Part shown: piece by piece, positions 1 through 64,000 of the stretch
Position numbering within the stretch: position 1 is the first letter of the stretch
How the letters are laid out: each line of letters starts with the position of its first letter
NCBI GenBank assembly: GCA_021846945.1
Contig: JAJZVZ010000006.1
Coordinates: 1-64,000, forward strand
Source of the DNA: Acidobacteriota bacterium
Lineage (GTDB): Bacteria > Acidobacteriota > Terriglobia > Terriglobales > Acidobacteriaceae
Length of the DNA stretch: 64,000 bases
Direction: 5' to 3'
Program-made: the position numbers and the translations under genes
Notes under the pieces: model-generated
The model's database searches: none
Seen by the model: the letters and a program-made list of their open reading frames with translations, nothing else
Told to the model about the DNA's origin: nothing

Positions 1-160
1 CTTCCCTATTCCGGGATGCTTCCCGGGAATGCCTGGCTGCGCAGCCCGCTAATCAGCTCGTCATAGCACGAAAGTGCTAGAAATCAAGCTACTTTTCTAT
101 TGAGCGTCGTGGGCCTGGGGCGCTATGCTGAGGAAGTCTCAGTATGGTGAAGGGGGCTTT

Positions 161-1036
161 ATGTCCTCAGGATTTGCAATGTCTACGATGAGCGCGGCGG
201 AATTTGTTCTCTCCGTCGTGGTGGCCGCCTTTTTTTGGAGGCGCGGCCTGCAGTACAGGTTCCCCGCCACGAGCGCTTATCTGGCGCTGAGGGTGGCGTC
301 TGCTCCGGTGCTGTTTCTTCTTTTGTCTGGAAATTTGCATTTCCATTCGTTCGCCTGGTCGATGGCCTACTTTCTGACTTTCTGGGCGGTCTATATCGCC
401 AGCGCAGTACTGCTGTTTTTTATCTGTATAGAGGTCTTCCGTTCCGCGCTCGCGGCCTTCCCTGGGCTGATGCGGTTCGGAGTCGTCATCTTCCGCTGGG
501 CAGCGCTCGCATCACTGATCCTCACCTTCTCTACCGTTTCCTTCGCCCATCGCGGAGTACTCAGCATTCCCGATATCGGCTATGCGCTCATGCGATCAGT
601 CAGCATCTTGGAGTTGAGCCTGCTCGCCTTCCTCTGCCTATCGATGAATGCGATTCACCTTTCACCCAGAAATGTGGCTTTCGGCATCGCATTGGGCTTC
701 GGATTGCTGTCAACAAATGACTTTATTTTTGCAACGCTTGTGTCGCGCAACACGTCGCTGACCTCGCCTCTGCAATTTGTCTATGAGTCATTGACACTGC
801 TGGCGCTGGGGGTGTGGGCGACTTACTGCCTCCTGCCTGAGCCTGTGCATCAGCCGGTAGTCATGCCGGTCAACTCGACCATTTATCGCTGGAATGAGAT
901 CGCCTCTGCATTGGGACACACCGGAACCCAAGTGGCCATGCAACAACCGGCCAACGGATTCTTTCTTACCGACGTGGAGAAGGTCGTGGAGAAGGTTTTG
1001 AATCGCAATCTGCAGAGTCACGAATTGGAATCGTGA
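161..1036 (+). CDS. hypothetical multi-pass membrane protein
   Basis: Long ORF rich in hydrophobic segments; ATG at 161 (MSSGFAMS) or 125; followed by a strong hairpin terminator. Confidence 0.7.
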   Translation: MSSGFAMSTMSAAEFVLSVVVAAFFWRRGLQYRFPATSAYLALRVASAPVLFLLLSGNLHFHSFAWSMAYFLTFWAVYIASAVLLFFICIEVFRSALAAFPGLMRFGVVIFRWAALASLILTFSTVSFAHRGVLSIPDIGYALMRSVSILELSLLAFLCLSMNAIHLSPRNVAFGIALGFGLLSTNDFIFATLVSRNTSLTSPLQFVYESLTLLALGVWATYCLLPEPVHQPVVMPVNSTIYRWNEIASALGHTGTQVAMQQPANGFFLTDVEKVVEKVLNRNLQSHELES

Positions 1037-1093
1037 GAACGGAGATCAGAATAGAGATAGCGAACCAGTCTGCAAGCAGAGATTAATTACGAG

Positions 1094-1122
1094 AAAAGGC
1101 CGCGGCGATGCCGCGGCCTTTT
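1094..1122. terminator. bidirectional intrinsic terminator
   Basis: AAAAGGCCGCGGC-gat-GCCGCGGCCTTTT, 13-bp perfect stem with A/T flanks, between convergent genes. Confidence 0.85.
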
Positions 1123-1142
1123 CATGTGATGCCTGCGCGTAA

Positions 1143-1406
1143 TTACTCTGCCGCTATGGGCTCAATCGATGCAAAGCGGCCACGATTGCCGTGATCGGTG
1201 AACTTCACACGCCCACTCACCTTGGCAAAGAGCGTGTCGTCGGAGCCGATGCCTACGTTGGCGCCGGGCTTGATGCGCGTGCCGCGCTGGCGCATGATGA
1301 TGGATCCGCCGGTGACAAGCTGTCCGGCGAAGGCCTTCACGCCCAGCCGCTGCGCATTGGAATCCCGTCCATTTGTGGAGCTGCCTCCACCTTTTTTGTG
1401 TGCCAT
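1143..1406 (-). CDS. rpmA: 50S ribosomal protein L27
   Basis: [45 protein letters not shown] is diagnostic for bL27. Confidence 0.98.
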
Positions 1407-1529
1407 TGCCGAATTCCTCTCTAAAATGCTAGCTCTCAGCCATCCGCCTTCAGCTAGCGCATCTTTGAATGAACGATCCCCGCTTCCGTACTGCGAAAAT
1501 ACTGAAAGCCAGGGGCCGAAAACTGAAAG

Positions 1530-1853
1530 CTAATTCGCCGAATAGGTAACGCCATCCGCCTCGATCGACTTGATGCGCACCTCGGTGAAGTTCTGCCGGT
1601 GACCCTGCAGCTTCTTGTACTGCTTCTTCCGCTTGAGGTGGAAGACCAGCACCTTGTTGCCGCGACCTTCACCGAGCACCTCGGCTGTGACCTTGGCGGC
1701 AGACGGCTTGGCCAGAGTACCTGCTTCGCCCGAAACCGCCAGCACATCGCTGAACTCGACGGCGCCATCCTGAGCGGCAACCGTTTCAATCTTGACAACA
1801 TCGCCGGGGGCGACGCGGTATTGCTTGCCGCCGGTACGAATCACTGCATACAT
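1530..1853 (-). CDS. rplU: 50S ribosomal protein L21
   Basis: MYAVIRTGGKQYRVAPGDVVKIE...HLKRKKQYKKLQGHRQ; start trimmed from the ORF track to the canonical MYAVIRTGG. Confidence 0.97.
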   Translation of the reverse strand: MYAVIRTGGKQYRVAPGDVVKIETVAAQDGAVEFSDVLAVSGEAGTLAKPSAAKVTAEVLGEGRGNKVLVFHLKRKKQYKKLQGHRQNFTEVRIKSIEADGVTYSAN

Positions 1854-2067
1854 GACAAAGCCTCCGGCGCGTCCCATTTTGCATGAGACACGCTCCATCC
1901 AATCCGTGTGCTCGATAGGGGCGTATACAGGTGATAACTGCATCGGGACGCGGGCCGCACACCCGCCACCCTTGGCGGTGATCCCATCCAATCCCGCACA
2001 CCCGCAAAAGGTGTATCGCCAAACTCTTCGATTTTATCGTCAAACCGGGACCGGGGTCAATTTGCGA

Positions 2068-2075
2068 TACACACC
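2068..2075. repeat. target site duplication, left copy (TACACACC)
   Basis: Identical 8-mer abuts the right IR at 5064-5071. Confidence 0.9.
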
Positions 2076-2084
2076 GGTAGTGTC

Positions 2085-2885
2085 CTAAGTTGCCTTTTGG
2101 TGCTGCTCGGGATCGTTGCTTATGCTGGAAGGTTTCATCCTTTCCAAGCGCCCATCGATAAAGCCCCGGTACAGGTCTTGGAAGGGTTGGACCTGCTTCC
2201 GGTCCATGCAGTCCAGAAACCCAATATCTCCAGAGACAATGAATATCCTGCCCGACTCGTTGAATTCACCAACATCGATCACGCAAGTTCCCGTGAATGG
2301 GAACGCGCTCTCGTTTTCGCTCTTACGCGGGGGAAGCGGGAAGTCGCAATCGACCTTCACTTTCCTTATATCGTGAACATTGGCGATGAGTTCAAATTCC
2401 ACTCCCTTGATCGTTACCAAGTAGTCGGTCTTGTTCACAATTTCAAATCGAAGCGCGATCTCGCAGGGGTTCTTGAGGGTTGGCGGAATACTGAGGCCGA
2501 GTGGAACGACGTTCACCCATTGCCGCAGGGCGGCGGATTGAAGCATGATCTGGCTCTCGGCAGATTTCGCCGCGCGCCGAGTCTCATTGCTCTGCCAAGC
2601 AATTACGAATCCGGTCCCGATAATGGCCCATACGGTAATTCCCTCGGGCCATGCTACGAGTACGTACCACCAGGGCAGGTAATTTACGCTGCTATCTCGT
2701 TCATGCTTGCAGGCTTCTTGTTGTTCGGCCTCCCACGGCGCTGGAAAACTTTGGGCACAACCTTTCTGGCGTTCGGCCTCATATTTTCCGGCGGCTGCGT
2801 GTTGCTTGCTGGCCACGAACAACACTGTACCTACTACCAAAAGGAGACATACCAACCACGGAACGAACGCCAACAGTTTCTTCAT
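2085..2885 (-). CDS. hypothetical membrane-anchored protein (IS cargo)
   Basis: N-terminal TM MKKLLAFVPWLVCLLLVVGTVLF, second TM WPEGITVWAIIGTGFVIAW, then soluble domain; stop codon lies inside the left IR. Confidence 0.75.
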   Translation of the reverse strand: MKKLLAFVPWLVCLLLVVGTVLFVASKQHAAAGKYEAERQKGCAQSFPAPWEAEQQEACKHERDSSVNYLPWWYVLVAWPEGITVWAIIGTGFVIAWQSNETRRAAKSAESQIMLQSAALRQWVNVVPLGLSIPPTLKNPCEIALRFEIVNKTDYLVTIKGVEFELIANVHDIRKVKVDCDFPLPPRKSENESAFPFTGTCVIDVGEFNESGRIFIVSGDIGFLDCMDRKQVQPFQDLYRGFIDGRLERMKPSSISNDPEQHQKAT

Positions 2886-2941
2886 GGTGGTGAAAATGTA
2901 TCACAAAAAAGTGTAGACATGCCCCCAGGGAGAGTGAAAGG

Positions 2942-3688
2942 ATGGCGGGCATGGGAAACCAGATTCTCTTCTTTGGCAATGTTTTCGCTCATCTGGTGGT
3001 GCTTATGAGCGGAATCGTATCATTCATTTTCGCCACTGTAGCAGCGATTAGAAAGCGTCCTCTCATTGAACGATGGTTTTGGGTAGCGGGCGCTATATGT
3101 CTTATTGCCGCCTTTGACTCCGCATGGCAGGATGAACATCGTAATACGCAAACGGTAATAGCAGAAAAATCTGTGCTCGCGAGCGCGGAAAATTCTTGCC
3201 AACAGAATGCGCTGATTGCAGATGCGTATAAACGTGGCCTTGAAAGCGCAAATCTAACCGAGAGACAAACAATCGACAAACAGCAAATCGCGGTAAATAG
3301 CTGTGTAGTCTCCCTAGGAAAGATGAATCCTATAGTGAACACGCGGACGCCAGTAGTCTCTTTCATTGTTGCGTTTAGCACGCCAAAAGATCGCTTTGGT
3401 TTGCCACAAAAATTGAATTGGTACGGCATCGTCATTATGACCAATCGCAAGCTAGAGCCCGTGGGAAAGCTCTCATGCGATAAACCGTTTACTGTAGGAG
3501 ATGCTCAACTTCATATACAAGCGTCTAGCGCAATGATTGGCCCTCCTACCATAAAAAAAATCAGTGATACGGCTTTTGATATACGAATAAGCAATACTGG
3601 GGCCGACTGGGAGGATGGCAACCCAATCACAGTATCTGCCTCAAGTGTCTCTGAGTCGCTAAATTGTTCCTTTAATACAGATGAATAG
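2942..3688 (+). CDS. hypothetical membrane-anchored protein (IS cargo)
   Basis: Two N-terminal hydrophobic segments then soluble domain; visibly more AT-rich than the surrounding chromosome. Confidence 0.75.
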   Translation: MAGMGNQILFFGNVFAHLVVLMSGIVSFIFATVAAIRKRPLIERWFWVAGAICLIAAFDSAWQDEHRNTQTVIAEKSVLASAENSCQQNALIADAYKRGLESANLTERQTIDKQQIAVNSCVVSLGKMNPIVNTRTPVVSFIVAFSTPKDRFGLPQKLNWYGIVIMTNRKLEPVGKLSCDKPFTVGDAQLHIQASSAMIGPPTIKKISDTAFDIRISNTGADWEDGNPITVSASSVSESLNCSFNTDE

Positions 3689-3735
3689 TTGACAGTCTAT
3701 TATTTTTGTAATACAGTTATTATTGTGAGGTTGAG

Positions 3736-4560
3736 ATGGCAAACGTACTCAACACGGATAAGCAAATCGCGGTGATCGCTGCACTTGCAGAGGGTTCTAG
3801 CATCCGCGCTATTGAGCGCATGACGAGCATTCACCGCGATACGATCATGCGGCTAGGGGTGAGGATCGGCCAGGGATGCACCGCGCTGCTCGATTCCAAG
3901 ATGCGTGACTTGTCCTGCAATCGGCTGGAAATTGACGAAGTTTGGGGATTCATCGGAAAGAAGGAATCCCGCGTCAAGCCCGGCGACGATCCATCACTCG
4001 GAAATGTCTGGACGTTCTGCGCCATCGACGCGGAAACGAAGCTCGTTCCATCGTTCGCGGTTGAGAGCCATCGCAGTGCGGCGGTCACAACGGCATTCAT
4101 GAAGGACGTAGCTTCGCGGATGCGGAACCGCATCCAGGTGTCAACCGACAGCCTCAGAGCCTATCGGGAAGCCGTTGAAGCTGCGTGGGGTAGCGACGTG
4201 GACTATGCGCAGATCGTCAAAGTGTTCGGCCACGAGGAGCGGGACGAGCATCGTTATGCGCCGCCCGAAGTGATTGGAACGGAAAAGACGGTCATGCAGG
4301 GGAACCCCGATTACGCGCTGATTTCTACCAGCTACGTCGAGCGGCTGAATGCTACCACGCGGCTGCACATGCGCCGCCTCACTCGGCTTACCTTGGCCTT
4401 CTCTAAAAAGTTGGAGAACTTCCGTGCCGCCGTTGGGCTGCACTTCGCCTATTACAATCTTGTGCGCCGCCACAATACGTTGCGCTGCACCCCGGCCATG
4501 GCCGCTGGAGTGGAAAGCACGTTTTGGACGGTAGGAGATTTAGTGGAGGCTGCATCGTGA
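3736..4560 (+). CDS. IS1-like family DDE transposase
   Basis: N-terminal HTH (EGSSIRAIERMTSIHRDTIMRLG), catalytic-type motifs LEIDEVWGFIGKK, ISTDSLRAY, ISTSYVERLNATTRLHMRRLTRLTLAFSKKLEN. Confidence 0.93.
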   Translation: MANVLNTDKQIAVIAALAEGSSIRAIERMTSIHRDTIMRLGVRIGQGCTALLDSKMRDLSCNRLEIDEVWGFIGKKESRVKPGDDPSLGNVWTFCAIDAETKLVPSFAVESHRSAAVTTAFMKDVASRMRNRIQVSTDSLRAYREAVEAAWGSDVDYAQIVKVFGHEERDEHRYAPPEVIGTEKTVMQGNPDYALISTSYVERLNATTRLHMRRLTRLTLAFSKKLENFRAAVGLHFAYYNLVRRHNTLRCTPAMAAGVESTFWTVGDLVEAAS

Positions 4561-4862
4561 CGTACATCGAAGAATTGCAACAGGTTATCCATCGCCTTCA
4601 CGGAGTCCATTCCACCCATGTTCAGAGTGTGCCTGTAAAAGAGGAATTTCAGGGCAAGACAATTTGGGAGGGAATTGTCGAGGTATTTGAACTGCACGGG
4701 CATCCCAAAGCCACCCATGCCTACGCTTGGACCCACGAAACCGACGACCCAGAGAACCCGAAGCGCAGCGTGACCGTCCTCAAGATTCCACCAGCCGTAT
4801 CCCCCGAAACCGCTGTGCGAGTCGCCATTATGCAGGAGTTATCCAATGCCGAGACAGCCTAA
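4557..4862 (+). CDS. transposase-associated hypothetical protein
   Basis: GTG start overlaps the transposase stop (GTGA); VTYIEELQQVIHRLHGVHSTHVQSVPVKEEFQGKTIWEGIVEVFELHGHP. Confidence 0.75.
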   Translation: MTYIEELQQVIHRLHGVHSTHVQSVPVKEEFQGKTIWEGIVEVFELHGHPKATHAYAWTHETDDPENPKRSVTVLKIPPAVSPETAVRVAIMQELSNAETA

Positions 4863-5034
4863 GAAACGTAAGCCGGGTCGCCCCAAGCTGGCGGAGCATG
4901 AGACCAAAGGAAAAATCGTACCAGTACGTTTTACCGGCGCTGAGTATGAACGAGTAGCCGAGGCTGCACGTAAGGCCAGCCAAACCGTTTCACAATGGGT
5001 TCGTAGCACGTTAGCTGCCGCAGCGGAAGGATAA
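4846..5034 (+). CDS. small basic, ribbon-helix-helix-like accessory protein
   Basis: MPRQPKKRKPGRPKL...VPVRFTGAEYERVAEAARKASQTVSQWVRSTL; start overlaps the end of the preceding ORF. Confidence 0.75.
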   Translation: MPRQPKKRKPGRPKLAEHETKGKIVPVRFTGAEYERVAEAARKASQTVSQWVRSTLAAAAEG

Positions 5035-5063
5035 ACCTGTGGATTTCAAATTAGGACACTACC

Positions 5064-5071
5064 TACACACC
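5064..5071. repeat. target site duplication, right copy (TACACACC)
   Basis: Identical 8-mer abuts the left IR at 2068-2075. Confidence 0.9.
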
Positions 5072-5095
5072 GGTCGCGGTGGCTATACTTCCCCC

Positions 5096-6061
5096 ATGCA
5101 GCCTGTCAGCATCGTGGTCACTGTCCTGAATGAAGCCGCGGATATCGGCACGGTAGTCCCCAGCCTCCTGGCACAGGAACCGCAGGCGGCCGAGGTCATT
5201 ATCGTCGATGGAGGATCGACTGACGGAACGTGGGAGTGGCTGGCCGAGGCGCAGGCGAAAGACCCTCGCCTGGTGGCCATTCGCGACGAAACGTGCAGCC
5301 TGAAACACTCGGCCGGCCCTGTCTCACGAGGACGCAACGTGGCCATCGCCGCGGCCAAATCGCAGATCATCGCCTGCGCCGACGCCGGCTGCACCTACGA
5401 TCGAGACTGGCTGCGGAACCTGACCACGCCGCTGGTGGCCGGCGAGGCTGACTATGCACTGGGCGGATCGTGCCTCGATCCGGCAGCGCACACGATTTGG
5501 GATCTGGCTTCCGCACCGTTTTTCAGCATCAAGCTGTCACCCACGGAGCCGACCAAATCCTGCACCGCGCGCTCGATGGCGTTTACGCGGGCGCTTTGGG
5601 AGCGGATTGGCGGATTTCCGGAACATGTTCTGGTTGGCGAAGACACTCTGTTTGACTTTGCGGCGAGGCGGATCTCGGCGCCTGCCTTCGTGATCGACGC
5701 CAAGGCGCTCTACCGGCCGCAGAACACCTTCCGCTCCGCCAGCCACCAGATGGCTCGCTACGCCTTGAGTGATGGCATGGCCGGGGTGCGGTGGGCGCGC
5801 CTGTTTCGTAACGCGGAGCGGTGTGCCCTGCACATCGTGGCTCTTGCCTGCCTGCGCTGGACGACTCTTCCACTGCTGGCCGTACTGGCGCTCGAAGCCT
5901 GGTTTGCCTTTCACCGCGACTGGCGATTCCTGCGCCGTTTCGGCGTCTCTGCCGTCATGGCCCGGTTCGCCTTCTCGATTGCCGTTCCGTGGGTTGTCGC
6001 CGTCAACCAGATTCGCGGGCTCTTCAGAACCAAAGCTCTGACCAACCGCCAGAATGCCTGA
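5096..6061 (+). CDS. glycosyltransferase family 2
   Basis: MQPVSIVVTVLNEAADIGTVVPSLLAQEPQAAEVIIVDGGSTDGTWE; C-terminal TM segments; start trimmed to the ATG outside the IS. Confidence 0.92.
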   Translation: MQPVSIVVTVLNEAADIGTVVPSLLAQEPQAAEVIIVDGGSTDGTWEWLAEAQAKDPRLVAIRDETCSLKHSAGPVSRGRNVAIAAAKSQIIACADAGCTYDRDWLRNLTTPLVAGEADYALGGSCLDPAAHTIWDLASAPFFSIKLSPTEPTKSCTARSMAFTRALWERIGGFPEHVLVGEDTLFDFAARRISAPAFVIDAKALYRPQNTFRSASHQMARYALSDGMAGVRWARLFRNAERCALHIVALACLRWTTLPLLAVLALEAWFAFHRDWRFLRRFGVSAVMARFAFSIAVPWVVAVNQIRGLFRTKALTNRQNA

Positions 6062-6066
6062 CAGCT

Positions 6067-7188
6067 TCAGCAATTCGCAGCCGGATTCGCGGTTCCGTTG
6101 ATGGAGTCGCGCACCCGCCGCATGATGCCGAGATAGTAGGCGAGATTGTGCATGGTGTTGAGCGTGCCCGAGAGTGCTTCGCTCGACTGCATGAGGTGTC
6201 GCAGATACGCGCGCGAGTAGCGGCGGCAGACGGCGCAATCGCAGGCAGGATCAGGCGGAGCCTGGTCTTCAGCATATTGCTTGTTCTTGATGTTGAGCCG
6301 TCCCTCGCTGGTGAAGAGCAGACCGTGGCGTGCAGCGCGCGTGGGCAGCACGCAGTCCATCATATCGACGCCCATCCGGGCATAGAGTTCGATCTCGTCG
6401 GGGTAGCCAACGCCCATCACGTAGCGGGGCTTGTCCCGCGGCAGCAGGGGCAGCACCTCCGAGATCATCTCCAGCGTCAATTCGCGCGGCTCGCCCACGC
6501 TCAGCCCGCCGATGGCATAGCCGTCAAAGTCCATCTCCACCAGACGTTGCGCGCACTCGCGGCGTAGATCCGTGTACATGCCGCCCTGCACGATGCCAAA
6601 GAGGCTTTGTGTGCGGCCTGCAAACTGCTCGCTCCAGACCACCTCTTCCTGATGTGCTCGAAAGTGGTCAAGCGAGCGGCGGGCCCAGGCCATCGTAAGC
6701 CGCAGGCTCTCTTTGGCGCGGGCGCGATCAGCCGGGTATTCGGTGCACTCGTCAAAGGCCATGGCGATATCCGCGCCGAGAGCAATCTGGACGTCCATCG
6801 AGTGTTCCGGCGTGAAGAAGTGGCTGCTGCCGTCCAGATGCGAGCGGAAACGGACGCCGTCCTCGCTCACCTTGCGCAGCGCATTGAGGCTGAAAACCTG
6901 AAAACCGCCCGAGTCGGTGAGCAATGCGCGCGGCCAGCTCATGAAGCAGTGCAGCCCGCCCATGCGTTGGATCGCCTCATGTCCGGGCCGGAGGTAGAGA
7001 TGATAGGTGTTACCCAGAATCAGTTCCGCGCCCAGCTCTTCCAGCGTGTCCTGCGGCACGGCCTTCACGGTTGCGGCCGTGCCCACAGGCATGAACACCG
7101 GCGTCTGCACGATCTGATGCGGCAGATGGAGTTGCGCCCGCCGTCCGCCGGCCTCGGTCTCCGCCATGATCTGAAAATGAAGGCTCAC
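6067..7188 (-). CDS. tgt: queuine tRNA-ribosyltransferase
   Basis: TPVFMPVGTAATVKAVPQDTLEELGAELILGNTYHLYLRPG; DSGGFQVFSLN; FGIVQGG; CDCAVCRRYSRAYLRHL zinc site. Confidence 0.98.
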   Translation of the reverse strand: MSLHFQIMAETEAGGRRAQLHLPHQIVQTPVFMPVGTAATVKAVPQDTLEELGAELILGNTYHLYLRPGHEAIQRMGGLHCFMSWPRALLTDSGGFQVFSLNALRKVSEDGVRFRSHLDGSSHFFTPEHSMDVQIALGADIAMAFDECTEYPADRARAKESLRLTMAWARRSLDHFRAHQEEVVWSEQFAGRTQSLFGIVQGGMYTDLRRECAQRLVEMDFDGYAIGGLSVGEPRELTLEMISEVLPLLPRDKPRYVMGVGYPDEIELYARMGVDMMDCVLPTRAARHGLLFTSEGRLNIKNKQYAEDQAPPDPACDCAVCRRYSRAYLRHLMQSSEALSGTLNTMHNLAYYLGIMRRVRDSINGTANPAANC

Positions 7189-7520
7189 CAGAGGATTCTA
7201 ACGGGAATGCATGCATCTTTGGTCAGACAGCACGAAAGCACAGAAGCGGGCGAGCTTAGCTATGCAGCCTGGCGACCCGGTACTGGAGCCGGGCATTTGG
7301 CGTCGCATTCCGAGTGAGCGTTGCGCGTGGGACCGCTGGCTGAGAATGACGCAGACAAAGCGCGCGCCTCCGAGAGACTCTCCGGCAGATGGGAGAAGCG
7401 GGCCAATACAAACGACAAATGGCATTGCCTGTGAGAACCCTGAGTCCTATTCCATACAATGGGTAAACATGCGGTTCCGCACCGAATGAGCCGCGATATC
7501 GCGCAGGGGGGAACAATTCA

Positions 7521-9110
7521 TTGAGCTCAATTACTCGACCCACCAAATCCTTTGAAGGTATCAGCCGGCGAAATGCCCTGAAAGGTCTGGGGGGATTGCT
7601 CGCGGCGTCAACGGTAAGCGCGCGTGCGGCGGCGGGGAGCGAGCCCGCGCAAAGCACAACGCCACGCGTCGGCTCCGGCGTGCTGCCGAAACGGCCCAAC
7701 ATTCTGTGGATTACCGGCGAAGGCGTGCCGCTGCCCGCGCTCAGCTGCTATGGCGGAAGGTTTCTGCAAACGCCCAACATCGACCGCATCGCCAAAGAAG
7801 GCATTCGCTTTGAGAACGGCTTCTGCACGAACGGGCTCTGCGCTCCGAGCCGGGCCACACTGCTCACCGGCACCTACAGCCACATCAACGGCATCACCGG
7901 CAATCCAGAGGTTAAAAGCCCCGGCCAGCCGGCGCCACACTTCGATCCGGCGCAACAAACGCTGGCAAAGATTCTCCGGCAGAACGGCTATCAGACCGGC
8001 ATGGTAGGCAAGTGGCATCTGCCTGTGAGTCCCGCCACGGCCGGCTTTGACTACTTCGTTTACAAGAAAGGCGCGGGAGGACCGTATTACAACCCCAACG
8101 GTTTTCTGGGCAACCCCAGCCTGGGCAGCCAGGAGATTCGGCAGTACCATTACGAGGGCTATGAGACGGACATCATGACGGATTTGTGCATCAAGGGGCT
8201 GCAGCAATTCAAGCAGCCATTCCTGATGATGATGCAGTTCTTCAACACCCACCGGCCCTGGGACCCTCCGCACAAGTACGAGCACATCTACGACAAGACA
8301 CGATTCCCGGAACCCGGCACGTTCTGGGACGACTACTCGCGGCGGGCAGGCGCTGCGCGCGCGGCGAGAATGCGGATCGAGGACATGCCGGATTTCCATC
8401 CGCCGGCCGACCTGACCGGGCGTCAGCGCAAGCAATGGAACTATCAGAAGTACATGGAGCACTTCTTCGGCACGCTGCGCTCTCAGGACGAGAACGTGGG
8501 GCGGCTGCTCAAGTACCTTGAAGACAATGGTCTGGCAGAAAACACGATCGTGGTGTACACGACGGATCATGGATTCTTCCTGGGCGATCATGGCTGGTTC
8601 GACAAGCGATTCATGTATGAGCAGTCGATTCGGGTACCCTGGATGATCCGGTGCCCCGGAGCGGTAGGACAGGGCACGGTGCGCAGCGACTGGGTCATCA
8701 ACATCGACAATGCACCGACGGTGCTGGATTTGGCGGGAGTGCCAATTCCCTCCGAGATGCAAGGCAAGAGCATCGCTCCGATCCTGCGCGGTGAGAGCCT
8801 GCCTCAGGAACCGCCCGCGTTCTACTACCACTATTACGAGTTCGGCGATCCGCACTGGGTTCAGCCGCATTACGGAATCCGTACCGACCGCTTCAAGCTC
8901 ATCAGTTATTACACGACCAACCAATGGGAGCTCTTCGACCTGGAGAAGGATCCTGATGAGATGGAGAATCTCTTCATTGACAATAACCGCCATATCCAGG
9001 CGGGTTATGAGGAGATCGTTCCGCAGTTGGTAAGTCAATTGAAGCAGTTGCGCGAGAAGTACAAGGATACGACGGGCTTTCCCGTGAGGTTGTCGGGGCC
9101 GGGGGATTAA
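7521..9110 (+). CDS. sulfatase (arylsulfatase family), Tat-type signal
   Basis: SRRNALKGLGGLLAAS signal; NGLCAPSRATLLTGTYSH sulfatase motif (CxPSR); TTG start with upstream G-rich RBS. Confidence 0.95.
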   Translation: MSSITRPTKSFEGISRRNALKGLGGLLAASTVSARAAAGSEPAQSTTPRVGSGVLPKRPNILWITGEGVPLPALSCYGGRFLQTPNIDRIAKEGIRFENGFCTNGLCAPSRATLLTGTYSHINGITGNPEVKSPGQPAPHFDPAQQTLAKILRQNGYQTGMVGKWHLPVSPATAGFDYFVYKKGAGGPYYNPNGFLGNPSLGSQEIRQYHYEGYETDIMTDLCIKGLQQFKQPFLMMMQFFNTHRPWDPPHKYEHIYDKTRFPEPGTFWDDYSRRAGAARAARMRIEDMPDFHPPADLTGRQRKQWNYQKYMEHFFGTLRSQDENVGRLLKYLEDNGLAENTIVVYTTDHGFFLGDHGWFDKRFMYEQSIRVPWMIRCPGAVGQGTVRSDWVINIDNAPTVLDLAGVPIPSEMQGKSIAPILRGESLPQEPPAFYYHYYEFGDPHWVQPHYGIRTDRFKLISYYTTNQWELFDLEKDPDEMENLFIDNNRHIQAGYEEIVPQLVSQLKQLREKYKDTTGFPVRLSGPGD

Positions 9111-9159
9111 GAGTGTGAATGATCTTCCCACTCCGGCCGGGGCTGGGAAGAATGCGGTA

Positions 9160-9191
9160 AGGCGCTTATGAAGGATGGCTCATAAGCGCCT
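9160..9191. repeat. hairpin 1 in convergent intergenic region
   Basis: AGGCGCTTATGA - 8 nt - TCATAAGCGCCT, 12-bp perfect stem. Confidence 0.9.
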
Positions 9192-9198
9192 CACACTT

Positions 9199-9246
9199 CG
9201 ATCCAGTGTGCTCATCGCGTGTTATGCTGATGAGCACACTGGATCG
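9199..9246. repeat. hairpin 2 in convergent intergenic region
   Basis: CGATCCAGTGTGCTCATC - 12 nt - GATGAGCACACTGGATCG, 18-bp perfect stem. Confidence 0.9.
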
Positions 9247-9267
9247 AGCTCCCCTGAAGTTATCGGC

Positions 9268-11703
9268 TCATGCTGAGGCTTTCTTGCTCAGGTCAATCAC
9301 CGGAAAGCAGGTGAAAGGCTCGGTGACCACCTGCCAGTACGGAATGTAGTGATATTCCGGATGGCCATCGATAGCAAACTGCAAGGGGCGATAGGGATCC
9401 TGCTTAATTTGCCGCAGGATGTCTTCATAGCCGCGGCCGCTGCGCACGGTAAGCGCGGCGCTGTCAGAACCAACCAGCGCGAGCAGAACCGGCCCGTATT
9501 CGAGAGCGAAGCGCTCGTGACCGGCAATCTGATCAAGGCCGGTGTAGCGGGTGAGCTTCAGTTCCATCGGCAACGTGAAGCGGATGGTATCTCCGGTGGA
9601 CCAGGTGCGATCAAGCGTCACGTAACTACCGGGATTGCCGGAGACAGCCGCCTGCTGGTTCACGCGAATCGGCATGGAAGCGGCTGCCCACGAAGGAACA
9701 CGGATTCGGATCTTCGCCTGAGCAGGGCGCGAGGAAGTTATCGCCAGTGTTACATCCGGATGATATGGGAAGTTACCAGACAGAGTGGCTTTCATCTCCG
9801 CGCCTGACTGATTCCACTGGATGGTGGATGGCTCATAGAGATCGACATAAAGACCGTCAGGAGCAACCGAGTAAATATATTCAGGCAGTGAGCCAAGCAG
9901 GCGTGTTCCCTGCCCTTCGCAACAGGAATTGGTGCAAAGGGGCACGGGTAAGTCACCCTTCATGCCGACGAGCCGGGCATGATAGATGATGCCGTGAAAG
10001 TTCACCTGGTTGGCGAGGCCGGCGTTGTAAATGGATTTCTCAATTTCATTCACATACTTTTCCTGGTCCGGATACATCTGGTGAAAGCGCTGATTGAAAC
10101 GAACCCAGAAGACACTACCGCAGGTTTCACCGGTTTCACAGAAGGGCTTCTGCGCCTTGAGACGGTAGGATTTGGGCGGAAATTCGCCAAATTCGGTAAT
10201 GGCAATGGAACCGCCAACATGCTCCCAGCTATCGTGATACAAGTCCCACGCGCCCTGCATGGCGCGAAGATAGCGCTCGTCGCCGGTGGCGTGATAAATG
10301 TCGAGATAGGCTTCAAAGTCAGTAATCAGGTAGTTATGCGGCCGGTCGTAGGGATATTGCCAGACAACGTCCGTATTGTGGTTGGCTAATCCTTCGAGCC
10401 AGTAATTCTCCTGGTAATAGCGCTGAATCACATGGATATCTTCAGGCTTGCCGAGGGGCGTAAAGTACATGCGCGTGTTGGCGATCATGCCCTGAACGCC
10501 CTGGGTGCCACCGCGCATCATCTTCGGCAGATACTCGCACGTATCGAACCAGTCATAGAAGCCGCGCAACAGCGGAAATGCCTTGGGGTTGCCGGCGTAA
10601 CCCGCCTCAATAAGGCCATGGGTAACCCATGAGCGCGTATATCCGCCGCGTTCGCTGTGGAGGATCAGATCCGCAGGGTAGGCCATGATATAGCCGTTGG
10701 ACTCGCGGCACTCCTCGATGCCGTCGACCACGGCGTTCATCCAGGAGCGCAACTCGGCGTGGTCGATCCAGCGCAGGGTATTGCCTGAGCCCATTAGAAA
10801 GCGGCCGGCGCTCGAACCTGGCAGCGTGGTATCCCAGAAGGCGATGGGCTGGCGCAGGCCAGGGCGAACCGGCTTGCCGGCGCGCTCGCGGAAGGGCCGC
10901 AGCATCTCGTCGACGGAAAAGGCGCTGAGCAGATAGGTGATGTTGTTCTCCATGGCCTGGCGGAAGAGCTTGCCCTGGGGGTTGACGCCCGAACGAGGCA
11001 CGCTGACCAGAAACGGAACCCTGCGCCAGGCTGCGGCAGAGGTGACGTTGCCGGGATTGTCTGTGACGATGCCCTCGCCCATGGGTCGCGGCGGGCGGGT
11101 GAGTTGGGCCAGGTCGGCGGGGTTGACGAATGCAGGGTCCCCGGTGGCCGGGCAGCGCTCTGCCACGTCTTTGCCACCGGAGAGGACATCCATCTTGCCG
11201 ATGGCGAGCGTGTAGCCGACGCCGTCCTGGGCGGGACGGAGCCGGGTTGCGGTGAGCCGGACGTATCGGCCGGAGGTACCGCCGGCAGCGAACTCGGTGA
11301 TTTCATCGTAGGGATTGGCAAAGTCGGCCTTGGAGTGATCGGCAAGTAGCTTCGAACTGGCAAATGCGGGATCGTCCGAAGCTTCGATGCGGAAACGCAC
11401 CGGGAAGCCATAGCCGTTGGCGTGCTCATCGCCCGGCGTAAAGGCGGGATAGAGGCGCACGGCGTCAATAGCGTGCGGAGCACCGAGATCGACCTGGAGC
11501 CACATGACCGCGTCGGGCGTGTGTGCCACTTTGGAGACGTAGGGGCGGTACCAGGTGGCTGCGGGCCAGGCCATGCGGCCCACGGGCGTCGCGGTTCCGG
11601 CCGGCCCGGCGGAGGAAGCGGCATGGGTGGAGCGCGGGCTCAGAGTGCCAAGGGCGGCGAGGGCGGCTCCGCTCTTTACAAAGTCGCGGCGATTGATAGG
11701 CAT
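9268..11703 (-). CDS. GH127-like (DUF1680) glycoside hydrolase with F5/8-type-like N-terminal region, Tat signal
   Basis: MPINRRDFVKSGAALAALGTL; CTNSCCEGQGTRLLGSLPEYIYSVAPDGLYVDLYEPS; start trimmed from the ORF track. Confidence 0.88.
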   Translation of the reverse strand: MPINRRDFVKSGAALAALGTLSPRSTHAASSAGPAGTATPVGRMAWPAATWYRPYVSKVAHTPDAVMWLQVDLGAPHAIDAVRLYPAFTPGDEHANGYGFPVRFRIEASDDPAFASSKLLADHSKADFANPYDEITEFAAGGTSGRYVRLTATRLRPAQDGVGYTLAIGKMDVLSGGKDVAERCPATGDPAFVNPADLAQLTRPPRPMGEGIVTDNPGNVTSAAAWRRVPFLVSVPRSGVNPQGKLFRQAMENNITYLLSAFSVDEMLRPFRERAGKPVRPGLRQPIAFWDTTLPGSSAGRFLMGSGNTLRWIDHAELRSWMNAVVDGIEECRESNGYIMAYPADLILHSERGGYTRSWVTHGLIEAGYAGNPKAFPLLRGFYDWFDTCEYLPKMMRGGTQGVQGMIANTRMYFTPLGKPEDIHVIQRYYQENYWLEGLANHNTDVVWQYPYDRPHNYLITDFEAYLDIYHATGDERYLRAMQGAWDLYHDSWEHVGGSIAITEFGEFPPKSYRLKAQKPFCETGETCGSVFWVRFNQRFHQMYPDQEKYVNEIEKSIYNAGLANQVNFHGIIYHARLVGMKGDLPVPLCTNSCCEGQGTRLLGSLPEYIYSVAPDGLYVDLYEPSTIQWNQSGAEMKATLSGNFPYHPDVTLAITSSRPAQAKIRIRVPSWAAASMPIRVNQQAAVSGNPGSYVTLDRTWSTGDTIRFTLPMELKLTRYTGLDQIAGHERFALEYGPVLLALVGSDSAALTVRSGRGYEDILRQIKQDPYRPLQFAIDGHPEYHYIPYWQVVTEPFTCFPVIDLSKKASA

Positions 11704-11907
11704 GATGGCATTCTCCACAGGATTGGCCCAAATCCGGAGAGCCGGGCCGTTGCGTAGGCTTGCTTGTGTGCAGACACCGCCGTGCAGGATCATGCGGGCC
11801 GCGCCGACAGTCCATCCTACGCTGGGTTGATATGGACTGGCGAATTCGGGGGATTGATCAGGGATTGCTGTCAGGAGAGTCTTGATTCAGAAGTACAAGG
11901 TGGGCCA

Positions 11908-11943
11908 GAAAAAAAAAATCGGCCCCCGTGGTCTACGGGGGCC
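11908..11943 (-). terminator. intrinsic terminator (minus strand)
   Basis: Minus strand GGCCCCCGT-agacc-ACGGGGGCC followed by a long T tract (A tract on plus). Confidence 0.85.
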
Positions 11944-12046
11944 AAGTTGCCTTGGTTCTCTCGCGTTGCGAGAGCTTGATTGGCGGCCTGCCGGCCGGGG
12001 AGCCGATGGCGCGGAAAGGTGCCTCGGAGGGAGGGGCTGAACGGCC

Positions 12047-12940
12047 TTACGGCCGCTCCGCGCCATTCAAGGAAGCAGCATTCTGGGGTGATGCTGAATC
12101 CTGGGCCGCCAAACTGTTTTCCATCACACGCACGTCCACGCTGCTGGTACGCACCCGGCTGGAGCCTGTGCCCGTGTCGCTTGCTGTGGTCGACACGGCA
12201 TTGCCGAGGGCTACGGCGTGCATGCGGTAGATGGGAATCTGATGTTGTTCGTAGAGATAACGCTGTACGACCTGAGCCAGCCGCTGGGAGTCCTGGATGC
12301 CCGCGCTGCCGCGATAGGGCGAGTGCGCCTCCATCTCCAGGATGTAACCCATGTGACCAGTGACGCTGGCTGCGATGCTGTCGAGCTGCTGGCGAGCATC
12401 GTCGGTCAAGACGGGCTGGCCGTGACGGAATTCAATGGTGACCTGGGTGACTTGGCGATACTGGTCGAGGCCATTGACGGTTGAATGCAGTTGGTCAACT
12501 TGGCCAGCCGCATTCTTTGCGGTGGTGCCAGCGGCGTCAGCCGCCTGACCTGCTGCCGTAGCAGCCTGATTGGCTGAATCCGCCGAAGCCTGCGCCTTCT
12601 GGATACCTGCCTGCGCCCGACTGTCCACGTCCTTGATGTCGTTCGCGGTCTTGGTGTTGATCTGATCGAGCTCGTTGAGACGATCATTGATGGGGTCCGT
12701 CTGCCTTCTTACCCACTTCTTGCGGGCAAAGGGCATCATATGTCCCCAAAACCCCTCCTTCGGCGGCGGCACGTAGGTCGAAGCCGGGGGGGAGGGCTGC
12801 TGCTCCGCCGATGGAGGGGTGCTCTGGGAATTCGTTGACTGGCCCTGCTGCGCCCACGCGGGAATTCCGATTGCAGATGCCAGAAGAAGAACGGCGACCT
12901 GGCTAGGGAGAGAACTCCGAAGATGCGTCTGTTTTCTCAT
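12047..12940 (-). CDS. OmpA-family C-terminal domain protein with coiled-coil segment
   Basis: Signal peptide; VTIEFRHGQPVLTDDARQQLDSIAASV...LEMEAHSPYRGSAGIQDSQRLAQVVQRYL is OmpA-like. Confidence 0.75.
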   Translation of the reverse strand: MRKQTHLRSSLPSQVAVLLLASAIGIPAWAQQGQSTNSQSTPPSAEQQPSPPASTYVPPPKEGFWGHMMPFARKKWVRRQTDPINDRLNELDQINTKTANDIKDVDSRAQAGIQKAQASADSANQAATAAGQAADAAGTTAKNAAGQVDQLHSTVNGLDQYRQVTQVTIEFRHGQPVLTDDARQQLDSIAASVTGHMGYILEMEAHSPYRGSAGIQDSQRLAQVVQRYLYEQHQIPIYRMHAVALGNAVSTTASDTGTGSSRVRTSSVDVRVMENSLAAQDSASPQNAASLNGAERP

Positions 12941-13214
12941 GGGATAAAGCCCTCCTGTTACTTGCTTCGCTACTCTTGGCAATCAGGCAGACATTTCTTG
13001 CGCCGGGCCCTCTTGCCTGTACGCCAATCCTTAGTGCACGGTCGATGCCAAAACCTCCCCGGGCAGAGGCAAATCACTATGGCGTTCAAATCGTTTGCTT
13101 TACGGGACGGGATGATGTGGTGAGGTCTGTGCCCGCCGGCCTCAAACGGCAGGCGGAGGTGTAATTTTTACAGGTCGCCGGTATTTTCTACGCGGTAAAG
13201 TGGGCTATCCCGAA

Positions 13215-13736
13215 CTATTTTGTCGTGACGCCGATGATGCGCACCTGCGGGTAGGCGCCATTCCAGTCCGGTGAGACCGCATCGAAGATCAGCCGGAAGT
13301 CCTTCTCTTCGCCGGCATTCAGCGGATCGGCGGAGACCGGCTCGATATCGATATACGGCTGGCGCATGCGGATAAATTTGAGCGGCTGGGTTTCATTCTG
13401 GGTGACTTCATTGGCGGTATCGCGGAAGAGCACTTGAACGGTGATGCCGGTAACGGTGCGGGAGCCCTTGTTCGCGATGTGACCATCAAGGTAAGTCACC
13501 TTGCCGCCGACAAAATTGGTTGACTCGCTCATGGCGAGGTTCGTGATCGGCAGGTTAGCGGCGTAGGGATCGAGCGGAGCGGAGACAGGCGTCACTGCCG
13601 GCGTTGTCTTGCCGTGTTGAAGCACAAGGATCACGACCGTCGCTGCGATCAGCACAATAGAGGCCGCCACCGCCACCGGAATCCAGTTCCGCTCGCGCGG
13701 CCCGGATGAAGGAAGGAATTGAGGTTCCGTGCTCAT
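13215..13736 (-). CDS. hypothetical membrane protein, DUF2393-like
   Basis: Single TM (WIPVAVAASIVLIAATVVILVL) then Ig-like extracytoplasmic domain. Confidence 0.65.
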   Translation of the reverse strand: MSTEPQFLPSSGPRERNWIPVAVAASIVLIAATVVILVLQHGKTTPAVTPVSAPLDPYAANLPITNLAMSESTNFVGGKVTYLDGHIANKGSRTVTGITVQVLFRDTANEVTQNETQPLKFIRMRQPYIDIEPVSADPLNAGEEKDFRLIFDAVSPDWNGAYPQVRIIGVTTK

Positions 13737-14018
13737 ACTCACGAGCGAGATTGTACACCTGTTACCTTGGGAATACTCCGGCCCGGAAAAAGAGAGAATC
13801 GGGCGCGAGATTTTCATTTGCCTGAGAGAATTCAGGGCGCATAATAAGTCAACAGAGTCGCCTGGGGACAAGGCTGATTCTCCACTGAACAAAACGCATC
13901 TTCGATCCGCTTGGTACATCCAACCAGCAGAACGGGAGTCGGCGGACGGATGCGGACACGGTAAGCCGTTCGGTATGTTTTTTGCGGTGTTTGCGGCAAG
14001 TTATGAAGAGGCAGGCCT

Positions 14019-14162
14019 ATGATGCAGTCATTCTACAAATCGTCTTCGCTTTCCCCGCCTGCGGAGTGCACAAGTCGGTCGCGGCAGGCTGGAGACATTG
14101 TGTACCGCGGCATGACTATTGCGGCGATGCTAATGTTGCTGGGTAGCCTCTGGGTATTCTGA
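14019..14162 (+). CDS. small single-TM membrane protein (47 aa), not in the ORF track
   Basis: ATGATG start with gaagagg upstream; MMQSFYKSSSLSPPAECTSRSRQAGDIVYRGMTIAAMLMLLGSLWVF*; C-terminal TM. Confidence 0.5.
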   Translation: MMQSFYKSSSLSPPAECTSRSRQAGDIVYRGMTIAAMLMLLGSLWVF

Positions 14163-14181
14163 AGCCCTGAGGCATGCAAGC

Positions 14182-14700
14182 CTATGAGTCCGTCACTGTT
14201 CTTCCTGCCAAAAGCATGGCAGCGATGAACCAGCCGACGGTAGCGAAGATGGCCGCCAGGGTCAGCGGGATAAGCGTCGGCGGAAATCCCTGCCGTTGAT
14301 GAGTCGCCACACGAATCGTAAACCACTGAATTGCGGCAAAGGTCCAGGCCAATTCCAACTTCAGCCACGCAAACAAATTGAGCGCCAGCGCCTCCAGGCG
14401 CGCCCTGTTTTGCGGTGTCACGCACACCGGGAGATTAACCTCCGTTGGGTTGCGCGCCACCACCGAGACGAGTAGATAGATCCCCGCCGCCAGGCTGGGC
14501 AGAAGCAGCAGAGAAAATGGAGATCCCCAGGCGTCGGGATGGCCGGCGATGTTGAAGTGCATCGGAATCCTGCCGGCAAGCCGATTAGGACCATACAAGG
14601 CCCGTAGCGTGATCCACGCCAGAAAGACGAATGCGGTGAGGCCGATGGTGTCCAGGGTCTTGCGCATGAATCCCCGCAATGAAATGGGATTATCGACCAA
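14182..14700 (-). CDS. DUF1648-like membrane protein
   Basis: Multi-TM with IPMHFNIAGHPDAWGSP motif. Confidence 0.75.
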   Translation of the reverse strand: MVDNPISLRGFMRKTLDTIGLTAFVFLAWITLRALYGPNRLAGRIPMHFNIAGHPDAWGSPFSLLLLPSLAAGIYLLVSVVARNPTEVNLPVCVTPQNRARLEALALNLFAWLKLELAWTFAAIQWFTIRVATHQRQGFPPTLIPLTLAAIFATVGWFIAAMLLAGRTVTDS

Positions 14701-14782
14701 GATACAGCAATCTGAGCCCCGATTCCTGCCGCGGCAATTTTTCCGGCAATCCGTAGGGTGAGACTGTCCTGTCCCCGGGATT

Positions 14783-15988
14783 CTACGAAGCCTTCATGAG
14801 GCGGCTGGCTCTGGCGAGGAGCGGGATGGCGGCCAACTCGGCCAGGACGCAGAACAGAATCACGACGGGCACCGAATGATCGTAGAGGATGCCCATGATG
14901 GCGCTGCCGGCAAACCAGAAGATGCCGTATGCGGCGGTGAAAAGGCCGTAAGCCGACGGTCGGCGTTCGGCGGGAACCATAGTGGCGACTGCCGCAGGAA
15001 TGATCGACGCGTGAACCCCCATCCCCAATCCCCAGATGGCTGCGCCGGCAAGAGCCAGCCGGAAGCCGCCCAGAAAAACGAGCGGCGCAAAGAGCGTTGA
15101 AATCAGGGTGAGCGGAATCAGTACAGAGATGCCGTAGCGGTCAAAGAGGCGGCCAAAGACCAGCGATCCAGCGCCGCTTACGCCCATGGCTACGGCATAG
15201 AAGACGGGAATCCAGGTGGCGCTCATCACGGCCGCCTGCTGAAAGTGGAAGGCGATGAGCTGGAAATCGGCAAATCCCACTGCCACGCAAGCCGCCGCTG
15301 CCAGATAGATCCAGAAGACGCGGGGAAGCCCGCTGGCTTCCAAGGTTTGTTTCCGGACAGCCAGATCTTCAGGGCGCGGATAAAGCATCCTGGCAATGGA
15401 AAGCAGCAGCACCGTGATGACCGCTGGAACCGCGAGCGCCGCGAAGGCGGGCCGGTAATGGCCCCGATGAGCCAGAATCAGTGCCACCACCAGAGGGCCA
15501 ACCAGCGCGCCGCTCTGGTCCAGCGCTTCATGCACGCCAAAGCCCCATCCAAAGCCCATTTCTCCGGCGGCATGCGAGAGCATCACGTCGCGGGGCGGGT
15601 TACGGATCGCCTTGCCGGTGCGCTCCAGCAGGATGAGGAGTGCAGCCGTCTGCCAGTTTCCGGCCACGGCAAGGAGAGGCACGGACGCCATGGTCACGAT
15701 ATAACCGAAGAAAGTAATGGGCCAGAAGGCTTGCGTCCGTTCGCTGATTCTGCCGGAAAAAATGCGCAAGCCGTAGCCCAGTAACTCCCCGAGCCCGGCA
15801 ACGGAGCCAACAATGGCCCCGGAGGCGCCGAGGGTCTGGAGAAACGGCCCCGTGATGCTGCGCGATCCCTCGTAGGTGAAATCGGCGAAGAAGCTGACGG
15901 CGCCCAGGATGAGCACAAATTTAAGCGCGGTCCCAGCCTTCCTGTTGCCCGCTTGCCCGCCTTGGCCGCCCGATACCGGAAAGTTCAT
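14783..15988 (-). CDS. MFS transporter
   Basis: About 12 hydrophobic segments; GLGELLGYGLRIFSGRISERT; start trimmed to MNFPVSGG. Confidence 0.88.
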   Translation of the reverse strand: MNFPVSGGQGGQAGNRKAGTALKFVLILGAVSFFADFTYEGSRSITGPFLQTLGASGAIVGSVAGLGELLGYGLRIFSGRISERTQAFWPITFFGYIVTMASVPLLAVAGNWQTAALLILLERTGKAIRNPPRDVMLSHAAGEMGFGWGFGVHEALDQSGALVGPLVVALILAHRGHYRPAFAALAVPAVITVLLLSIARMLYPRPEDLAVRKQTLEASGLPRVFWIYLAAAACVAVGFADFQLIAFHFQQAAVMSATWIPVFYAVAMGVSGAGSLVFGRLFDRYGISVLIPLTLISTLFAPLVFLGGFRLALAGAAIWGLGMGVHASIIPAAVATMVPAERRPSAYGLFTAAYGIFWFAGSAIMGILYDHSVPVVILFCVLAELAAIPLLARASRLMKAS

Positions 15989-16071
15989 GATCGACCTCTT
16001 GGAGCCATAAACGAGATGCTCGGAGATGGAAGATGTCGACTGAAACAGGGAGAAGAACGGAAGGGGACCAA

Positions 16072-16839
16072 CTATCCAAAGCGCGCGCGCTTGACGGTCT
16101 GACGGAAGTCTATACCGACCATCTCGACACGAAAACACATCTCGGCAAGCCGGGAGCGCATGCGCTCTCCAATGCGATCCCCGAGGGTTTCCTCGTTCCG
16201 GGCGGGCTTGGCGCCGTCTTTATCCGCCTGAAAGCCGGCGCCGGCCGGCAGATCGACCCAGTTTGTCGTGATGATGGTGGTCAACTTGTCGTTGTAGCGG
16301 GTGTTGAGGATAAACGCTACCGTATCGGAAACCCACTCGTTCGGCCTCTGTGCTCCCAGGTCGTCGAGGACAAGCACCTCGGCGGCGAAGACCGGCTTGA
16401 GCAGTTCCAGCTCCGTCGTATTGACCTGCGGGTTATAGCTGTTCTGGATGTTCTTGAGCAACTCGCGGTAGTCGCAGAAAAGGCCCTTGACGCCGCGGTC
16501 AAGCACCAGACGCTGCAAAATGCCCACGGCCAGGTGCGTTTTGCCCAGGCCCGCGGTGCCGACAAAGAGCAGGCCATTGCCTTCGGTATCCACCGGATAC
16601 GCCTCAGTGAACTTGCGGGCGGTGATGAGCGCTTTGGCCAGTGAAGGATTCGCTCCCTTGAATCCAGTCTCAAATGTATCCAATGAACAATGCCGGTAGC
16701 GCTCGGGGATATGCGCAGCGGCAAGGCGCCGCTCCTGGCGTTCGATCACCTGGCACTCGCAGGGACGAGACACCCACTTCCCGGCGCTGTCCATCACCCG
16801 GACCAGCCCGATTCCATCGCAGATCGCACAAACAGTCAT
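16072..16839 (-). CDS. DnaC/IstB-like ATP-binding protein (putative helicase loader)
   Basis: Cys-rich N-terminus CAICDG...CEC; Walker A LLFVGTAGLGKTHLAVGI; Walker B VLVLDDLG. Confidence 0.85.
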   Translation of the reverse strand: MTVCAICDGIGLVRVMDSAGKWVSRPCECQVIERQERRLAAAHIPERYRHCSLDTFETGFKGANPSLAKALITARKFTEAYPVDTEGNGLLFVGTAGLGKTHLAVGILQRLVLDRGVKGLFCDYRELLKNIQNSYNPQVNTTELELLKPVFAAEVLVLDDLGAQRPNEWVSDTVAFILNTRYNDKLTTIITTNWVDLPAGAGFQADKDGAKPARNEETLGDRIGERMRSRLAEMCFRVEMVGIDFRQTVKRARFG

Positions 16840-17108
16840 CTGCCTTCAAGCCTAGCTCATGGGCCGGCGGAAGATGCCGGTGCATCCCCCCTGCGTGAAT
16901 GTGGAAAACGCTACAGATGCGGGAGAAAGAGTCCGCCAGCGGCGATCTTCAGTCAAGCGCCGGACCGGCTTGCGGCGCCTTCGGCTCTTGCAGAGACAGC
17001 GGTTCAAGATTGAGAACCGATTCAGAGTAGTTCAACGATTGCGTGGTTTCTTCTTCTTGGCATTGGGGTATTCAGTCTATATTTGGAAATTTGGGAGGGA
17101 ACCATATT

Positions 17109-17906
17109 GTGACTCGGATTTCATTGCATCTTACCATCGCCACACTCGTTTTAGCACCACTGCTGCCGGTCTCCGGGGCTGTTGCGCAACAAACCGGAAG
17201 TGCGCCGGCCGTGGCGCCGGCAACAGCCGCAGCCGCCGCGCCGGTTCTCGGCCCGCACATGACGCGCGAGGAGCAGATCCAATACGACTGGGCATGGCTC
17301 AGCCGCTTCAAGGAGGCAGATTTGGCGCTGGGACTGCCCACGCCGGGCGAGAACCGCGTGGTCTTTATGGGCGACTCGATTACACAGGGCTGGCACCTTG
17401 AGAACTCGTTTCCCGGAAAGCCGTATGTCAACCGCGGCATCAGCGGACAGACCTCACCGCAGATGCTGTTGCGCTTTCGCCAGGACGTAATCGACCTGAA
17501 GCCCAAGGTGGTGGTGATCCTGGCCGGAACCAACGACATTGCCGAAAACACTGGCCCGATGACACTGGAAGAAACCGAAGGCAACTTGATGTCAATGGCG
17601 GAGCTGGCCACTGCCAGCGGCATCCGCGTGGTGCTGTGCTCGGTGCTGCCGTCAGTTGACTTTCCCTGGCGCCGCGGCCTCGATCCCGCGCCCAGGATCG
17701 TGGCGCTGAACAAGTGGATCAAGAACTACGCCGCGGAGAAGGGCTACGTCTATGTCGATTACTACTCAGCCACGGCGGACGCGCAAGGCGGGCTGCCGCC
17801 CACTCTGAGCCGGGACGGCGTGCATCCTCTGCCGGCCGGATACGCGATCATGGCCCCGCTGGCCGAGGCCGGGATTGAGAAGGCACTAAAAGACAGCGGT
17901 CAGTGA
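17109..17906 (+). CDS. SGNH/GDSL-type hydrolase, secreted
   Basis: GTG start, signal peptide, VVFMGDSITQGW, VVVILAGTNDIAEN, DGVHPLPAGY. Confidence 0.9.
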   Translation: MTRISLHLTIATLVLAPLLPVSGAVAQQTGSAPAVAPATAAAAAPVLGPHMTREEQIQYDWAWLSRFKEADLALGLPTPGENRVVFMGDSITQGWHLENSFPGKPYVNRGISGQTSPQMLLRFRQDVIDLKPKVVVILAGTNDIAENTGPMTLEETEGNLMSMAELATASGIRVVLCSVLPSVDFPWRRGLDPAPRIVALNKWIKNYAAEKGYVYVDYYSATADAQGGLPPTLSRDGVHPLPAGYAIMAPLAEAGIEKALKDSGQ

Positions 17907-17983
17907 TCAGTTGTCAGTTTTCAGAGATCAGGGATCAGGGATCAGGGATCAGTTTTGATCCGTCAGCGATCTGTGGCCAGAAT
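17900..17983. repeat. degenerate heptanucleotide array (consensus rTCAGkk)
   Basis: GTCAGTG ATCAGTT GTCAGTT TTCAGAG ATCAGGG ATCAGGG ATCAGGG ATCAGTT TTGATCC GTCAGCG ATCTGTG GCCAGAA. Confidence 0.9.
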
Positions 17984-18232
17984 CCGAGGCTCGCTACCGG
18001 ATCAGCATGTGACGAATGCGCAGACGTGAACCATATCCGGGAGATTTCGCGCAGAGCGATCCGCGTGACAAAATCTCTTGCATTGACGCCGTCGATGGAT
18101 CACGGGCCATTGAGTCCTGGAGACGGAAAACTGGTCCCTGACATCTGACAACCGCTTTGCGGCGTTTGCGAAACTGCTGGAATCCCCCTACAATGAAGAA
18201 GAAGAATTGCAGGAAAGGTGTGTCTTTAAGAG

Positions 18233-18454
18233 ATGCCGAAGGAAAAGATTCATCCCAATTACGCCGCGGTGCGGGTGGTGTGCGCCTGCGGAAACAATTT
18301 TGAGACTCGGTCGACCCACAAGGGTGACATTCACGTGGAAATCTGCTCGGTTTGCCACCCGTTCTTCACCGGCAAACAGCGGCTTGTGGATACCGCCGGA
18401 CGCGTCGAGCGCTTCCGCCGCAAGTATGCGAAGGCCGGCGAGAAGGCGAAGTAA
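18233..18454 (+). CDS. rpmE: 50S ribosomal protein L31
   Basis: [61 protein letters not shown]. Confidence 0.97.
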
Positions 18455-18486
18455 CCAGCGCCCGTGGCAACAGGCAAGCAGGATTG

Positions 18487-18508
18487 GGCCTCCGCCACGG
18501 CGGAGGCC
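18487..18508. other. stem-loop downstream of rpmE
   Basis: GGCCTCCGCC-ac-GGCGGAGGCC, 10-bp perfect arms, no T tract. Confidence 0.6.
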
Positions 18509-18527
18509 TAAGTACGTTTGGGACAAA

Positions 18528-18650
18528 AACAGCTTTCAGCTCTTGAGCTTTTAGCCTCTGACCCGTTTTTCTGCAATTTTGCTTTTCCCCACCGCAAAGG
18601 CGGGCCAGATACTGAAAAGACAATTGGATGATAGCTGGAAGCTGAAAGCT
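18528..18650. repeat. short degenerate heptanucleotide arrays in the rpmE-dus gap
   Basis: AACAGCT TTCAGCT CTTGAGC TTTTAGC CTCTGAC at 18528-18562; GATAGCT GGAAGCT GAAAGCT at 18630-18650. Confidence 0.65.
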
Positions 18651-18656
18651 ACCTCA

Positions 18657-19901
18657 ATGAAGAAGCACTGGGACAATCCGGTGGAGCACGCGATGCCCGT
18701 GGGAGTGCGGGTGCCGGCGGAAGTGCGCATCGGAACCGTCGCGGTGAGGCCGGCAACGGTTCTGGCGCCCATGGCTGGGGTGACGGACACAGTCTTCCGG
18801 CGCTTCATTCGCCACGCGAGCCTGTTTTCCAAAGAGCAGAGAGCAGAGGTAAGCGATCAGGAACCAGAGACCAGGGGCCAGGAGGCGGCGGGGCAGGTCG
18901 AATCAGCCATCACCAACGCGCAGTCCGGCTGCGGGCTGCTGATGACGGAGTTCACTTCAGCCGATGGCCTTTCGCGGATGCGCGAGGCAAAGCGCCGCCG
19001 CTATCTGACCTTTTACGATGATGAGCATCCCATCGGCGCGCAACTGTTTGGGTCGAACCCGGAAACGCTGGCCGAGGCGGCGCGCATTGTCGAAGAGACG
19101 GGCTTCGATACAGTTGACCTGAACCTGGGCTGCCCCGCCAAAAGAGTGGTGGGATGCAACGGCGGCTCGGGGTTGCTGCGCGATCTGCCCAAGATCGGCG
19201 AGATCTTTCGCGCCGTGCGCAAGGTGGTAACGATTCCCTTCACTGTCAAGTTCCGCACGGGCTGGAACGACCAGCAGATTGTGTGCGTGGAACTGGCGCG
19301 GATGGCAGAAAGCGAGGGGCTGAATGCGGTCGCCTTGCACGCCCGCACCCGCGAGCAGGGCTACAGCGGCCAGGCGCAATGGGAGTGGATCGCCGCGGTA
19401 AAACAGGCCGTGAAAATTCCGGTCATCGGCAACGGCGACATCCGCACCCCGGAGGATGCGGCGGCAATGGTCGCCGATACGGGCTGCGATGCCGTGATGA
19501 TCGGGCGTGCCGCGCCAGCCAATCCGTGGATCTTCCGGCAGATCGCGCAGTACACGGCAACCGGCGCCTACGACCGTCCCGCGGTGGAGGATCGCTACCG
19601 CATGATCCGCGCCTACTTTGAGATGTTGCTAACGGAAGAAGAGGCGTGCCGTGACCTGCCTCGCGACGCCCGCATGGGCGACCCGGCCGGAAAAATGAAG
19701 CAGTTTGCCACCTGGTTTACGCATGGCGTGCCGGGCGGCGCAAAGCTGCGCGCAGCCATCTACCAGGCGCGCACCGGAACCGCCGTGTTGAACGAAGTGG
19801 AGAGATTCTTTGCGCAGCAGATGGAAAACGGCGTTAGCGCGGATGAATCAGAAGAACCCGGGCAGGATATCTTCTCCGACAATGTGCTGGTCTGCGATTA
19901 A
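18657..19901 (+). CDS. dus: tRNA-dihydrouridine synthase
   Basis: VLAPMAGVTDTVFRRF; DLNLGCPAKRVVGCNGGSGLLRD; HARTREQGYSGQAQWEW; IPVIGNGDI; VMIGRAAPANPWIF. Confidence 0.95.
   Translation: MKKHWDNPVEHAMPVGVRVPAEVRIGTVAVRPATVLAPMAGVTDTVFRRFIRHASLFSKEQRAEVSDQEPETRGQEAAGQVESAITNAQSGCGLLMTEFTSADGLSRMREAKRRRYLTFYDDEHPIGAQLFGSNPETLAEAARIVEETGFDTVDLNLGCPAKRVVGCNGGSGLLRDLPKIGEIFRAVRKVVTIPFTVKFRTGWNDQQIVCVELARMAESEGLNAVALHARTREQGYSGQAQWEWIAAVKQAVKIPVIGNGDIRTPEDAAAMVADTGCDAVMIGRAAPANPWIFRQIAQYTATGAYDRPAVEDRYRMIRAYFEMLLTEEEACRDLPRDARMGDPAGKMKQFATWFTHGVPGGAKLRAAIYQARTGTAVLNEVERFFAQQMENGVSADESEEPGQDIFSDNVLVCD
18833..18888. repeat. heptanucleotide array inside the dus coding sequence
   Basis: AGAGCAG AGAGCAG AGGTAAG CGATCAG GAACCAG AGACCAG GGGCCAG GAGGCGG. 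Confidence 0.85.
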
Positions 19902-20087
19902 ACCGGTCCCGCGGCATCTTTGCATAAGCGCGCCGCTTTGCGGGCACACCGGATCTTCTTTCCAAGGCCGTCGGTAAACTCGACGCGCAGGTTCCTGCAA
20001 GGAAAAGCCGCGCATTCACGAGCCGGGCTATCGCGGGTGCGGAGTCTACGCCGGTGATACCATATCCGGAACTTTTCAAATCGGGAA

Positions 20088-23000
20088 TTGCAGCAATCTT
20101 CCCAGAAAGTACCTCTGCAAAAGTACGATCGTGGGATGTTGCCGCACACTTCTATCGGTATATATTGGTTACAAAATTTAAAAACGGGAATGGGCCCCTT
20201 GCAGAAGGCTGGACGGAATTTAAAGTGCGTCCTCTACATGCTGATGTGTGCGATTGTCGCGGTAGGCATTGCAGTACCCGTTTGCCTTGCACAGCAGTAT
20301 AGTTTCAGCGAAGTCACTGCGGGGATGGATGATCTGAACGTAAACTGCATCGCGCAGGATCGCTCAGACTTCCTTTGGGTCGGCACGGAGAATGGCCTCT
20401 ACCGATACGACGGCAACCGAATCCGCAAGTTCGGCGCAGCCGATGGGCTCAACGCGCGCACCATCCAAAGCCTGTTTCTAGGGCCGGATGGAACTCTCTT
20501 TGTTGGGACGACGAGCGGCATCTACTTCCGTCTGCGCAGCGGCAGGTTCTCCGAGATAGCCGCTCCCGCTCCGCTCAACCACTTCTTTCAGAGAATCGGG
20601 ACGGTATTTTCAGCAGAAGCTCCTGACAGGATCATCGCGGCCGCGCGCAGCGGGGCCTATGAGCTTCGGCGCATAAGTTCCAGGAACTGGGTGGCCACGC
20701 CCCTTCATCTGCCGGGCGGCGCGATCTGGAGCGTGCTTTATGCCCCGGACGGCGTGCTGTGGTATGGCTGCGGCTCCGATTTGTGCCGCATGGCCGGCGG
20801 CAAAGCCATCGAAATGCGCGGCGGGCTGCATCTCCCTGAAGATCAATGGCTCCATCTTCTGCTTCGGAGCAATGGCCGTCTGTGGATTCGCGGCGGCTCG
20901 CACCTGGGCGAAGTGATTCCCGCTGAGGAACGGTATGAGGAGCACGATCTGCCCCTCCCATACGACAATTCGCCGTACGCCGCGCTGACGCAAGACAAGC
21001 GGGGAGACATTCTCGCTTCGCAGGGGTCATTCCTCGGTCTCTGGAAGGATGGCGCATGGCGTTTGGTGACCAGGCGCAACGGACTTCCGCGCTTTGATCT
21101 TTCAGCGTTGTTTGTGGACCGGGAGGGTTCACTCTGGGTGGGAATGGTAGGCCACGGCCTTTCGCGCTGGGTGGGGCGCGGGCAATGGGAGGCATACACG
21201 GTCTCCGATGGCTTGAGCGACAACATCGTGTGGGGCGCGCTGCGCGACCACATGGGCCGTCTCTGGATCGCTACGGAGGGCGGTCTGGACTGGATTCCCG
21301 CCGGCCAAACAGCGGCAAGACCATGGCGGGACGGCGGTATTCCAACCGTCCGCGCCGACACACTGGCAGAGAGCGCCAATGGCAACGTCTGGATTGGGAG
21401 CGCAGCGGGCAGACTGATCAGGATCAACGAGAAGACGTTGGCCGGAGAGACGTGGAAAGTGCCCGAGGTCTATCGTATCCTGACCGATAAACAAAATCTC
21501 CTATGGGCGGCCACCGACGGCGGATTGTACGTGGGCGTCGCCGACGGCGCTGACCCATCGCTGCATCTGGTCAAGGCCGCCGTCTTCGTAAATCCGAAAA
21601 TGCGCTTTACGGACCTGTGCCCGGACACGTCCAACCGCCTATGGGTCGCGTCAGACCAGGGACTATTCCGGCTGGACGCAAACGGGTGGCGCCGCATCAA
21701 TCCTGGTGTCCCCGGCGTGAACCCCTCACTCATTGCCATGGACCGGAAAGGCAACCTGTGGGCCGCGGGAAACTTCGCGGGAATCAGACGGCTGCGCATC
21801 GCCGGCGGGCGCGTAGTCGCATCGGAGTCCATCACCCGCCCCCGCCTGCTGTCGGACCAGGTGGTTTCTCTGTATTTGGACCACCGGGGATGGATGTGGG
21901 TGGGCCAGGATACAGGGCTCACAGTCTTCAATGGCCGCTTCTGGCATAGCTTTACCCAGGATGATGGCCTCATCTGGAATGATCTCGATCTGGACGCGCT
22001 GTCCGAGGATAGGGACGGCAGCATGTGGATCGGGACTTCCGGAGGGCTCTCCCATCTGATCGAACCGGAGGCGGTCATTGCGACTCAACTGCGCGCGCCA
22101 CTGATCTCGCGGATGACCTTCGGCACAACAGATGTTGCCAATGGATCGCGTATTCCTTGGAGCGCCAGTCCGCTGTCGGTTTCGATTGCCGTTCTCAATT
22201 TTCGTAATGCCGCGCATATCCATATTCGTTACCGCCTTTTGGGTCTGGACTCGGACTGGGCGGAGACAAGCGAAGAGAGCGTGCGCTACCCACGCCTGAA
22301 CCCAGGGGCCTACCGCTTTCAGGCTGAGGCTGTGGACGCCATCGGTAGCGCAATCTCGGGTGTAGAAGAAGTTGACTTTCGGATTACGCCGCGCTGGTGG
22401 CAGAGCTGGGAACTGCACCTGGGATTCGTTCTGCTGGCCTGCCTTGGACTGTTGCTGGCGTGGCGCTGGCGCATTCATCTGCTGGTACGGCAGAAGCGCG
22501 AACTCGAGCGCGCTATCAAACTCCGGACCGATGATCTGGAACGCGAAAAGGCTGAACTGCTGCATGCGCGCGAACAGATGCGTCACTTCGCCGAGCACGA
22601 CGACCTGACGAGCCTTTGGAATCACCGGATTATCCTCCAGCGCCTGTATCGGGAGGTAGATCGCTCGCGCCGCGAAAACTCGCCTCTCAGCGTGATTCTC
22701 ACCGACCTTGATCATTTCAAAAAGATCAACGATACCTTCGGCCACCGCTGCGGGGACCGGGTCCTAAAGGAGATCGGCGCGATTCTTCAGAGATCGGTGC
22801 GTTCCTACGACTGGGTCGGCCGCTACGGCGGCGAAGAATTTCTGCTCATTCTCCCGGGATCCACGTTGGCGAGCGCGCAGGTTCGCGCCGAGGAACTGCG
22901 GAGGGCCGTTGAAAATGCGCGTATTCTCGATGGAGATCAGACGATCAGGATCACCGCCAGTTTCGGCGTGGTTTCAGGCTCTCCTACGGACTACGATTCC

Positions 23001-23120
23001 CTGATACGCATAGCCGACGCCGCGCTCTATCGCGCCAAGGACAACGGCCGAAATTGCGTTGTGGCAATGGAGATCGACACCGCGGAAGATCCAACAGCTC
23101 CCCAGCAAACCAGCGCCTAA
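20088..23120 (+). CDS. two-component-propeller/Y_Y_Y sensor diguanylate cyclase
   Basis: Repeated LWVGTENGLYRYDG-type propeller motifs, Y_Y_Y-like region, TM, C-terminal RSYDWVGRYGGEEF. Confidence 0.93.
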   Translation: MQQSSQKVPLQKYDRGMLPHTSIGIYWLQNLKTGMGPLQKAGRNLKCVLYMLMCAIVAVGIAVPVCLAQQYSFSEVTAGMDDLNVNCIAQDRSDFLWVGTENGLYRYDGNRIRKFGAADGLNARTIQSLFLGPDGTLFVGTTSGIYFRLRSGRFSEIAAPAPLNHFFQRIGTVFSAEAPDRIIAAARSGAYELRRISSRNWVATPLHLPGGAIWSVLYAPDGVLWYGCGSDLCRMAGGKAIEMRGGLHLPEDQWLHLLLRSNGRLWIRGGSHLGEVIPAEERYEEHDLPLPYDNSPYAALTQDKRGDILASQGSFLGLWKDGAWRLVTRRNGLPRFDLSALFVDREGSLWVGMVGHGLSRWVGRGQWEAYTVSDGLSDNIVWGALRDHMGRLWIATEGGLDWIPAGQTAARPWRDGGIPTVRADTLAESANGNVWIGSAAGRLIRINEKTLAGETWKVPEVYRILTDKQNLLWAATDGGLYVGVADGADPSLHLVKAAVFVNPKMRFTDLCPDTSNRLWVASDQGLFRLDANGWRRINPGVPGVNPSLIAMDRKGNLWAAGNFAGIRRLRIAGGRVVASESITRPRLLSDQVVSLYLDHRGWMWVGQDTGLTVFNGRFWHSFTQDDGLIWNDLDLDALSEDRDGSMWIGTSGGLSHLIEPEAVIATQLRAPLISRMTFGTTDVANGSRIPWSASPLSVSIAVLNFRNAAHIHIRYRLLGLDSDWAETSEESVRYPRLNPGAYRFQAEAVDAIGSAISGVEEVDFRITPRWWQSWELHLGFVLLACLGLLLAWRWRIHLLVRQKRELERAIKLRTDDLEREKAELLHAREQMRHFAEHDDLTSLWNHRIILQRLYREVDRSRRENSPLSVILTDLDHFKKINDTFGHRCGDRVLKEIGAILQRSVRSYDWVGRYGGEEFLLILPGSTLASAQVRAEELRRAVENARILDGDQTIRITASFGVVSGSPTDYDSLIRIADAALYRAKDNGRNCVVAMEIDTAEDPTAPQQTSA

Positions 23121-24460
23121 ATCTGCATGATCGGCAGGCGGATGGTGGCTCGCGCGCCTTCGCCGTCCTCACGGTTCACGAGTTGAATCTCGCCGCCATG
23201 GGCGCGGGCGATCTGCTGCGCCAGGGCCAGGCCGACTCCGCTGCCGTTGGGCTTGGTGGTGTAGAAGGGGACAAAGAGGTTCTCTGCGTTGGCAATGCCC
23301 AGGCCGCGATCCTCGATGGCGATCAAAACGCTGGAACCGGCCAGCTTCCAGCTTGCGCGCACCGGCCTTGCGCCATTGGCCAATGAAGCGTCCACGGCGT
23401 TGGCCAGCAAATTGATGAACATCTGCTCCAACTGGTCAGGATCGGCATTGACCATGACCGGCGGACCGGGGTCAAGCTGAATGGGCAGGCGCTGCTCCAG
23501 CAGCACCACGCGCTCGATCAGTGCCGCGAGCGCAACCCGCTTGAAACGTGGCGGAGGCAACTGCGCAAGCTGCCGGTAAGATTGTACAAAGCGATGCAGG
23601 GCGTCGGCGCGGCTCTCCACTACGCCCAGGCCGCGGCGAAAGTCGTGCAGTGTAGAGGCATCGCCTGCGATCGTGTCAACACGCGCGAGCAGGCTGCCGG
23701 CTATGGATTTGATGGGCGCGAGCGAGTTGGAAAGCTCGTGGCCCAGCACACGAATCAGGCGCTTCCAGGCAATCTGCTCCTCTTCCTGGAGCGGCTGGCT
23801 CACGTCGGCCAGCAGCAGCAGAGTATGCGGCACGCCATCCTGCCGAAAGGCGGCCTTGCGCAGCAGCCAGCGTGTGGGCTTGCCGCCAAAGGAATGAATC
23901 GTTTGGTCGGGTGCTCCCAGCAGTTCTTCAAGGCCCAGCTCGCGCGCGCTTACGCCGAAGCAGCGCGCATAGGGCAGGCTCAGCAGCTTCAGCCCGGCGT
24001 CGCTGACCAGTTGCAGCACGTTTTCGCGATCGAACGCGAACAGCGGCGCGTGCATGACTTCGAGGATACGCGCCAGCAACGCAGTGGATTCCAGCGAGCG
24101 CACGCGCTGCTTTTGCAGCAGATCGGCCAGAGCATTGATCTCGGCCGCGAGTTCGCCAAAAGCATCCTGCGTGCCTGCGCCGCGGGCGCGGAAGGACGTA
24201 TCGCCTTCACGCAGAGAGGAGACGACATTTGAGAGCGTCTGGAGCGGGCGGATCATGGTATCTATCAGCGCGGCTGCCACCAGCAGGAGATAAACCAGCA
24301 GGCAGGCGGCGACAACAAGGGCGGGCGCAAGAGTGAGCTTTGCCTGATAGAACAGAATGCCGACTAAGCTCAGCGCCGGCAGCGCAAGCAGCAGACAATA
24401 GAGCCACGCCCGGCGAACTACCGAGCGCCTGCGCCCGCGCAATCTGCTCTCATAGGCCAT
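23117..24460 (-). CDS. sensor histidine kinase (NtrY-like)
   Basis: Two TMs, HAMP-like region, H-box VLGHELSNSLAPIKSI, C-terminal ATPase motifs DRGLGIANAENLFVPFYTTKPNGSGVGLALAQQI. Confidence 0.93.
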   Translation of the reverse strand: MAYESRLRGRRRSVVRRAWLYCLLLALPALSLVGILFYQAKLTLAPALVVAACLLVYLLLVAAALIDTMIRPLQTLSNVVSSLREGDTSFRARGAGTQDAFGELAAEINALADLLQKQRVRSLESTALLARILEVMHAPLFAFDRENVLQLVSDAGLKLLSLPYARCFGVSARELGLEELLGAPDQTIHSFGGKPTRWLLRKAAFRQDGVPHTLLLLADVSQPLQEEEQIAWKRLIRVLGHELSNSLAPIKSIAGSLLARVDTIAGDASTLHDFRRGLGVVESRADALHRFVQSYRQLAQLPPPRFKRVALAALIERVVLLEQRLPIQLDPGPPVMVNADPDQLEQMFINLLANAVDASLANGARPVRASWKLAGSSVLIAIEDRGLGIANAENLFVPFYTTKPNGSGVGLALAQQIARAHGGEIQLVNREDGEGARATIRLPIMQI

Positions 24461-25814
24461 ATTTTTCGATACGCCGGTAGAGCGCGGCGCGGCTGAGTCC
24501 GAGGGCTTCGGCGGCCTGCGAGATGTTGCCATTGGAGCGGCGAAGGACCTTGCGGATGAGCAGAGCCTCGACCTCGTCGATACTCATATTGTCAAAAGAC
24601 TGCGCCAGCGGCCGCGACGCGGCGATGGCGAGATTGCCGGGCTCGACTTCGTCACCGCGGCAGAGCAGGACGGCGCGCTCCACGGTGTGCTCAAGCTCGC
24701 GCACGTTGCCGGGCCAGGGATACTGCAGCAACTGCTGCATGGCTGCCGAAGAAAAGCCCGCAACCTGCTTGCGGTAGCGCGCGCGGTTGCGGTTGAGGAA
24801 GTGCATGGCCAGCGTGGGAATATCCTCGCGGCGGTCGCGCAGCGCGGGCAGGTGAATCTCGACTGTGTTGATGCGGAAGAGCAGGTCCTCGCGGAAGTTG
24901 CCGGCCTTGGCCTCTTCCTGCAGTTGAGCATTCGTAGCACATAGAACACGCACATCCACCCGCCGCGTCTGCGAGGAGCCCACGCGCTCCAGTTCGCCCG
25001 TTTCAAGCACGCGCAGCAGCTTGGCCTGCTGGCGCAGCGGGACGTTGGCGATCTCATCGAGAAAGAGCGTGCCGCCGTTGGCCAGTTCGAAGCGGCCGAT
25101 GCGGTCGGCGCGCGCGTCTGTGAATGCGCCTTTGACGTGACCGAAGATTTCGCTCTCGAAGGTTCCTTCCGGCAGGCCGCCGGCGTTGACGGCTACCAGC
25201 GGCATACGCGCACGGGGCGATGCGGCATGAAGCAACCGGGCCACGATCTCCTTGCCCGTGCCGTGTTCGCCGGTGATGAGCACGTTGGCGTCGGAAGGGC
25301 CGACCTGCGCAATGAGTTCGAGCACAGGCTGCATGGAAGGCGCGCCGGCGATGAACTCAGGCATGCCCTCCGCGCGCAGCAGGCGGTTTTCCAGTTCCAG
25401 TTGGCGCGCGCGGCGCAGGGCCTTGTACAACTCGGCATGGACGCGGATCAGCGAGATGAGGCGCTCGTTCTCCCACGGCTTTTGGATAAAATCACGCGCG
25501 CCCCGCTTGATGGATTCGACAGCCAGATCAATGTGGCCCCAGGCCGTCATGACGATGACGGGCAACTGCGCGTCGTGCTCCTGGATGCGGCTGAGCAGGT
25601 CGAGGCCCTCCTGGCCGGAGGTGGTGTCGCGCGTGTAATTCAGGTCGATGAGCAGCACGTCGTAGTCGCACTGGCCCAGCGCTTCGAGGAGCAGCTGGGG
25701 CGAGCGCACGCACTCCACATCCATTCCCTGCGGCGAAAGCAGAAGCTCGACAGCCTCAAGGATGTGGGGCTGATCGTCGGCAACCAGAACACGGATTCGA
25801 TCTTGCTTGCTCAT
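24450..25814 (-). CDS. NtrC-family response regulator
   Basis: REC domain ([14 protein letters not shown]), AAA+ core ([42 protein letters not shown]), Fis-type HTH; overlaps the kinase gene by 11 nt. Confidence 0.95.
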
Positions 25815-26026
25815 GCTCTCCTAATTACCGGAAATTGTTCGCCTCCGCGAGCGTGATTTTTGAGGCCGGATAGCGCCCGGCCGGGAGCGTCGGCTGGCTC
25901 GATCCCATCTCCGTCTTTGGTTCTCTCTGCATGATATCCAACAGCCGCCGGCCGGATTGCGTATCTGGTCAGCAGCAGAATCCGGGACGGGTTGAGCTGC
26001 GGCAGACATGAACCCCTCCAGGAATT

Positions 26027-28081
26027 CTACGGCGCATGCGTCACGATGCCCGCTTTCGCATCGTCGATCGAGACTCCCGTCCGTTGCAACGTTTCTCCAG
26101 CGGCGCGATCGATATCGACCTTCGCCTTCTCATACGCCGTCTGTGCTGCCACCAGAGCGGATTCGGCAATGCTCAGGTCATGTTGCGCGCCCAGCGTATC
26201 ATAAGCGGACTTGGCGCCAAGCTTCTGCTCCTGCCCGGTGATTTGAAACGTGCGCTGCGCAAGATCGCGGGCTTTCTGCGCGGCATCGACGCGGGCTTGA
26301 GCCTGCTGCAACGCAAACAGCGAGTTGCGCACGTCGAAACGGATGCTCTTCTTTTGCTCCTCAAAAGAGATCTGACGCTGCCTGTATTCCAGCGCGGCCC
26401 GAAACTGATCGGCCTTGGCCACGCGGTTGCGGAGATTGATCGACAGATTCATCCCCACCTGATATTCGGGCGACGAGTAATTGAAGGTGTTCTGAAACAT
26501 GCTGCCAAAACCGGTAGGGAGATCGGAGGTGCACTGGGCTGCGGAGAGGCCGCAGTTCGGGTTGCCCGGACCGGCGATACCGGCTCCGGCATAGAACCCA
26601 TAGAGGTTTAACGTGGGCAGCAACTCGTTCTTGATGGACTGGAGGCTCATCTGCGCCACTTGCATCGCCATCTCGTCCTCCGTAACATCGGGACGGTTCT
26701 TTTCAGCCTCCGCGATCAGCTCGTCAATCGATTTTGACGCGTTGGGATCGGGCTGACCGATGCGATCCAGAGGGATGACCGGCATTTCATCAATGATTGG
26801 ATCGTCGCTCCTGGTGACCGCGTTCTTGATGAGGAGTTCATTCAGGCGGAGATTGGCGCGCGCAATGGTGAGGTCGCCTTCGCTGGTGGCTACGTCCGAC
26901 TCGTCCTTCAGGACTTGTACAGCCGGAATGGCGTTCAGCTTCAGTTGCTCCTGGTCATCCTTGAGGGTCTGTTGTGCAAAGGCAAGCGAGCGCTCCTTGA
27001 CCTGCTCGTCTTCATAGGCATACACGAGGTCCCAGTAAATATTTTCCACCTGCGTGATGGTCGCGATCACCTGGGCGCGAAAGGCAAGGTCCGTAATCTG
27101 GAGATTCCTCTTCGCGATACGAATGTAGCGCTCGTTGGTAGAGATACCAAAACCAGCGAGCAACTGCTGCGTAAACATCAATTCGAAATTCGAGTAAAGC
27201 GTAGGATTGATCGCTTCATAGGGGCTGTTATTCGCGAAGCGCTGTCCCACATAATTGATCGCCATTTTAGTGCCCAACGGAAACGACTGCGTGAAATTCG
27301 CTTCGGCTTCAATGGTGTTCTGCTTAAACGTGGGAACACCCGTCTGGAAAATGTTCCCTTCCTGGGTCACATTGTGATCGACAAAGCCCCTGAAATTCAG
27401 ATAAGGATCGAAGGAGCTGACCGCCGTTCCGGCGCCAAGCGTCGAGGTAACAATGCCGCCCGCGCCGGCAGCGGCCGAGCCGGAACTTGCGGCTGCCGAG
27501 GTGGCGTTCGAGGAACCGAAGCCTCCCTGCGTGGACGACTGCACAATTGACGTGTTGACACCGTTTGCCAGGCCACCCGCTTTGGTGCGCGCGAGGTCCG
27601 TTTGCGAAATGGGGAAGTTATAGCGGAAATAAGCGAGATCGAGGTTATTCTCGATGGCCAGAGCGATCGCATCGTGCAACGAGATGTACAGCTTTCCCTC
27701 GCGGATGAGGTCCTGCAGGCGCGGCGAGTTGTTGAGGTTCGGCGGAGGCGCGGTGCTGGGAAGATAGCGCGCAAAAGGATTCCGCGAATGCGGCAGCGGC
27801 ACGTGAAACGGCTGCGGCGGAACGACCGGCTGAGGCTGCTCCCGCTGCATCTCCTGCGCCAGGGAAAGCGGCGCCGCCGTAGCGCCGCCGGCCACGGGCG
27901 CAGGAGCCTCCGGCGCGGGTACAGTTGCCGGCGAATCGGCCGGCGCTGCATTGGGCGCAGGAGGCTCGACCGCTACGGCCATGTTTGCCTGAAGCAAAAG
28001 AATCGCAAGAACGGATTGAATGCGCCTGCGCGCAGAAACCCTTGCGATCTTCATGCGCACGTTCACCTGAGATGCATTCAC
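26027..28081 (-). CDS. TolC-like outer membrane efflux protein
   Basis: Signal sequence, duplicated coiled-coil OEP pattern; ATG overlaps the upstream ATPase stop by 4 nt. Confidence 0.9.
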   Translation of the reverse strand: MNASQVNVRMKIARVSARRRIQSVLAILLLQANMAVAVEPPAPNAAPADSPATVPAPEAPAPVAGGATAAPLSLAQEMQREQPQPVVPPQPFHVPLPHSRNPFARYLPSTAPPPNLNNSPRLQDLIREGKLYISLHDAIALAIENNLDLAYFRYNFPISQTDLARTKAGGLANGVNTSIVQSSTQGGFGSSNATSAAASSGSAAAGAGGIVTSTLGAGTAVSSFDPYLNFRGFVDHNVTQEGNIFQTGVPTFKQNTIEAEANFTQSFPLGTKMAINYVGQRFANNSPYEAINPTLYSNFELMFTQQLLAGFGISTNERYIRIAKRNLQITDLAFRAQVIATITQVENIYWDLVYAYEDEQVKERSLAFAQQTLKDDQEQLKLNAIPAVQVLKDESDVATSEGDLTIARANLRLNELLIKNAVTRSDDPIIDEMPVIPLDRIGQPDPNASKSIDELIAEAEKNRPDVTEDEMAMQVAQMSLQSIKNELLPTLNLYGFYAGAGIAGPGNPNCGLSAAQCTSDLPTGFGSMFQNTFNYSSPEYQVGMNLSINLRNRVAKADQFRAALEYRQRQISFEEQKKSIRFDVRNSLFALQQAQARVDAAQKARDLAQRTFQITGQEQKLGAKSAYDTLGAQHDLSIAESALVAAQTAYEKAKVDIDRAAGETLQRTGVSIDDAKAGIVTHAP

Positions 28082-28782
28082 TTGGCGTCAACCTCCATTG
28101 CCTTGGTTGCAAGCGCGTCGTCGCGCGTGAGCCAGCCGTCGTGCAGCTCCACAATGCGCTTGCTGTAGCGCGCGTTTTCTTCAGAGTGCGTGACCTGAAC
28201 GATGGTGGTGCCCCGGCGGTTGAGTTCGCAGAAAAGCTGCATGATCTCGCGGGCCTGCGTGGAGTGCAGGTTGCCGGTGGGCTCGTCAGCCAGCAGCAGC
28301 GCGGGCGCATGGACGACGGCGCGCGCGATGCCGACCAGTTGCTGCTGCCCGCCGGAGAGCTGGCTGGGATACAGGTCCTTCTTGGCCACGATCTGGAAGC
28401 GGTCGAGGATGTCGGCGACCATGCCCTGGCGCTCGCGGGCGGGCAGGTTCTTGTAGGAGAGCGGCAGGTCGATATTCTCGGCCACGGTCAGGTCGTCGAG
28501 CAGGTGATAGCTCTGGAAGACCATGCCGACGCGCTGGCGGGCGAGGTCGGCGCGCTGCTTGCGGTTGAGCGCGTGCACGGGGGTCTCGCCAAACCAGTAC
28601 TCGCCCAGCCAGCCGTCGTCGAGCAGCGCCAGCACGTTCAGCAGCGAGGACTTCCCCGCCCCGGACGGCCCCATGATGGTGACAAACTCGCCCTCGCCGA
28701 TGGTGAGGCCGATGCGGCGCAGCACCCAGGTTTCGGTGTGGCCGTTCTTATAACTGCGTTCGACGTTTTTCAGCTCAATCAT
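28078..28782 (-). CDS. ABC transporter ATP-binding protein (MacB/LolD type)
   Basis: GPSGAGKSSLLNVLALLD; LSGGQQQLVGIARAVVHAPALLLADEPTGNL. Confidence 0.96.
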   Translation of the reverse strand: MIELKNVERSYKNGHTETWVLRRIGLTIGEGEFVTIMGPSGAGKSSLLNVLALLDDGWLGEYWFGETPVHALNRKQRADLARQRVGMVFQSYHLLDDLTVAENIDLPLSYKNLPARERQGMVADILDRFQIVAKKDLYPSQLSGGQQQLVGIARAVVHAPALLLADEPTGNLHSTQAREIMQLFCELNRRGTTIVQVTHSEENARYSKRIVELHDGWLTRDDALATKAMEVDAK

Positions 28783-28789
28783 GATTGAG

Positions 28790-31255
28790 TTACTCCGATC
28801 TCAAAGCCTGAATAGGATCCACTGCCGCTGCACGCCGCGCCGGCACCCACGCCGCAACAAAAGCAGCCGCCGCCAGCACAAGAGCGACCGCGGCAAAGGT
28901 CAGGCCGTCATGCGCCTTCACGCCGTAGAGGTAACTGCGCGCGAGCCGCACCGCAAACCACGCCAGCGTCCCGCCGGTGGTCAGCCCGATCCCAACCAGC
29001 AACAACGCCCGCCGAAATACGAGCCCCAGAATGCTGCCTTGGGGTGCTCCCAGCGCAATACGAATGCCAATCTCGCGTGTGCGCTGCGCCACCGCAAACG
29101 AGAGCAAGCCATAAAGCCCAATAGAGGCGATCATCAGCGCAAGCCCCGCAAAGGTCTCCAGCAGCCTCGCAATCAGCGTCTTGTTGCCGAAGGAATCCTC
29201 AATCGCTTCATGCATTGTCTCCACATTGATCGTTGCTGCATCGGGCGCCACTTCGTGCAGCGCCTTGTCAAACTGCGCGCGCAGCGTTCCGGCCGGCACC
29301 GCGGCGCGAATCGCCACCTGCATAAAATCGTTAGCAATGCCGTAGAGCGGCGTTCCCGGCTCGATCTGCGCCAAGCAGGCATACACCTCAGGCTGCGTGG
29401 GTGTGGCCACCGAATATTGCTTCATGTCGCCGATAACGCCGACAATGCGAATATCAGCAAGACGCCCAATTCCCATCGACAATGTGTGCCCGACGGGGTC
29501 CACTCCAGGTAGGTATTTCTTTGCGAATGCCTCATTCACCACTGCGACGGGTGGCGAAGACGCCGTGTCGTCTTCGGTGAAGAATCGCCCGCGCACCATC
29601 GGAATCCCCAGCGCGTCGACCAGCCCAGGCGTGGCAAGGCGGCCATTGGCTCTCACCTGCTGCGAATACGGAACCTTTTTGTGATCGAGCGTAGGGTAAA
29701 AGCCCACGCGGAATCCCTGGCGCATCGGCAATACCGAACTGAGGGCAGCGACCTGGACACCGGGAATGGCTCTTAAGTGGTCGAGCAACGGCATATATCC
29801 GTTTCGCACAATATTCGCGTTCTTGTTCACGGCCCACTCGGCAGCCATATTGTTCGGGTAAAGGACGATGCCGCCGGTCAGCACATTTCGCTGCGTAAAT
29901 CCCAGCGGGACCTGCCGCAGCGCATCAATGGTGCGCAGAAACAAGCCCGCGCCCACCAGAAACACGAGCGTCAGCGCAAGCTGCGCAACCACAAGCGCTT
30001 CGCGCAGCCGATTCTGCCCGGCCGTAGCTGTTGTGGTCGCCCCGTGCAGCCTCTCGCTCACATCGCGGCGCATGGCGTGCAGCGCCGGAAAGATACCCGC
30101 GACGACCGCCGTCAGCAGCGTAAAGACGGCGAGAGATCCCACTGCGCGCCAGTCAAGATGAATGTTGATGGCCAGCGGCAGATATCGACGAATCTGGCGC
30201 CAGAGCAGATTGACCGCGCCGTCAGCCAGCAGCGAACCCGCAAGGGCGGCCGCTCCGCTCAGCAGCAGGCTTTCGACCATGGCCTGTTGCAGCAGCCGCG
30301 CTCGGCTGGCTCCCAGCGCTGCGCGCACCGCCTGCTCGCGGCTACGCGCCACCGCCCGCGCCAGCATCAGGCTGGTCACATTCAAAAGCGCCAATGCCCA
30401 CAGCCCAAACACAACAGCATACAGAAGCATCAGCGGCTTGCGCGCTTTCTGATTCAGCGAATCCTGGTAGCCCGTCACCTTTACGCGTGTGGGCAAATCA
30501 CCGCTGGGAACCTCTTTCGCAATGACAGCCTGGGCGCGGCTCAGATTCGCCGCCAGTTGGCCTGCCGTCATGTGGTCCGGCAGCCGCGCCACGTAGAAGT
30601 CTCCCCACTTTGAACCTTTGCCCGATATCGCCGACCGGCTGGCCGCATCCAGCGTCGCCGGAGACCAAACCATCATCGGGCTCGTGTAACCAAAGAAGAA
30701 TCCCTTCGGCAGCACGCCTAGAATCGTATACGGCTCGCCCTTGATCCTCAGCGTCTTCCCCACCACGTGCGGGTCGCTGTTGTACACCTTCTGCCACGTG
30801 TCCTCGCCCAGCAGCGCGACCCGATTACGGCCCGGATCGTTCTCGTCAGCGCGAAAGCCGCGCCCCAGCATCGGCTGCACGCCCAGCATCTCAAACAGGC
30901 CGGCCGATACCATGGCCTGGTCCACCTGAACGCGCCCGCCCGGCCCCACGACGCTCGCGTCACCATCGTCGAATAGAACGCCAATTCGCATCTTCCCGCC
31001 CGCCGCATCACGCAGTCGCAGCATGTTGGCATAGCTCAGTGGGTAGTAACGCCGCGGTCCCGAAAGCTGGATAGCGACAACGCGGTCCGGATGCTCATAC
31101 GGCAGCGGCCGCAACAGTACGCCATTCAGGATGGTGAAGACGGCGACATTTGCGCCCAGCCCCAGCGCCAGCACCGCAATCGCCGTCAGCGTAAATCCCG
31201 GCGAGTTGCGCAACTGGCGCAGCGCATAGCGGAAATCCTGTACGATCGATCGCAA
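28790..31255 (-). CDS. ADOP-family ABC permease 1
   Basis: N-term DFRYALRQLRNSPGFTLTAIAVLALGLGANVAVF; C-term VPARRAAAVDPIQALRSE. Confidence 0.94.
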   Translation of the reverse strand: MRSIVQDFRYALRQLRNSPGFTLTAIAVLALGLGANVAVFTILNGVLLRPLPYEHPDRVVAIQLSGPRRYYPLSYANMLRLRDAAGGKMRIGVLFDDGDASVVGPGGRVQVDQAMVSAGLFEMLGVQPMLGRGFRADENDPGRNRVALLGEDTWQKVYNSDPHVVGKTLRIKGEPYTILGVLPKGFFFGYTSPMMVWSPATLDAASRSAISGKGSKWGDFYVARLPDHMTAGQLAANLSRAQAVIAKEVPSGDLPTRVKVTGYQDSLNQKARKPLMLLYAVVFGLWALALLNVTSLMLARAVARSREQAVRAALGASRARLLQQAMVESLLLSGAAALAGSLLADGAVNLLWRQIRRYLPLAINIHLDWRAVGSLAVFTLLTAVVAGIFPALHAMRRDVSERLHGATTTATAGQNRLREALVVAQLALTLVFLVGAGLFLRTIDALRQVPLGFTQRNVLTGGIVLYPNNMAAEWAVNKNANIVRNGYMPLLDHLRAIPGVQVAALSSVLPMRQGFRVGFYPTLDHKKVPYSQQVRANGRLATPGLVDALGIPMVRGRFFTEDDTASSPPVAVVNEAFAKKYLPGVDPVGHTLSMGIGRLADIRIVGVIGDMKQYSVATPTQPEVYACLAQIEPGTPLYGIANDFMQVAIRAAVPAGTLRAQFDKALHEVAPDAATINVETMHEAIEDSFGNKTLIARLLETFAGLALMIASIGLYGLLSFAVAQRTREIGIRIALGAPQGSILGLVFRRALLLVGIGLTTGGTLAWFAVRLARSYLYGVKAHDGLTFAAVALVLAAAAFVAAWVPARRAAAVDPIQALRSE

Positions 31256-31283
31256 TGGAAGTCTCCTTTCCTCTCAATGCACG

Positions 31284-33773
31284 CTATTCCGTGCGCAGCG
31301 CCTGCATGGGTTCAATGGAGGCGGCGCGGCGCGCGGGAATGAGCGAAGCCACGAGCGCCAGCACAAAGATGCAGAGCGCGGCCAGAATGATGACAGCCGG
31401 GTCGAGCGGGTCGACCTGGAAGAGCAATGTGCGCAGCAGGCGCGTGGCAAAGAGGGCGGCCAGCGCGCCGAGGCCACAGCCGATGAGCCCCAGCTTGGCA
31501 CCTGAAGCAAGAATGAGTTGCATCACGCTGGAGCGCTGCGAGCCAAGGGCGAGACGGATAGCGATCTCCTGCGTGCGCTGCGCGGCGGAAAAGGCGATGA
31601 CGCTGTAAATGCCGAGCAGCGCCAGCAGCACCGCCGCCGCGGCAAAGCCGGAGATAAGCACGGCGTTGAAGCGGCGCGGCGCTTCGGTTTCGTTCACCGC
31701 CTGCTCCATTGAGCGTACCTGCGTAAGCGGAAGCTGCGGATCGATGGACCGAACCGTCGCACGCAGCGCATTCGCCATCTGCTCGGGCGGCAGCATGGTC
31801 CGCAGCACAATGGAGCCGCCCTGGCCGTCGAGCGAATCGGGGGGCGCGAGCGAACCATAAGATGCGGTGTTCTGGCGTACCGGCTGGTAAATCTGATACT
31901 GCACATCGCTTTCCGCGGAGCTTTGCCGGATGTCGCCGATCTCGCCGACGACCGTCATCCACGGCGTAGGCGTCTCCTTCATGCCCCAGCGCACGCGCTT
32001 GCCGATGGGATCCTGCCCGGGCCAGAAGTGTTGCGCCATCGCGTGATTGACGATGCATACCAGCGGCGCCTTGTCGTTATCCGCGTCGGTAAATACGCGG
32101 CCGCGCAAAAGCGGAATGCCCGAAGCGTGGAAGTAGTTACCCATGATCTGCGAAGGCCAGGCGAGATTGAGTTCCTTGCCTTTGGGGGCAACATAGCCCT
32201 CAGCAAGGAAAGCGCTGTTGTTGTGATTTCCGCTGGCGGGCAGCGTCGAAGTAATGCCGACTAATTCGACGCCCGGTAACTGCTGGAGCTTGCCGAGCAG
32301 CGCGTTGTTGAATGCGTCAATTGAAGCCTGAGTCGAGTACTGCTGCTGCGGCAAGCCATAGGACGCGGTCAGCATGTGATCGGCGCGGAAGCCGAGATCG
32401 ACCGCGCGCAGCTTCTCAAAGCTGCGCAGCAGCAGGCCCGAAGCAATGAGCAATACCAGAGCAACGGCGATTTCAGCGACGACCAGCGCAGAGCGAAGGC
32501 GCGCATGGCCGCTGCCGGTGGTTCCGGTACGCCCGCCTTCCTTGAGGGTGTCGTTGACGGCGGTGCGTGACGCGGCAAAGGACGGGACCAGCCCGCAGAG
32601 AAGGCCGGTGAGTACAGCCGCTATGAGCGAGAAGGCCACAACCTGCCAGTCGAGCCCGATCGAGCTGATGCGCGGCAGCGTCTCCGGCAGCAAACTGATG
32701 CCCACGCGCAAAACAGTGGCGGCCAGGCCCAGGCCAAGCAGCCCGCCGGCAATGCTCAGTGTCAGCGTCTCGATGAGCATCTGGCGCAGAATGGCCGCAG
32801 CGCCGGCTCCCAGAGCGATGCGCACGGCGATCTCATGACGGCGGCGGATGACGCGCACCAGCAGCAGGCCGGCAAGGTTGGCGCAGGCGATGAAGAGCAC
32901 CACAATGACGGCGAGAAAGAGCGTGTGGATGAGCGGGCGCGCTTGTGCCACCGTATCGTCTGCCAGCGGACGCACCACGGCGCTGATGTGCAGGCTGTTC
33001 ATGAACGCGGGGAAGTTGCGCATGATTTGCTGCGCCACGCTTTCGGCATCCTGCTGAGCCTGCGCGGGGGTGATGCCGGGCTTGAGCCGGCCCACCATCT
33101 GGAAGTTCCAGCTTGCCGCGCCGATCGTCAGCTCATCGTGCGTAGGGCTCATTGGCACCCACAACTCGCTGTGATACAGCCGGCCAGGAATGAGAGGAAA
33201 CTCGAAGCTGCGCGGCATGACGCCGATAATCTCGTAGGGCTTGCGGTCGAGCAGAATTTTGCGCCCGAGGACGTGCGGATCGCCCTGGAAGCGGCTGTTC
33301 CACATTCCATAGCTGATGACGGCCACCTGCTGGCTGCTGTCGTCTTCGCGCTGCGTAAAGGTGCGGCCCATCAGCGGCGCAATGCCCAGCGTTGGAAAGA
33401 TGCTGGCCGTCAGGCGCGCGGCGCTGATCTGCGCGGGAGCGCCGGCGCCGGAAAGCTCATAGCCGGTCTGCTGATACCCGCCCAGGCTGGTAAAGCTGCG
33501 CGTGTCGCGCTCGTAGGTGAGGATCTCCGGAGCCGTAACGCCGGCCTCGCCATTATTGCCGAAGTCGGCGCCCGCCAGAATATCGGAGAGCACGACGAGC
33601 TTTTCAGGATGCGGGAACGGCAGCGGCCGCAGCAGCACACCCTCGACGATCGAGAAAATTGCCGTCGTGGCGCCGATGCCGAAGGCCAGCGTAAGCACGG
33701 CCGTGAGCGCGAAGCCCGGCGACTTGCGCAACTGGCGCAGCGCGAAGCGGAGATCGTGCCAGAGATTGTTCAT
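31284..33773 (-). CDS. ADOP-family ABC permease 2
   Basis: N-term DLRFALRQLRKSPGFALTAVLTLAFGIGATTAIF; C-term IPARRAASIEPMQALRTE. Confidence 0.94.
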   Translation of the reverse strand: MNNLWHDLRFALRQLRKSPGFALTAVLTLAFGIGATTAIFSIVEGVLLRPLPFPHPEKLVVLSDILAGADFGNNGEAGVTAPEILTYERDTRSFTSLGGYQQTGYELSGAGAPAQISAARLTASIFPTLGIAPLMGRTFTQREDDSSQQVAVISYGMWNSRFQGDPHVLGRKILLDRKPYEIIGVMPRSFEFPLIPGRLYHSELWVPMSPTHDELTIGAASWNFQMVGRLKPGITPAQAQQDAESVAQQIMRNFPAFMNSLHISAVVRPLADDTVAQARPLIHTLFLAVIVVLFIACANLAGLLLVRVIRRRHEIAVRIALGAGAAAILRQMLIETLTLSIAGGLLGLGLAATVLRVGISLLPETLPRISSIGLDWQVVAFSLIAAVLTGLLCGLVPSFAASRTAVNDTLKEGGRTGTTGSGHARLRSALVVAEIAVALVLLIASGLLLRSFEKLRAVDLGFRADHMLTASYGLPQQQYSTQASIDAFNNALLGKLQQLPGVELVGITSTLPASGNHNNSAFLAEGYVAPKGKELNLAWPSQIMGNYFHASGIPLLRGRVFTDADNDKAPLVCIVNHAMAQHFWPGQDPIGKRVRWGMKETPTPWMTVVGEIGDIRQSSAESDVQYQIYQPVRQNTASYGSLAPPDSLDGQGGSIVLRTMLPPEQMANALRATVRSIDPQLPLTQVRSMEQAVNETEAPRRFNAVLISGFAAAAVLLALLGIYSVIAFSAAQRTQEIAIRLALGSQRSSVMQLILASGAKLGLIGCGLGALAALFATRLLRTLLFQVDPLDPAVIILAALCIFVLALVASLIPARRAASIEPMQALRTE

Positions 33774-33811
33774 CGCATATCCTTTCCGTTGCCGCGTGCG
33801 GCCCGGTTTTC

Positions 33812-36280
33812 TTATTCAGCCCTCAGTGCCTGCATGGGTTCAATCGATGCGGCGCGGCGCGCGGGCAGCCATGCGGCGCATCCTGAAACGATGCCCATGG
33901 TCACAATGGCCAGTACAAAACTGACCGGATCGAGCGGAGACAATTGATAAAGCATCGACTTGAGCGGGCGTGCGATGAAGAATACTAGCGGAATGCCCCC
34001 GGCCAGGCCCACCGCGAGCACCCACAGGCTTTCGCGCATGACCATGGCCAGCACCTCGGCGCGGCTGGCGCCGAGTGCCATGCGAACGCCGATCTCGGTG
34101 GTACGGCGGCTCACGCGGAATGAGTACGTGCCGTATAACCCCGTAGCCACCAGAAACACTGCCAGCAGCCCAAAGAATCCTCCCATGGCGGCGAACATAC
34201 GCTGCTGCGCATAAGACTCCTCAAATTGCTGCTCCTGCGTCATGGGCTGTTCGAGCGGAACGTTCGGATAGGCGTCCGCAACGATCTTGCGTAACTCAGG
34301 CAGCCACGCCAGCGCATCGCCCCGGGTACGCACCTCGATGTTCATCGTTCCCAACACCCGCCGCTGCATCTGCGCGTAGTAGGCCATGGGCATCTTCTTT
34401 TCATCCACGCTTGTGTATTTGCTGTCACCGACCACCCCGACGATAACGGCTGGAGGTTTTACGCCGCCCAGCAGGTGCCCCAGGGGATTCGTATTGGCCA
34501 GATACTTCCTGACGAAGGTCTCGTTCACCAGTGCAACGGTTTGCGTATCCTGCGTGTCGGACTCGGCGATGTCGCGCCCGGCGAGGATAGGAATGCCCAT
34601 GGTATGAAAGAATCCAGCGCCCACGCTGTTCGAGCGCAATGATGCTCCGCGCCTTAGGACGCCGTCCAACGTTAGGTCATTGTTGTTACTCCAATGAGAG
34701 CCGGGACGGTTTTGCGCCATCGAAACCGATTCCACGCCGGGTGCCTGGCGCAGGCGGTCGAGCAGCGAGCGGTAGAAGAGGTGCGTGTCCGCATGCCCCT
34801 GCGGCGTCACGCCGAAGACCAGCAGTCCCTCCGCCTCCATACCAAGGTTTTGCGTGGCATAGTTGCGCAGCGTGCGCAACAGCAGGCTTGCCACCATGAG
34901 AAGGACAAGACAAATACAGATTTGCGCGGCGAGAACGACGTGGCCGCCCAGTGCACGGCTCCGGCTTCGCGTCACGCCGGCCGCGGTGGAGTGCAGGACA
35001 CCGGCAATCGGCGCATGGGTTGCACTCCACAATGGAACGAGGCCGAAAACTAAAGCTGCTGTCGACGAAAGCACCAGAGTAAACAGCAGCACGGTGCGGT
35101 CCGGGGTCATTCCCGTTTCGATAGACGACCATGCAGCCAACATGCGCGTTGCGGAAAGCGCAAAGAGCCATCCTAGAGCCGCGGCAGCAGTCACCAGCAG
35201 CAGGCTCTCGCACAACAACTGGCGGAAGATCGCGGCGCGGCTGGCACCGATGGCAAGCCGCAAACTGAACTCGCGCTCGCGGATGGTGTTGCGCGCCTGC
35301 AGCATCATGGCCACATTGGCGCAAGCAATCAACAGGATCAGGCCAACAAAGCCCATCAGAATGCGCACCGGCTCGCGGAAATACTCGCCATAACCAAAGA
35401 TGCCGTGGGCAGGCACGAAATCGAGAAGCGGCTTCCACTGCTTCGGATCGATCGAGCCGACGGCCTGCCGGGCCACTTCTCCGAAGGTCCCTTCCAGCGC
35501 TTGCTGTGCCTGCGTCGGCGTCACTCCGGGCCGCAGTCGCGCCATTATGCCCAAAGTCCACCACCTGGGCGAGCTGTACAGAGTGTTTACTGCCGCGCCC
35601 GGTGTCGAGGGAACGCCCCACGCGTTCAACTCGGGCCGATTCTGCAATGGAACCCAGAAGTCTGTCGCAATGCCCGGCTCGATGCCCTTGAAGCCGCGGG
35701 CCGTAATGCCCACAAGGGTCATGGGAATGCCCTTGATATAGATCGTCTGGCCGAGGATCGCGGGGTTCCGCGCGAAGCTGCGCGTCCAGTAATCGTAACT
35801 GAGCACCGCGATGGCGGCATGCTGTCTCTCATCAGCAAGCGTGAATCCGCGGCCAAGCATGATCCGTGCGCTCAGCCCGGAGAAAAAGTTACCGCTCACC
35901 TCTTCGCCTTCAGCCGCCTCGGGTAGTTCTCCATAACGCACTGCGACTTTGCCAATGCTGAGCGGAGCAACAGCGATCAGATCATCAAAGACATCGGCCC
36001 GCTGACGCAATGCCTCGAAAGCAGCTTCGGAGAAGGCTGTATTCGAATCACCGGTGTCGCTGGCGCCCGGGGGTTGATTCTGACCATTCGCCTCGCGCAC
36101 ATAGTAGAGGCCGTGAGGGCGGCTCACTGGTAGCAACTGCATCAGCAGCGCATTCATCACACTGAATACCGCGGTATTTGCGCCGATGCCAAGCGCCAGC
36201 ATCAGGACCACGGTGACCGTAAAACCCGGCGCCTTGCGCAATTGGCGCAGCGCATAGCGAAGATCCCGAAACAGCATCAT
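33812..36280 (-). CDS. ADOP-family ABC permease 3
   Basis: N-term DLRYALRQLRKAPGFTVTVVLMLALGIGANTAVF; C-term LPARRAASIEPMQALRAE; start trimmed to MMLFRD. Confidence 0.94.
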   Translation of the reverse strand: MMLFRDLRYALRQLRKAPGFTVTVVLMLALGIGANTAVFSVMNALLMQLLPVSRPHGLYYVREANGQNQPPGASDTGDSNTAFSEAAFEALRQRADVFDDLIAVAPLSIGKVAVRYGELPEAAEGEEVSGNFFSGLSARIMLGRGFTLADERQHAAIAVLSYDYWTRSFARNPAILGQTIYIKGIPMTLVGITARGFKGIEPGIATDFWVPLQNRPELNAWGVPSTPGAAVNTLYSSPRWWTLGIMARLRPGVTPTQAQQALEGTFGEVARQAVGSIDPKQWKPLLDFVPAHGIFGYGEYFREPVRILMGFVGLILLIACANVAMMLQARNTIREREFSLRLAIGASRAAIFRQLLCESLLLVTAAAALGWLFALSATRMLAAWSSIETGMTPDRTVLLFTLVLSSTAALVFGLVPLWSATHAPIAGVLHSTAAGVTRSRSRALGGHVVLAAQICICLVLLMVASLLLRTLRNYATQNLGMEAEGLLVFGVTPQGHADTHLFYRSLLDRLRQAPGVESVSMAQNRPGSHWSNNNDLTLDGVLRRGASLRSNSVGAGFFHTMGIPILAGRDIAESDTQDTQTVALVNETFVRKYLANTNPLGHLLGGVKPPAVIVGVVGDSKYTSVDEKKMPMAYYAQMQRRVLGTMNIEVRTRGDALAWLPELRKIVADAYPNVPLEQPMTQEQQFEESYAQQRMFAAMGGFFGLLAVFLVATGLYGTYSFRVSRRTTEIGVRMALGASRAEVLAMVMRESLWVLAVGLAGGIPLVFFIARPLKSMLYQLSPLDPVSFVLAIVTMGIVSGCAAWLPARRAASIEPMQALRAE

Positions 36281-36330
36281 GACCCACCTCACAACGAAGT
36301 TCTGATCGAGTAATGGTCTTGAACCGGGCA

Positions 36331-36393
36331 TCCCCTCAGGGGCTAAAGCCCGCCTCATTCTTCCGGTCTAAGCGGCACGACTGAAGTCGTGCC
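36331..36393. repeat. REP-like palindromic element
   Basis: GGGCT-aa-AGCCC and GGCACGACT-ga-AGTCGTGCC adjacent in an intergenic gap. Confidence 0.55.
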
Positions 36394-36479
36394 CTGTTAC
36401 AAAGCCTCTCGACCGATGGATTCTGCGCAGTCCGCTCAGCACTTGTGCCCCCGGACCCCTTATTCCCCTGGTCGGTGCC

Positions 36480-37202
36480 TCACGCCTCCACTTCCTGCTC
36501 AAGCTTCTTGAATTCGTCCTCCGAGACCACTTTGCCGTCGAAGAGATGCACCTCGCGCTGGGCGTGGCGGGCAAAGCGCGGATCGTGCGTGACCATGCAG
36601 ATCGTCGAGCCTTCGCGGTGCAAGTCGCCGAGCAGATGCATCACCGCCTCGCCGTTTTTGGAGTCGAGGTTGCCGGTGGGCTCGTCGGCCAGCAGGATCG
36701 AGGGCGAGCCGGCCAATGCGCGCGCCACGGCCACGCGCTGCTGCTGGCCGCCGGAGAGCTGCGCGGGATAATGCCGCATGCGGTGCGCCATGTTCACGCG
36801 CTCCAGCGCCTCCTTGACGCGGCGCTTGCGCTCGGCCGACGGCATGCCGGCGCGATAAGTGAGCGGCAGCTCCACGTTTTCCTCGACGGTGAGATCGCCA
36901 ATGAGATTGAAGCTCTGAAAGATGAAGCCGATCTCCTGGTTGCGGATGCGCGAGCGCTCGCTGAAGCTCAGGTTCTCCACCGGATTGCCGTTGAGCAGAT
37001 AGCGGCCGCCGGTAGGCGTGTCGAGCAGGCCAAGAATGGAGAGCAGCGTGGATTTGCCGCAGCCCGACGGGCCGGACATGGCCAGATACTCGCCACGCGA
37101 AATGGTCAAGTGAATGCCGGAGAGCGCGTGCGTCTCCACTTCGTCCGTGTAGAAGATCTTGGTCAGGTCTTCAATCTCAATCAATGTGCCGTTCGATGCC
37201 AT
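36480..37202 (-). CDS. ABC transporter ATP-binding protein (MacB/LolD type)
   Basis: GPSGCGKSTLLSILGLLDTPTGG; LSGGQQQRVAVARALAGSPSILLADEPTGNLD. Confidence 0.96.
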   Translation of the reverse strand: MASNGTLIEIEDLTKIFYTDEVETHALSGIHLTISRGEYLAMSGPSGCGKSTLLSILGLLDTPTGGRYLLNGNPVENLSFSERSRIRNQEIGFIFQSFNLIGDLTVEENVELPLTYRAGMPSAERKRRVKEALERVNMAHRMRHYPAQLSGGQQQRVAVARALAGSPSILLADEPTGNLDSKNGEAVMHLLGDLHREGSTICMVTHDPRFARHAQREVHLFDGKVVSEDEFKKLEQEVEA

Positions 37203-37214
37203 GCTGCGCTCCTT

Positions 37215-37326
37215 GTCAGCTATCAACTATCAGCTGTCAGCTTTCAGTTCGTAATTGTCCGTTATCAGTTGTCAGTTGTTGTTGCTGAGCGTTGCTCCCT
37301 GCTCTCTGCTCTCTGTTCTTTACTCC
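37215..37326. repeat. degenerate heptanucleotide array
   Basis: GTCAGCT ATCAACT ATCAGCT GTCAGCT TTCAGTT CGTAATT GTCCGTT ATCAGTT GTCAGTT GTTGTTG CTGAGCG TTGCTCC CTGCTCT CTGCTCT CTGTTCT. Confidence 0.9.
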
Positions 37327-38588
37327 AGCCGGATGCGGTCTACGTTGTCGTATCGCGACATATCCGAAAGGATCACCGTGTCGCCTTCCTTCAGCCCTGA
37401 GAGCACCTGGATATCGTTCACCGAGGCTCGGCCAACTTTGACCGAAACGCGCGTGGCGCCCTTGCCGTCGGGATCGAGCTTGAACAGGCTTAGCGTGGAA
37501 TTTTCATTGCCCAACGCGGGCCGGCCCACGTAGAGAATGTCGTGCAGATGCTCGAGGTCGATTGTGCCGTCCACGCTCAACTGCGGAACCGCCCCCGGCG
37601 GCAGAGGCCCATCGAGCATTACGTCAACCGTGCGCGTTCCGTTCACTACGGCGGGGTCGATGCGGGTGACATGGCCGGGAATGATGCCGTTGTGCGTGTC
37701 AATGGTGGCGGGCTGGCCGATCTGAATGTCGCGTGCCTGGGTCTCGGCGATCTGCAGGGCGGCCTTGAGCTTGTCGCGCTGAATCACCTCGGCCAGCGAG
37801 GTGCCTGCGCTCACGTGCTGGCCCACCTGCAGCGGCGTGGCCAGCGGCGCCAGTATGCCTGAGATGGTTGACCTGACCTGCAATGCCGCCGCCTGTTTCT
37901 GGTAGAGATCAAGCAAAGCCCTGGCCTGATCGATCTTGGTCTGCTGCGAGGCAAGCTGGATCTCGATGGCCCTCTGGTTGACTGTGAGCTGCTCCTGGCT
38001 GAGCTGGTGCTGTGTCGCCAGTTGCTCGGCGGTGCTCTTGGACTTGTTATATTGGAGGCCGGAAATCACCCCCAGGTTGAAAAGCGCCTTGTCTGTCTGC
38101 GCCTGCAGCTGATCCTGAACGTAGTCGGCATTCACTTGCGCGGCTGCGGTCTTTTTATCCATCAGCGTGCTTTCAAGCGAAGCCCGCAGGCTCTTGGAAT
38201 CGGCCTCGGCGGCCTTGAGCGCCAACTGCGCGTTGAGCAACTGCTGCTGGAGCTGGGGATCCGACAGGTCCATGATGACGGTGCTGGGCGTCACCTGGGC
38301 GCCGGGCAGAACGCGGATGCGGACGACAGTGGCGTCAGTCTGCGCCGGGATCAACTCGATGGAATCCTCGCGCGGCACCAGGCTGCCGGTAGAGGCGCGC
38401 ACCTGGCGGATCATGTCGCCGCGCTTGACGGTGTCAGTCCAAATGGTGGAGCGGTCCACGACGGGCGCTGCCGGCTTGAGGCGCATCACGGCCATTACCG
38501 CAACCGACAGGACCACCACAGCAGCGCCGGTCCAAAGGATCAACTGGCGCCTCTTCTTTCGCTTCAAATCGGGGCGTGCAATATCCAT
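37320..38588 (-). CDS. HlyD/MacA-like periplasmic adaptor protein
   Basis: MDIARPDLKRKKRRQLILWTGAAVVVLSVAVMA; coiled-coil; IQIGQPATIDTHNGIIPGHVTRIDPAV. Confidence 0.92.
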   Translation of the reverse strand: MDIARPDLKRKKRRQLILWTGAAVVVLSVAVMAVMRLKPAAPVVDRSTIWTDTVKRGDMIRQVRASTGSLVPREDSIELIPAQTDATVVRIRVLPGAQVTPSTVIMDLSDPQLQQQLLNAQLALKAAEADSKSLRASLESTLMDKKTAAAQVNADYVQDQLQAQTDKALFNLGVISGLQYNKSKSTAEQLATQHQLSQEQLTVNQRAIEIQLASQQTKIDQARALLDLYQKQAAALQVRSTISGILAPLATPLQVGQHVSAGTSLAEVIQRDKLKAALQIAETQARDIQIGQPATIDTHNGIIPGHVTRIDPAVVNGTRTVDVMLDGPLPPGAVPQLSVDGTIDLEHLHDILYVGRPALGNENSTLSLFKLDPDGKGATRVSVKVGRASVNDIQVLSGLKEGDTVILSDMSRYDNVDRIRLE

Positions 38589-38603
38589 CACACCCGGATC
38601 ATG

Positions 38604-38618
38604 GCACTTGCTGTGCCA
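38604..38618 (-). promoter_or_regulatory. candidate sigma-54 (-24/-12) promoter
   Basis: Minus strand TGGCAC-AGCAA-GTGC, GG-N10-GC spacing, just upstream of the adaptor gene. Confidence 0.45.
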
Positions 38619-38754
38619 AAGTCGCGGATTCATTCACAACTGAAAACAAACGGCTTATTTTCACGCCGAGAAAGGACGGAAGCAGCCGAGTGACCGCTTC
38701 CGGCATGGCAGTGTTCGATTCCGGACACCCGGAAGATGGTCGACGAGGCCCTGG

Positions 38755-39528
38755 TCAGGATTTCAGCCGCGCGATCTCAATGCCGATGTTGTCGCGTCCG
38801 CCAGCGTCGAGGGCCAGTTCAAGCAGGGTCCGTGCAGCGGCGTCGGCCGACAGGCCGGGGTAAGCCAGCACCCGCTCAATCAACTGGTGGGAGACGTATC
38901 CCCACAAGCCATCGGAGCAAAGCAACAGCGTGTCACCGGGGGAGAGCGCGACCTTTTGAATATCGATCTTAACCTCGGAGCGGTGGCCAAGACTGCGCGT
39001 GAGCACCGAGGCATCAGGATGATGGCGTGCCCCTTCCGGCGTAATCATGCCGCCATCAATCAGTTCCTGCACGGCGGAGTGGTCACGGGTAAGGCGGCGC
39101 AGGCGACCGTCGTGGAGCAGATAGGCGCGGCTGTCGCCGGCGTGGGCGATCCAGACCTGGGCACCGGCGCCGCTCTGGCGCAAGAGGGCCATCACGACGG
39201 TGGTGCCCATCTCCGGATAGGGCGAATCAGGAGCGCGGGCCACCGCCAGCACTTCGGCATTGGCTTGCGTGACGGCCTCGCGAATGGCGCGGGAGGGTGG
39301 GAAATAGGACGGAAGGCTGGCTAGATGGGCGCAAACGCCGTCCACCACGATCTCAGCGGCGACGCCTCCGCCTTCATAGCCGCCCAGGCCATCGGCCACG
39401 ATCATCAGGTCTCCCAGGGGCGTCCGCGTATGGCGGACAACGTCCTGGTTCTCGTCGCGCACCTTGCCCCGATCGCACTCTTCGGCGAAGTCGATCGCGG
39501 GTTGCAGTGCTGCCACTGTCTTGCTCAT
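38755..39528 (-). CDS. PP2C-family serine/threonine phosphatase
   Basis: DRGKVRDENQDVV; DGLGGYEGGGVAA; HAGDSRAYLL; LLLCSDGLWGYV. Confidence 0.95.
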   Translation of the reverse strand: MSKTVAALQPAIDFAEECDRGKVRDENQDVVRHTRTPLGDLMIVADGLGGYEGGGVAAEIVVDGVCAHLASLPSYFPPSRAIREAVTQANAEVLAVARAPDSPYPEMGTTVVMALLRQSGAGAQVWIAHAGDSRAYLLHDGRLRRLTRDHSAVQELIDGGMITPEGARHHPDASVLTRSLGHRSEVKIDIQKVALSPGDTLLLCSDGLWGYVSHQLIERVLAYPGLSADAAARTLLELALDAGGRDNIGIEIARLKS

Positions 39529-39707
39529 CTTGCCTCCCTCGGGAAGGCAGTAACTGCATATTCTTTAGATCGTTGACGGACAAGAATGGCACTACGGAAA
39601 CCACCTGATAACCGCTTTAACCTCCGGAATGAGCAGCTTGGCCGCCCCCGGCTACCCGATTCCCTCCGGCTTTCCTTATGATGGATGTTTCTTTGGAGGA
39701 GGCGGCC

Positions 39708-41180
39708 ATGGACAGAAGAAGATTCATTCAAGGCACTTCAGCGGCGGCTCTGGCGGCCGCAGTCCCGGCTTCGCGCGCGGACTCAGGCTCTGACCGGAAG
39801 ACGGTTGGCATTCAGGTGGGCGCGGTTTCGTTCGTCGATGAGGGCGTGGAGCAGGTGCTCGACATATTTCAGCAGGACGCGGCCGTGAACACGCTCTTCG
39901 TGGCCACGTTTACCTATGGCCGCGGCATCGCGGGTCGGCAGGTGCCGGGTCAGCCGCTGCCCGACCACGGCAAGCAGCAGTACGACACCGGCACCTTCTT
40001 CGGCGGCTGCTACACGGCGGTGAATCCAAAATACTTTGCCGATACGTCATTCAAGAGCTTTCGCGCGCCCGATCTGGGCAACTTTGACGTGCTCGAAGCC
40101 ATGCTGCCCTCGGCGCGCAAGCGCGGCCTGAAGACGATCTGCTGGTTTGAGGATGTCTTCCGCAGAGATCTGCCCGGCATTCAGGAGCTCGAAGAAAAGG
40201 AACTCTCCGGAGCGAACGCCGCCACCCTGTGCTTCAACAATCCGGGCTATCGCAACTGGCTGCTCGGCATTGTCGAGGACTGGTCGCGAAGCTATGAGAT
40301 TGACGGCATCATGTGGGGATCGGAGCGGCAGGGCGCTTTCCTGAACATGCTCGGCGCCAGCCACGGCCGCGCCGAGGGCGGTCACGTTACGTGCTTCTGC
40401 AGCTACTGCACAGCCAAGGCCAGGGCGCGCGGCATCGACCCGGAGCGCGCCCGGGCGGGATTCCTGGAACTCCAGAAGTTTGTCACCGCCGCGCATCAGC
40501 GCCAGCGGCCTGTCGACGGCTACTACGTAACGCTGTGGCGCATCATTCTCCGCTATCCCGAACTGCTGGCGTGGGAGATGCTGTGGACAGACAGCCTGCG
40601 CGAGACCTATGCGGCGATCTACGAAAAAGTGAAATCAGTGAAGCCATCGCTCCAGGTGGGCTGGCATATCTGGCACAACAACTCCTTCAGCCCTTTCTAT
40701 CGCGCCGAACAAGACCTGGCCGCGATTGCGCCGCACTCGGATTTCCTGAAGATCGTCATGTACAACAACTGCGCCGGCGAGCGCATGGCGCGCTACATCG
40801 GCAACATCGGCGCGTCGATGTTTGCCGATGTGCCCGGGCAGGAGCTGCTCGATTTTCACTATCGCGTGCTCGATTACGCGGAGCCGAGCCTGGCCGAGAT
40901 TCCCTTCACCGGCTTTTCTGCCGATTACGTCTACCGCGAGACGAAGCGCGCGCGTGCCGGGCTCAACGGAACCAGAACGCTGCTTCTGCCGGGAATCGAC
41001 ATTGATATTCCGACGGCGGAGGGGCATAGCAAGTGCACGCCGCCCAGCGTCAGAGACGCCGTTTTGGCAGCATTTCATGGCGGCGCGGACGGCGTACTTC
41101 TGTCGCGCAAGTATTCCGAGATGCGACTCGCGCATCTGAAAGCGGCGGGCGGAGCCGTTCGCGAGCTGGGGCTTGCGTAA
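39708..41180 (+). CDS. Tat-exported hypothetical protein, TIM-barrel/glycosidase-like
   Basis: MDRRRFIQGTSAAALAAAVPASRA signal; long secreted protein with CFCSYC motif; no family recognised with certainty. Confidence 0.6.
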   Translation: MDRRRFIQGTSAAALAAAVPASRADSGSDRKTVGIQVGAVSFVDEGVEQVLDIFQQDAAVNTLFVATFTYGRGIAGRQVPGQPLPDHGKQQYDTGTFFGGCYTAVNPKYFADTSFKSFRAPDLGNFDVLEAMLPSARKRGLKTICWFEDVFRRDLPGIQELEEKELSGANAATLCFNNPGYRNWLLGIVEDWSRSYEIDGIMWGSERQGAFLNMLGASHGRAEGGHVTCFCSYCTAKARARGIDPERARAGFLELQKFVTAAHQRQRPVDGYYVTLWRIILRYPELLAWEMLWTDSLRETYAAIYEKVKSVKPSLQVGWHIWHNNSFSPFYRAEQDLAAIAPHSDFLKIVMYNNCAGERMARYIGNIGASMFADVPGQELLDFHYRVLDYAEPSLAEIPFTGFSADYVYRETKRARAGLNGTRTLLLPGIDIDIPTAEGHSKCTPPSVRDAVLAAFHGGADGVLLSRKYSEMRLAHLKAAGGAVRELGLA

Positions 41181-41338
41181 GGCTGGGGCCGGCAAGGCAT
41201 GGAATTCCACCAAGGAGGCAGCGTTTTTGCCTGCGGGGGGGGGGGGCAGGTTGGAGTTAGAATGCTTCAGGCAAACTTCCCTGAGGTTGAACTGTCCGTT
41301 AGCCGCGCTCGCAGGCGGCAGGATCGAAAGGATGGTTT

Positions 41339-42832
41339 ATGGGCTCCGGGGCGTTGCTTCACTCCCATCGTGCTGTTACCCCTTCATCGTGTTTTCTAAC
41401 TGTTGTTGCCGCAGCACTGGCCGCAGCTTTTGTAGCTGGATGTGGCGGCAGTTCTGGCGGAAGCAATCAAACCGGGCCAACGCTGAGCGGCTACACGGCC
41501 GTCACCGTTCTGGCGGCGAGCACCGCGAACGATCAGCTATCCCGATACTCCCTGACGCTGAACAGTTTAACCTTGTCCAGCCAATCGGGGAAGACAGTCA
41601 TGCTGCTCACTGCGCCGCAGAGCGCAGAGTTCATCCATGTGAACGGCAGCGTGGAGCCGTTGAGCTTCGCGAGCATTCCGCAAGATGTGTACGTCTCGGC
41701 CACGGCGACCGTGCAGCCCGGTGGCCCTACCTGTATTGGCCAGTCATCCACAGGCGGTCTTCTCATCGATTCCGCAATTGGTTTCGGCCCCACCAAGGCA
41801 TCTGACGTAACCGTGAACCTGCCTGCACCCATCACGATTACTGGGACCAGTATGGGACTTACCCTCAATTTGCAGGTCTCGAAGTCGGTGTCTGCGTTCA
41901 GTTGTGTGTCCACTTCGTTAGATAAAGCTTCGATTACGCCGAACTTCACTCTGACGCCTGTGGTGGTAGCGGCCCAGCCCGCAAGCGCTGCAGATGGCGA
42001 AATGACCGGACTTCGCGGGCTGATCAGCTCGGTGAATTCGGCTGGAGAAGTTATTAATGTGGCTGCCGGCGATGGTCCAGACTGGCCGGTTGCTTACAAC
42101 AGCAGCACTGTGTTTCAGGGAATCAGCGGCGCGTCGCAGCTTGCCGTCGGGCTACCCGTGGATATGGATGTGGCCATTCAGGCGCATGGTCCGATGCTGG
42201 CCAGACGCGTGGCCGTGTACGACACCAACCCGGAACAATTGAGTGCAGGCAGCGGGCCCTTGCTGACAGTAGCGGCATCTGAACCGGTACTGCTCGCCTT
42301 CGCGAGAGAGTCTCAGGGTGCGATGCTACCTGGGCTAGCGGGTAATGCTCTCTATTTCAGCTTTGGCAATGCTGTTTTCCAAACCTCCTCTCAACTCACG
42401 AATTTACAAAGCCTGCCATTCAACGCAAGTTTCAATGCAGCCAACATGGTTGGCGGGCAGAATGTCTTTGTAACCACCCATGCGACCGCGTTGGCTGGAG
42501 GCCCCACGTACATACCGGCAGCTACGGTGACGTTGATTCCACAGACGATCAATGGCACGGTCAGGACAATCTCCACTCAGGGTAACTTCACGGCTTATAC
42601 CGTTCAGCTTGCTTCGTATGATCTGCTTCCCAATCTCGCCGTACAAGCGGGTCAGACGACACTGCTTCCTAACCCCAACACCGTCGTCGTTTACGCGGAC
42701 AGTAACACACAGAAGCTCACGACGAACCCGATTGCTGTGGGCAGCGTGGTGCGCTTTTACGGCCTGGTCTTCAACGACAACGGCACGCTGCGCATGGACT
42801 GCGCGCAGATCAATGACGGCGTCGCGCTGTAA
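41339..42832 (+). CDS. putative lipoprotein, DUF4382/DUF5666-like
   Basis: Lipobox-like FVAGCGGSSGGS; repeated beta-rich domains. Confidence 0.65.
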   Translation: MGSGALLHSHRAVTPSSCFLTVVAAALAAAFVAGCGGSSGGSNQTGPTLSGYTAVTVLAASTANDQLSRYSLTLNSLTLSSQSGKTVMLLTAPQSAEFIHVNGSVEPLSFASIPQDVYVSATATVQPGGPTCIGQSSTGGLLIDSAIGFGPTKASDVTVNLPAPITITGTSMGLTLNLQVSKSVSAFSCVSTSLDKASITPNFTLTPVVVAAQPASAADGEMTGLRGLISSVNSAGEVINVAAGDGPDWPVAYNSSTVFQGISGASQLAVGLPVDMDVAIQAHGPMLARRVAVYDTNPEQLSAGSGPLLTVAASEPVLLAFARESQGAMLPGLAGNALYFSFGNAVFQTSSQLTNLQSLPFNASFNAANMVGGQNVFVTTHATALAGGPTYIPAATVTLIPQTINGTVRTISTQGNFTAYTVQLASYDLLPNLAVQAGQTTLLPNPNTVVVYADSNTQKLTTNPIAVGSVVRFYGLVFNDNGTLRMDCAQINDGVAL

Positions 42833-42874
42833 ATCTCCAGCAGGCCCGCAAGCGGCGTGAAGCTTCAAACGGAA

Positions 42875-42915
42875 AACCCCAGGTCCCACCCTTGCGGCGG
42901 ACCCTGGGGTTCTTT
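42875..42915 (+). terminator. intrinsic terminator
   Basis: AACCCCAGGTCC ... GGACCCTGGGGTTCTTT after the 42832 stop (one bulge). Confidence 0.75.
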
Positions 42916-42948
42916 CCTGAGCAGCCTATCCTCCGATCGTCTCGGGTG

Positions 42949-45351
42949 CTACGGTTTTTCGTCGCTAAGCGAGGGCGGCGCATCCTGTGGCGCGGCGCCC
43001 CAGGTGTGGTTGGGGTTGGCGCCGAGCGTGAAGCGCAGCGTGCCACCGTTGCTGATGGCGCCGAAATCGATCCAGTTGCGCGATACCTTGCTGCCGTTCA
43101 ATTGCACGTCCTGGATGTAGGGAGTGCTTTCAGGGTTGGGCGAGGTCTCGATGGTGAAGGTCTTGCCCTTGTAAGGAGCGCGCAGATGGACGACGACCCT
43201 CGAGAATTCCGGGCTGACCAGCTCATAAGCGAGGCTGGCCGGATCAATTGAGTAGATGCCCATCATGCTCATCACCGCCCAGGAGGACATTTCGCCGGCA
43301 TCGTCGTTGCCGGGAATGCCGTCGTACTTGTCGGTGTAGTTTTCTTTGAGCACGCGGCGTACCACGCGCTGGGTCTGCCAAGGCTCGCCGGAGAAGTTGA
43401 ACTCGAAGGGCGCTTCGAGATCGGTTTCGTTGTAGGGGTTGTAGTATTGCCCATACCACGCAGGCACCTTGTAGTTGAAGAACTCGGTGAGCCGCTGGTT
43501 GAAGAGCGACGGCCCGACGGCTTTGACCAGCCAGGCCATGTCTGACGGAGCCAGCCATTGATAGTGCCAACCGGTACCTTCGATAAAGCCGTGCCCGTCC
43601 TGGATGGGCTGAAAGTCGGGTATCCACGAGCCGTCGGCATTGCGCGGCCGGAAATACTTATCGTCGGAGTTGAAGAGATTGCGGTAGTAGAGAGCGCGAT
43701 CGTAGAGCGTCTTTGCCTCATCTGACTTATTGAGCGCCACAGCCAGCCGGTAGAGCGAGGCCCAGGCGATGGCGTCCTCCTGAAGCTGCGAGACGGAGCC
43801 ATAGGCAACCTTGTCGTCAGGAACGTAATGGAGGGTGTTGATCCACTTTATTCCTTGCTCGCCCACGTAGGGATGCCCGGCGGGCGGAGCTTCCGTCGCA
43901 TCCTCGAGCATGCCCTTCCATGCGGTGTTGATGTCGAAGCCGTGCAGGCCATCGAGCCATGCGGTGCACAGGATGACGGTGAGCGGGCTGCCGGCCATCA
44001 CGTTGGTATAGCGGTTGATCTGCGGCCAGCGGCCGATCCAGCCGCCCTGCTGGTACATGAGCACAGCCGACTGCGCCATGTCTTCCATGCGCCGCGGCTC
44101 CAGCAGCGCCACCAGCGGCATCTGGCTGCGGTAGATGTCCCAGCCGGAGTAATTGGCGTAAATCAGGTGGCCGGCGGCGACATTGTGAATCTGATCGTCG
44201 AAGCCGAGATAGCGGCCATCTGCGTCGTTGATGATGCTCGGCATCATCAGGCTGTGGTAGAGCGCGGTGTAAAAGACGCGTTCGCGCGCGGCGCTGCCGC
44301 CAGAGACGTCGATGGCGCTGAGGGCCTTGTTCCACGCGGCTACAGCAGCGCTGTGAATCTGGTCAAAGCTCTTGGCCGCCGCCTCGGCTTTCAGGTTGTT
44401 CTCCGCGCCCGCCTGGTCGACATAGGAGATGCCAATCTGCGCGGTAATGGTCTGCGCGTGCGCCGCGGCCGGCCATGTGAGATATTCGCCGACCCACTCA
44501 CCGGCCTGTGTCTGCTTCACGGAGCGGCTGCCGGCGGTCACCTTGGCAGTGCGGCCGGAGCGCGCTCCGGTCCAGGATCCGACAGCCGTGAACGGGTGGT
44601 TGAAGCTCATCACGAAATAGACCTTGTAGGTGGAGCGCTTGCCACAGAAGATGTGGTTTTCAACGTAGCCCACGATCTCATGGTCGCCAACCACCTCCAC
44701 ACTGGCGGTGACAGACTGATCCAGCGTGTGGCTGATCGGCACAAGGATGTTCGCCGCCTTGCCCGCGGGGAAGGTAAAGCGCGCCATGCCGGTGCGGTCG
44801 GTCGCGGTCAGCTCGGCATTGATGTCCCACTGCAACAGGCGCACCTGGTAGTAGCCGGCCGAGGCGGATTCGTAGCGATGCGAGTACGCGGACTGAAAGT
44901 CGGCTTCCGCGGGAAGAACCGGGCCGGTAGTCGCGGTAAAGAAGACGTCGCCCTCATTCGCGCAGCCGACGCCGCTCATATGCGTCATGCTGAAACCCTT
45001 GATCTCTTGCTGGGTGTAGTGGTAACCGTATCCGCGGTCTTCCGTGTCGGGACTGAGCTGGACCATGCCGAAAGGTGTCACGGGGCCCGGAAAAAGATTC
45101 TGCCCCCCGCCCGGTCCAAAGCCTGTGCCAATGAGCGGATCAACCTGGCCCGCATGGGCGGTGGTTGCCGCATCCTGCGCGGCAAGCGTTCCCGCAGTCA
45201 CGATGAAAATCCCTAATAAAATTAGGGCCTGAATAACGGCCACCGGCAGCGCACCGCGTTGCTGATTCCTGCCGGAACGGCCCGCAAACCGCGCCGGACA
45301 AGAAGGCGTGCCGGTTGCACGATGAAATGGACAAAAGAAAGTAACAGACAT
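42949..45351 (-). CDS. GH92 family alpha-mannosidase
   Basis: GQVDPLIGTGFGPGGGQNLFPGPVTPFGMVQLSPDT; YANYSGWDIYRSQMPL; GIPGNDDAGEMSSWAVMSMMGIY. Confidence 0.95.
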   Translation of the reverse strand: MSVTFFCPFHRATGTPSCPARFAGRSGRNQQRGALPVAVIQALILLGIFIVTAGTLAAQDAATTAHAGQVDPLIGTGFGPGGGQNLFPGPVTPFGMVQLSPDTEDRGYGYHYTQQEIKGFSMTHMSGVGCANEGDVFFTATTGPVLPAEADFQSAYSHRYESASAGYYQVRLLQWDINAELTATDRTGMARFTFPAGKAANILVPISHTLDQSVTASVEVVGDHEIVGYVENHIFCGKRSTYKVYFVMSFNHPFTAVGSWTGARSGRTAKVTAGSRSVKQTQAGEWVGEYLTWPAAAHAQTITAQIGISYVDQAGAENNLKAEAAAKSFDQIHSAAVAAWNKALSAIDVSGGSAARERVFYTALYHSLMMPSIINDADGRYLGFDDQIHNVAAGHLIYANYSGWDIYRSQMPLVALLEPRRMEDMAQSAVLMYQQGGWIGRWPQINRYTNVMAGSPLTVILCTAWLDGLHGFDINTAWKGMLEDATEAPPAGHPYVGEQGIKWINTLHYVPDDKVAYGSVSQLQEDAIAWASLYRLAVALNKSDEAKTLYDRALYYRNLFNSDDKYFRPRNADGSWIPDFQPIQDGHGFIEGTGWHYQWLAPSDMAWLVKAVGPSLFNQRLTEFFNYKVPAWYGQYYNPYNETDLEAPFEFNFSGEPWQTQRVVRRVLKENYTDKYDGIPGNDDAGEMSSWAVMSMMGIYSIDPASLAYELVSPEFSRVVVHLRAPYKGKTFTIETSPNPESTPYIQDVQLNGSKVSRNWIDFGAISNGGTLRFTLGANPNHTWGAAPQDAPPSLSDEKP

Positions 45352-45827
45352 GAACCCTCCCCTTGAGTATTCTGCTTTCGGCGGCAGCCCCAGATGGTTG
45401 CTTGCGCAGGATCGGACAAGCGCCGCGGCTGATGCATTGAATTCAATTATGACTCCCGGCAACCGCTCACCAGGACACATCGCCTGTGTGACAAACTGCG
45501 GAAAGCGGAACACGACACAGCATCTTCGTCACATCCTGAAAATACGATGATAGCGCTGCGAGCCTCTCGTTCCGGCATCAGCAGAAACCGCTTTCTGCAG
45601 GGATTCAGAGACGTATCATCAAGCACGGACAGAGGTATAATCAAGCATCCATTGGGCTTAAGAAGGCATCATGTCCAGGAAGAGCCGGTTGCAGTTTGGA
45701 AATTTCCGGCTGCGCTTGCGCACGGCCAGGAGCAGCCGCGGAGTGACTGGATCGTAGTGCGCAGCTTTGGAGGCAAGCTATCTTCCGGCGTGGGAGCGAG
45801 TCTCTCTATTGGCTCGCTCAGAACTCG

Positions 45828-47051
45828 ATGGCCATAAGCAGGGTGCGCCGTTTGCGCCGGCTGGCAATCGATAACCTGTCAGGGCAAGGGGAATCTACAT
45901 TCAGCCTTGCAAAGCGGAAAGGCGCCAACAACGTGGCTCAGCGCGGTATTCCAATTGGACGGTTTTGGGGCATCTCCGTTGCCCTCGACTATTCGTGGTT
46001 CCTGATCGTCGGCCTTCTGGCATGGATGCTGGCGGTCAGCTATTACCCGGTGGCGTTCAGCAACTGGACGACGGCCGAGTACTGGATGATGGGCATCGTC
46101 ACGGCGGTCATGCTGTTCGTGAGCGTACTCATCCATGAATTTGCGCACTCCCTTGTTGCCCAGCAATTCGGCCTCCCGGTGCCTCGCATCACGCTCTTTC
46201 TCTTCGGGGGCGTGTCGGAACTTGAGTCTGAACCAACCCGCGCCTCGACGGAGTTCTGGATTGCGGTCGTTGGGCCTGTGACGAGCTTTGCGCTGGCGGC
46301 GTTCTTCTGGGAAGTTGAGCCGTTCTTCACCCCGGGACGTCCGCTGTTCGCATTGGCCGAGTACCTGGCTTTGATTAACCTGGTGCTTGCCATCTTCAAT
46401 CTGATTCCCGGATTTCCGCTGGATGGCGGACGGGTTTTTCGCGCCATTGTCTGGAAGATGACCGGCAACTATCACCGAGCCACCATCACCGCAGGCCTCT
46501 CCGGCCGCTTTTTCGGATTTGCTCTGATCCTGATAGGGGTATGGCGGGCCTTAACCGGCGACCTGGGCGGTGGAATCTGGATCGCGTTTATCGGATGGTT
46601 TCTGGAGAGCGCCGCCGGCAGCCAGTTACAGCAGGAGTCGGTGAAGCATCTGCTTGGCGACCATAAGGTATCGGACGCCATGCGGCGCGACTTTCTGAAG
46701 GTTCCCAGCAGTATTTCGCTGGAAGAACTCGTGGAGAGGAACCTGCTGCCTTTGGGCATGCGCTGCGCCGTCATCACCCAGTTCGACAATCCCGTCGGCA
46801 TGGTGACCATGTCCACTATCCGCGAAGTGCCGCGCGAGGAATGGCCGAACACCCCGGCCATTCAGATCACGATCCCCCTGCAGAAATTGACCACCACGGA
46901 GCCAAATGCCATCCTCTGGTCCGCGCTCGAAAAGATGGGCCGCGACGGCGTCAACCAGCTTCCCGTTGTGGACAGAAATGAAATTGTGGGGATACTTTCA
47001 CGCGAGGACATCCTTCACTATCTCAGCGCGCTCAAGTCCCTCGCTGCATAG
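45828..47051 (+). CDS. site-2 protease (M50) family metalloprotease with CBS domains
   Basis: LIHEFAHSLVA; GFPLDGGRVFRA; C-terminal CBS pair. Confidence 0.93.
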   Translation: MAISRVRRLRRLAIDNLSGQGESTFSLAKRKGANNVAQRGIPIGRFWGISVALDYSWFLIVGLLAWMLAVSYYPVAFSNWTTAEYWMMGIVTAVMLFVSVLIHEFAHSLVAQQFGLPVPRITLFLFGGVSELESEPTRASTEFWIAVVGPVTSFALAAFFWEVEPFFTPGRPLFALAEYLALINLVLAIFNLIPGFPLDGGRVFRAIVWKMTGNYHRATITAGLSGRFFGFALILIGVWRALTGDLGGGIWIAFIGWFLESAAGSQLQQESVKHLLGDHKVSDAMRRDFLKVPSSISLEELVERNLLPLGMRCAVITQFDNPVGMVTMSTIREVPREEWPNTPAIQITIPLQKLTTTEPNAILWSALEKMGRDGVNQLPVVDRNEIVGILSREDILHYLSALKSLAA

Positions 47052-47080
47052 AACATAGAAAACAAAAGGAGACGCACCGC

Positions 47081-47113
47081 ATGTCTCAAGAGAAGAAAGG
47101 AGAATACCAATGA
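47081..47113 (+). CDS. 10-aa upstream ORF overlapping the htrA start
   Basis: AAAAGGAG SD then ATG TCT CAA GAG AAG AAA GGA GAA TAC CAA TGA; TGA overlaps the next ATG. Confidence 0.45.
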   Translation: MSQEKKGEYQ

Positions 47114-48606
47114 CCACTCCGCATCGCAGACTTCCCTACTGGCTGTTAGTCCTGATTGCTGGCGTTCTCGTCGTTGGCGGAATGCTACGCGCAGGTATCA
47201 TCCGTATGCCCGGCTATCCTGTGCTGGCCGAACCCCAGGTCCATGTGCAGGTGGCGCCGCCGGCATCCCCTTTGAGCCTTGGCGAGTTCAAGAACGGCTT
47301 TTCCTCGGTAATCGATCCCGCCCTGCCCGCGGTCGTGAATATCTCTTCCACCAAGGTGATCCGGAGCCAGAACGTGCCGAATCCGTTCTTCTCGGACCCG
47401 TTCTTCCGCCAGTTCTTCGGCGACCAGTTTGGCCAGCAACAGCCGCAAACGCAGCGCGAGCAAAGCCTGGGCTCGGGTGTCATCGTCAACTCGAACGGCT
47501 ACATCCTCACCAACAATCACGTGGTGGCGGGGGCGTCGGAGGTAGAGGTGTACACGCCCGACCGGAAGAAATACAAAGCCAAGATCATCGGCACCGATTC
47601 CCGAACCGACATAGCGGTGCTTAAGATCGACGCCACCGGGCTGCCCACGCTAGCGCTGGGCGACTCCTCCAAGCTCAAGGTGGGAGATATTGTCTTCGCC
47701 ATCGGTGATCCCTTCGGCATCGGCGAAACCGCAACGATGGGCATTGTAAGCGCCACCGGCCGCGCTCTGGGCGGCTCGATCGAGCACTATGAAAACTTCA
47801 TTCAGACTGACGCGGCGATCAACCCTGGCAACTCCGGCGGCGCCATGATCGACCTGCATGGAAACCTGGTGGGCATTAATACCGCCATCATCTCCGGCGG
47901 CGGCGGCAACGAGGGCATCGGCTTCGCCATCCCGGTCAATATGGCGCGTAACGTCATGAATCAGATCGTGGAGCACGGCAAGGTCATCCGCGGCTACATG
48001 GGAGTTTCAATCCAGGACGTCGATCCGGGCATGGCGAAGGCTTTTGGGCTCAGCCAGGGTGGCGGCGCATTGATCTCCGATGTCAGCCCCGACAGCCCCG
48101 CAGCCAAAGCAGGTCTGCAAAGAGGCGACATTATTCTGAAGCTCAATGGCAACGACGTGACGGGCCGGAATGCCCTCAGCGTAAGCATCGCGGAGATGGC
48201 GCCTGGTTCGGTGGCCCACCTGCAGATTTACCGCAACGGAAAAACGCAGGACGTGAACGTCACCCTCAGCGAGTTTCCTGAAAAGGGCACGCCCGGCCAG
48301 CCCTCAACGGGCGGAGGCAGCGCCGCGATCGGCCTCCACGTACAGAACCTGACCTCGGATCTGGCGCAACAGCTTGGACTACCACCCGGCACAACTGGCG
48401 TCGTGGTCACCCAGGTGGATCCCTCCAGCACTGCCGCAGACGCAGGCATCCAGCGGGGCGACGTCATCCAGGAGGTGAACCGCAAGCCCGTCCGCAATAT
48501 GGAGCAGTATAGTCAGGCGCTTGCGGCAGCCGCCAACCAGCCCGTCCTGCTGCTCGTGAACCGCGGCGGCGCAACCATATACGTGGTCATCGAACCACAG
48601 GGATAG
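47110..48606 (+). CDS. HtrA/DegP-like serine protease with two PDZ domains
   Basis: TNNHVVAGA, DIAVLKI, NPGNSGGAMIDLHG, two PDZ domains. Confidence 0.96.
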   Translation: MTTPHRRLPYWLLVLIAGVLVVGGMLRAGIIRMPGYPVLAEPQVHVQVAPPASPLSLGEFKNGFSSVIDPALPAVVNISSTKVIRSQNVPNPFFSDPFFRQFFGDQFGQQQPQTQREQSLGSGVIVNSNGYILTNNHVVAGASEVEVYTPDRKKYKAKIIGTDSRTDIAVLKIDATGLPTLALGDSSKLKVGDIVFAIGDPFGIGETATMGIVSATGRALGGSIEHYENFIQTDAAINPGNSGGAMIDLHGNLVGINTAIISGGGGNEGIGFAIPVNMARNVMNQIVEHGKVIRGYMGVSIQDVDPGMAKAFGLSQGGGALISDVSPDSPAAKAGLQRGDIILKLNGNDVTGRNALSVSIAEMAPGSVAHLQIYRNGKTQDVNVTLSEFPEKGTPGQPSTGGGSAAIGLHVQNLTSDLAQQLGLPPGTTGVVVTQVDPSSTAADAGIQRGDVIQEVNRKPVRNMEQYSQALAAAANQPVLLLVNRGGATIYVVIEPQG

Positions 48607-48637
48607 TGCTGAACAAACGCAGTCTGCTTCGACTTAC

Positions 48638-48675
48638 CCGGCCGCACTCGCGGAGTTGCGGCCGGATAGGTTTTT
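48638..48675 (+). terminator. intrinsic terminator
   Basis: CCGGCCGC...GCGGCCGG then ataggTTTTT. Confidence 0.75.
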
Positions 48676-48933
48676 GAGCGTGACGCTCGCCGGCGATGTT
48701 ACCTCCATCTGCACTCTCTTCTTTACCGTCCCGTCAGGGCGATGCGATGAAACGACGCCCGAGTTGGCTCAACAGCCCTCCTCACAGAACCTTTTCGTAC
48801 ATAAGCTCAAGTTAGCCCGCACAGGCGGTCTCTCCGGCTATACTTGCCCGGTCGCCGCTGTCTGGGGACGCGTCGACTTGAAGATCCCTCCCTGGGGATA
48901 CAGCATTCTCGTTTTTGCTGCAGGAGAGATTGC

Positions 48934-50127
48934 ATGCGTACCGCGCTTTTGTTCTGTCTGCTTGCCGTTCCTGTTCTTGCGGAACCGGCTCCCGCGCCGG
49001 CCACCCTCGAAATGAATGGTGCGTTTCTAGTCCAGTTGAAGAGCCATCCAAGCCCGGCCATTCTGAAGGCCGTGCGTTCAGAAGCAAACGAAGCCATGAC
49101 CGTAGGGCCGTACTCGGTGATGGACAAAAAGGAGACGCCGCCCAGCGGCAGCAAGCACGACTATATGAGCATCGCTCCTTATTGGTGGCCTAATCCGGCC
49201 ACGCCAAACGGGGTGCCCTACATTCGCCACGATGGCAAGACCAACCCTGAGCGGTACAGCGTTCCCGATGATTCGGAGTTCAATAAGGTGCAGAGCGCCG
49301 TGCACGCGCTGGGGCTGGGTTACTACATGACGGGCGACGAGAAATACGCGGCGCGCGCTGTGCTGCTGCTACGCACGTGGTTTCTCGATCCCACCACGCG
49401 CATGAATCCCAACCTGAATTATGCGCAGTCAATCCGCGGCGTCACCGAGGGGCGCGGCATTGGCCTCATCGATGTGCATGGGCTTCCGCGGCTGCTGGAC
49501 GGCATCACCCTGCTGGGGGGCTCGCAGAGCCTGACGAAACAGGATGCGCAGGGTCTGCGCCAATGGTTTACCGAGTATCTGCGCTGGCTGCAAACAAGCA
49601 AGAACGGGCGCGACGAAGCGATGGCCCGGAACAACCATGGAAGCTGGTTCGATCAGCAGATTGTGGGCATCGCACTCTTTCTGGGCGACCGGGATCTGGC
49701 GCATCAGATATGCGAGACGGCGAAGACGAAACGCATCGCCTTCCAGATCAAGCCCGATGGCGGCGAACCGTTGGAACTGGCGCGAACCAAATCATTCTCC
49801 TACTCGGTATTCAACCTGGACGCACTGGAAGAGCTGGCTGTCGAGGCACAACTGGCAGACGTCGATTTATGGAACTACCGGGCGCAAAATGGCGCTTCGA
49901 TCCGCGCCGCGCTGGATTATCTGCTGCCTTACGCGGTAGGAACAAAGAAGTGGACTCATGAGGCGCTCAACGGCGTCGAAGGAAATATCCTGACGGAACC
50001 GCTGCTGCTGGCGGCGCTTCATTACCGCGATCCTGCATACTTCAAGGACGCGCAAAAGCTTGAGAAGCATCCACGCGCGGAGATTCTGCTGCTGCAAGCG
50101 CAAGCCGAGCAGGAGCTGGCGCGGTAA
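48934..50127 (+). CDS. alginate lyase-like family protein, secreted
   Basis: Signal peptide MRTALLFCLLAVPVLA; YMSIAPYWWPNP; NNHGSWFDQQIVGIALFLGD. Confidence 0.85.
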   Translation: MRTALLFCLLAVPVLAEPAPAPATLEMNGAFLVQLKSHPSPAILKAVRSEANEAMTVGPYSVMDKKETPPSGSKHDYMSIAPYWWPNPATPNGVPYIRHDGKTNPERYSVPDDSEFNKVQSAVHALGLGYYMTGDEKYAARAVLLLRTWFLDPTTRMNPNLNYAQSIRGVTEGRGIGLIDVHGLPRLLDGITLLGGSQSLTKQDAQGLRQWFTEYLRWLQTSKNGRDEAMARNNHGSWFDQQIVGIALFLGDRDLAHQICETAKTKRIAFQIKPDGGEPLELARTKSFSYSVFNLDALEELAVEAQLADVDLWNYRAQNGASIRAALDYLLPYAVGTKKWTHEALNGVEGNILTEPLLLAALHYRDPAYFKDAQKLEKHPRAEILLLQAQAEQELAR

Positions 50128-50161
50128 GAGCGCCGGCCGAACGCCCCTGACAGCGGCTTGC

Positions 50162-52396
50162 TTATGGCTCCGGGGGCGTGGACGGCGGCAGGTTGTGCTC
50201 GGCCCAGTGCGACGGCGTTCGGCCCATCGTCAGCACCAGGCGGCCACCAGCGGCGATTTCGCTATGGCGGAGCCAGGCGCGGTCGAGCGGCTTGCCATCG
50301 AGCGTGGCGGCGGTGACGTAGATGTTTTGGGGCGACAGGTTGCGCGCCTCGATGACGAAGTCCTTGCCGCCGGCCAGATGCAGCGTAGTCTGCGGATAAG
50401 CCGGGCTGCCGATGAGGTAGGTGGGTTGGCCCGCGTTGGGAAAGATGCCCATCTGGCCGAAAGCGTACCACGAGGACATGGCGCCGGAGTCGTCATTGCC
50501 GGGCAGGCCGCTGCGGCCGGCGTGATAGCTCTCGGCGATGATCTCGCGGACGTGCTGATCAGTCTTATCGGGGCGGCCGGCCCAGTTGTAGAGATAAGGC
50601 GTAAGAAAGCCCGGCTCATTGCCAACGTTGTAGCGGCGAGGCACCGCGAAAAAGGCGTCGAGACGCTTGACGAAGGTTTGCGCTCCGCCCGACATCGCAA
50701 TCAGCGCCGCAACGTCCTGCGGCACAAAGGTGGAGTAGGTCCAGGAATTGCCTTCATAGAAGGTGTCTCCGCCCCAGGTGCAGCCTTTCATCGCCGAGAA
50801 AGGCGTGAGCCAGGTACCGTCGCGATGGCGCGGGCGAATAAAGCCCTTGAAGCCGCCGTCGGAGAAGTTTGCATCCCACAGGTTCTTCCAGTTCCCCGAG
50901 CGCACCAGGTACTTCTTATAGTCCGCCGCCTTGCCCAGACCCCTGGCGAGCATGGCAATTTCAAAGTCGTCGGCAGCGTACTCCATCGAAACCGATCCGG
51001 GACGATCGGATCCTTCGATAGAGACGTAACCCAGCTTGTGCCAGTCATCGAGGCCGCCGCGGCCCTCCTTGAAGTGGTCCGCGGGCGAAACTTCGGCATC
51101 GTGAACTTCAGCCTCATAAGCGGCCGGCCAGTCGATGCCCTTGAGTCCCTTTACGTAGGCGTCCGTCAGCATGAACTCAGCATTGCTTCCACCCTGGGTG
51201 CGTCCGTTGTAGTTGCCGCTGCGGGCGTCCGGGAGCCAGCCCTCGTGGCGATAGATATCGACGAGTGAGCGCGCGATGCCGGCTTCGCGCTCGGGTGCAA
51301 TCAGCGTAAGCAGCGGAGCCGAGGTGCGGAAGATGTCCCAGATGGCGTAGTAGTCGTCGTAATACGGTTCGCTGGAGGTCCACAGCGGATTCTCGCCGGT
51401 GCGGTCGGTGGGCATCAGCATGGCGTGGTAGAGCGCGGTGTAAAACATCTGCGCCTGCTGCGGGGTTTCGCCCTTAAGTTCGACGTTGCCCAGCGCCTTA
51501 TTCCATGCGGCGATGGCGGCAGCGTGAACGCTGGCAAAATCAAAGCCGGGAATCTCGGATTCGAGATTATGACGGGCCTGATCGATGCTGATAAAGGAAA
51601 TGCCGATCTTCATCAGGACAGGACGATGCGCGGGAACCGTAAAGCTCAGCCAGGCTCCGGCGCTGTTCCTGTCTGACCCGTGAGCGCTCTTACTGTTCGC
51701 CTGCAGTTGTCCATTCAACCACGTTCCCCAGGACTGGGCCGGTGTGTCGGTAACGGCGTAAAAGTACACCGTGTAAGGAACCGGCTGCTTGTTCCAGCCG
51801 CCCTTAACGCTGGTTGAGCCGGCGACTTCGGTGGGTGAAAAAATCTGCACGGTCGACGAGACGGGAATCTGGTTCTCGTGCGTGCGCAGGCCTGAGATGA
51901 GGCAGTGGGTCACGTCGAAGAACAGGTTGGCCTTTGCCCCCGCGGGATAACTGAAGCGGTAGATGGCGGCGCGGCGGGCAGCGGTAATTTCGGCGCCGAT
52001 TCCATAACGCGCCAGCTTGACGGAGTAGTAGCCAGCCGAAGCTTTCTCATCGGCGCGCGGCGACCGGGAGTCGAGTGGCGCCGGTGAGCCTGTCGTCGCC
52101 ATGACGAGGATGTTGCCGTACTTGACGCCGCCGCCTGTTCCGCTCACGTGAGTCTGGCTGAAGCCACGGATGTCGCCAGTGTCGTTCCAGCCGGCATTGG
52201 CGTCATGCCCTGCGGGAGCGGCCATGTCGGGCCCCGGCTTGATCATGCCGAAGGGAACGGCGGGGCCGGGAAAAACATTGCCGCCGCCAGAGACGCCAAG
52301 CAACGGGTCAATGGATTGGGCGAACTGGCCATAGGCTACGGGGCCAAGAAGCAAACCGGGAAGCAGAGTGATTGCAAAACTTCGAGCAAAATTCAC
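50162..52396 (-). CDS. GH92 family alpha-mannosidase
   Basis: SIDPLLGVSGGGNVFPGPAVPFGMIKPGPD; YYAIWDIFRTSAPL; GLPGNDDSGAMSSWYAFGQMGIFP. Confidence 0.95.
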   Translation of the reverse strand: MNFARSFAITLLPGLLLGPVAYGQFAQSIDPLLGVSGGGNVFPGPAVPFGMIKPGPDMAAPAGHDANAGWNDTGDIRGFSQTHVSGTGGGVKYGNILVMATTGSPAPLDSRSPRADEKASAGYYSVKLARYGIGAEITAARRAAIYRFSYPAGAKANLFFDVTHCLISGLRTHENQIPVSSTVQIFSPTEVAGSTSVKGGWNKQPVPYTVYFYAVTDTPAQSWGTWLNGQLQANSKSAHGSDRNSAGAWLSFTVPAHRPVLMKIGISFISIDQARHNLESEIPGFDFASVHAAAIAAWNKALGNVELKGETPQQAQMFYTALYHAMLMPTDRTGENPLWTSSEPYYDDYYAIWDIFRTSAPLLTLIAPEREAGIARSLVDIYRHEGWLPDARSGNYNGRTQGGSNAEFMLTDAYVKGLKGIDWPAAYEAEVHDAEVSPADHFKEGRGGLDDWHKLGYVSIEGSDRPGSVSMEYAADDFEIAMLARGLGKAADYKKYLVRSGNWKNLWDANFSDGGFKGFIRPRHRDGTWLTPFSAMKGCTWGGDTFYEGNSWTYSTFVPQDVAALIAMSGGAQTFVKRLDAFFAVPRRYNVGNEPGFLTPYLYNWAGRPDKTDQHVREIIAESYHAGRSGLPGNDDSGAMSSWYAFGQMGIFPNAGQPTYLIGSPAYPQTTLHLAGGKDFVIEARNLSPQNIYVTAATLDGKPLDRAWLRHSEIAAGGRLVLTMGRTPSHWAEHNLPPSTPPEP

Positions 52397-52614
52397 GGGG
52401 CCACTTTCTCCATTTTGAGCCTTTGCGGGCGATCAACATGTTCTCACGCGGCAACCGTCTCATTGTCCATGATTTCTGTCCTAGATGCCAGAACGGGGAA
52501 CAAATCCGCCGCAAGCGTCAGGCCAGCCCGGTCGCGACCGTATGCTTCTTCAATAAAAGACTGTGCTTGGAACTATAGCCGGAATCGCTTTTCTATTCAA
52601 ATCAATAAGATGGG

Positions 52615-52630
52615 TGTGATCCGAGTCACA
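52615..52630. promoter_or_regulatory. CRP-type operator TGTGA-N6-TCACA
   Basis: TGTGATCCGAGTCACA, perfect half-sites, about 105 nt upstream of the usp start codon. Confidence 0.75.
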
Positions 52631-52733
52631 GGACGGGGTGAATGTGGTCACAGCTAGCCGTTCTGGAAAGGGCGCAGACTCGGAGTCCAATAGGCTTCAA
52701 ATCGAAATGATTGCCAGAGCGAAGGAGGTTTCC

Positions 52734-53633
52734 ATGAGCTTCGCAAGCGGCTTGAAGACGATTGTCGTGGCTACCGATCTCCACGGCCAGTCTGAGGCTG
52801 CCCTGGAGTATGCACGCAAGCTGGCCGAGGGTTACGGCGCTCGGATCGTGCTGGCTCATGGTCTTGATCCGATGGATTACGCCGCGGTCGACGCGGTGCC
52901 CAACGGCGTTCGTGCGGAGCTCACCGAGCAGGCGCGCGCGGTACTTGATCGACTGGCCGGCGACCTGCTCCGGGAGGGGATTCACAGTCACTCCGAGATC
53001 CGGGAAGGAGCCGTAGCGGAGATGCTGGTGGATGTGGCGCGGCAGTACGAATCCGGCCTCATCGTCATCGGAACCAAAGGATCGGAGGGCGCAGGACCGG
53101 TGGTCGTCGGAGCCATCGCCGAGCGTCTGGTGCGGATGGCGCCATGCCCCGTCTTGGCGGTGGCCGCAGACTGGAATGCCGGCCCATGCCGTCCAACTCC
53201 GGGCGGGCCGGTTCTTTTGGCCATCGAGCGCAACGAGGCCATGACGGCTGCGGCGCAAACAGCCTGTTCGCTGGCGGAGACATTCAAACGCACGCTGCTG
53301 GTGCTGCATGTCCGCGGCGCCGCTGAGGTCTCTGCCATGCTGAGTCCGGGCCCGATCCGGCTCGAGGAGTTCGGCATCGAGCGCGGCCGAAATTTCCCAG
53401 TGCAGAGCATCGTCAAAGACGGCAAGCCGGCGGAAGCGATTCAGGAAGCGATCGCCCAATACCTGCCTTGCATCCTCGTGGTAGGGGTGAAGCGCGCGAG
53501 CGGCACGCCGGGGCCGCACGGCACCGCCTTTACCGTGCTGGCCCGTTCGCGGGCGCCCGTACTCTGCGTTCCACCTGAGCCGGAGCGCGCCGAACCGGAA
53601 CGCGAAAGCTGTGTCTCGCTAGAAACCATATAA
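52734..53633 (+). CDS. universal stress protein (UspA family, tandem domains)
   Basis: IVVATDLHGQSEAALEYARKLAEGYGARIVLAH; GLIVIGTKGSEGAG; aggagg SD before ATG. Confidence 0.93.
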   Translation: MSFASGLKTIVVATDLHGQSEAALEYARKLAEGYGARIVLAHGLDPMDYAAVDAVPNGVRAELTEQARAVLDRLAGDLLREGIHSHSEIREGAVAEMLVDVARQYESGLIVIGTKGSEGAGPVVVGAIAERLVRMAPCPVLAVAADWNAGPCRPTPGGPVLLAIERNEAMTAAAQTACSLAETFKRTLLVLHVRGAAEVSAMLSPGPIRLEEFGIERGRNFPVQSIVKDGKPAEAIQEAIAQYLPCILVVGVKRASGTPGPHGTAFTVLARSRAPVLCVPPEPERAEPERESCVSLETI

Positions 53634-53768
53634 CGGCATGACCGCCCGAGGGGTGGAGTTCTGTTTTTTTGACGGGAAACAAGGCGAAGGATGGAGAAGA
53701 ATCACCAACTCATCGCTCATCATTGGTGCGCTTTTCCAGTTGCCGCGAATTGAGGTTTCCACCCATAA

Positions 53769-53816
53769 GCTGCCTTGCCGGGAAAGCGGCCGGCAGGGCG
53801 GGCTGTTTTCTTTTTT
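53769..53816 (+). terminator. intrinsic terminator
   Basis: TGCCTTGCCGG...CCGGCAGGGCGG followed by TGTTTTCTTTTTT. Confidence 0.7.
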
Positions 53817-54022
53817 GAGGAACCTTCACGGCTGCGGCAAATCGTTTTTGGGGGGACAGAAAGCGGAAAGCCTCGGGAAAGCCATTTGGCCAATGTGCAA
53901 GAATGGGCCCATCGAAGATCCTCGAAGCTTGACGCGCGAATGAGAAACCGGATTGTGGCCTGACATGATGGCTTGACGCCGCGAGAATGGATTTTCGGGC
54001 CTAGACAGAGGGAGATGCGACC

Positions 54023-54520
54023 ATGCAACTTGACGCGAGGTCAGGGCAAATGGAGGCTGTCGCGGCTCGCCCGCTGGCGGAACTGCTGGATTGCCCGCCG
54101 GCGACGGGCGGTCTGCTGACGGATTCGGCCGAATCAATCGAATGCGATTCGGGTGAGATCATCTTCCGCCAGTCGGAGCCGTGCAAGGGACTTTACGTGG
54201 TGGTTTCGGGGCAATTTCTGCGTAAAGCGGAGCGCCTGAAGACGCGCTTGAATCTGGGCCCGGCGCGCGCTGGAGAACTGGTGGAACTGGCAGCGGCACT
54301 GGGGGATGGGCGTCATACTTATACGCTCAGCGCACTCACTCCTGGATCGCTGCTGTTACTGCCGATGGAGCAGCTAGACCGGGCGTTCCAGAGCTATCCT
54401 CCGCTGCGGATGCGGCTTTTGGAGGAGCTGGCCCGCGAAGTCTCCCGGGCCTATATATCCTGCTGTATGAGCCGCATAGTGCGCACCCGCCGTCCCAGTT
54501 CGCAAATTGCCCAGGCGTAA
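54023..54520 (+). CDS. cyclic nucleotide-binding-domain protein lacking an HTH
   Basis: SGEIIFRQSEPCKGLYVVVSGQFLRKAERL...LLPMEQLDRAF is a Crp-type cupin; ends before any DNA-binding domain; gagggag SD. Confidence 0.75.
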   Translation: MQLDARSGQMEAVAARPLAELLDCPPATGGLLTDSAESIECDSGEIIFRQSEPCKGLYVVVSGQFLRKAERLKTRLNLGPARAGELVELAAALGDGRHTYTLSALTPGSLLLLPMEQLDRAFQSYPPLRMRLLEELAREVSRAYISCCMSRIVRTRRPSSQIAQA

Positions 54521-54648
54521 ACCAGGGCCCCGGAGCCAGAAGCGTTGGCCACCGGGCGAATCCTCTCCCCGCAACTGAATTTGAGGCCATTCCCCAACGA
54601 CTCCATTGGAAGAATGCGCTATACTTCAATTTGACCAGCGGAAATTGT

Positions 54649-55362
54649 ATGCCTTCGAGTCACACCCATCACCCGCCGGAAGATTGTCTGAATTGCGAAC
54701 ACCGCCATCTGCGTATGTTCTGCAATCTCACCCCCGAGGCCCTGGCGGATTATGACGGGATCGGGATCATGATGAATCATGCGCGCGGCGCCAAGCTGTT
54801 TTCAGAGGGCGACCCGGCGCGTAACGTTTTTGTGATCTGCTTTGGCCAGGTGAAGATCTCTTCGACGTCGCGAGACGGCAAGACGATGATCCTGAAAATT
54901 GCGGGTCCGGGTGACGTAATGGGGTTAAGCGCCGTGCTGGCCAACGTTCCCCACGAGGTTACGGCCGAGGCCATCGAGCCATGCCAGGTGAAGACGGTCC
55001 GCAAGCAGGAGTTTATCGAGTTTCTGGGCCGCCACGGGATTGCTTCGATGCACGCGGCGCAGGCGCTCTCCGGCGAATATATGACGGTCTTCCATGACGC
55101 CAAGCGGCTGGCGCTCTCCGGCTCGGCGGCGGGAAGGCTGGCGCGGCTGCTGCTTGATTGGGGTCGCTCCGCCGCCAACGGCAAACCAGAGATCAAGTTC
55201 ACCATGGCGCTGACGCACGAGGAGATTGCCAACATGGCCGGAACCTCACGTGAAACGGTCACACGCCTCCTGAACCAGTTCCGCCGCGACCAGTGGATCA
55301 CGATCAAAGGCACCAGCCTGACAATCGTGAAGCCGGAGCAGTTGGAACGGCTCACGGCCTAG
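54649..55362 (+). CDS. Crp/Fnr family transcriptional regulator with FNR-like cysteines
   Basis: CLNCEHRHLRMFCNL N-terminus; cNMP-type cupin; EPCQVKTV; HTH EEIANMAGTSRETVTRLLNQFRRDQWITIKG. Confidence 0.95.
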   Translation: MPSSHTHHPPEDCLNCEHRHLRMFCNLTPEALADYDGIGIMMNHARGAKLFSEGDPARNVFVICFGQVKISSTSRDGKTMILKIAGPGDVMGLSAVLANVPHEVTAEAIEPCQVKTVRKQEFIEFLGRHGIASMHAAQALSGEYMTVFHDAKRLALSGSAAGRLARLLLDWGRSAANGKPEIKFTMALTHEEIANMAGTSRETVTRLLNQFRRDQWITIKGTSLTIVKPEQLERLTA

Positions 55363-55506
55363 TTCTCTTTTCCTCATTCGCCATCCTGGACACAGACTCG
55401 GAAACAGACTTGCGTGCGTGGCCGTCTGCGTAAGGACTGCGCACCGTTCACCCGCATTTTCAATTCCAGCCTGGTTCTGGCAGTGAACCCATCGGCGATC
55501 GGTGGG

Positions 55507-56454
55507 TCAGATGTGGGCAACGGCGTCCGCCGCGGACGCCTCGGCCGGCATGCCCAGGGGCTCGCGCAGCGTCAGCACCGGGCAGCGGGCGTGAGCCAGG
55601 ACGCGATAGACGGTGCGGTCTCGGGTGAGATTCTCAAAGGCGGAGCGGTGAGTGGCGCCGAGCACGATCAGGGATGCATCGCGCTCCGATGCTTCCGCCA
55701 GAATCTCAATGGCGGGGTTGCCGTGTACAACCGCCGGTTCGACGGTCAGGCAACAGCCGGCCATGGTCTCAGCGGCAAGAATGCGCAGTTCGCGTATGGC
55801 CGTAGAGTCGTCTCCGGTGGCAAGGCCCTCGCGCTCCAACTCAAATTTGGGCGGCAGCACATGAAGCAAAACCAGCTTGGCATGCTGGCCGGCAGCAATT
55901 TGGCAGGCAAGCGCCGCGCTCGGGCGAGAGGTCTCTCTGAGTGTGGTGGCATGCAGCACGACACGTTGGCGGTCGTGGCCTTCCACCGGGAGATGAGCCT
56001 CAGGTCCCACGGTGATGACCGGGAGGTTGACCGAGCGCAGCACTTGCTCTGCCACGGAGCCGATAAGCAGCTTACTCAGCTTGCTGCGGCTCCGGGTCCC
56101 GAGAACGACACGGTCTGCCTGGAACTGGCGGGCGGCAGCGGCGATCTGCTGTGGGGGATGGCCCTCCCGCACGAGCGGATCACACGTGAGGCCCTGACGG
56201 CGCGCTGTGTCGCACCAAGGCGCTATCTCTTTCTCAGCGAAATCCAAAGCGCCTGAGGGATCGTAGTAGGGCATACCTGCGGCGTCCACAGACATCGCTG
56301 CGCTGGAGGCAAGCGCATGAACAACGATCAGGCGCGCCCCCGTTTCGGCTGCCTGCTCAAGCGCAAACGGCATCAAGTGATCCAGGTCGCCTAGGTCGGT
56401 AGCGACCAGAATCACTGCCGGATGCGACCAGCGATGGTGGCCAGACTCCGGCAT
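55507..56454 (-). CDS. universal stress protein (UspA family, tandem domains)
   Basis: VILVATDLGDLDHLMPFALEQAAETGARLIVVHAL; DRVVLGTRSRSKLSKLLIGSVAEQVLR. Confidence 0.92.
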   Translation of the reverse strand: MPESGHHRWSHPAVILVATDLGDLDHLMPFALEQAAETGARLIVVHALASSAAMSVDAAGMPYYDPSGALDFAEKEIAPWCDTARRQGLTCDPLVREGHPPQQIAAAARQFQADRVVLGTRSRSKLSKLLIGSVAEQVLRSVNLPVITVGPEAHLPVEGHDRQRVVLHATTLRETSRPSAALACQIAAGQHAKLVLLHVLPPKFELEREGLATGDDSTAIRELRILAAETMAGCCLTVEPAVVHGNPAIEILAEASERDASLIVLGATHRSAFENLTRDRTVYRVLAHARCPVLTLREPLGMPAEASAADAVAHI

Positions 56455-56524
56455 GGTATCTACCCCACACAAGGGAGCGTGCCACCAAGGAGAGGACAGA
56501 GATGTGCCATCGGGCACCGATGAA

Positions 56525-56540
56525 TGTGATGTGGATCACA
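56525..56540. promoter_or_regulatory. CRP-type operator TGTGA-N6-TCACA
   Basis: TGTGATGTGGATCACA, perfect half-sites, about 70-85 nt upstream of the minus-strand usp start. Confidence 0.75.
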
Positions 56541-56827
56541 ATTTCGGGCATGAACCTGAGGATTTCGGGCGGGCCGTCTCCGCATGGCAGCAGGTAGACA
56601 TTCCAGGCTGGAGCACTTGTGGTACTGGCTTCAGTTCACGTCCCAGACGGTATACTGGCACGCAGCCGTAAAAACCTCATGATCACGGGGCCCAAACGGC
56701 CGGCGTGCAGGACGCACTGGCCGGAGCATCCTGCTCCATCTTCTCCTGAGAACCGGGCATCGCACGGTACTTCGGGCATGCAGTGGAGCGCAATTCGGTC
56801 CTAAAGACGAAAAGAGAGGATAGGAAT

Positions 56828-58849
56828 ATGAACCGTCGTGATTTTCTGGCAGGCAGCATCGCCTTGGCAGGACAGCAAAGACTTCTTCACTCCATGGGGA
56901 CAATGTCCATCGCAGGGCAGGGCGCGCCGCCCGCTGAATCTCCGCAGAACCTCCTCAGCACGACCTTCCCTGAATCCCTCCTGGCAAGCAAGCTGCTTCC
57001 GATTGATCAGTGGCATCCCTACCCCAAGTGGAGCGAACGCAGTCCATGGGAGGCAATCCCGGCCGATATCCGGCAGGCATTCATCGCCAGGGCGGAAGAA
57101 GATCAGAAGGCCGGATGGAAGGCATTTCTGGCGACAACCTTCATGGAATTCAAGCGGAATGGCAACCGGACGCACTATGAGGCCTACACTTTTGGCCGGC
57201 GCGCGAAGGTATTGCACCTGGTGCTGGCCGAGTGCATGGAGGGAAAAGGACGCTTCATGGATGACATCATGAATGGCGTCTGGCTGATCTGCGAAGAGAG
57301 CTTCTGGGGCGTTCCCGCACACCTGGGCGCGCAACGCGCGGGAGTGGGTCTGCCGGATGTGACCGAGCCGATCATCGAGCTTTTCGGCGCGGCGACGGCG
57401 CAACTGATGGCTTGGACCAAATACCTAGTAGGCGAGCAACTCGATCAGATTTCGCCGCTGATCGGCAAGCGCATCACGCTGGAGACGGAGCGACGCATTC
57501 TGGAGCCGGCACGCAACCGCGACGACTTTGGCTGGATGGGCCTGAACCCCAGACACGGGCGCCTCAACAACTGGAATCCGTGGATCAACTCCAACATCCT
57601 GGTGGCAAATCTCATTCTGGAAGAGGATCCGAAGCTCCGGACCCACGAAGTTGCGCGAATTACGCGGAGCCTTGATGCCTATCTGAACCAATACTGGCCG
57701 GATGCGGGCGAGGAAGAGGGTCCGGGGTACTTCAGCGTATCGCCGATGTGCTACTTCGAAGCGGTAAGCATGATCAATCAAGCCACGGGCAACGCCACCA
57801 ACATTCTCTCCAATCCTTTTATCGATGCGATGGGGAGATACATTCTGGCTGCTCACATTGCGGGCGATGACTACATCGACTATGGAGACGCGCACGTGCA
57901 TGCGGCTCCGGACGGCGACCTGCTCTACCGCTATGGCAAAGGGGTTCACGATCCGCAACTGGAGGAGTTCGGCGCCTACTGCGCGGCCAAGGAAGGATGG
58001 ACGGCGACCGGTGAAGGCCTCACCAGAATTCTGAATGAAAGCCTGGTGAGCATGTCGCGGGCACTGCCGGCCGTACTGGAGGCAAACGAAGTTCGCGGCG
58101 CAAAACAAGAGGACGTCCTTCTGCGCGACTCCTACTATCCCGATCTGGGCCTGGCGACGGCGCGCGTGAAAGCCGGATCGCCGGAAGGCATGTACTTCGC
58201 GGATCTGGCCTCGAACAACGGGCGCAGCCACAGCCACAATGACACCGGCAGCTACATCATTTACCTCGACGGCAAGCCGGTGGCAATTGATGTGGGCGTG
58301 GAAGCATACAGCCGCAAGACCTTCAGCGCTGAGCGCTACACGCTTTGGACGATGCAGTCGGCGTATCACAACCTGCCCACCATTGGCGGCGTCATGCAGC
58401 ACGACGGCCGGCAGTACAAGGCTACAAACCGCAGGCATGAGAGCAACGACCAGCGCGCTATCTTTTCCTTTGACATTGCTGCGGCCTATCCCCAGTCAGC
58501 CGGAGTCAAGTCCTGGGTGCGTACGCTCACGCTGGATCGCGCGCGCGACGTGCTCACCGTCAATGAAAACTTCGAGCTGGAACGCGCCGTGCCGGTAAGC
58601 CTGACCGTGATGACTCCGCGGGTCGTGAGCATCAACCCGGGCAATTTAACCCTGAATCTCGTGTCTGGAGAAGGCCGGCCCTGCGTCATTAAGTACGACG
58701 CGGAGCAGATCGAGCCCAAGGTGGAGACGATCAAGCTCACCGATGCGGGACTGCGCGAGAGCTGGGGAGACCAGATCTACCGCATCCTGCTCAATTCAAA
58801 GACGCCGGTGGCGAAGGGGAACTGGTCCTATGAATTGCGGCCGGCATAA
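56828..58849 (+). CDS. heparinase II/III-like polysaccharide lyase, Tat-type signal
   Basis: MNRRDFLAGSIALAGQ; alpha/alpha-toroid-like N-terminus, C-terminal SNNGRSHSHNDTGSYIIYLDGKPVAIDVGVEAYSRKTFS. Confidence 0.85.
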   Translation: MNRRDFLAGSIALAGQQRLLHSMGTMSIAGQGAPPAESPQNLLSTTFPESLLASKLLPIDQWHPYPKWSERSPWEAIPADIRQAFIARAEEDQKAGWKAFLATTFMEFKRNGNRTHYEAYTFGRRAKVLHLVLAECMEGKGRFMDDIMNGVWLICEESFWGVPAHLGAQRAGVGLPDVTEPIIELFGAATAQLMAWTKYLVGEQLDQISPLIGKRITLETERRILEPARNRDDFGWMGLNPRHGRLNNWNPWINSNILVANLILEEDPKLRTHEVARITRSLDAYLNQYWPDAGEEEGPGYFSVSPMCYFEAVSMINQATGNATNILSNPFIDAMGRYILAAHIAGDDYIDYGDAHVHAAPDGDLLYRYGKGVHDPQLEEFGAYCAAKEGWTATGEGLTRILNESLVSMSRALPAVLEANEVRGAKQEDVLLRDSYYPDLGLATARVKAGSPEGMYFADLASNNGRSHSHNDTGSYIIYLDGKPVAIDVGVEAYSRKTFSAERYTLWTMQSAYHNLPTIGGVMQHDGRQYKATNRRHESNDQRAIFSFDIAAAYPQSAGVKSWVRTLTLDRARDVLTVNENFELERAVPVSLTVMTPRVVSINPGNLTLNLVSGEGRPCVIKYDAEQIEPKVETIKLTDAGLRESWGDQIYRILLNSKTPVAKGNWSYELRPA

Positions 58850-58884
58850 CCGGGATTTATAGCGAGGGACGAACAGAAAATTCA

Positions 58885-58929
58885 GGGTGGAGGATCCCCA
58901 CGGAAGTCGTGGAGCGGGATGCTCCACCC
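58885..58929. other. nested stem-loop between convergent genes
   Basis: GGGTGGAG ... CTCCACCC enclosing CCACG-gaagt-CGTGG. Confidence 0.5.
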
Positions 58930-58978
58930 AGATGCTTTTGCGAGGATACTTCAGATTTCGACGCCGTGCGCCGTTCGA

Positions 58979-59641
58979 TTAATGGGACGCAACGAGGTGA
59001 TGCGCAATAGCAAAGAGCGCCAGCTCAAGGCGGGTGGAGACGCCCGTCTTGTCGAAGATGTTGGAGAGGTGGCGTTTGACCGTCTCCTCGCTCAGGCTAA
59101 ACTGCTTGGCAATGTCGCGGTTGCTGCATCCTTCCACGATGCAGCCCACTACTTCCAGTTCACGGGGAGTGAGGCCGTAGGTCTTGCGCTGGGGCGGAAC
59201 TGCCTGTTGCATCAGATCGCGCAGCGCGGAGACCAGCGTGACCACGCGCTTGCCGCCGATCCAATAATCGCCTGCGTGAACCGTGCGGATAGCGGTCTGC
59301 AGGTGATTGGCGAGGGCATCTTTGAGGACGATACCACGCGCGCCGATCTGCAATGCTTCGATGATCTGCTGCGTGGTGATCGTCGAGGTGAGGAGCAGAA
59401 TCTTCACCCTGGTGGCAGTGGTCAGGATGTCGCGCATGGCGTCGATGCCGGGCTTGCGCGGCATCTGCACGTCGAGCAGCAGCACATCAGGCTCAAGATC
59501 GAGGGTCTGGCTGATGGCTTCATCGCCGTCGGCAGCCTCGCCCACTACTTCAAAGCCTTCATCTTCAGTGAGCATATTGCGCACACCGATGCAAACCACC
59601 GGATGGTCATCCGCCAGCACAATACGGATCGGTCGTTCCAT
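58979..59641 (-). CDS. NarL/LuxR-family response regulator
   Basis: IRIVLADDHPVVCIGVRNML; LLLDVQMP; LTPRELEVVGCIVEGCSNRDIAKQFSLSEETVKRHLSNIFDKTGVSTRLELALFA. Confidence 0.96.
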   Translation of the reverse strand: MERPIRIVLADDHPVVCIGVRNMLTEDEGFEVVGEAADGDEAISQTLDLEPDVLLLDVQMPRKPGIDAMRDILTTATRVKILLLTSTITTQQIIEALQIGARGIVLKDALANHLQTAIRTVHAGDYWIGGKRVVTLVSALRDLMQQAVPPQRKTYGLTPRELEVVGCIVEGCSNRDIAKQFSLSEETVKRHLSNIFDKTGVSTRLELALFAIAHHLVASH

Positions 59642-59694
59642 CAATTCCCTCATCTCCAAACGCCTGCCTTGGATCCGGTCTTGTTGGCCTCGCC

Positions 59695-60465
59695 TTATAC
59701 AGACAAGAATTCCGCTTTCAGCATATCCTCAAGATCTCGGATGGCGGCGCGCAAATCGCGGATCAATGCAGAATAGCTACCAAATTGGTTACCTTTGGAA
59801 TGTGCCGGAACCGCCTCGATCAAGGCACCAATGCGAGCGGCCCGGAGCGCCCCCGTCATACCGCAGGCGCCCTTGATGGCGTGACCAATGCGGCGGACTT
59901 CGGCCAAGTCGCCCTGGGCAATGGCCGCTTCGAGCGCCGCAATCCGCTTATCCAGGTCGGCGACCATAGCGGCATAAACCTGGCGTACGGCGGCCTCGGA
60001 CATCATGCTGCGGAACTGACTCAGGGTGGCCGCGTTAACCACCGGTTCATCAGAACCCGGTGCGGCTGCGGCGACAGGCGCTGCCCGTGTTTTCCTCTTC
60101 TCAATGAGTTTCTGCACGGCGCCGGCGCCAAACGGCTTCAGGAGGAATCCGTCCGCGGCCGCAACAATGCTGTCCCGAGCCGGGAGCGGGGTAGCGCTGA
60201 TGACAATGATCGCAGCCCGGCTCCGCGTGCGAAGCTCCGCAATCAGGCTCGCTCCGCTGAGGCCGGGCATCTGCACATCCATCAGGATTACGCTGGGCAC
60301 GCACTCTCCCGACGCCAGCAACTCCAGCGCTGTCTCAGCTTGATCAGCGGCGTGGACGTCATATCCACCCAAGGTAAGCATTGTGGCCACAACTTCGCGA
60401 GTGACGAGATCATCGTCAATCAACAGAATCGTAGAGAGAATCTGCCGGGGAAGTGAATCGGGCAT
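59695..60465 (-). CDS. REC-Hpt hybrid phosphorelay protein
   Basis: ILLIDDDLVTREVV...VILMDVQMPGLSG; C-terminal Hpt GDLAEVRRIGHAIKGACGMTGA; start trimmed to MPDSLPRQ. Confidence 0.88.
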   Translation of the reverse strand: MPDSLPRQILSTILLIDDDLVTREVVATMLTLGGYDVHAADQAETALELLASGECVPSVILMDVQMPGLSGASLIAELRTRSRAAIIVISATPLPARDSIVAAADGFLLKPFGAGAVQKLIEKRKTRAAPVAAAAPGSDEPVVNAATLSQFRSMMSEAAVRQVYAAMVADLDKRIAALEAAIAQGDLAEVRRIGHAIKGACGMTGALRAARIGALIEAVPAHSKGNQFGSYSALIRDLRAAIRDLEDMLKAEFLSV

Positions 60466-60553
60466 AGGTCTAGTGTGCACTGCGGCCGCGGGAGCTGGCG
60501 AAAAATCATCTGCGGAAAGCGTCCGATCCGTTCCAGCTCCCGCCACCGCAACC

Positions 60554-62707
60554 TCAGTTTGTTCCGGAGCCTGACGGGGTGGCAGCCGGCATACCAAAAG
60601 CTGACGCCGGCGGCAGATCTTTGCCGTTGCCCCGGTCATGCATCGCCATCTGAAACATGTCGGCGCGCTTTTGCCACAGCTGAATGGCCAGGTCGTAGCG
60701 GACAGTGACGTTGTTGAGCCAGTACGGCCGGTTTTCAGCAAGCCAGACCTGGCTGTACTCCCCCTTCAGAGCCGAATAGCCATCGCGCAGATCCTGGCAG
60801 CGGCCGTTAGTGCTGCTGATCTCGCCCAGCATGTCGCGGGTCTCCTTTGCATCCTGCTTGTCGTGCTGGTGGGCGAGCGCGTAGGCGTAGGCATCGACGA
60901 TCTCCTGGGCCAGCTCAAACTTCATCCCGATGAAATCAAGGCGGCGAGCGCCCAAATCCATCGCGGTGATGGCATCGGTCTCTCTCAGGTCGGGGTTGCT
61001 CTGGCGCGCCTGGGCCAGCAGCACGATGGCCTGCTCGGCATGAACGCGCAGTTGCTGTGCCACGGGCAGCAGCCGGGCAGATACGTCCTGCCCCTGCGGG
61101 CTCCACGGATCGAGCCAGAAGAGGGAGTCGCTGTTCATCTCCGGCTTGGCTTCAGAGAGGGCTTCCTGGGCGGCCATCAACTCCTTTTCGGCGGAGTTGA
61201 CCTTGCCGCTGGCGTCACCGTGGAAGAGCTGGCCGTACTCATCCTGATAATCGGCAATGGAACTCTCGCCCGGCTGCCAGGCTGCCACCGCGCCGAAGAG
61301 CACGCCGTACCAGTCCTGGTTGAACAGGCCTTCGCCATCGTCGTTCCACACGGTCGTAAGAGCGCCGGTCGATCCCAGCCGCTGCCCGTCGCGAATGAAG
61401 CCCTGAATGTTCCAGAGGGCGGTTTTGGCGACTGGAAAGACCTCGCTCCAGTTGGCGTCGCCGGGGGCCACCCAGGTTTCCATGCCATTCTTGGCGAAGG
61501 GCTCAATCATCTTGTCGAAGCCGCTCTTGTCCCAGTAATTCCACGGCACGGCGATCATGTCCTTGGGCAGGCTGGCGATGGCGGCTGGATCCTGCCCCCC
61601 AATGTCGCCCCAGAAGAGCAGGCGGCGGTGCAGAGGCGCCAGAGCATCGTGAATCTGCTTGAGAAATGCGACGTAAACCGGGCCGTAGCCCTGCTCCTGC
61701 ACCTGCTCATGCGTACGGCCAAGACCCAGATCCCAGGTTTCATCCGCGCCGATATGAATAAAGGGCGAAGGAAACTCCTGCGCGATCTGCGTAAACCAGT
61801 CCTTGATGAGGGGCAGCGTGCCCGGCTGGCCGGGCGCAAGAACGTAACCGTGCGGGGTTTCGGCTACGTCCTGATAGATGTCGTATTTGAGTACCTGATG
61901 AAGATGGCCGAAGGCCTCCTGCTCCGGCACGATGGTGACGTGATACTGGCGCGCATAAGCGACGAGTTCCTTGGCCTGATCCGGAGTAAGCGCGCTGCCC
62001 GGCGGCGCGCCCAGGGGCTGATTGGGATAGAGCAGGGTGTGCTCGAAGTACGGCGAGTAAATGTTCACCTTGAAGGATGCCAGTATACGAATCTGGCGCT
62101 TTTGAAATGCGAGCGTGGGGAATGGGCCGCGGGAAAGATCGTCCTGGACGCCGCGATAGCGCATCGCCGGCCAGTCGCGCACCGTGCCGGTGGGCAGCAG
62201 GCGATCGGCCCCTGGAAGCGGCAGCAACTGCTTGAAGGTCTGCGCGCCGTAGAAAATGCCCGCGCCGGAAGCGCCCACGATATACGCTTCGTGCGGCTCA
62301 ATCACCAGCACATAGCCTTCGGATTGCATTGGATCATCGAAGGTCAGGCTGTGTCGGGCGAGGAGCGACTTGGCCTCAGCCGAGCTGGTTCGCAGCAGCA
62401 CCACGCGATACAGCCCGGCTTCGCGGCTTCGCTCCGGAGCAATCTGCTTGATCGCCTCCTCCAGATCGTGTGCGGCGAATTCGTCTTCCGGATTGCGTGC
62501 CGGAACGCTGACGATGATGTGCGCGGGCAGGTCGGCGGCGCCTTCGAAATGCGCCTCGCGGGGCGCGGGCAGAAGGGGAGGATGCGTTTGCGCAAAAGCC
62601 AGTGCGGAGAACGCAACGAGCAGTGCGATCAATCCCCATGCGGGACCAACCAGGGCAGACCGTTTCCGAGCCGGAAAAAGAGGTAACATAGGCTGCTTTC
62701 TGCTCAT
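60554..62707 (-). CDS. GH20-like beta-N-acetylhexosaminidase, secreted
   Basis: N-terminal TM/signal; PSPFIHIGADETWDLG catalytic D-E pair; RYRGVQDDLSRG. Confidence 0.88.
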   Translation of the reverse strand: MSRKQPMLPLFPARKRSALVGPAWGLIALLVAFSALAFAQTHPPLLPAPREAHFEGAADLPAHIIVSVPARNPEDEFAAHDLEEAIKQIAPERSREAGLYRVVLLRTSSAEAKSLLARHSLTFDDPMQSEGYVLVIEPHEAYIVGASGAGIFYGAQTFKQLLPLPGADRLLPTGTVRDWPAMRYRGVQDDLSRGPFPTLAFQKRQIRILASFKVNIYSPYFEHTLLYPNQPLGAPPGSALTPDQAKELVAYARQYHVTIVPEQEAFGHLHQVLKYDIYQDVAETPHGYVLAPGQPGTLPLIKDWFTQIAQEFPSPFIHIGADETWDLGLGRTHEQVQEQGYGPVYVAFLKQIHDALAPLHRRLLFWGDIGGQDPAAIASLPKDMIAVPWNYWDKSGFDKMIEPFAKNGMETWVAPGDANWSEVFPVAKTALWNIQGFIRDGQRLGSTGALTTVWNDDGEGLFNQDWYGVLFGAVAAWQPGESSIADYQDEYGQLFHGDASGKVNSAEKELMAAQEALSEAKPEMNSDSLFWLDPWSPQGQDVSARLLPVAQQLRVHAEQAIVLLAQARQSNPDLRETDAITAMDLGARRLDFIGMKFELAQEIVDAYAYALAHQHDKQDAKETRDMLGEISSTNGRCQDLRDGYSALKGEYSQVWLAENRPYWLNNVTVRYDLAIQLWQKRADMFQMAMHDRGNGKDLPPASAFGMPAATPSGSGTN

Positions 62708-62848
62708 AAAACGAGCATTTGATTCAGTGCGAACATTGTAGACTAGTCGCGCACGCTGCTACCTTGTCAGAAAGCGCTATTCCTCTGTTGGGCAGCGCGC
62801 TTCTCACATTGCCATTCGCTACCGGATGCGCGAAAGGGACTCACCACC

Positions 62849-64000
62849 ATGACAATGACCGCAAGCGGCTCCACGAATATGCCCGCCGTGGCTAGCGCGG
62901 TTGCCAACCGCCGCTACAGCATCTTCCTGCTTCTGGTGGCGGGTCTGGGTGGACTGCTGTATGGAATCGATGTCGGCATCATCGGCGGCGCCCTGCCCTA
63001 CCTGGAAGCGACTTCGCGCCTGACGGCCGCGCAGCTCTCCGTCATTGTCGCGGCGGTGCTGCTGGGCAGCGTCTTCTCTACGCTGTTTTCAGGCGCGCTC
63101 GCCGACTGGATGGGCCGCAAGCCACTGATGATCCTGAGCGGGATCACGTTTGTACTCAGCATCCCCATCATCGCGCTTTCGCACGGATATGGGCCGCTGT
63201 TCTTCGGGAGGCTCTTGCAGGGCGTCAGCGGAGGCCTGGTCGGAGTGGTAGTCCCGCTCTACCTGGCCGAGTGCCTGGCAGCTTCAAACCGCGGCAAGGG
63301 CACTGGCGTCTTTCAATGGCTGCTGACCCTGGGCGTGGTGACTGCGGCACTGGTGGGAATCTACTATAGCTATCGCGTGGATGCGGTGTCTAAAACCGCA
63401 AGCGCGGCCGCTCTGTTCGCATTCAAGGACCAGGCATGGCGGCGCATCTTCTGGGTTTCACTGCCGCCCGGCGTGCTCTTTGTGGTGGGCAGCTTTTTCG
63501 TCTCCGAGTCGCCGCGATGGCTCTTCCGCAAAGGAAAAAAGCAGAAAGCCTATCAGGCGCTGCTTCGCTCGCGGAGTCAGCGGCAGGCTGAGATCGAGAT
63601 TGAGGAGATGGAGGCGACGGCGCGCACCGCACAGGAAAACGGCTTGCCGGAAAAACAGGCGGGTCAGAAGATCAAGGATTCTTTGCTGCGCCGCAAGTAC
63701 GTGATTCCCTTTTTGCTGGCCTGCGTAATCCTCTTCTGCAATCAGACCACGGGCATCAATTCGCTGATCGGCTACAACACCAACATCCTGCTGCAGGGCG
63801 GACTTTCGGACCTCTATGCGCATTGGGGCTACGTCATCTTCACTGCCGTGAATTTTCTGATAACCATCGTGGGCATGATGTTCGTAGACCGCAAGGGACG
63901 CAAGTTTCTGTTGATGCTGGGCACCGGCGGAATCGTCGCCGCCATGATCAGCGTGGGAGTTCTGTTCCTGAAGACAGAAAGATACAACGTGGATTGCCGC
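62849..64000 (+). CDS. MFS sugar porter (truncated by window end)
   Basis: MTMTASGSTNMPAVASAVANRRYSIFLLLVAGLGGLLYGIDVGIIGGALPYLEA; ADWMGRKPLMIL; PLYLAECLA; open to the window edge. Confidence 0.9.
   Translation, partial: MTMTASGSTNMPAVASAVANRRYSIFLLLVAGLGGLLYGIDVGIIGGALPYLEATSRLTAAQLSVIVAAVLLGSVFSTLFSGALADWMGRKPLMILSGITFVLSIPIIALSHGYGPLFFGRLLQGVSGGLVGVVVPLYLAECLAASNRGKGTGVFQWLLTLGVVTAALVGIYYSYRVDAVSKTASAAALFAFKDQAWRRIFWVSLPPGVLFVVGSFFVSESPRWLFRKGKKQKAYQALLRSRSQRQAEIEIEEMEATARTAQENGLPEKQAGQKIKDSLLRRKYVIPFLLACVILFCNQTTGINSLIGYNTNILLQGGLSDLYAHWGYVIFTAVNFLITIVGMMFVDRKGRKFLLMLGTGGIVAAMISVGVLFLKTERYNVDCR

Follow-up and report, generated by a model that had tools for sequence, protein, structure and literature searches.

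The window analysed here, a 64,000-nucleotide stretch of Acidobacteriota DNA, contains at positions 2076–5063 a transposase gene and four other ORFs between inverted repeats. The question is whether this region is one mobile unit or an insertion sequence with neighbouring genes caught beside it, and what its remaining genes contribute. The features discussed below are as follows.

2068–2075, left copy of the 8-bp target duplication TACACACC, directly outside the left end
2076–2092, plus strand, left inverted repeat GGTAGTGTCCTAAGTTG (family consensus GGTAGTGTCCTAATTTG)
2085–2885, minus strand, cargo gene 1, membrane-anchored protein of 266 aa (leave-one-out HMM, AlphaFold, Foldseek)
2897–2909, left candidate operator half-site TGTATCACAAAAA, beside the start of cargo gene 1 (alignment of relatives)
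2942–3688, plus strand, cargo gene 2, second membrane protein of 248 aa, between the two operator half-sites
3689–3717, plus strand, sigma70-like promoter TTGACA-N17-TACAGT of the transposase operon, conserved in relatives
3706–3715, right candidate operator half-site TTGTAATACA, overlapping the -10 box and covarying with ribbon-helix-helix residues
3736–4560, plus strand, IS1-type DDE transposase, single ORF of 274 aa with D67, D138 and E202 (Pfam, NCBIfam, alignment)
4557–4862, plus strand, ORF2, accessory protein of 101 aa, its start overlapping the transposase stop (GTGA)
4846–5034, plus strand, ribbon-helix-helix (RHH) protein of 62 aa with beta strand IVPVRF (profile match), a proposed autorepressor
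5047–5063, minus strand, right inverted repeat GGTAGTGTCCTAATTTG (sequence match to the left end)
5064–5071, right copy of the target duplication TACACACC, directly outside the right end

The element, its ends and its relatives

The sequence-only reading had described a complete IS1-like element with perfect 13-bp terminal repeats (16 of 17 positions when extended), an 8-bp direct repeat outside them, one transposase, four other ORFs and no internal repeat copy, and each of these points was borne out. A scan of the 64 kb for the 13-mer GGTAGTGTCCTAA, with two mismatches allowed, returned exactly two copies, 2076–2088 on the plus strand and 5051–5063 on the minus strand, which was reached in none of 100 shuffles. 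The extended ends GGTAGTGTCCTAAGTTG and GGTAGTGTCCTAATTTG agree at 16/17 positions, and TACACACC adjoins both. Since internal ends are absent, a composite transposon was rejected; relatives with the same boundaries likewise indicate a single unit. Two corrections apply to the genes: the left one is a minus-strand ORF ending inside the inverted repeat, and 4557–5034 belongs to a conserved chassis instead of the cargo.

The transposase scores 25.4 bits against PF03400 (IS1 transposase; threshold 24.1), and D67, D138 and E202 are conserved in 56–57 of 57 transposases. Its NCBIfam IS1 equivalog score of 45.9 is below the cutoff of 100, which indicates a distant subgroup rather than classical IS1. 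With the single-ORF members of the IS1 family in ISfinder it shares GGnnnTG-type ends, a duplication of 8–9 bp and a PF03400 DDE transposase. It differs from IS1 in having a 274-aa single ORF without the InsA/InsB' frameshift, and its group in measuring 2–4 kb with accessory genes and cargo. Long single-ORF IS1 members are already listed in ISfinder.

With the transposase as query, 44 loci were recovered from GTDB genomes, nearly all Acidobacteriota. In 33 of these loci an end could be located on either side of the transposase, which with the window makes 34 elements of 0.8–3.7 kb delimited in the same way. Their end consensus is GGTAGTGTCCTAATTTG, and 30 of the 34 are flanked by exact 8–9 bp duplications, for which reason the long form is taken as canonical; the GGTAGTG ends and these repeats also agree with the GGT start and duplication length expected of an IS1 relative. 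Shorter canonical boundaries, sought independently of ISfinder, were seen in none of the elements examined. Of a wider set of 14 transposases (only 42–48% identical), 13 lie within elements of 2.0–3.5 kb with 8-bp duplications and GGTAGTG-type ends (GGTACTG in one), and three alphaproteobacterial plasmid elements have likewise GGTAGTG-type ends and 8-bp duplications. Since close, distant and plasmid relatives all show them, long cargo-bearing forms are the norm of the group. Sampling of 399 genomes from the class showed a transposase of the wider group in 81. Judged by sequence, the element belongs to an Acidobacteria-rich IS1-like group shuttling interchangeable genes. A 3.9-kb contig assigned to a Thaumarchaeota bin also has a complete element (L027), for which a binning error is more likely than an archaeal host, and another (L205; 3091 bp, 8-bp duplication) is in a 94-kb IMG/VR contig.

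The flanking genes of the window element are adjacent in a genome of the same genus (L070) with no element between them. This locus aligns continuously over the insertion point at 76% identity, with small indels exactly there, so it documents a site free of the element without giving the precise sequence of the original target. Same-ended relatives, the DDE residues, the Pfam match and this empty site make it well supported, on comparative grounds, that 2076–5063 is one genuine IS1-type mobile element carrying cargo.

ORF2, the RHH protein and its candidate operator

The right part of the element consists of three overlapping genes, those for the transposase, ORF2 and the RHH protein. Nearly all close relatives have ORF2 (38–87% identity; alignment of 39 members), and in a survey of 297 genomes spread evenly across the phylum it turned up in 7, always near a transposase of this group. 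Its model, a helix, four strands and a helix (pLDDT 93), had no match among PDB folds. In profile comparison the RHH protein matched NikA (2ba3; E = 3.6e-4) and also KacA, CopG and DUF1778 proteins, while the Pfam NikA-like family fell just below threshold. Among distant members, a small basic protein, GGxxGGxARAKxLTxExRxxIAxKAAxxRW, is common to L211 (2859–3077), L214, L215, L220 and L221, and may be the chassis protein that stands in for ORF2 and RHH. A related element at L034:1415–5014, with ends GGTAGTGTCTGAAAAGTGCG, has a Cro-type HTH gene and a TM/coiled-coil/beta protein and lacks both ORF2 and RHH.

By itself the promoter's match to consensus is within chance. Alignment of the 130 bp before the transposase in relatives revealed a TTGACA/TACAnT promoter with one half-site on the -10 box and a second, inverted one ahead of the -35 box. 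The four bases preceding TACA are GGGG, GGAG, GTAG, GTAA/GTAT, GTTA, GCAT or GCAC, and which of these is present goes with the residue at the middle contact position of the RHH strand: Arg occurs with GGGG (9/9), Pro with GTAA/GTAT (24/24), Gln with GTAG/GGAG (4/6) and Ala or Val with GTTA (2/2). The rule having been fixed beforehand, eight loci behaved as predicted (L007, L021, L040, L045, L077, L105, L106 and L108) and L022 did not; L011 and L047 were left unscored. Three later loci (L033 with GGGG, L224 and L205) agree with it. The exceptions are L022 (Gln, GTAA), L036 (Gln, GCAT), L226 (Arg, with GGGA on the right half and CCCC on the left) and L113 (Ala, GTCT), which agrees on the left half only. 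In the window, the strand IVPVRF is paired with the right half-site TTGTAATACA, as the rule expects. The left half-site lies by the left gene, with cargo gene 2 between the halves, both in the window and in L005.

Mutual information between RHH position P23 and the four operator bases is 1.42 bits (maximum of 5000 shuffles, 0.85), and a scan over all RHH columns that was not given the strand position ranked residues 21–24 and 26 among the top. Left and right half-sites agree at 3.04 of 4 bases, the shuffle maximum being 2.81. As operator bases over the promoter covary with its DNA-contacting strand, the RHH protein is a likely autorepressor, and its role as repressor of the transposase operon is strongly suggested by this comparison.

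Could the covariation instead be ordinary antitoxin autoregulation, ORF2 and RHH being a toxin-antitoxin pair that addicts the host? Their genes overlap, the RHH profile matches the antitoxins KacA and DUF1778 as well as NikA, and HicA and PemK toxins occur in other group members. We regard this as unlikely, since ORF2 was unlike any toxin family or fold in the searches made and belongs to the constant chassis, not to the cargo that is exchanged, and the covarying operator sits at the transposase promoter, ~1.1 kb ahead of the RHH gene.

It is quite unlikely that the strand-operator pairing stems from common descent of a few linked blocks and not from binding. Supported independent switches are indeed few: on the transposase tree there are 13 RHH-class and 11 operator changes, and the five supported independent pairs gave four changes in the same way, none opposite and one without difference (sign test, p = 0.125). 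Against this, the close pair L004/L005 has transposases 93% identical, yet both RHH strand and operator (GGGG in L004, GTAT in L005) have changed; Arg goes with G-runs, and both half-sites shift together. The top columns, moreover, are exactly the strand that in Arc/MetJ-type proteins enters the major groove.

Cargo genes and their exchange

Most elements of the subgroup carry, left of the transposase and on the minus strand, a membrane-anchored coiled-coil/Ig-like protein. In the window this is cargo gene 1, whose product has an N-terminal TM, a helical/coiled-coil stretch and an Ig-like beta-sandwich (AlphaFold pLDDT 71), with weak Foldseek matches to ApaG/Kir/FNIII sandwiches. The plus-strand ORF 2097–3008 was rejected as the left gene, the minus-strand frame being homologous across elements. 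The 23 left-end proteins form one family (leave-one-out HMM, E = 1e-10 to 1e-41; best shuffle 0.2), the window's protein scoring 2.7e-10 against 9.2 for its best shuffle. Its stop codon, at 2085–2087, is inside the inverted repeat, as at element position 10 in 9 of the 23 left-end genes, the window included. Among elements the left gene is too diverged for dN/dS, synonymous sites being saturated. The earlier alternative, that the cargo resides in chromosomes without inverted repeats, was not seen for the window's own genes but holds for distant homologues of the left gene, which occur outside elements in the same genus at about one per genome.

Cargo gene 2 had no family match in Pfam, NCBIfam, PHROG or PADLOC, and the window cargo matched no known defence protein in PADLOC. 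Searches for a function of the cargo or of ORF2 in Pfam, NCBIfam, PHROGs, PADLOC, PDB sequences and folds gave nothing significant. In distant members, whose ends are similar, the cargo includes Fic, PemK, HicA, trypsin-like and proteasome-like proteins and an N6/N4 DNA methylase; the last of these, at L213:4832–6289, is joined to a weak Mrr-type nuclease domain in one protein of 485 aa.

In 59 element pairs with transposases more than 75% identical, mean identity is 0.78 for the transposase, 0.67 for ORF2 and 0.24 for the left protein. DNA homology in these pairs is limited to ~27 bp of the left end, the transposase, and the segment from ORF2 to the right end; it breaks at the transposase start and picks up again at ORF2. 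L026/L046 and L018/L021 have near-identical transposases and different kinds of cargo protein. Exchange of cargo on a conserved chassis of ends, transposase, ORF2 and RHH gene is well supported by these comparisons. That this is instead an ordinary insertion sequence with hitchhiking junk caught by chance is very improbable: cargo differs among almost all elements and distant homologues exist outside them, but more than 30 elements across genera have the same architecture, the left proteins are joined in one family by the leave-one-out HMM, the cargo stop codon is often common with the inverted repeat, and the membrane gene is intact in two transposase-less derivatives.

Proposed mechanism, known systems and derivatives

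A self-contained IS1-type transposon with an RHH-repressed operon and exchanged cargo is the probable explanation of the whole. Comparison with relatives shows that the single-ORF DDE transposase acts on GGTAGTGTCCTAATTTG ends and produces 8-bp duplications. Its gene would be transcribed with those of ORF2 and RHH from one promoter, around which the covariation places RHH binding at the half-sites TTG-nnn-TACA (right, over the -10 box) and TGTA-nnn-CAA (left). Such binding would repress the transposase operon and probably the divergent cargo gene too. ORF2, as a chassis protein, may be a helper or modulator of transposition. Cargo lies left of the transposase and sometimes between transposase and ORF2, and the sharp homology breaks suggest recombination joining the chassis of one element to the cargo of another. 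By analogy with the distant toxin, Fic and methylase cargo, we would guess that the two membrane proteins give an envelope-related trait, for example exclusion of phages or competitors, which keeps the element in the population.

More tentative, and rather doubtful, is the idea that repressor and operator define immunity groups like those of temperate phages, with specificity switched repeatedly, between elements whose transposase and ends are almost the same, to escape repression by resident copies while exchangeable envelope or defence cargo is ferried. Five genomes have two elements, two of them with unlike and three with alike specificities, so exclusion of same-specificity elements within one genome is unsupported.

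The transporter IS (tIS), as PMC3129680 cites Siguier 2009, was defined with the IS1595 family, and insertion sequences with passenger genes are a known kind (PMC3129680, PMC7986276). In the way it works the element resembles a transporter IS: between its own inverted repeats lie passenger genes that have no part in transposition, with one transposase, one repeat pair and no internal repeat. It differs in that nearly every complete relative examined has cargo, swapped on a constant chassis to which a dedicated RHH regulator and ORF2 belong. Like the autorepressors Arc, CopG and NikA, the 62-aa RHH-profile protein has a candidate operator over the promoter of its own operon; unlike them, it is predicted to control a transposase operon, with natural switching of specificity between near-identical elements. 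A literature search for ISMhu11 or this IS1-like group found no paper; as far as searched, neither the switching of repressor specificity nor this degree of cargo exchange has been described, and ISfinder may list members.

These results indicate a type of element, common in Acidobacteriota and little described, that carries small gene cassettes. The RHH strand residues and their matching operators are a natural data set for the protein-DNA recognition code, one that would let repressor immunity groups in insertion sequences, as in phages, be tested.

Two transposase-less derivatives, L112 (861 bp) and L113 (1669 bp), have 8-bp duplications. They resemble mobile insertion cassettes and MITEs in keeping ends and membrane gene while an intact transposase is absent, but derive from this group, not from IS231/IS4 elements. 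Three near-identical 120-bp MITEs with GGTAGTGTCCYAATTTG-like ends (L114, L115 and L116) occur in one genome (G392), with exact or near-exact duplications, one an exact 9 bp. At L023:2238–4075 a second repeat-bounded unit of 1838 bp, with three minus-strand ORFs (123, 163 and 241 aa) and no transposase, lies 9 bp from a complete element; two ends are back to back in L029 and L107 as they are in L023. The genome of the window (G000) has one further exact 13-bp end, at C64:34524, beside an imperfect second copy. This 43-bp hairpin-like pair, GGTAGTGTCCTAA...TCAGGACACCACC (L001:1501–1543), precedes a cold-shock gene, has GAGAATC on either side, and may be a minimal relic of an element of this kind.
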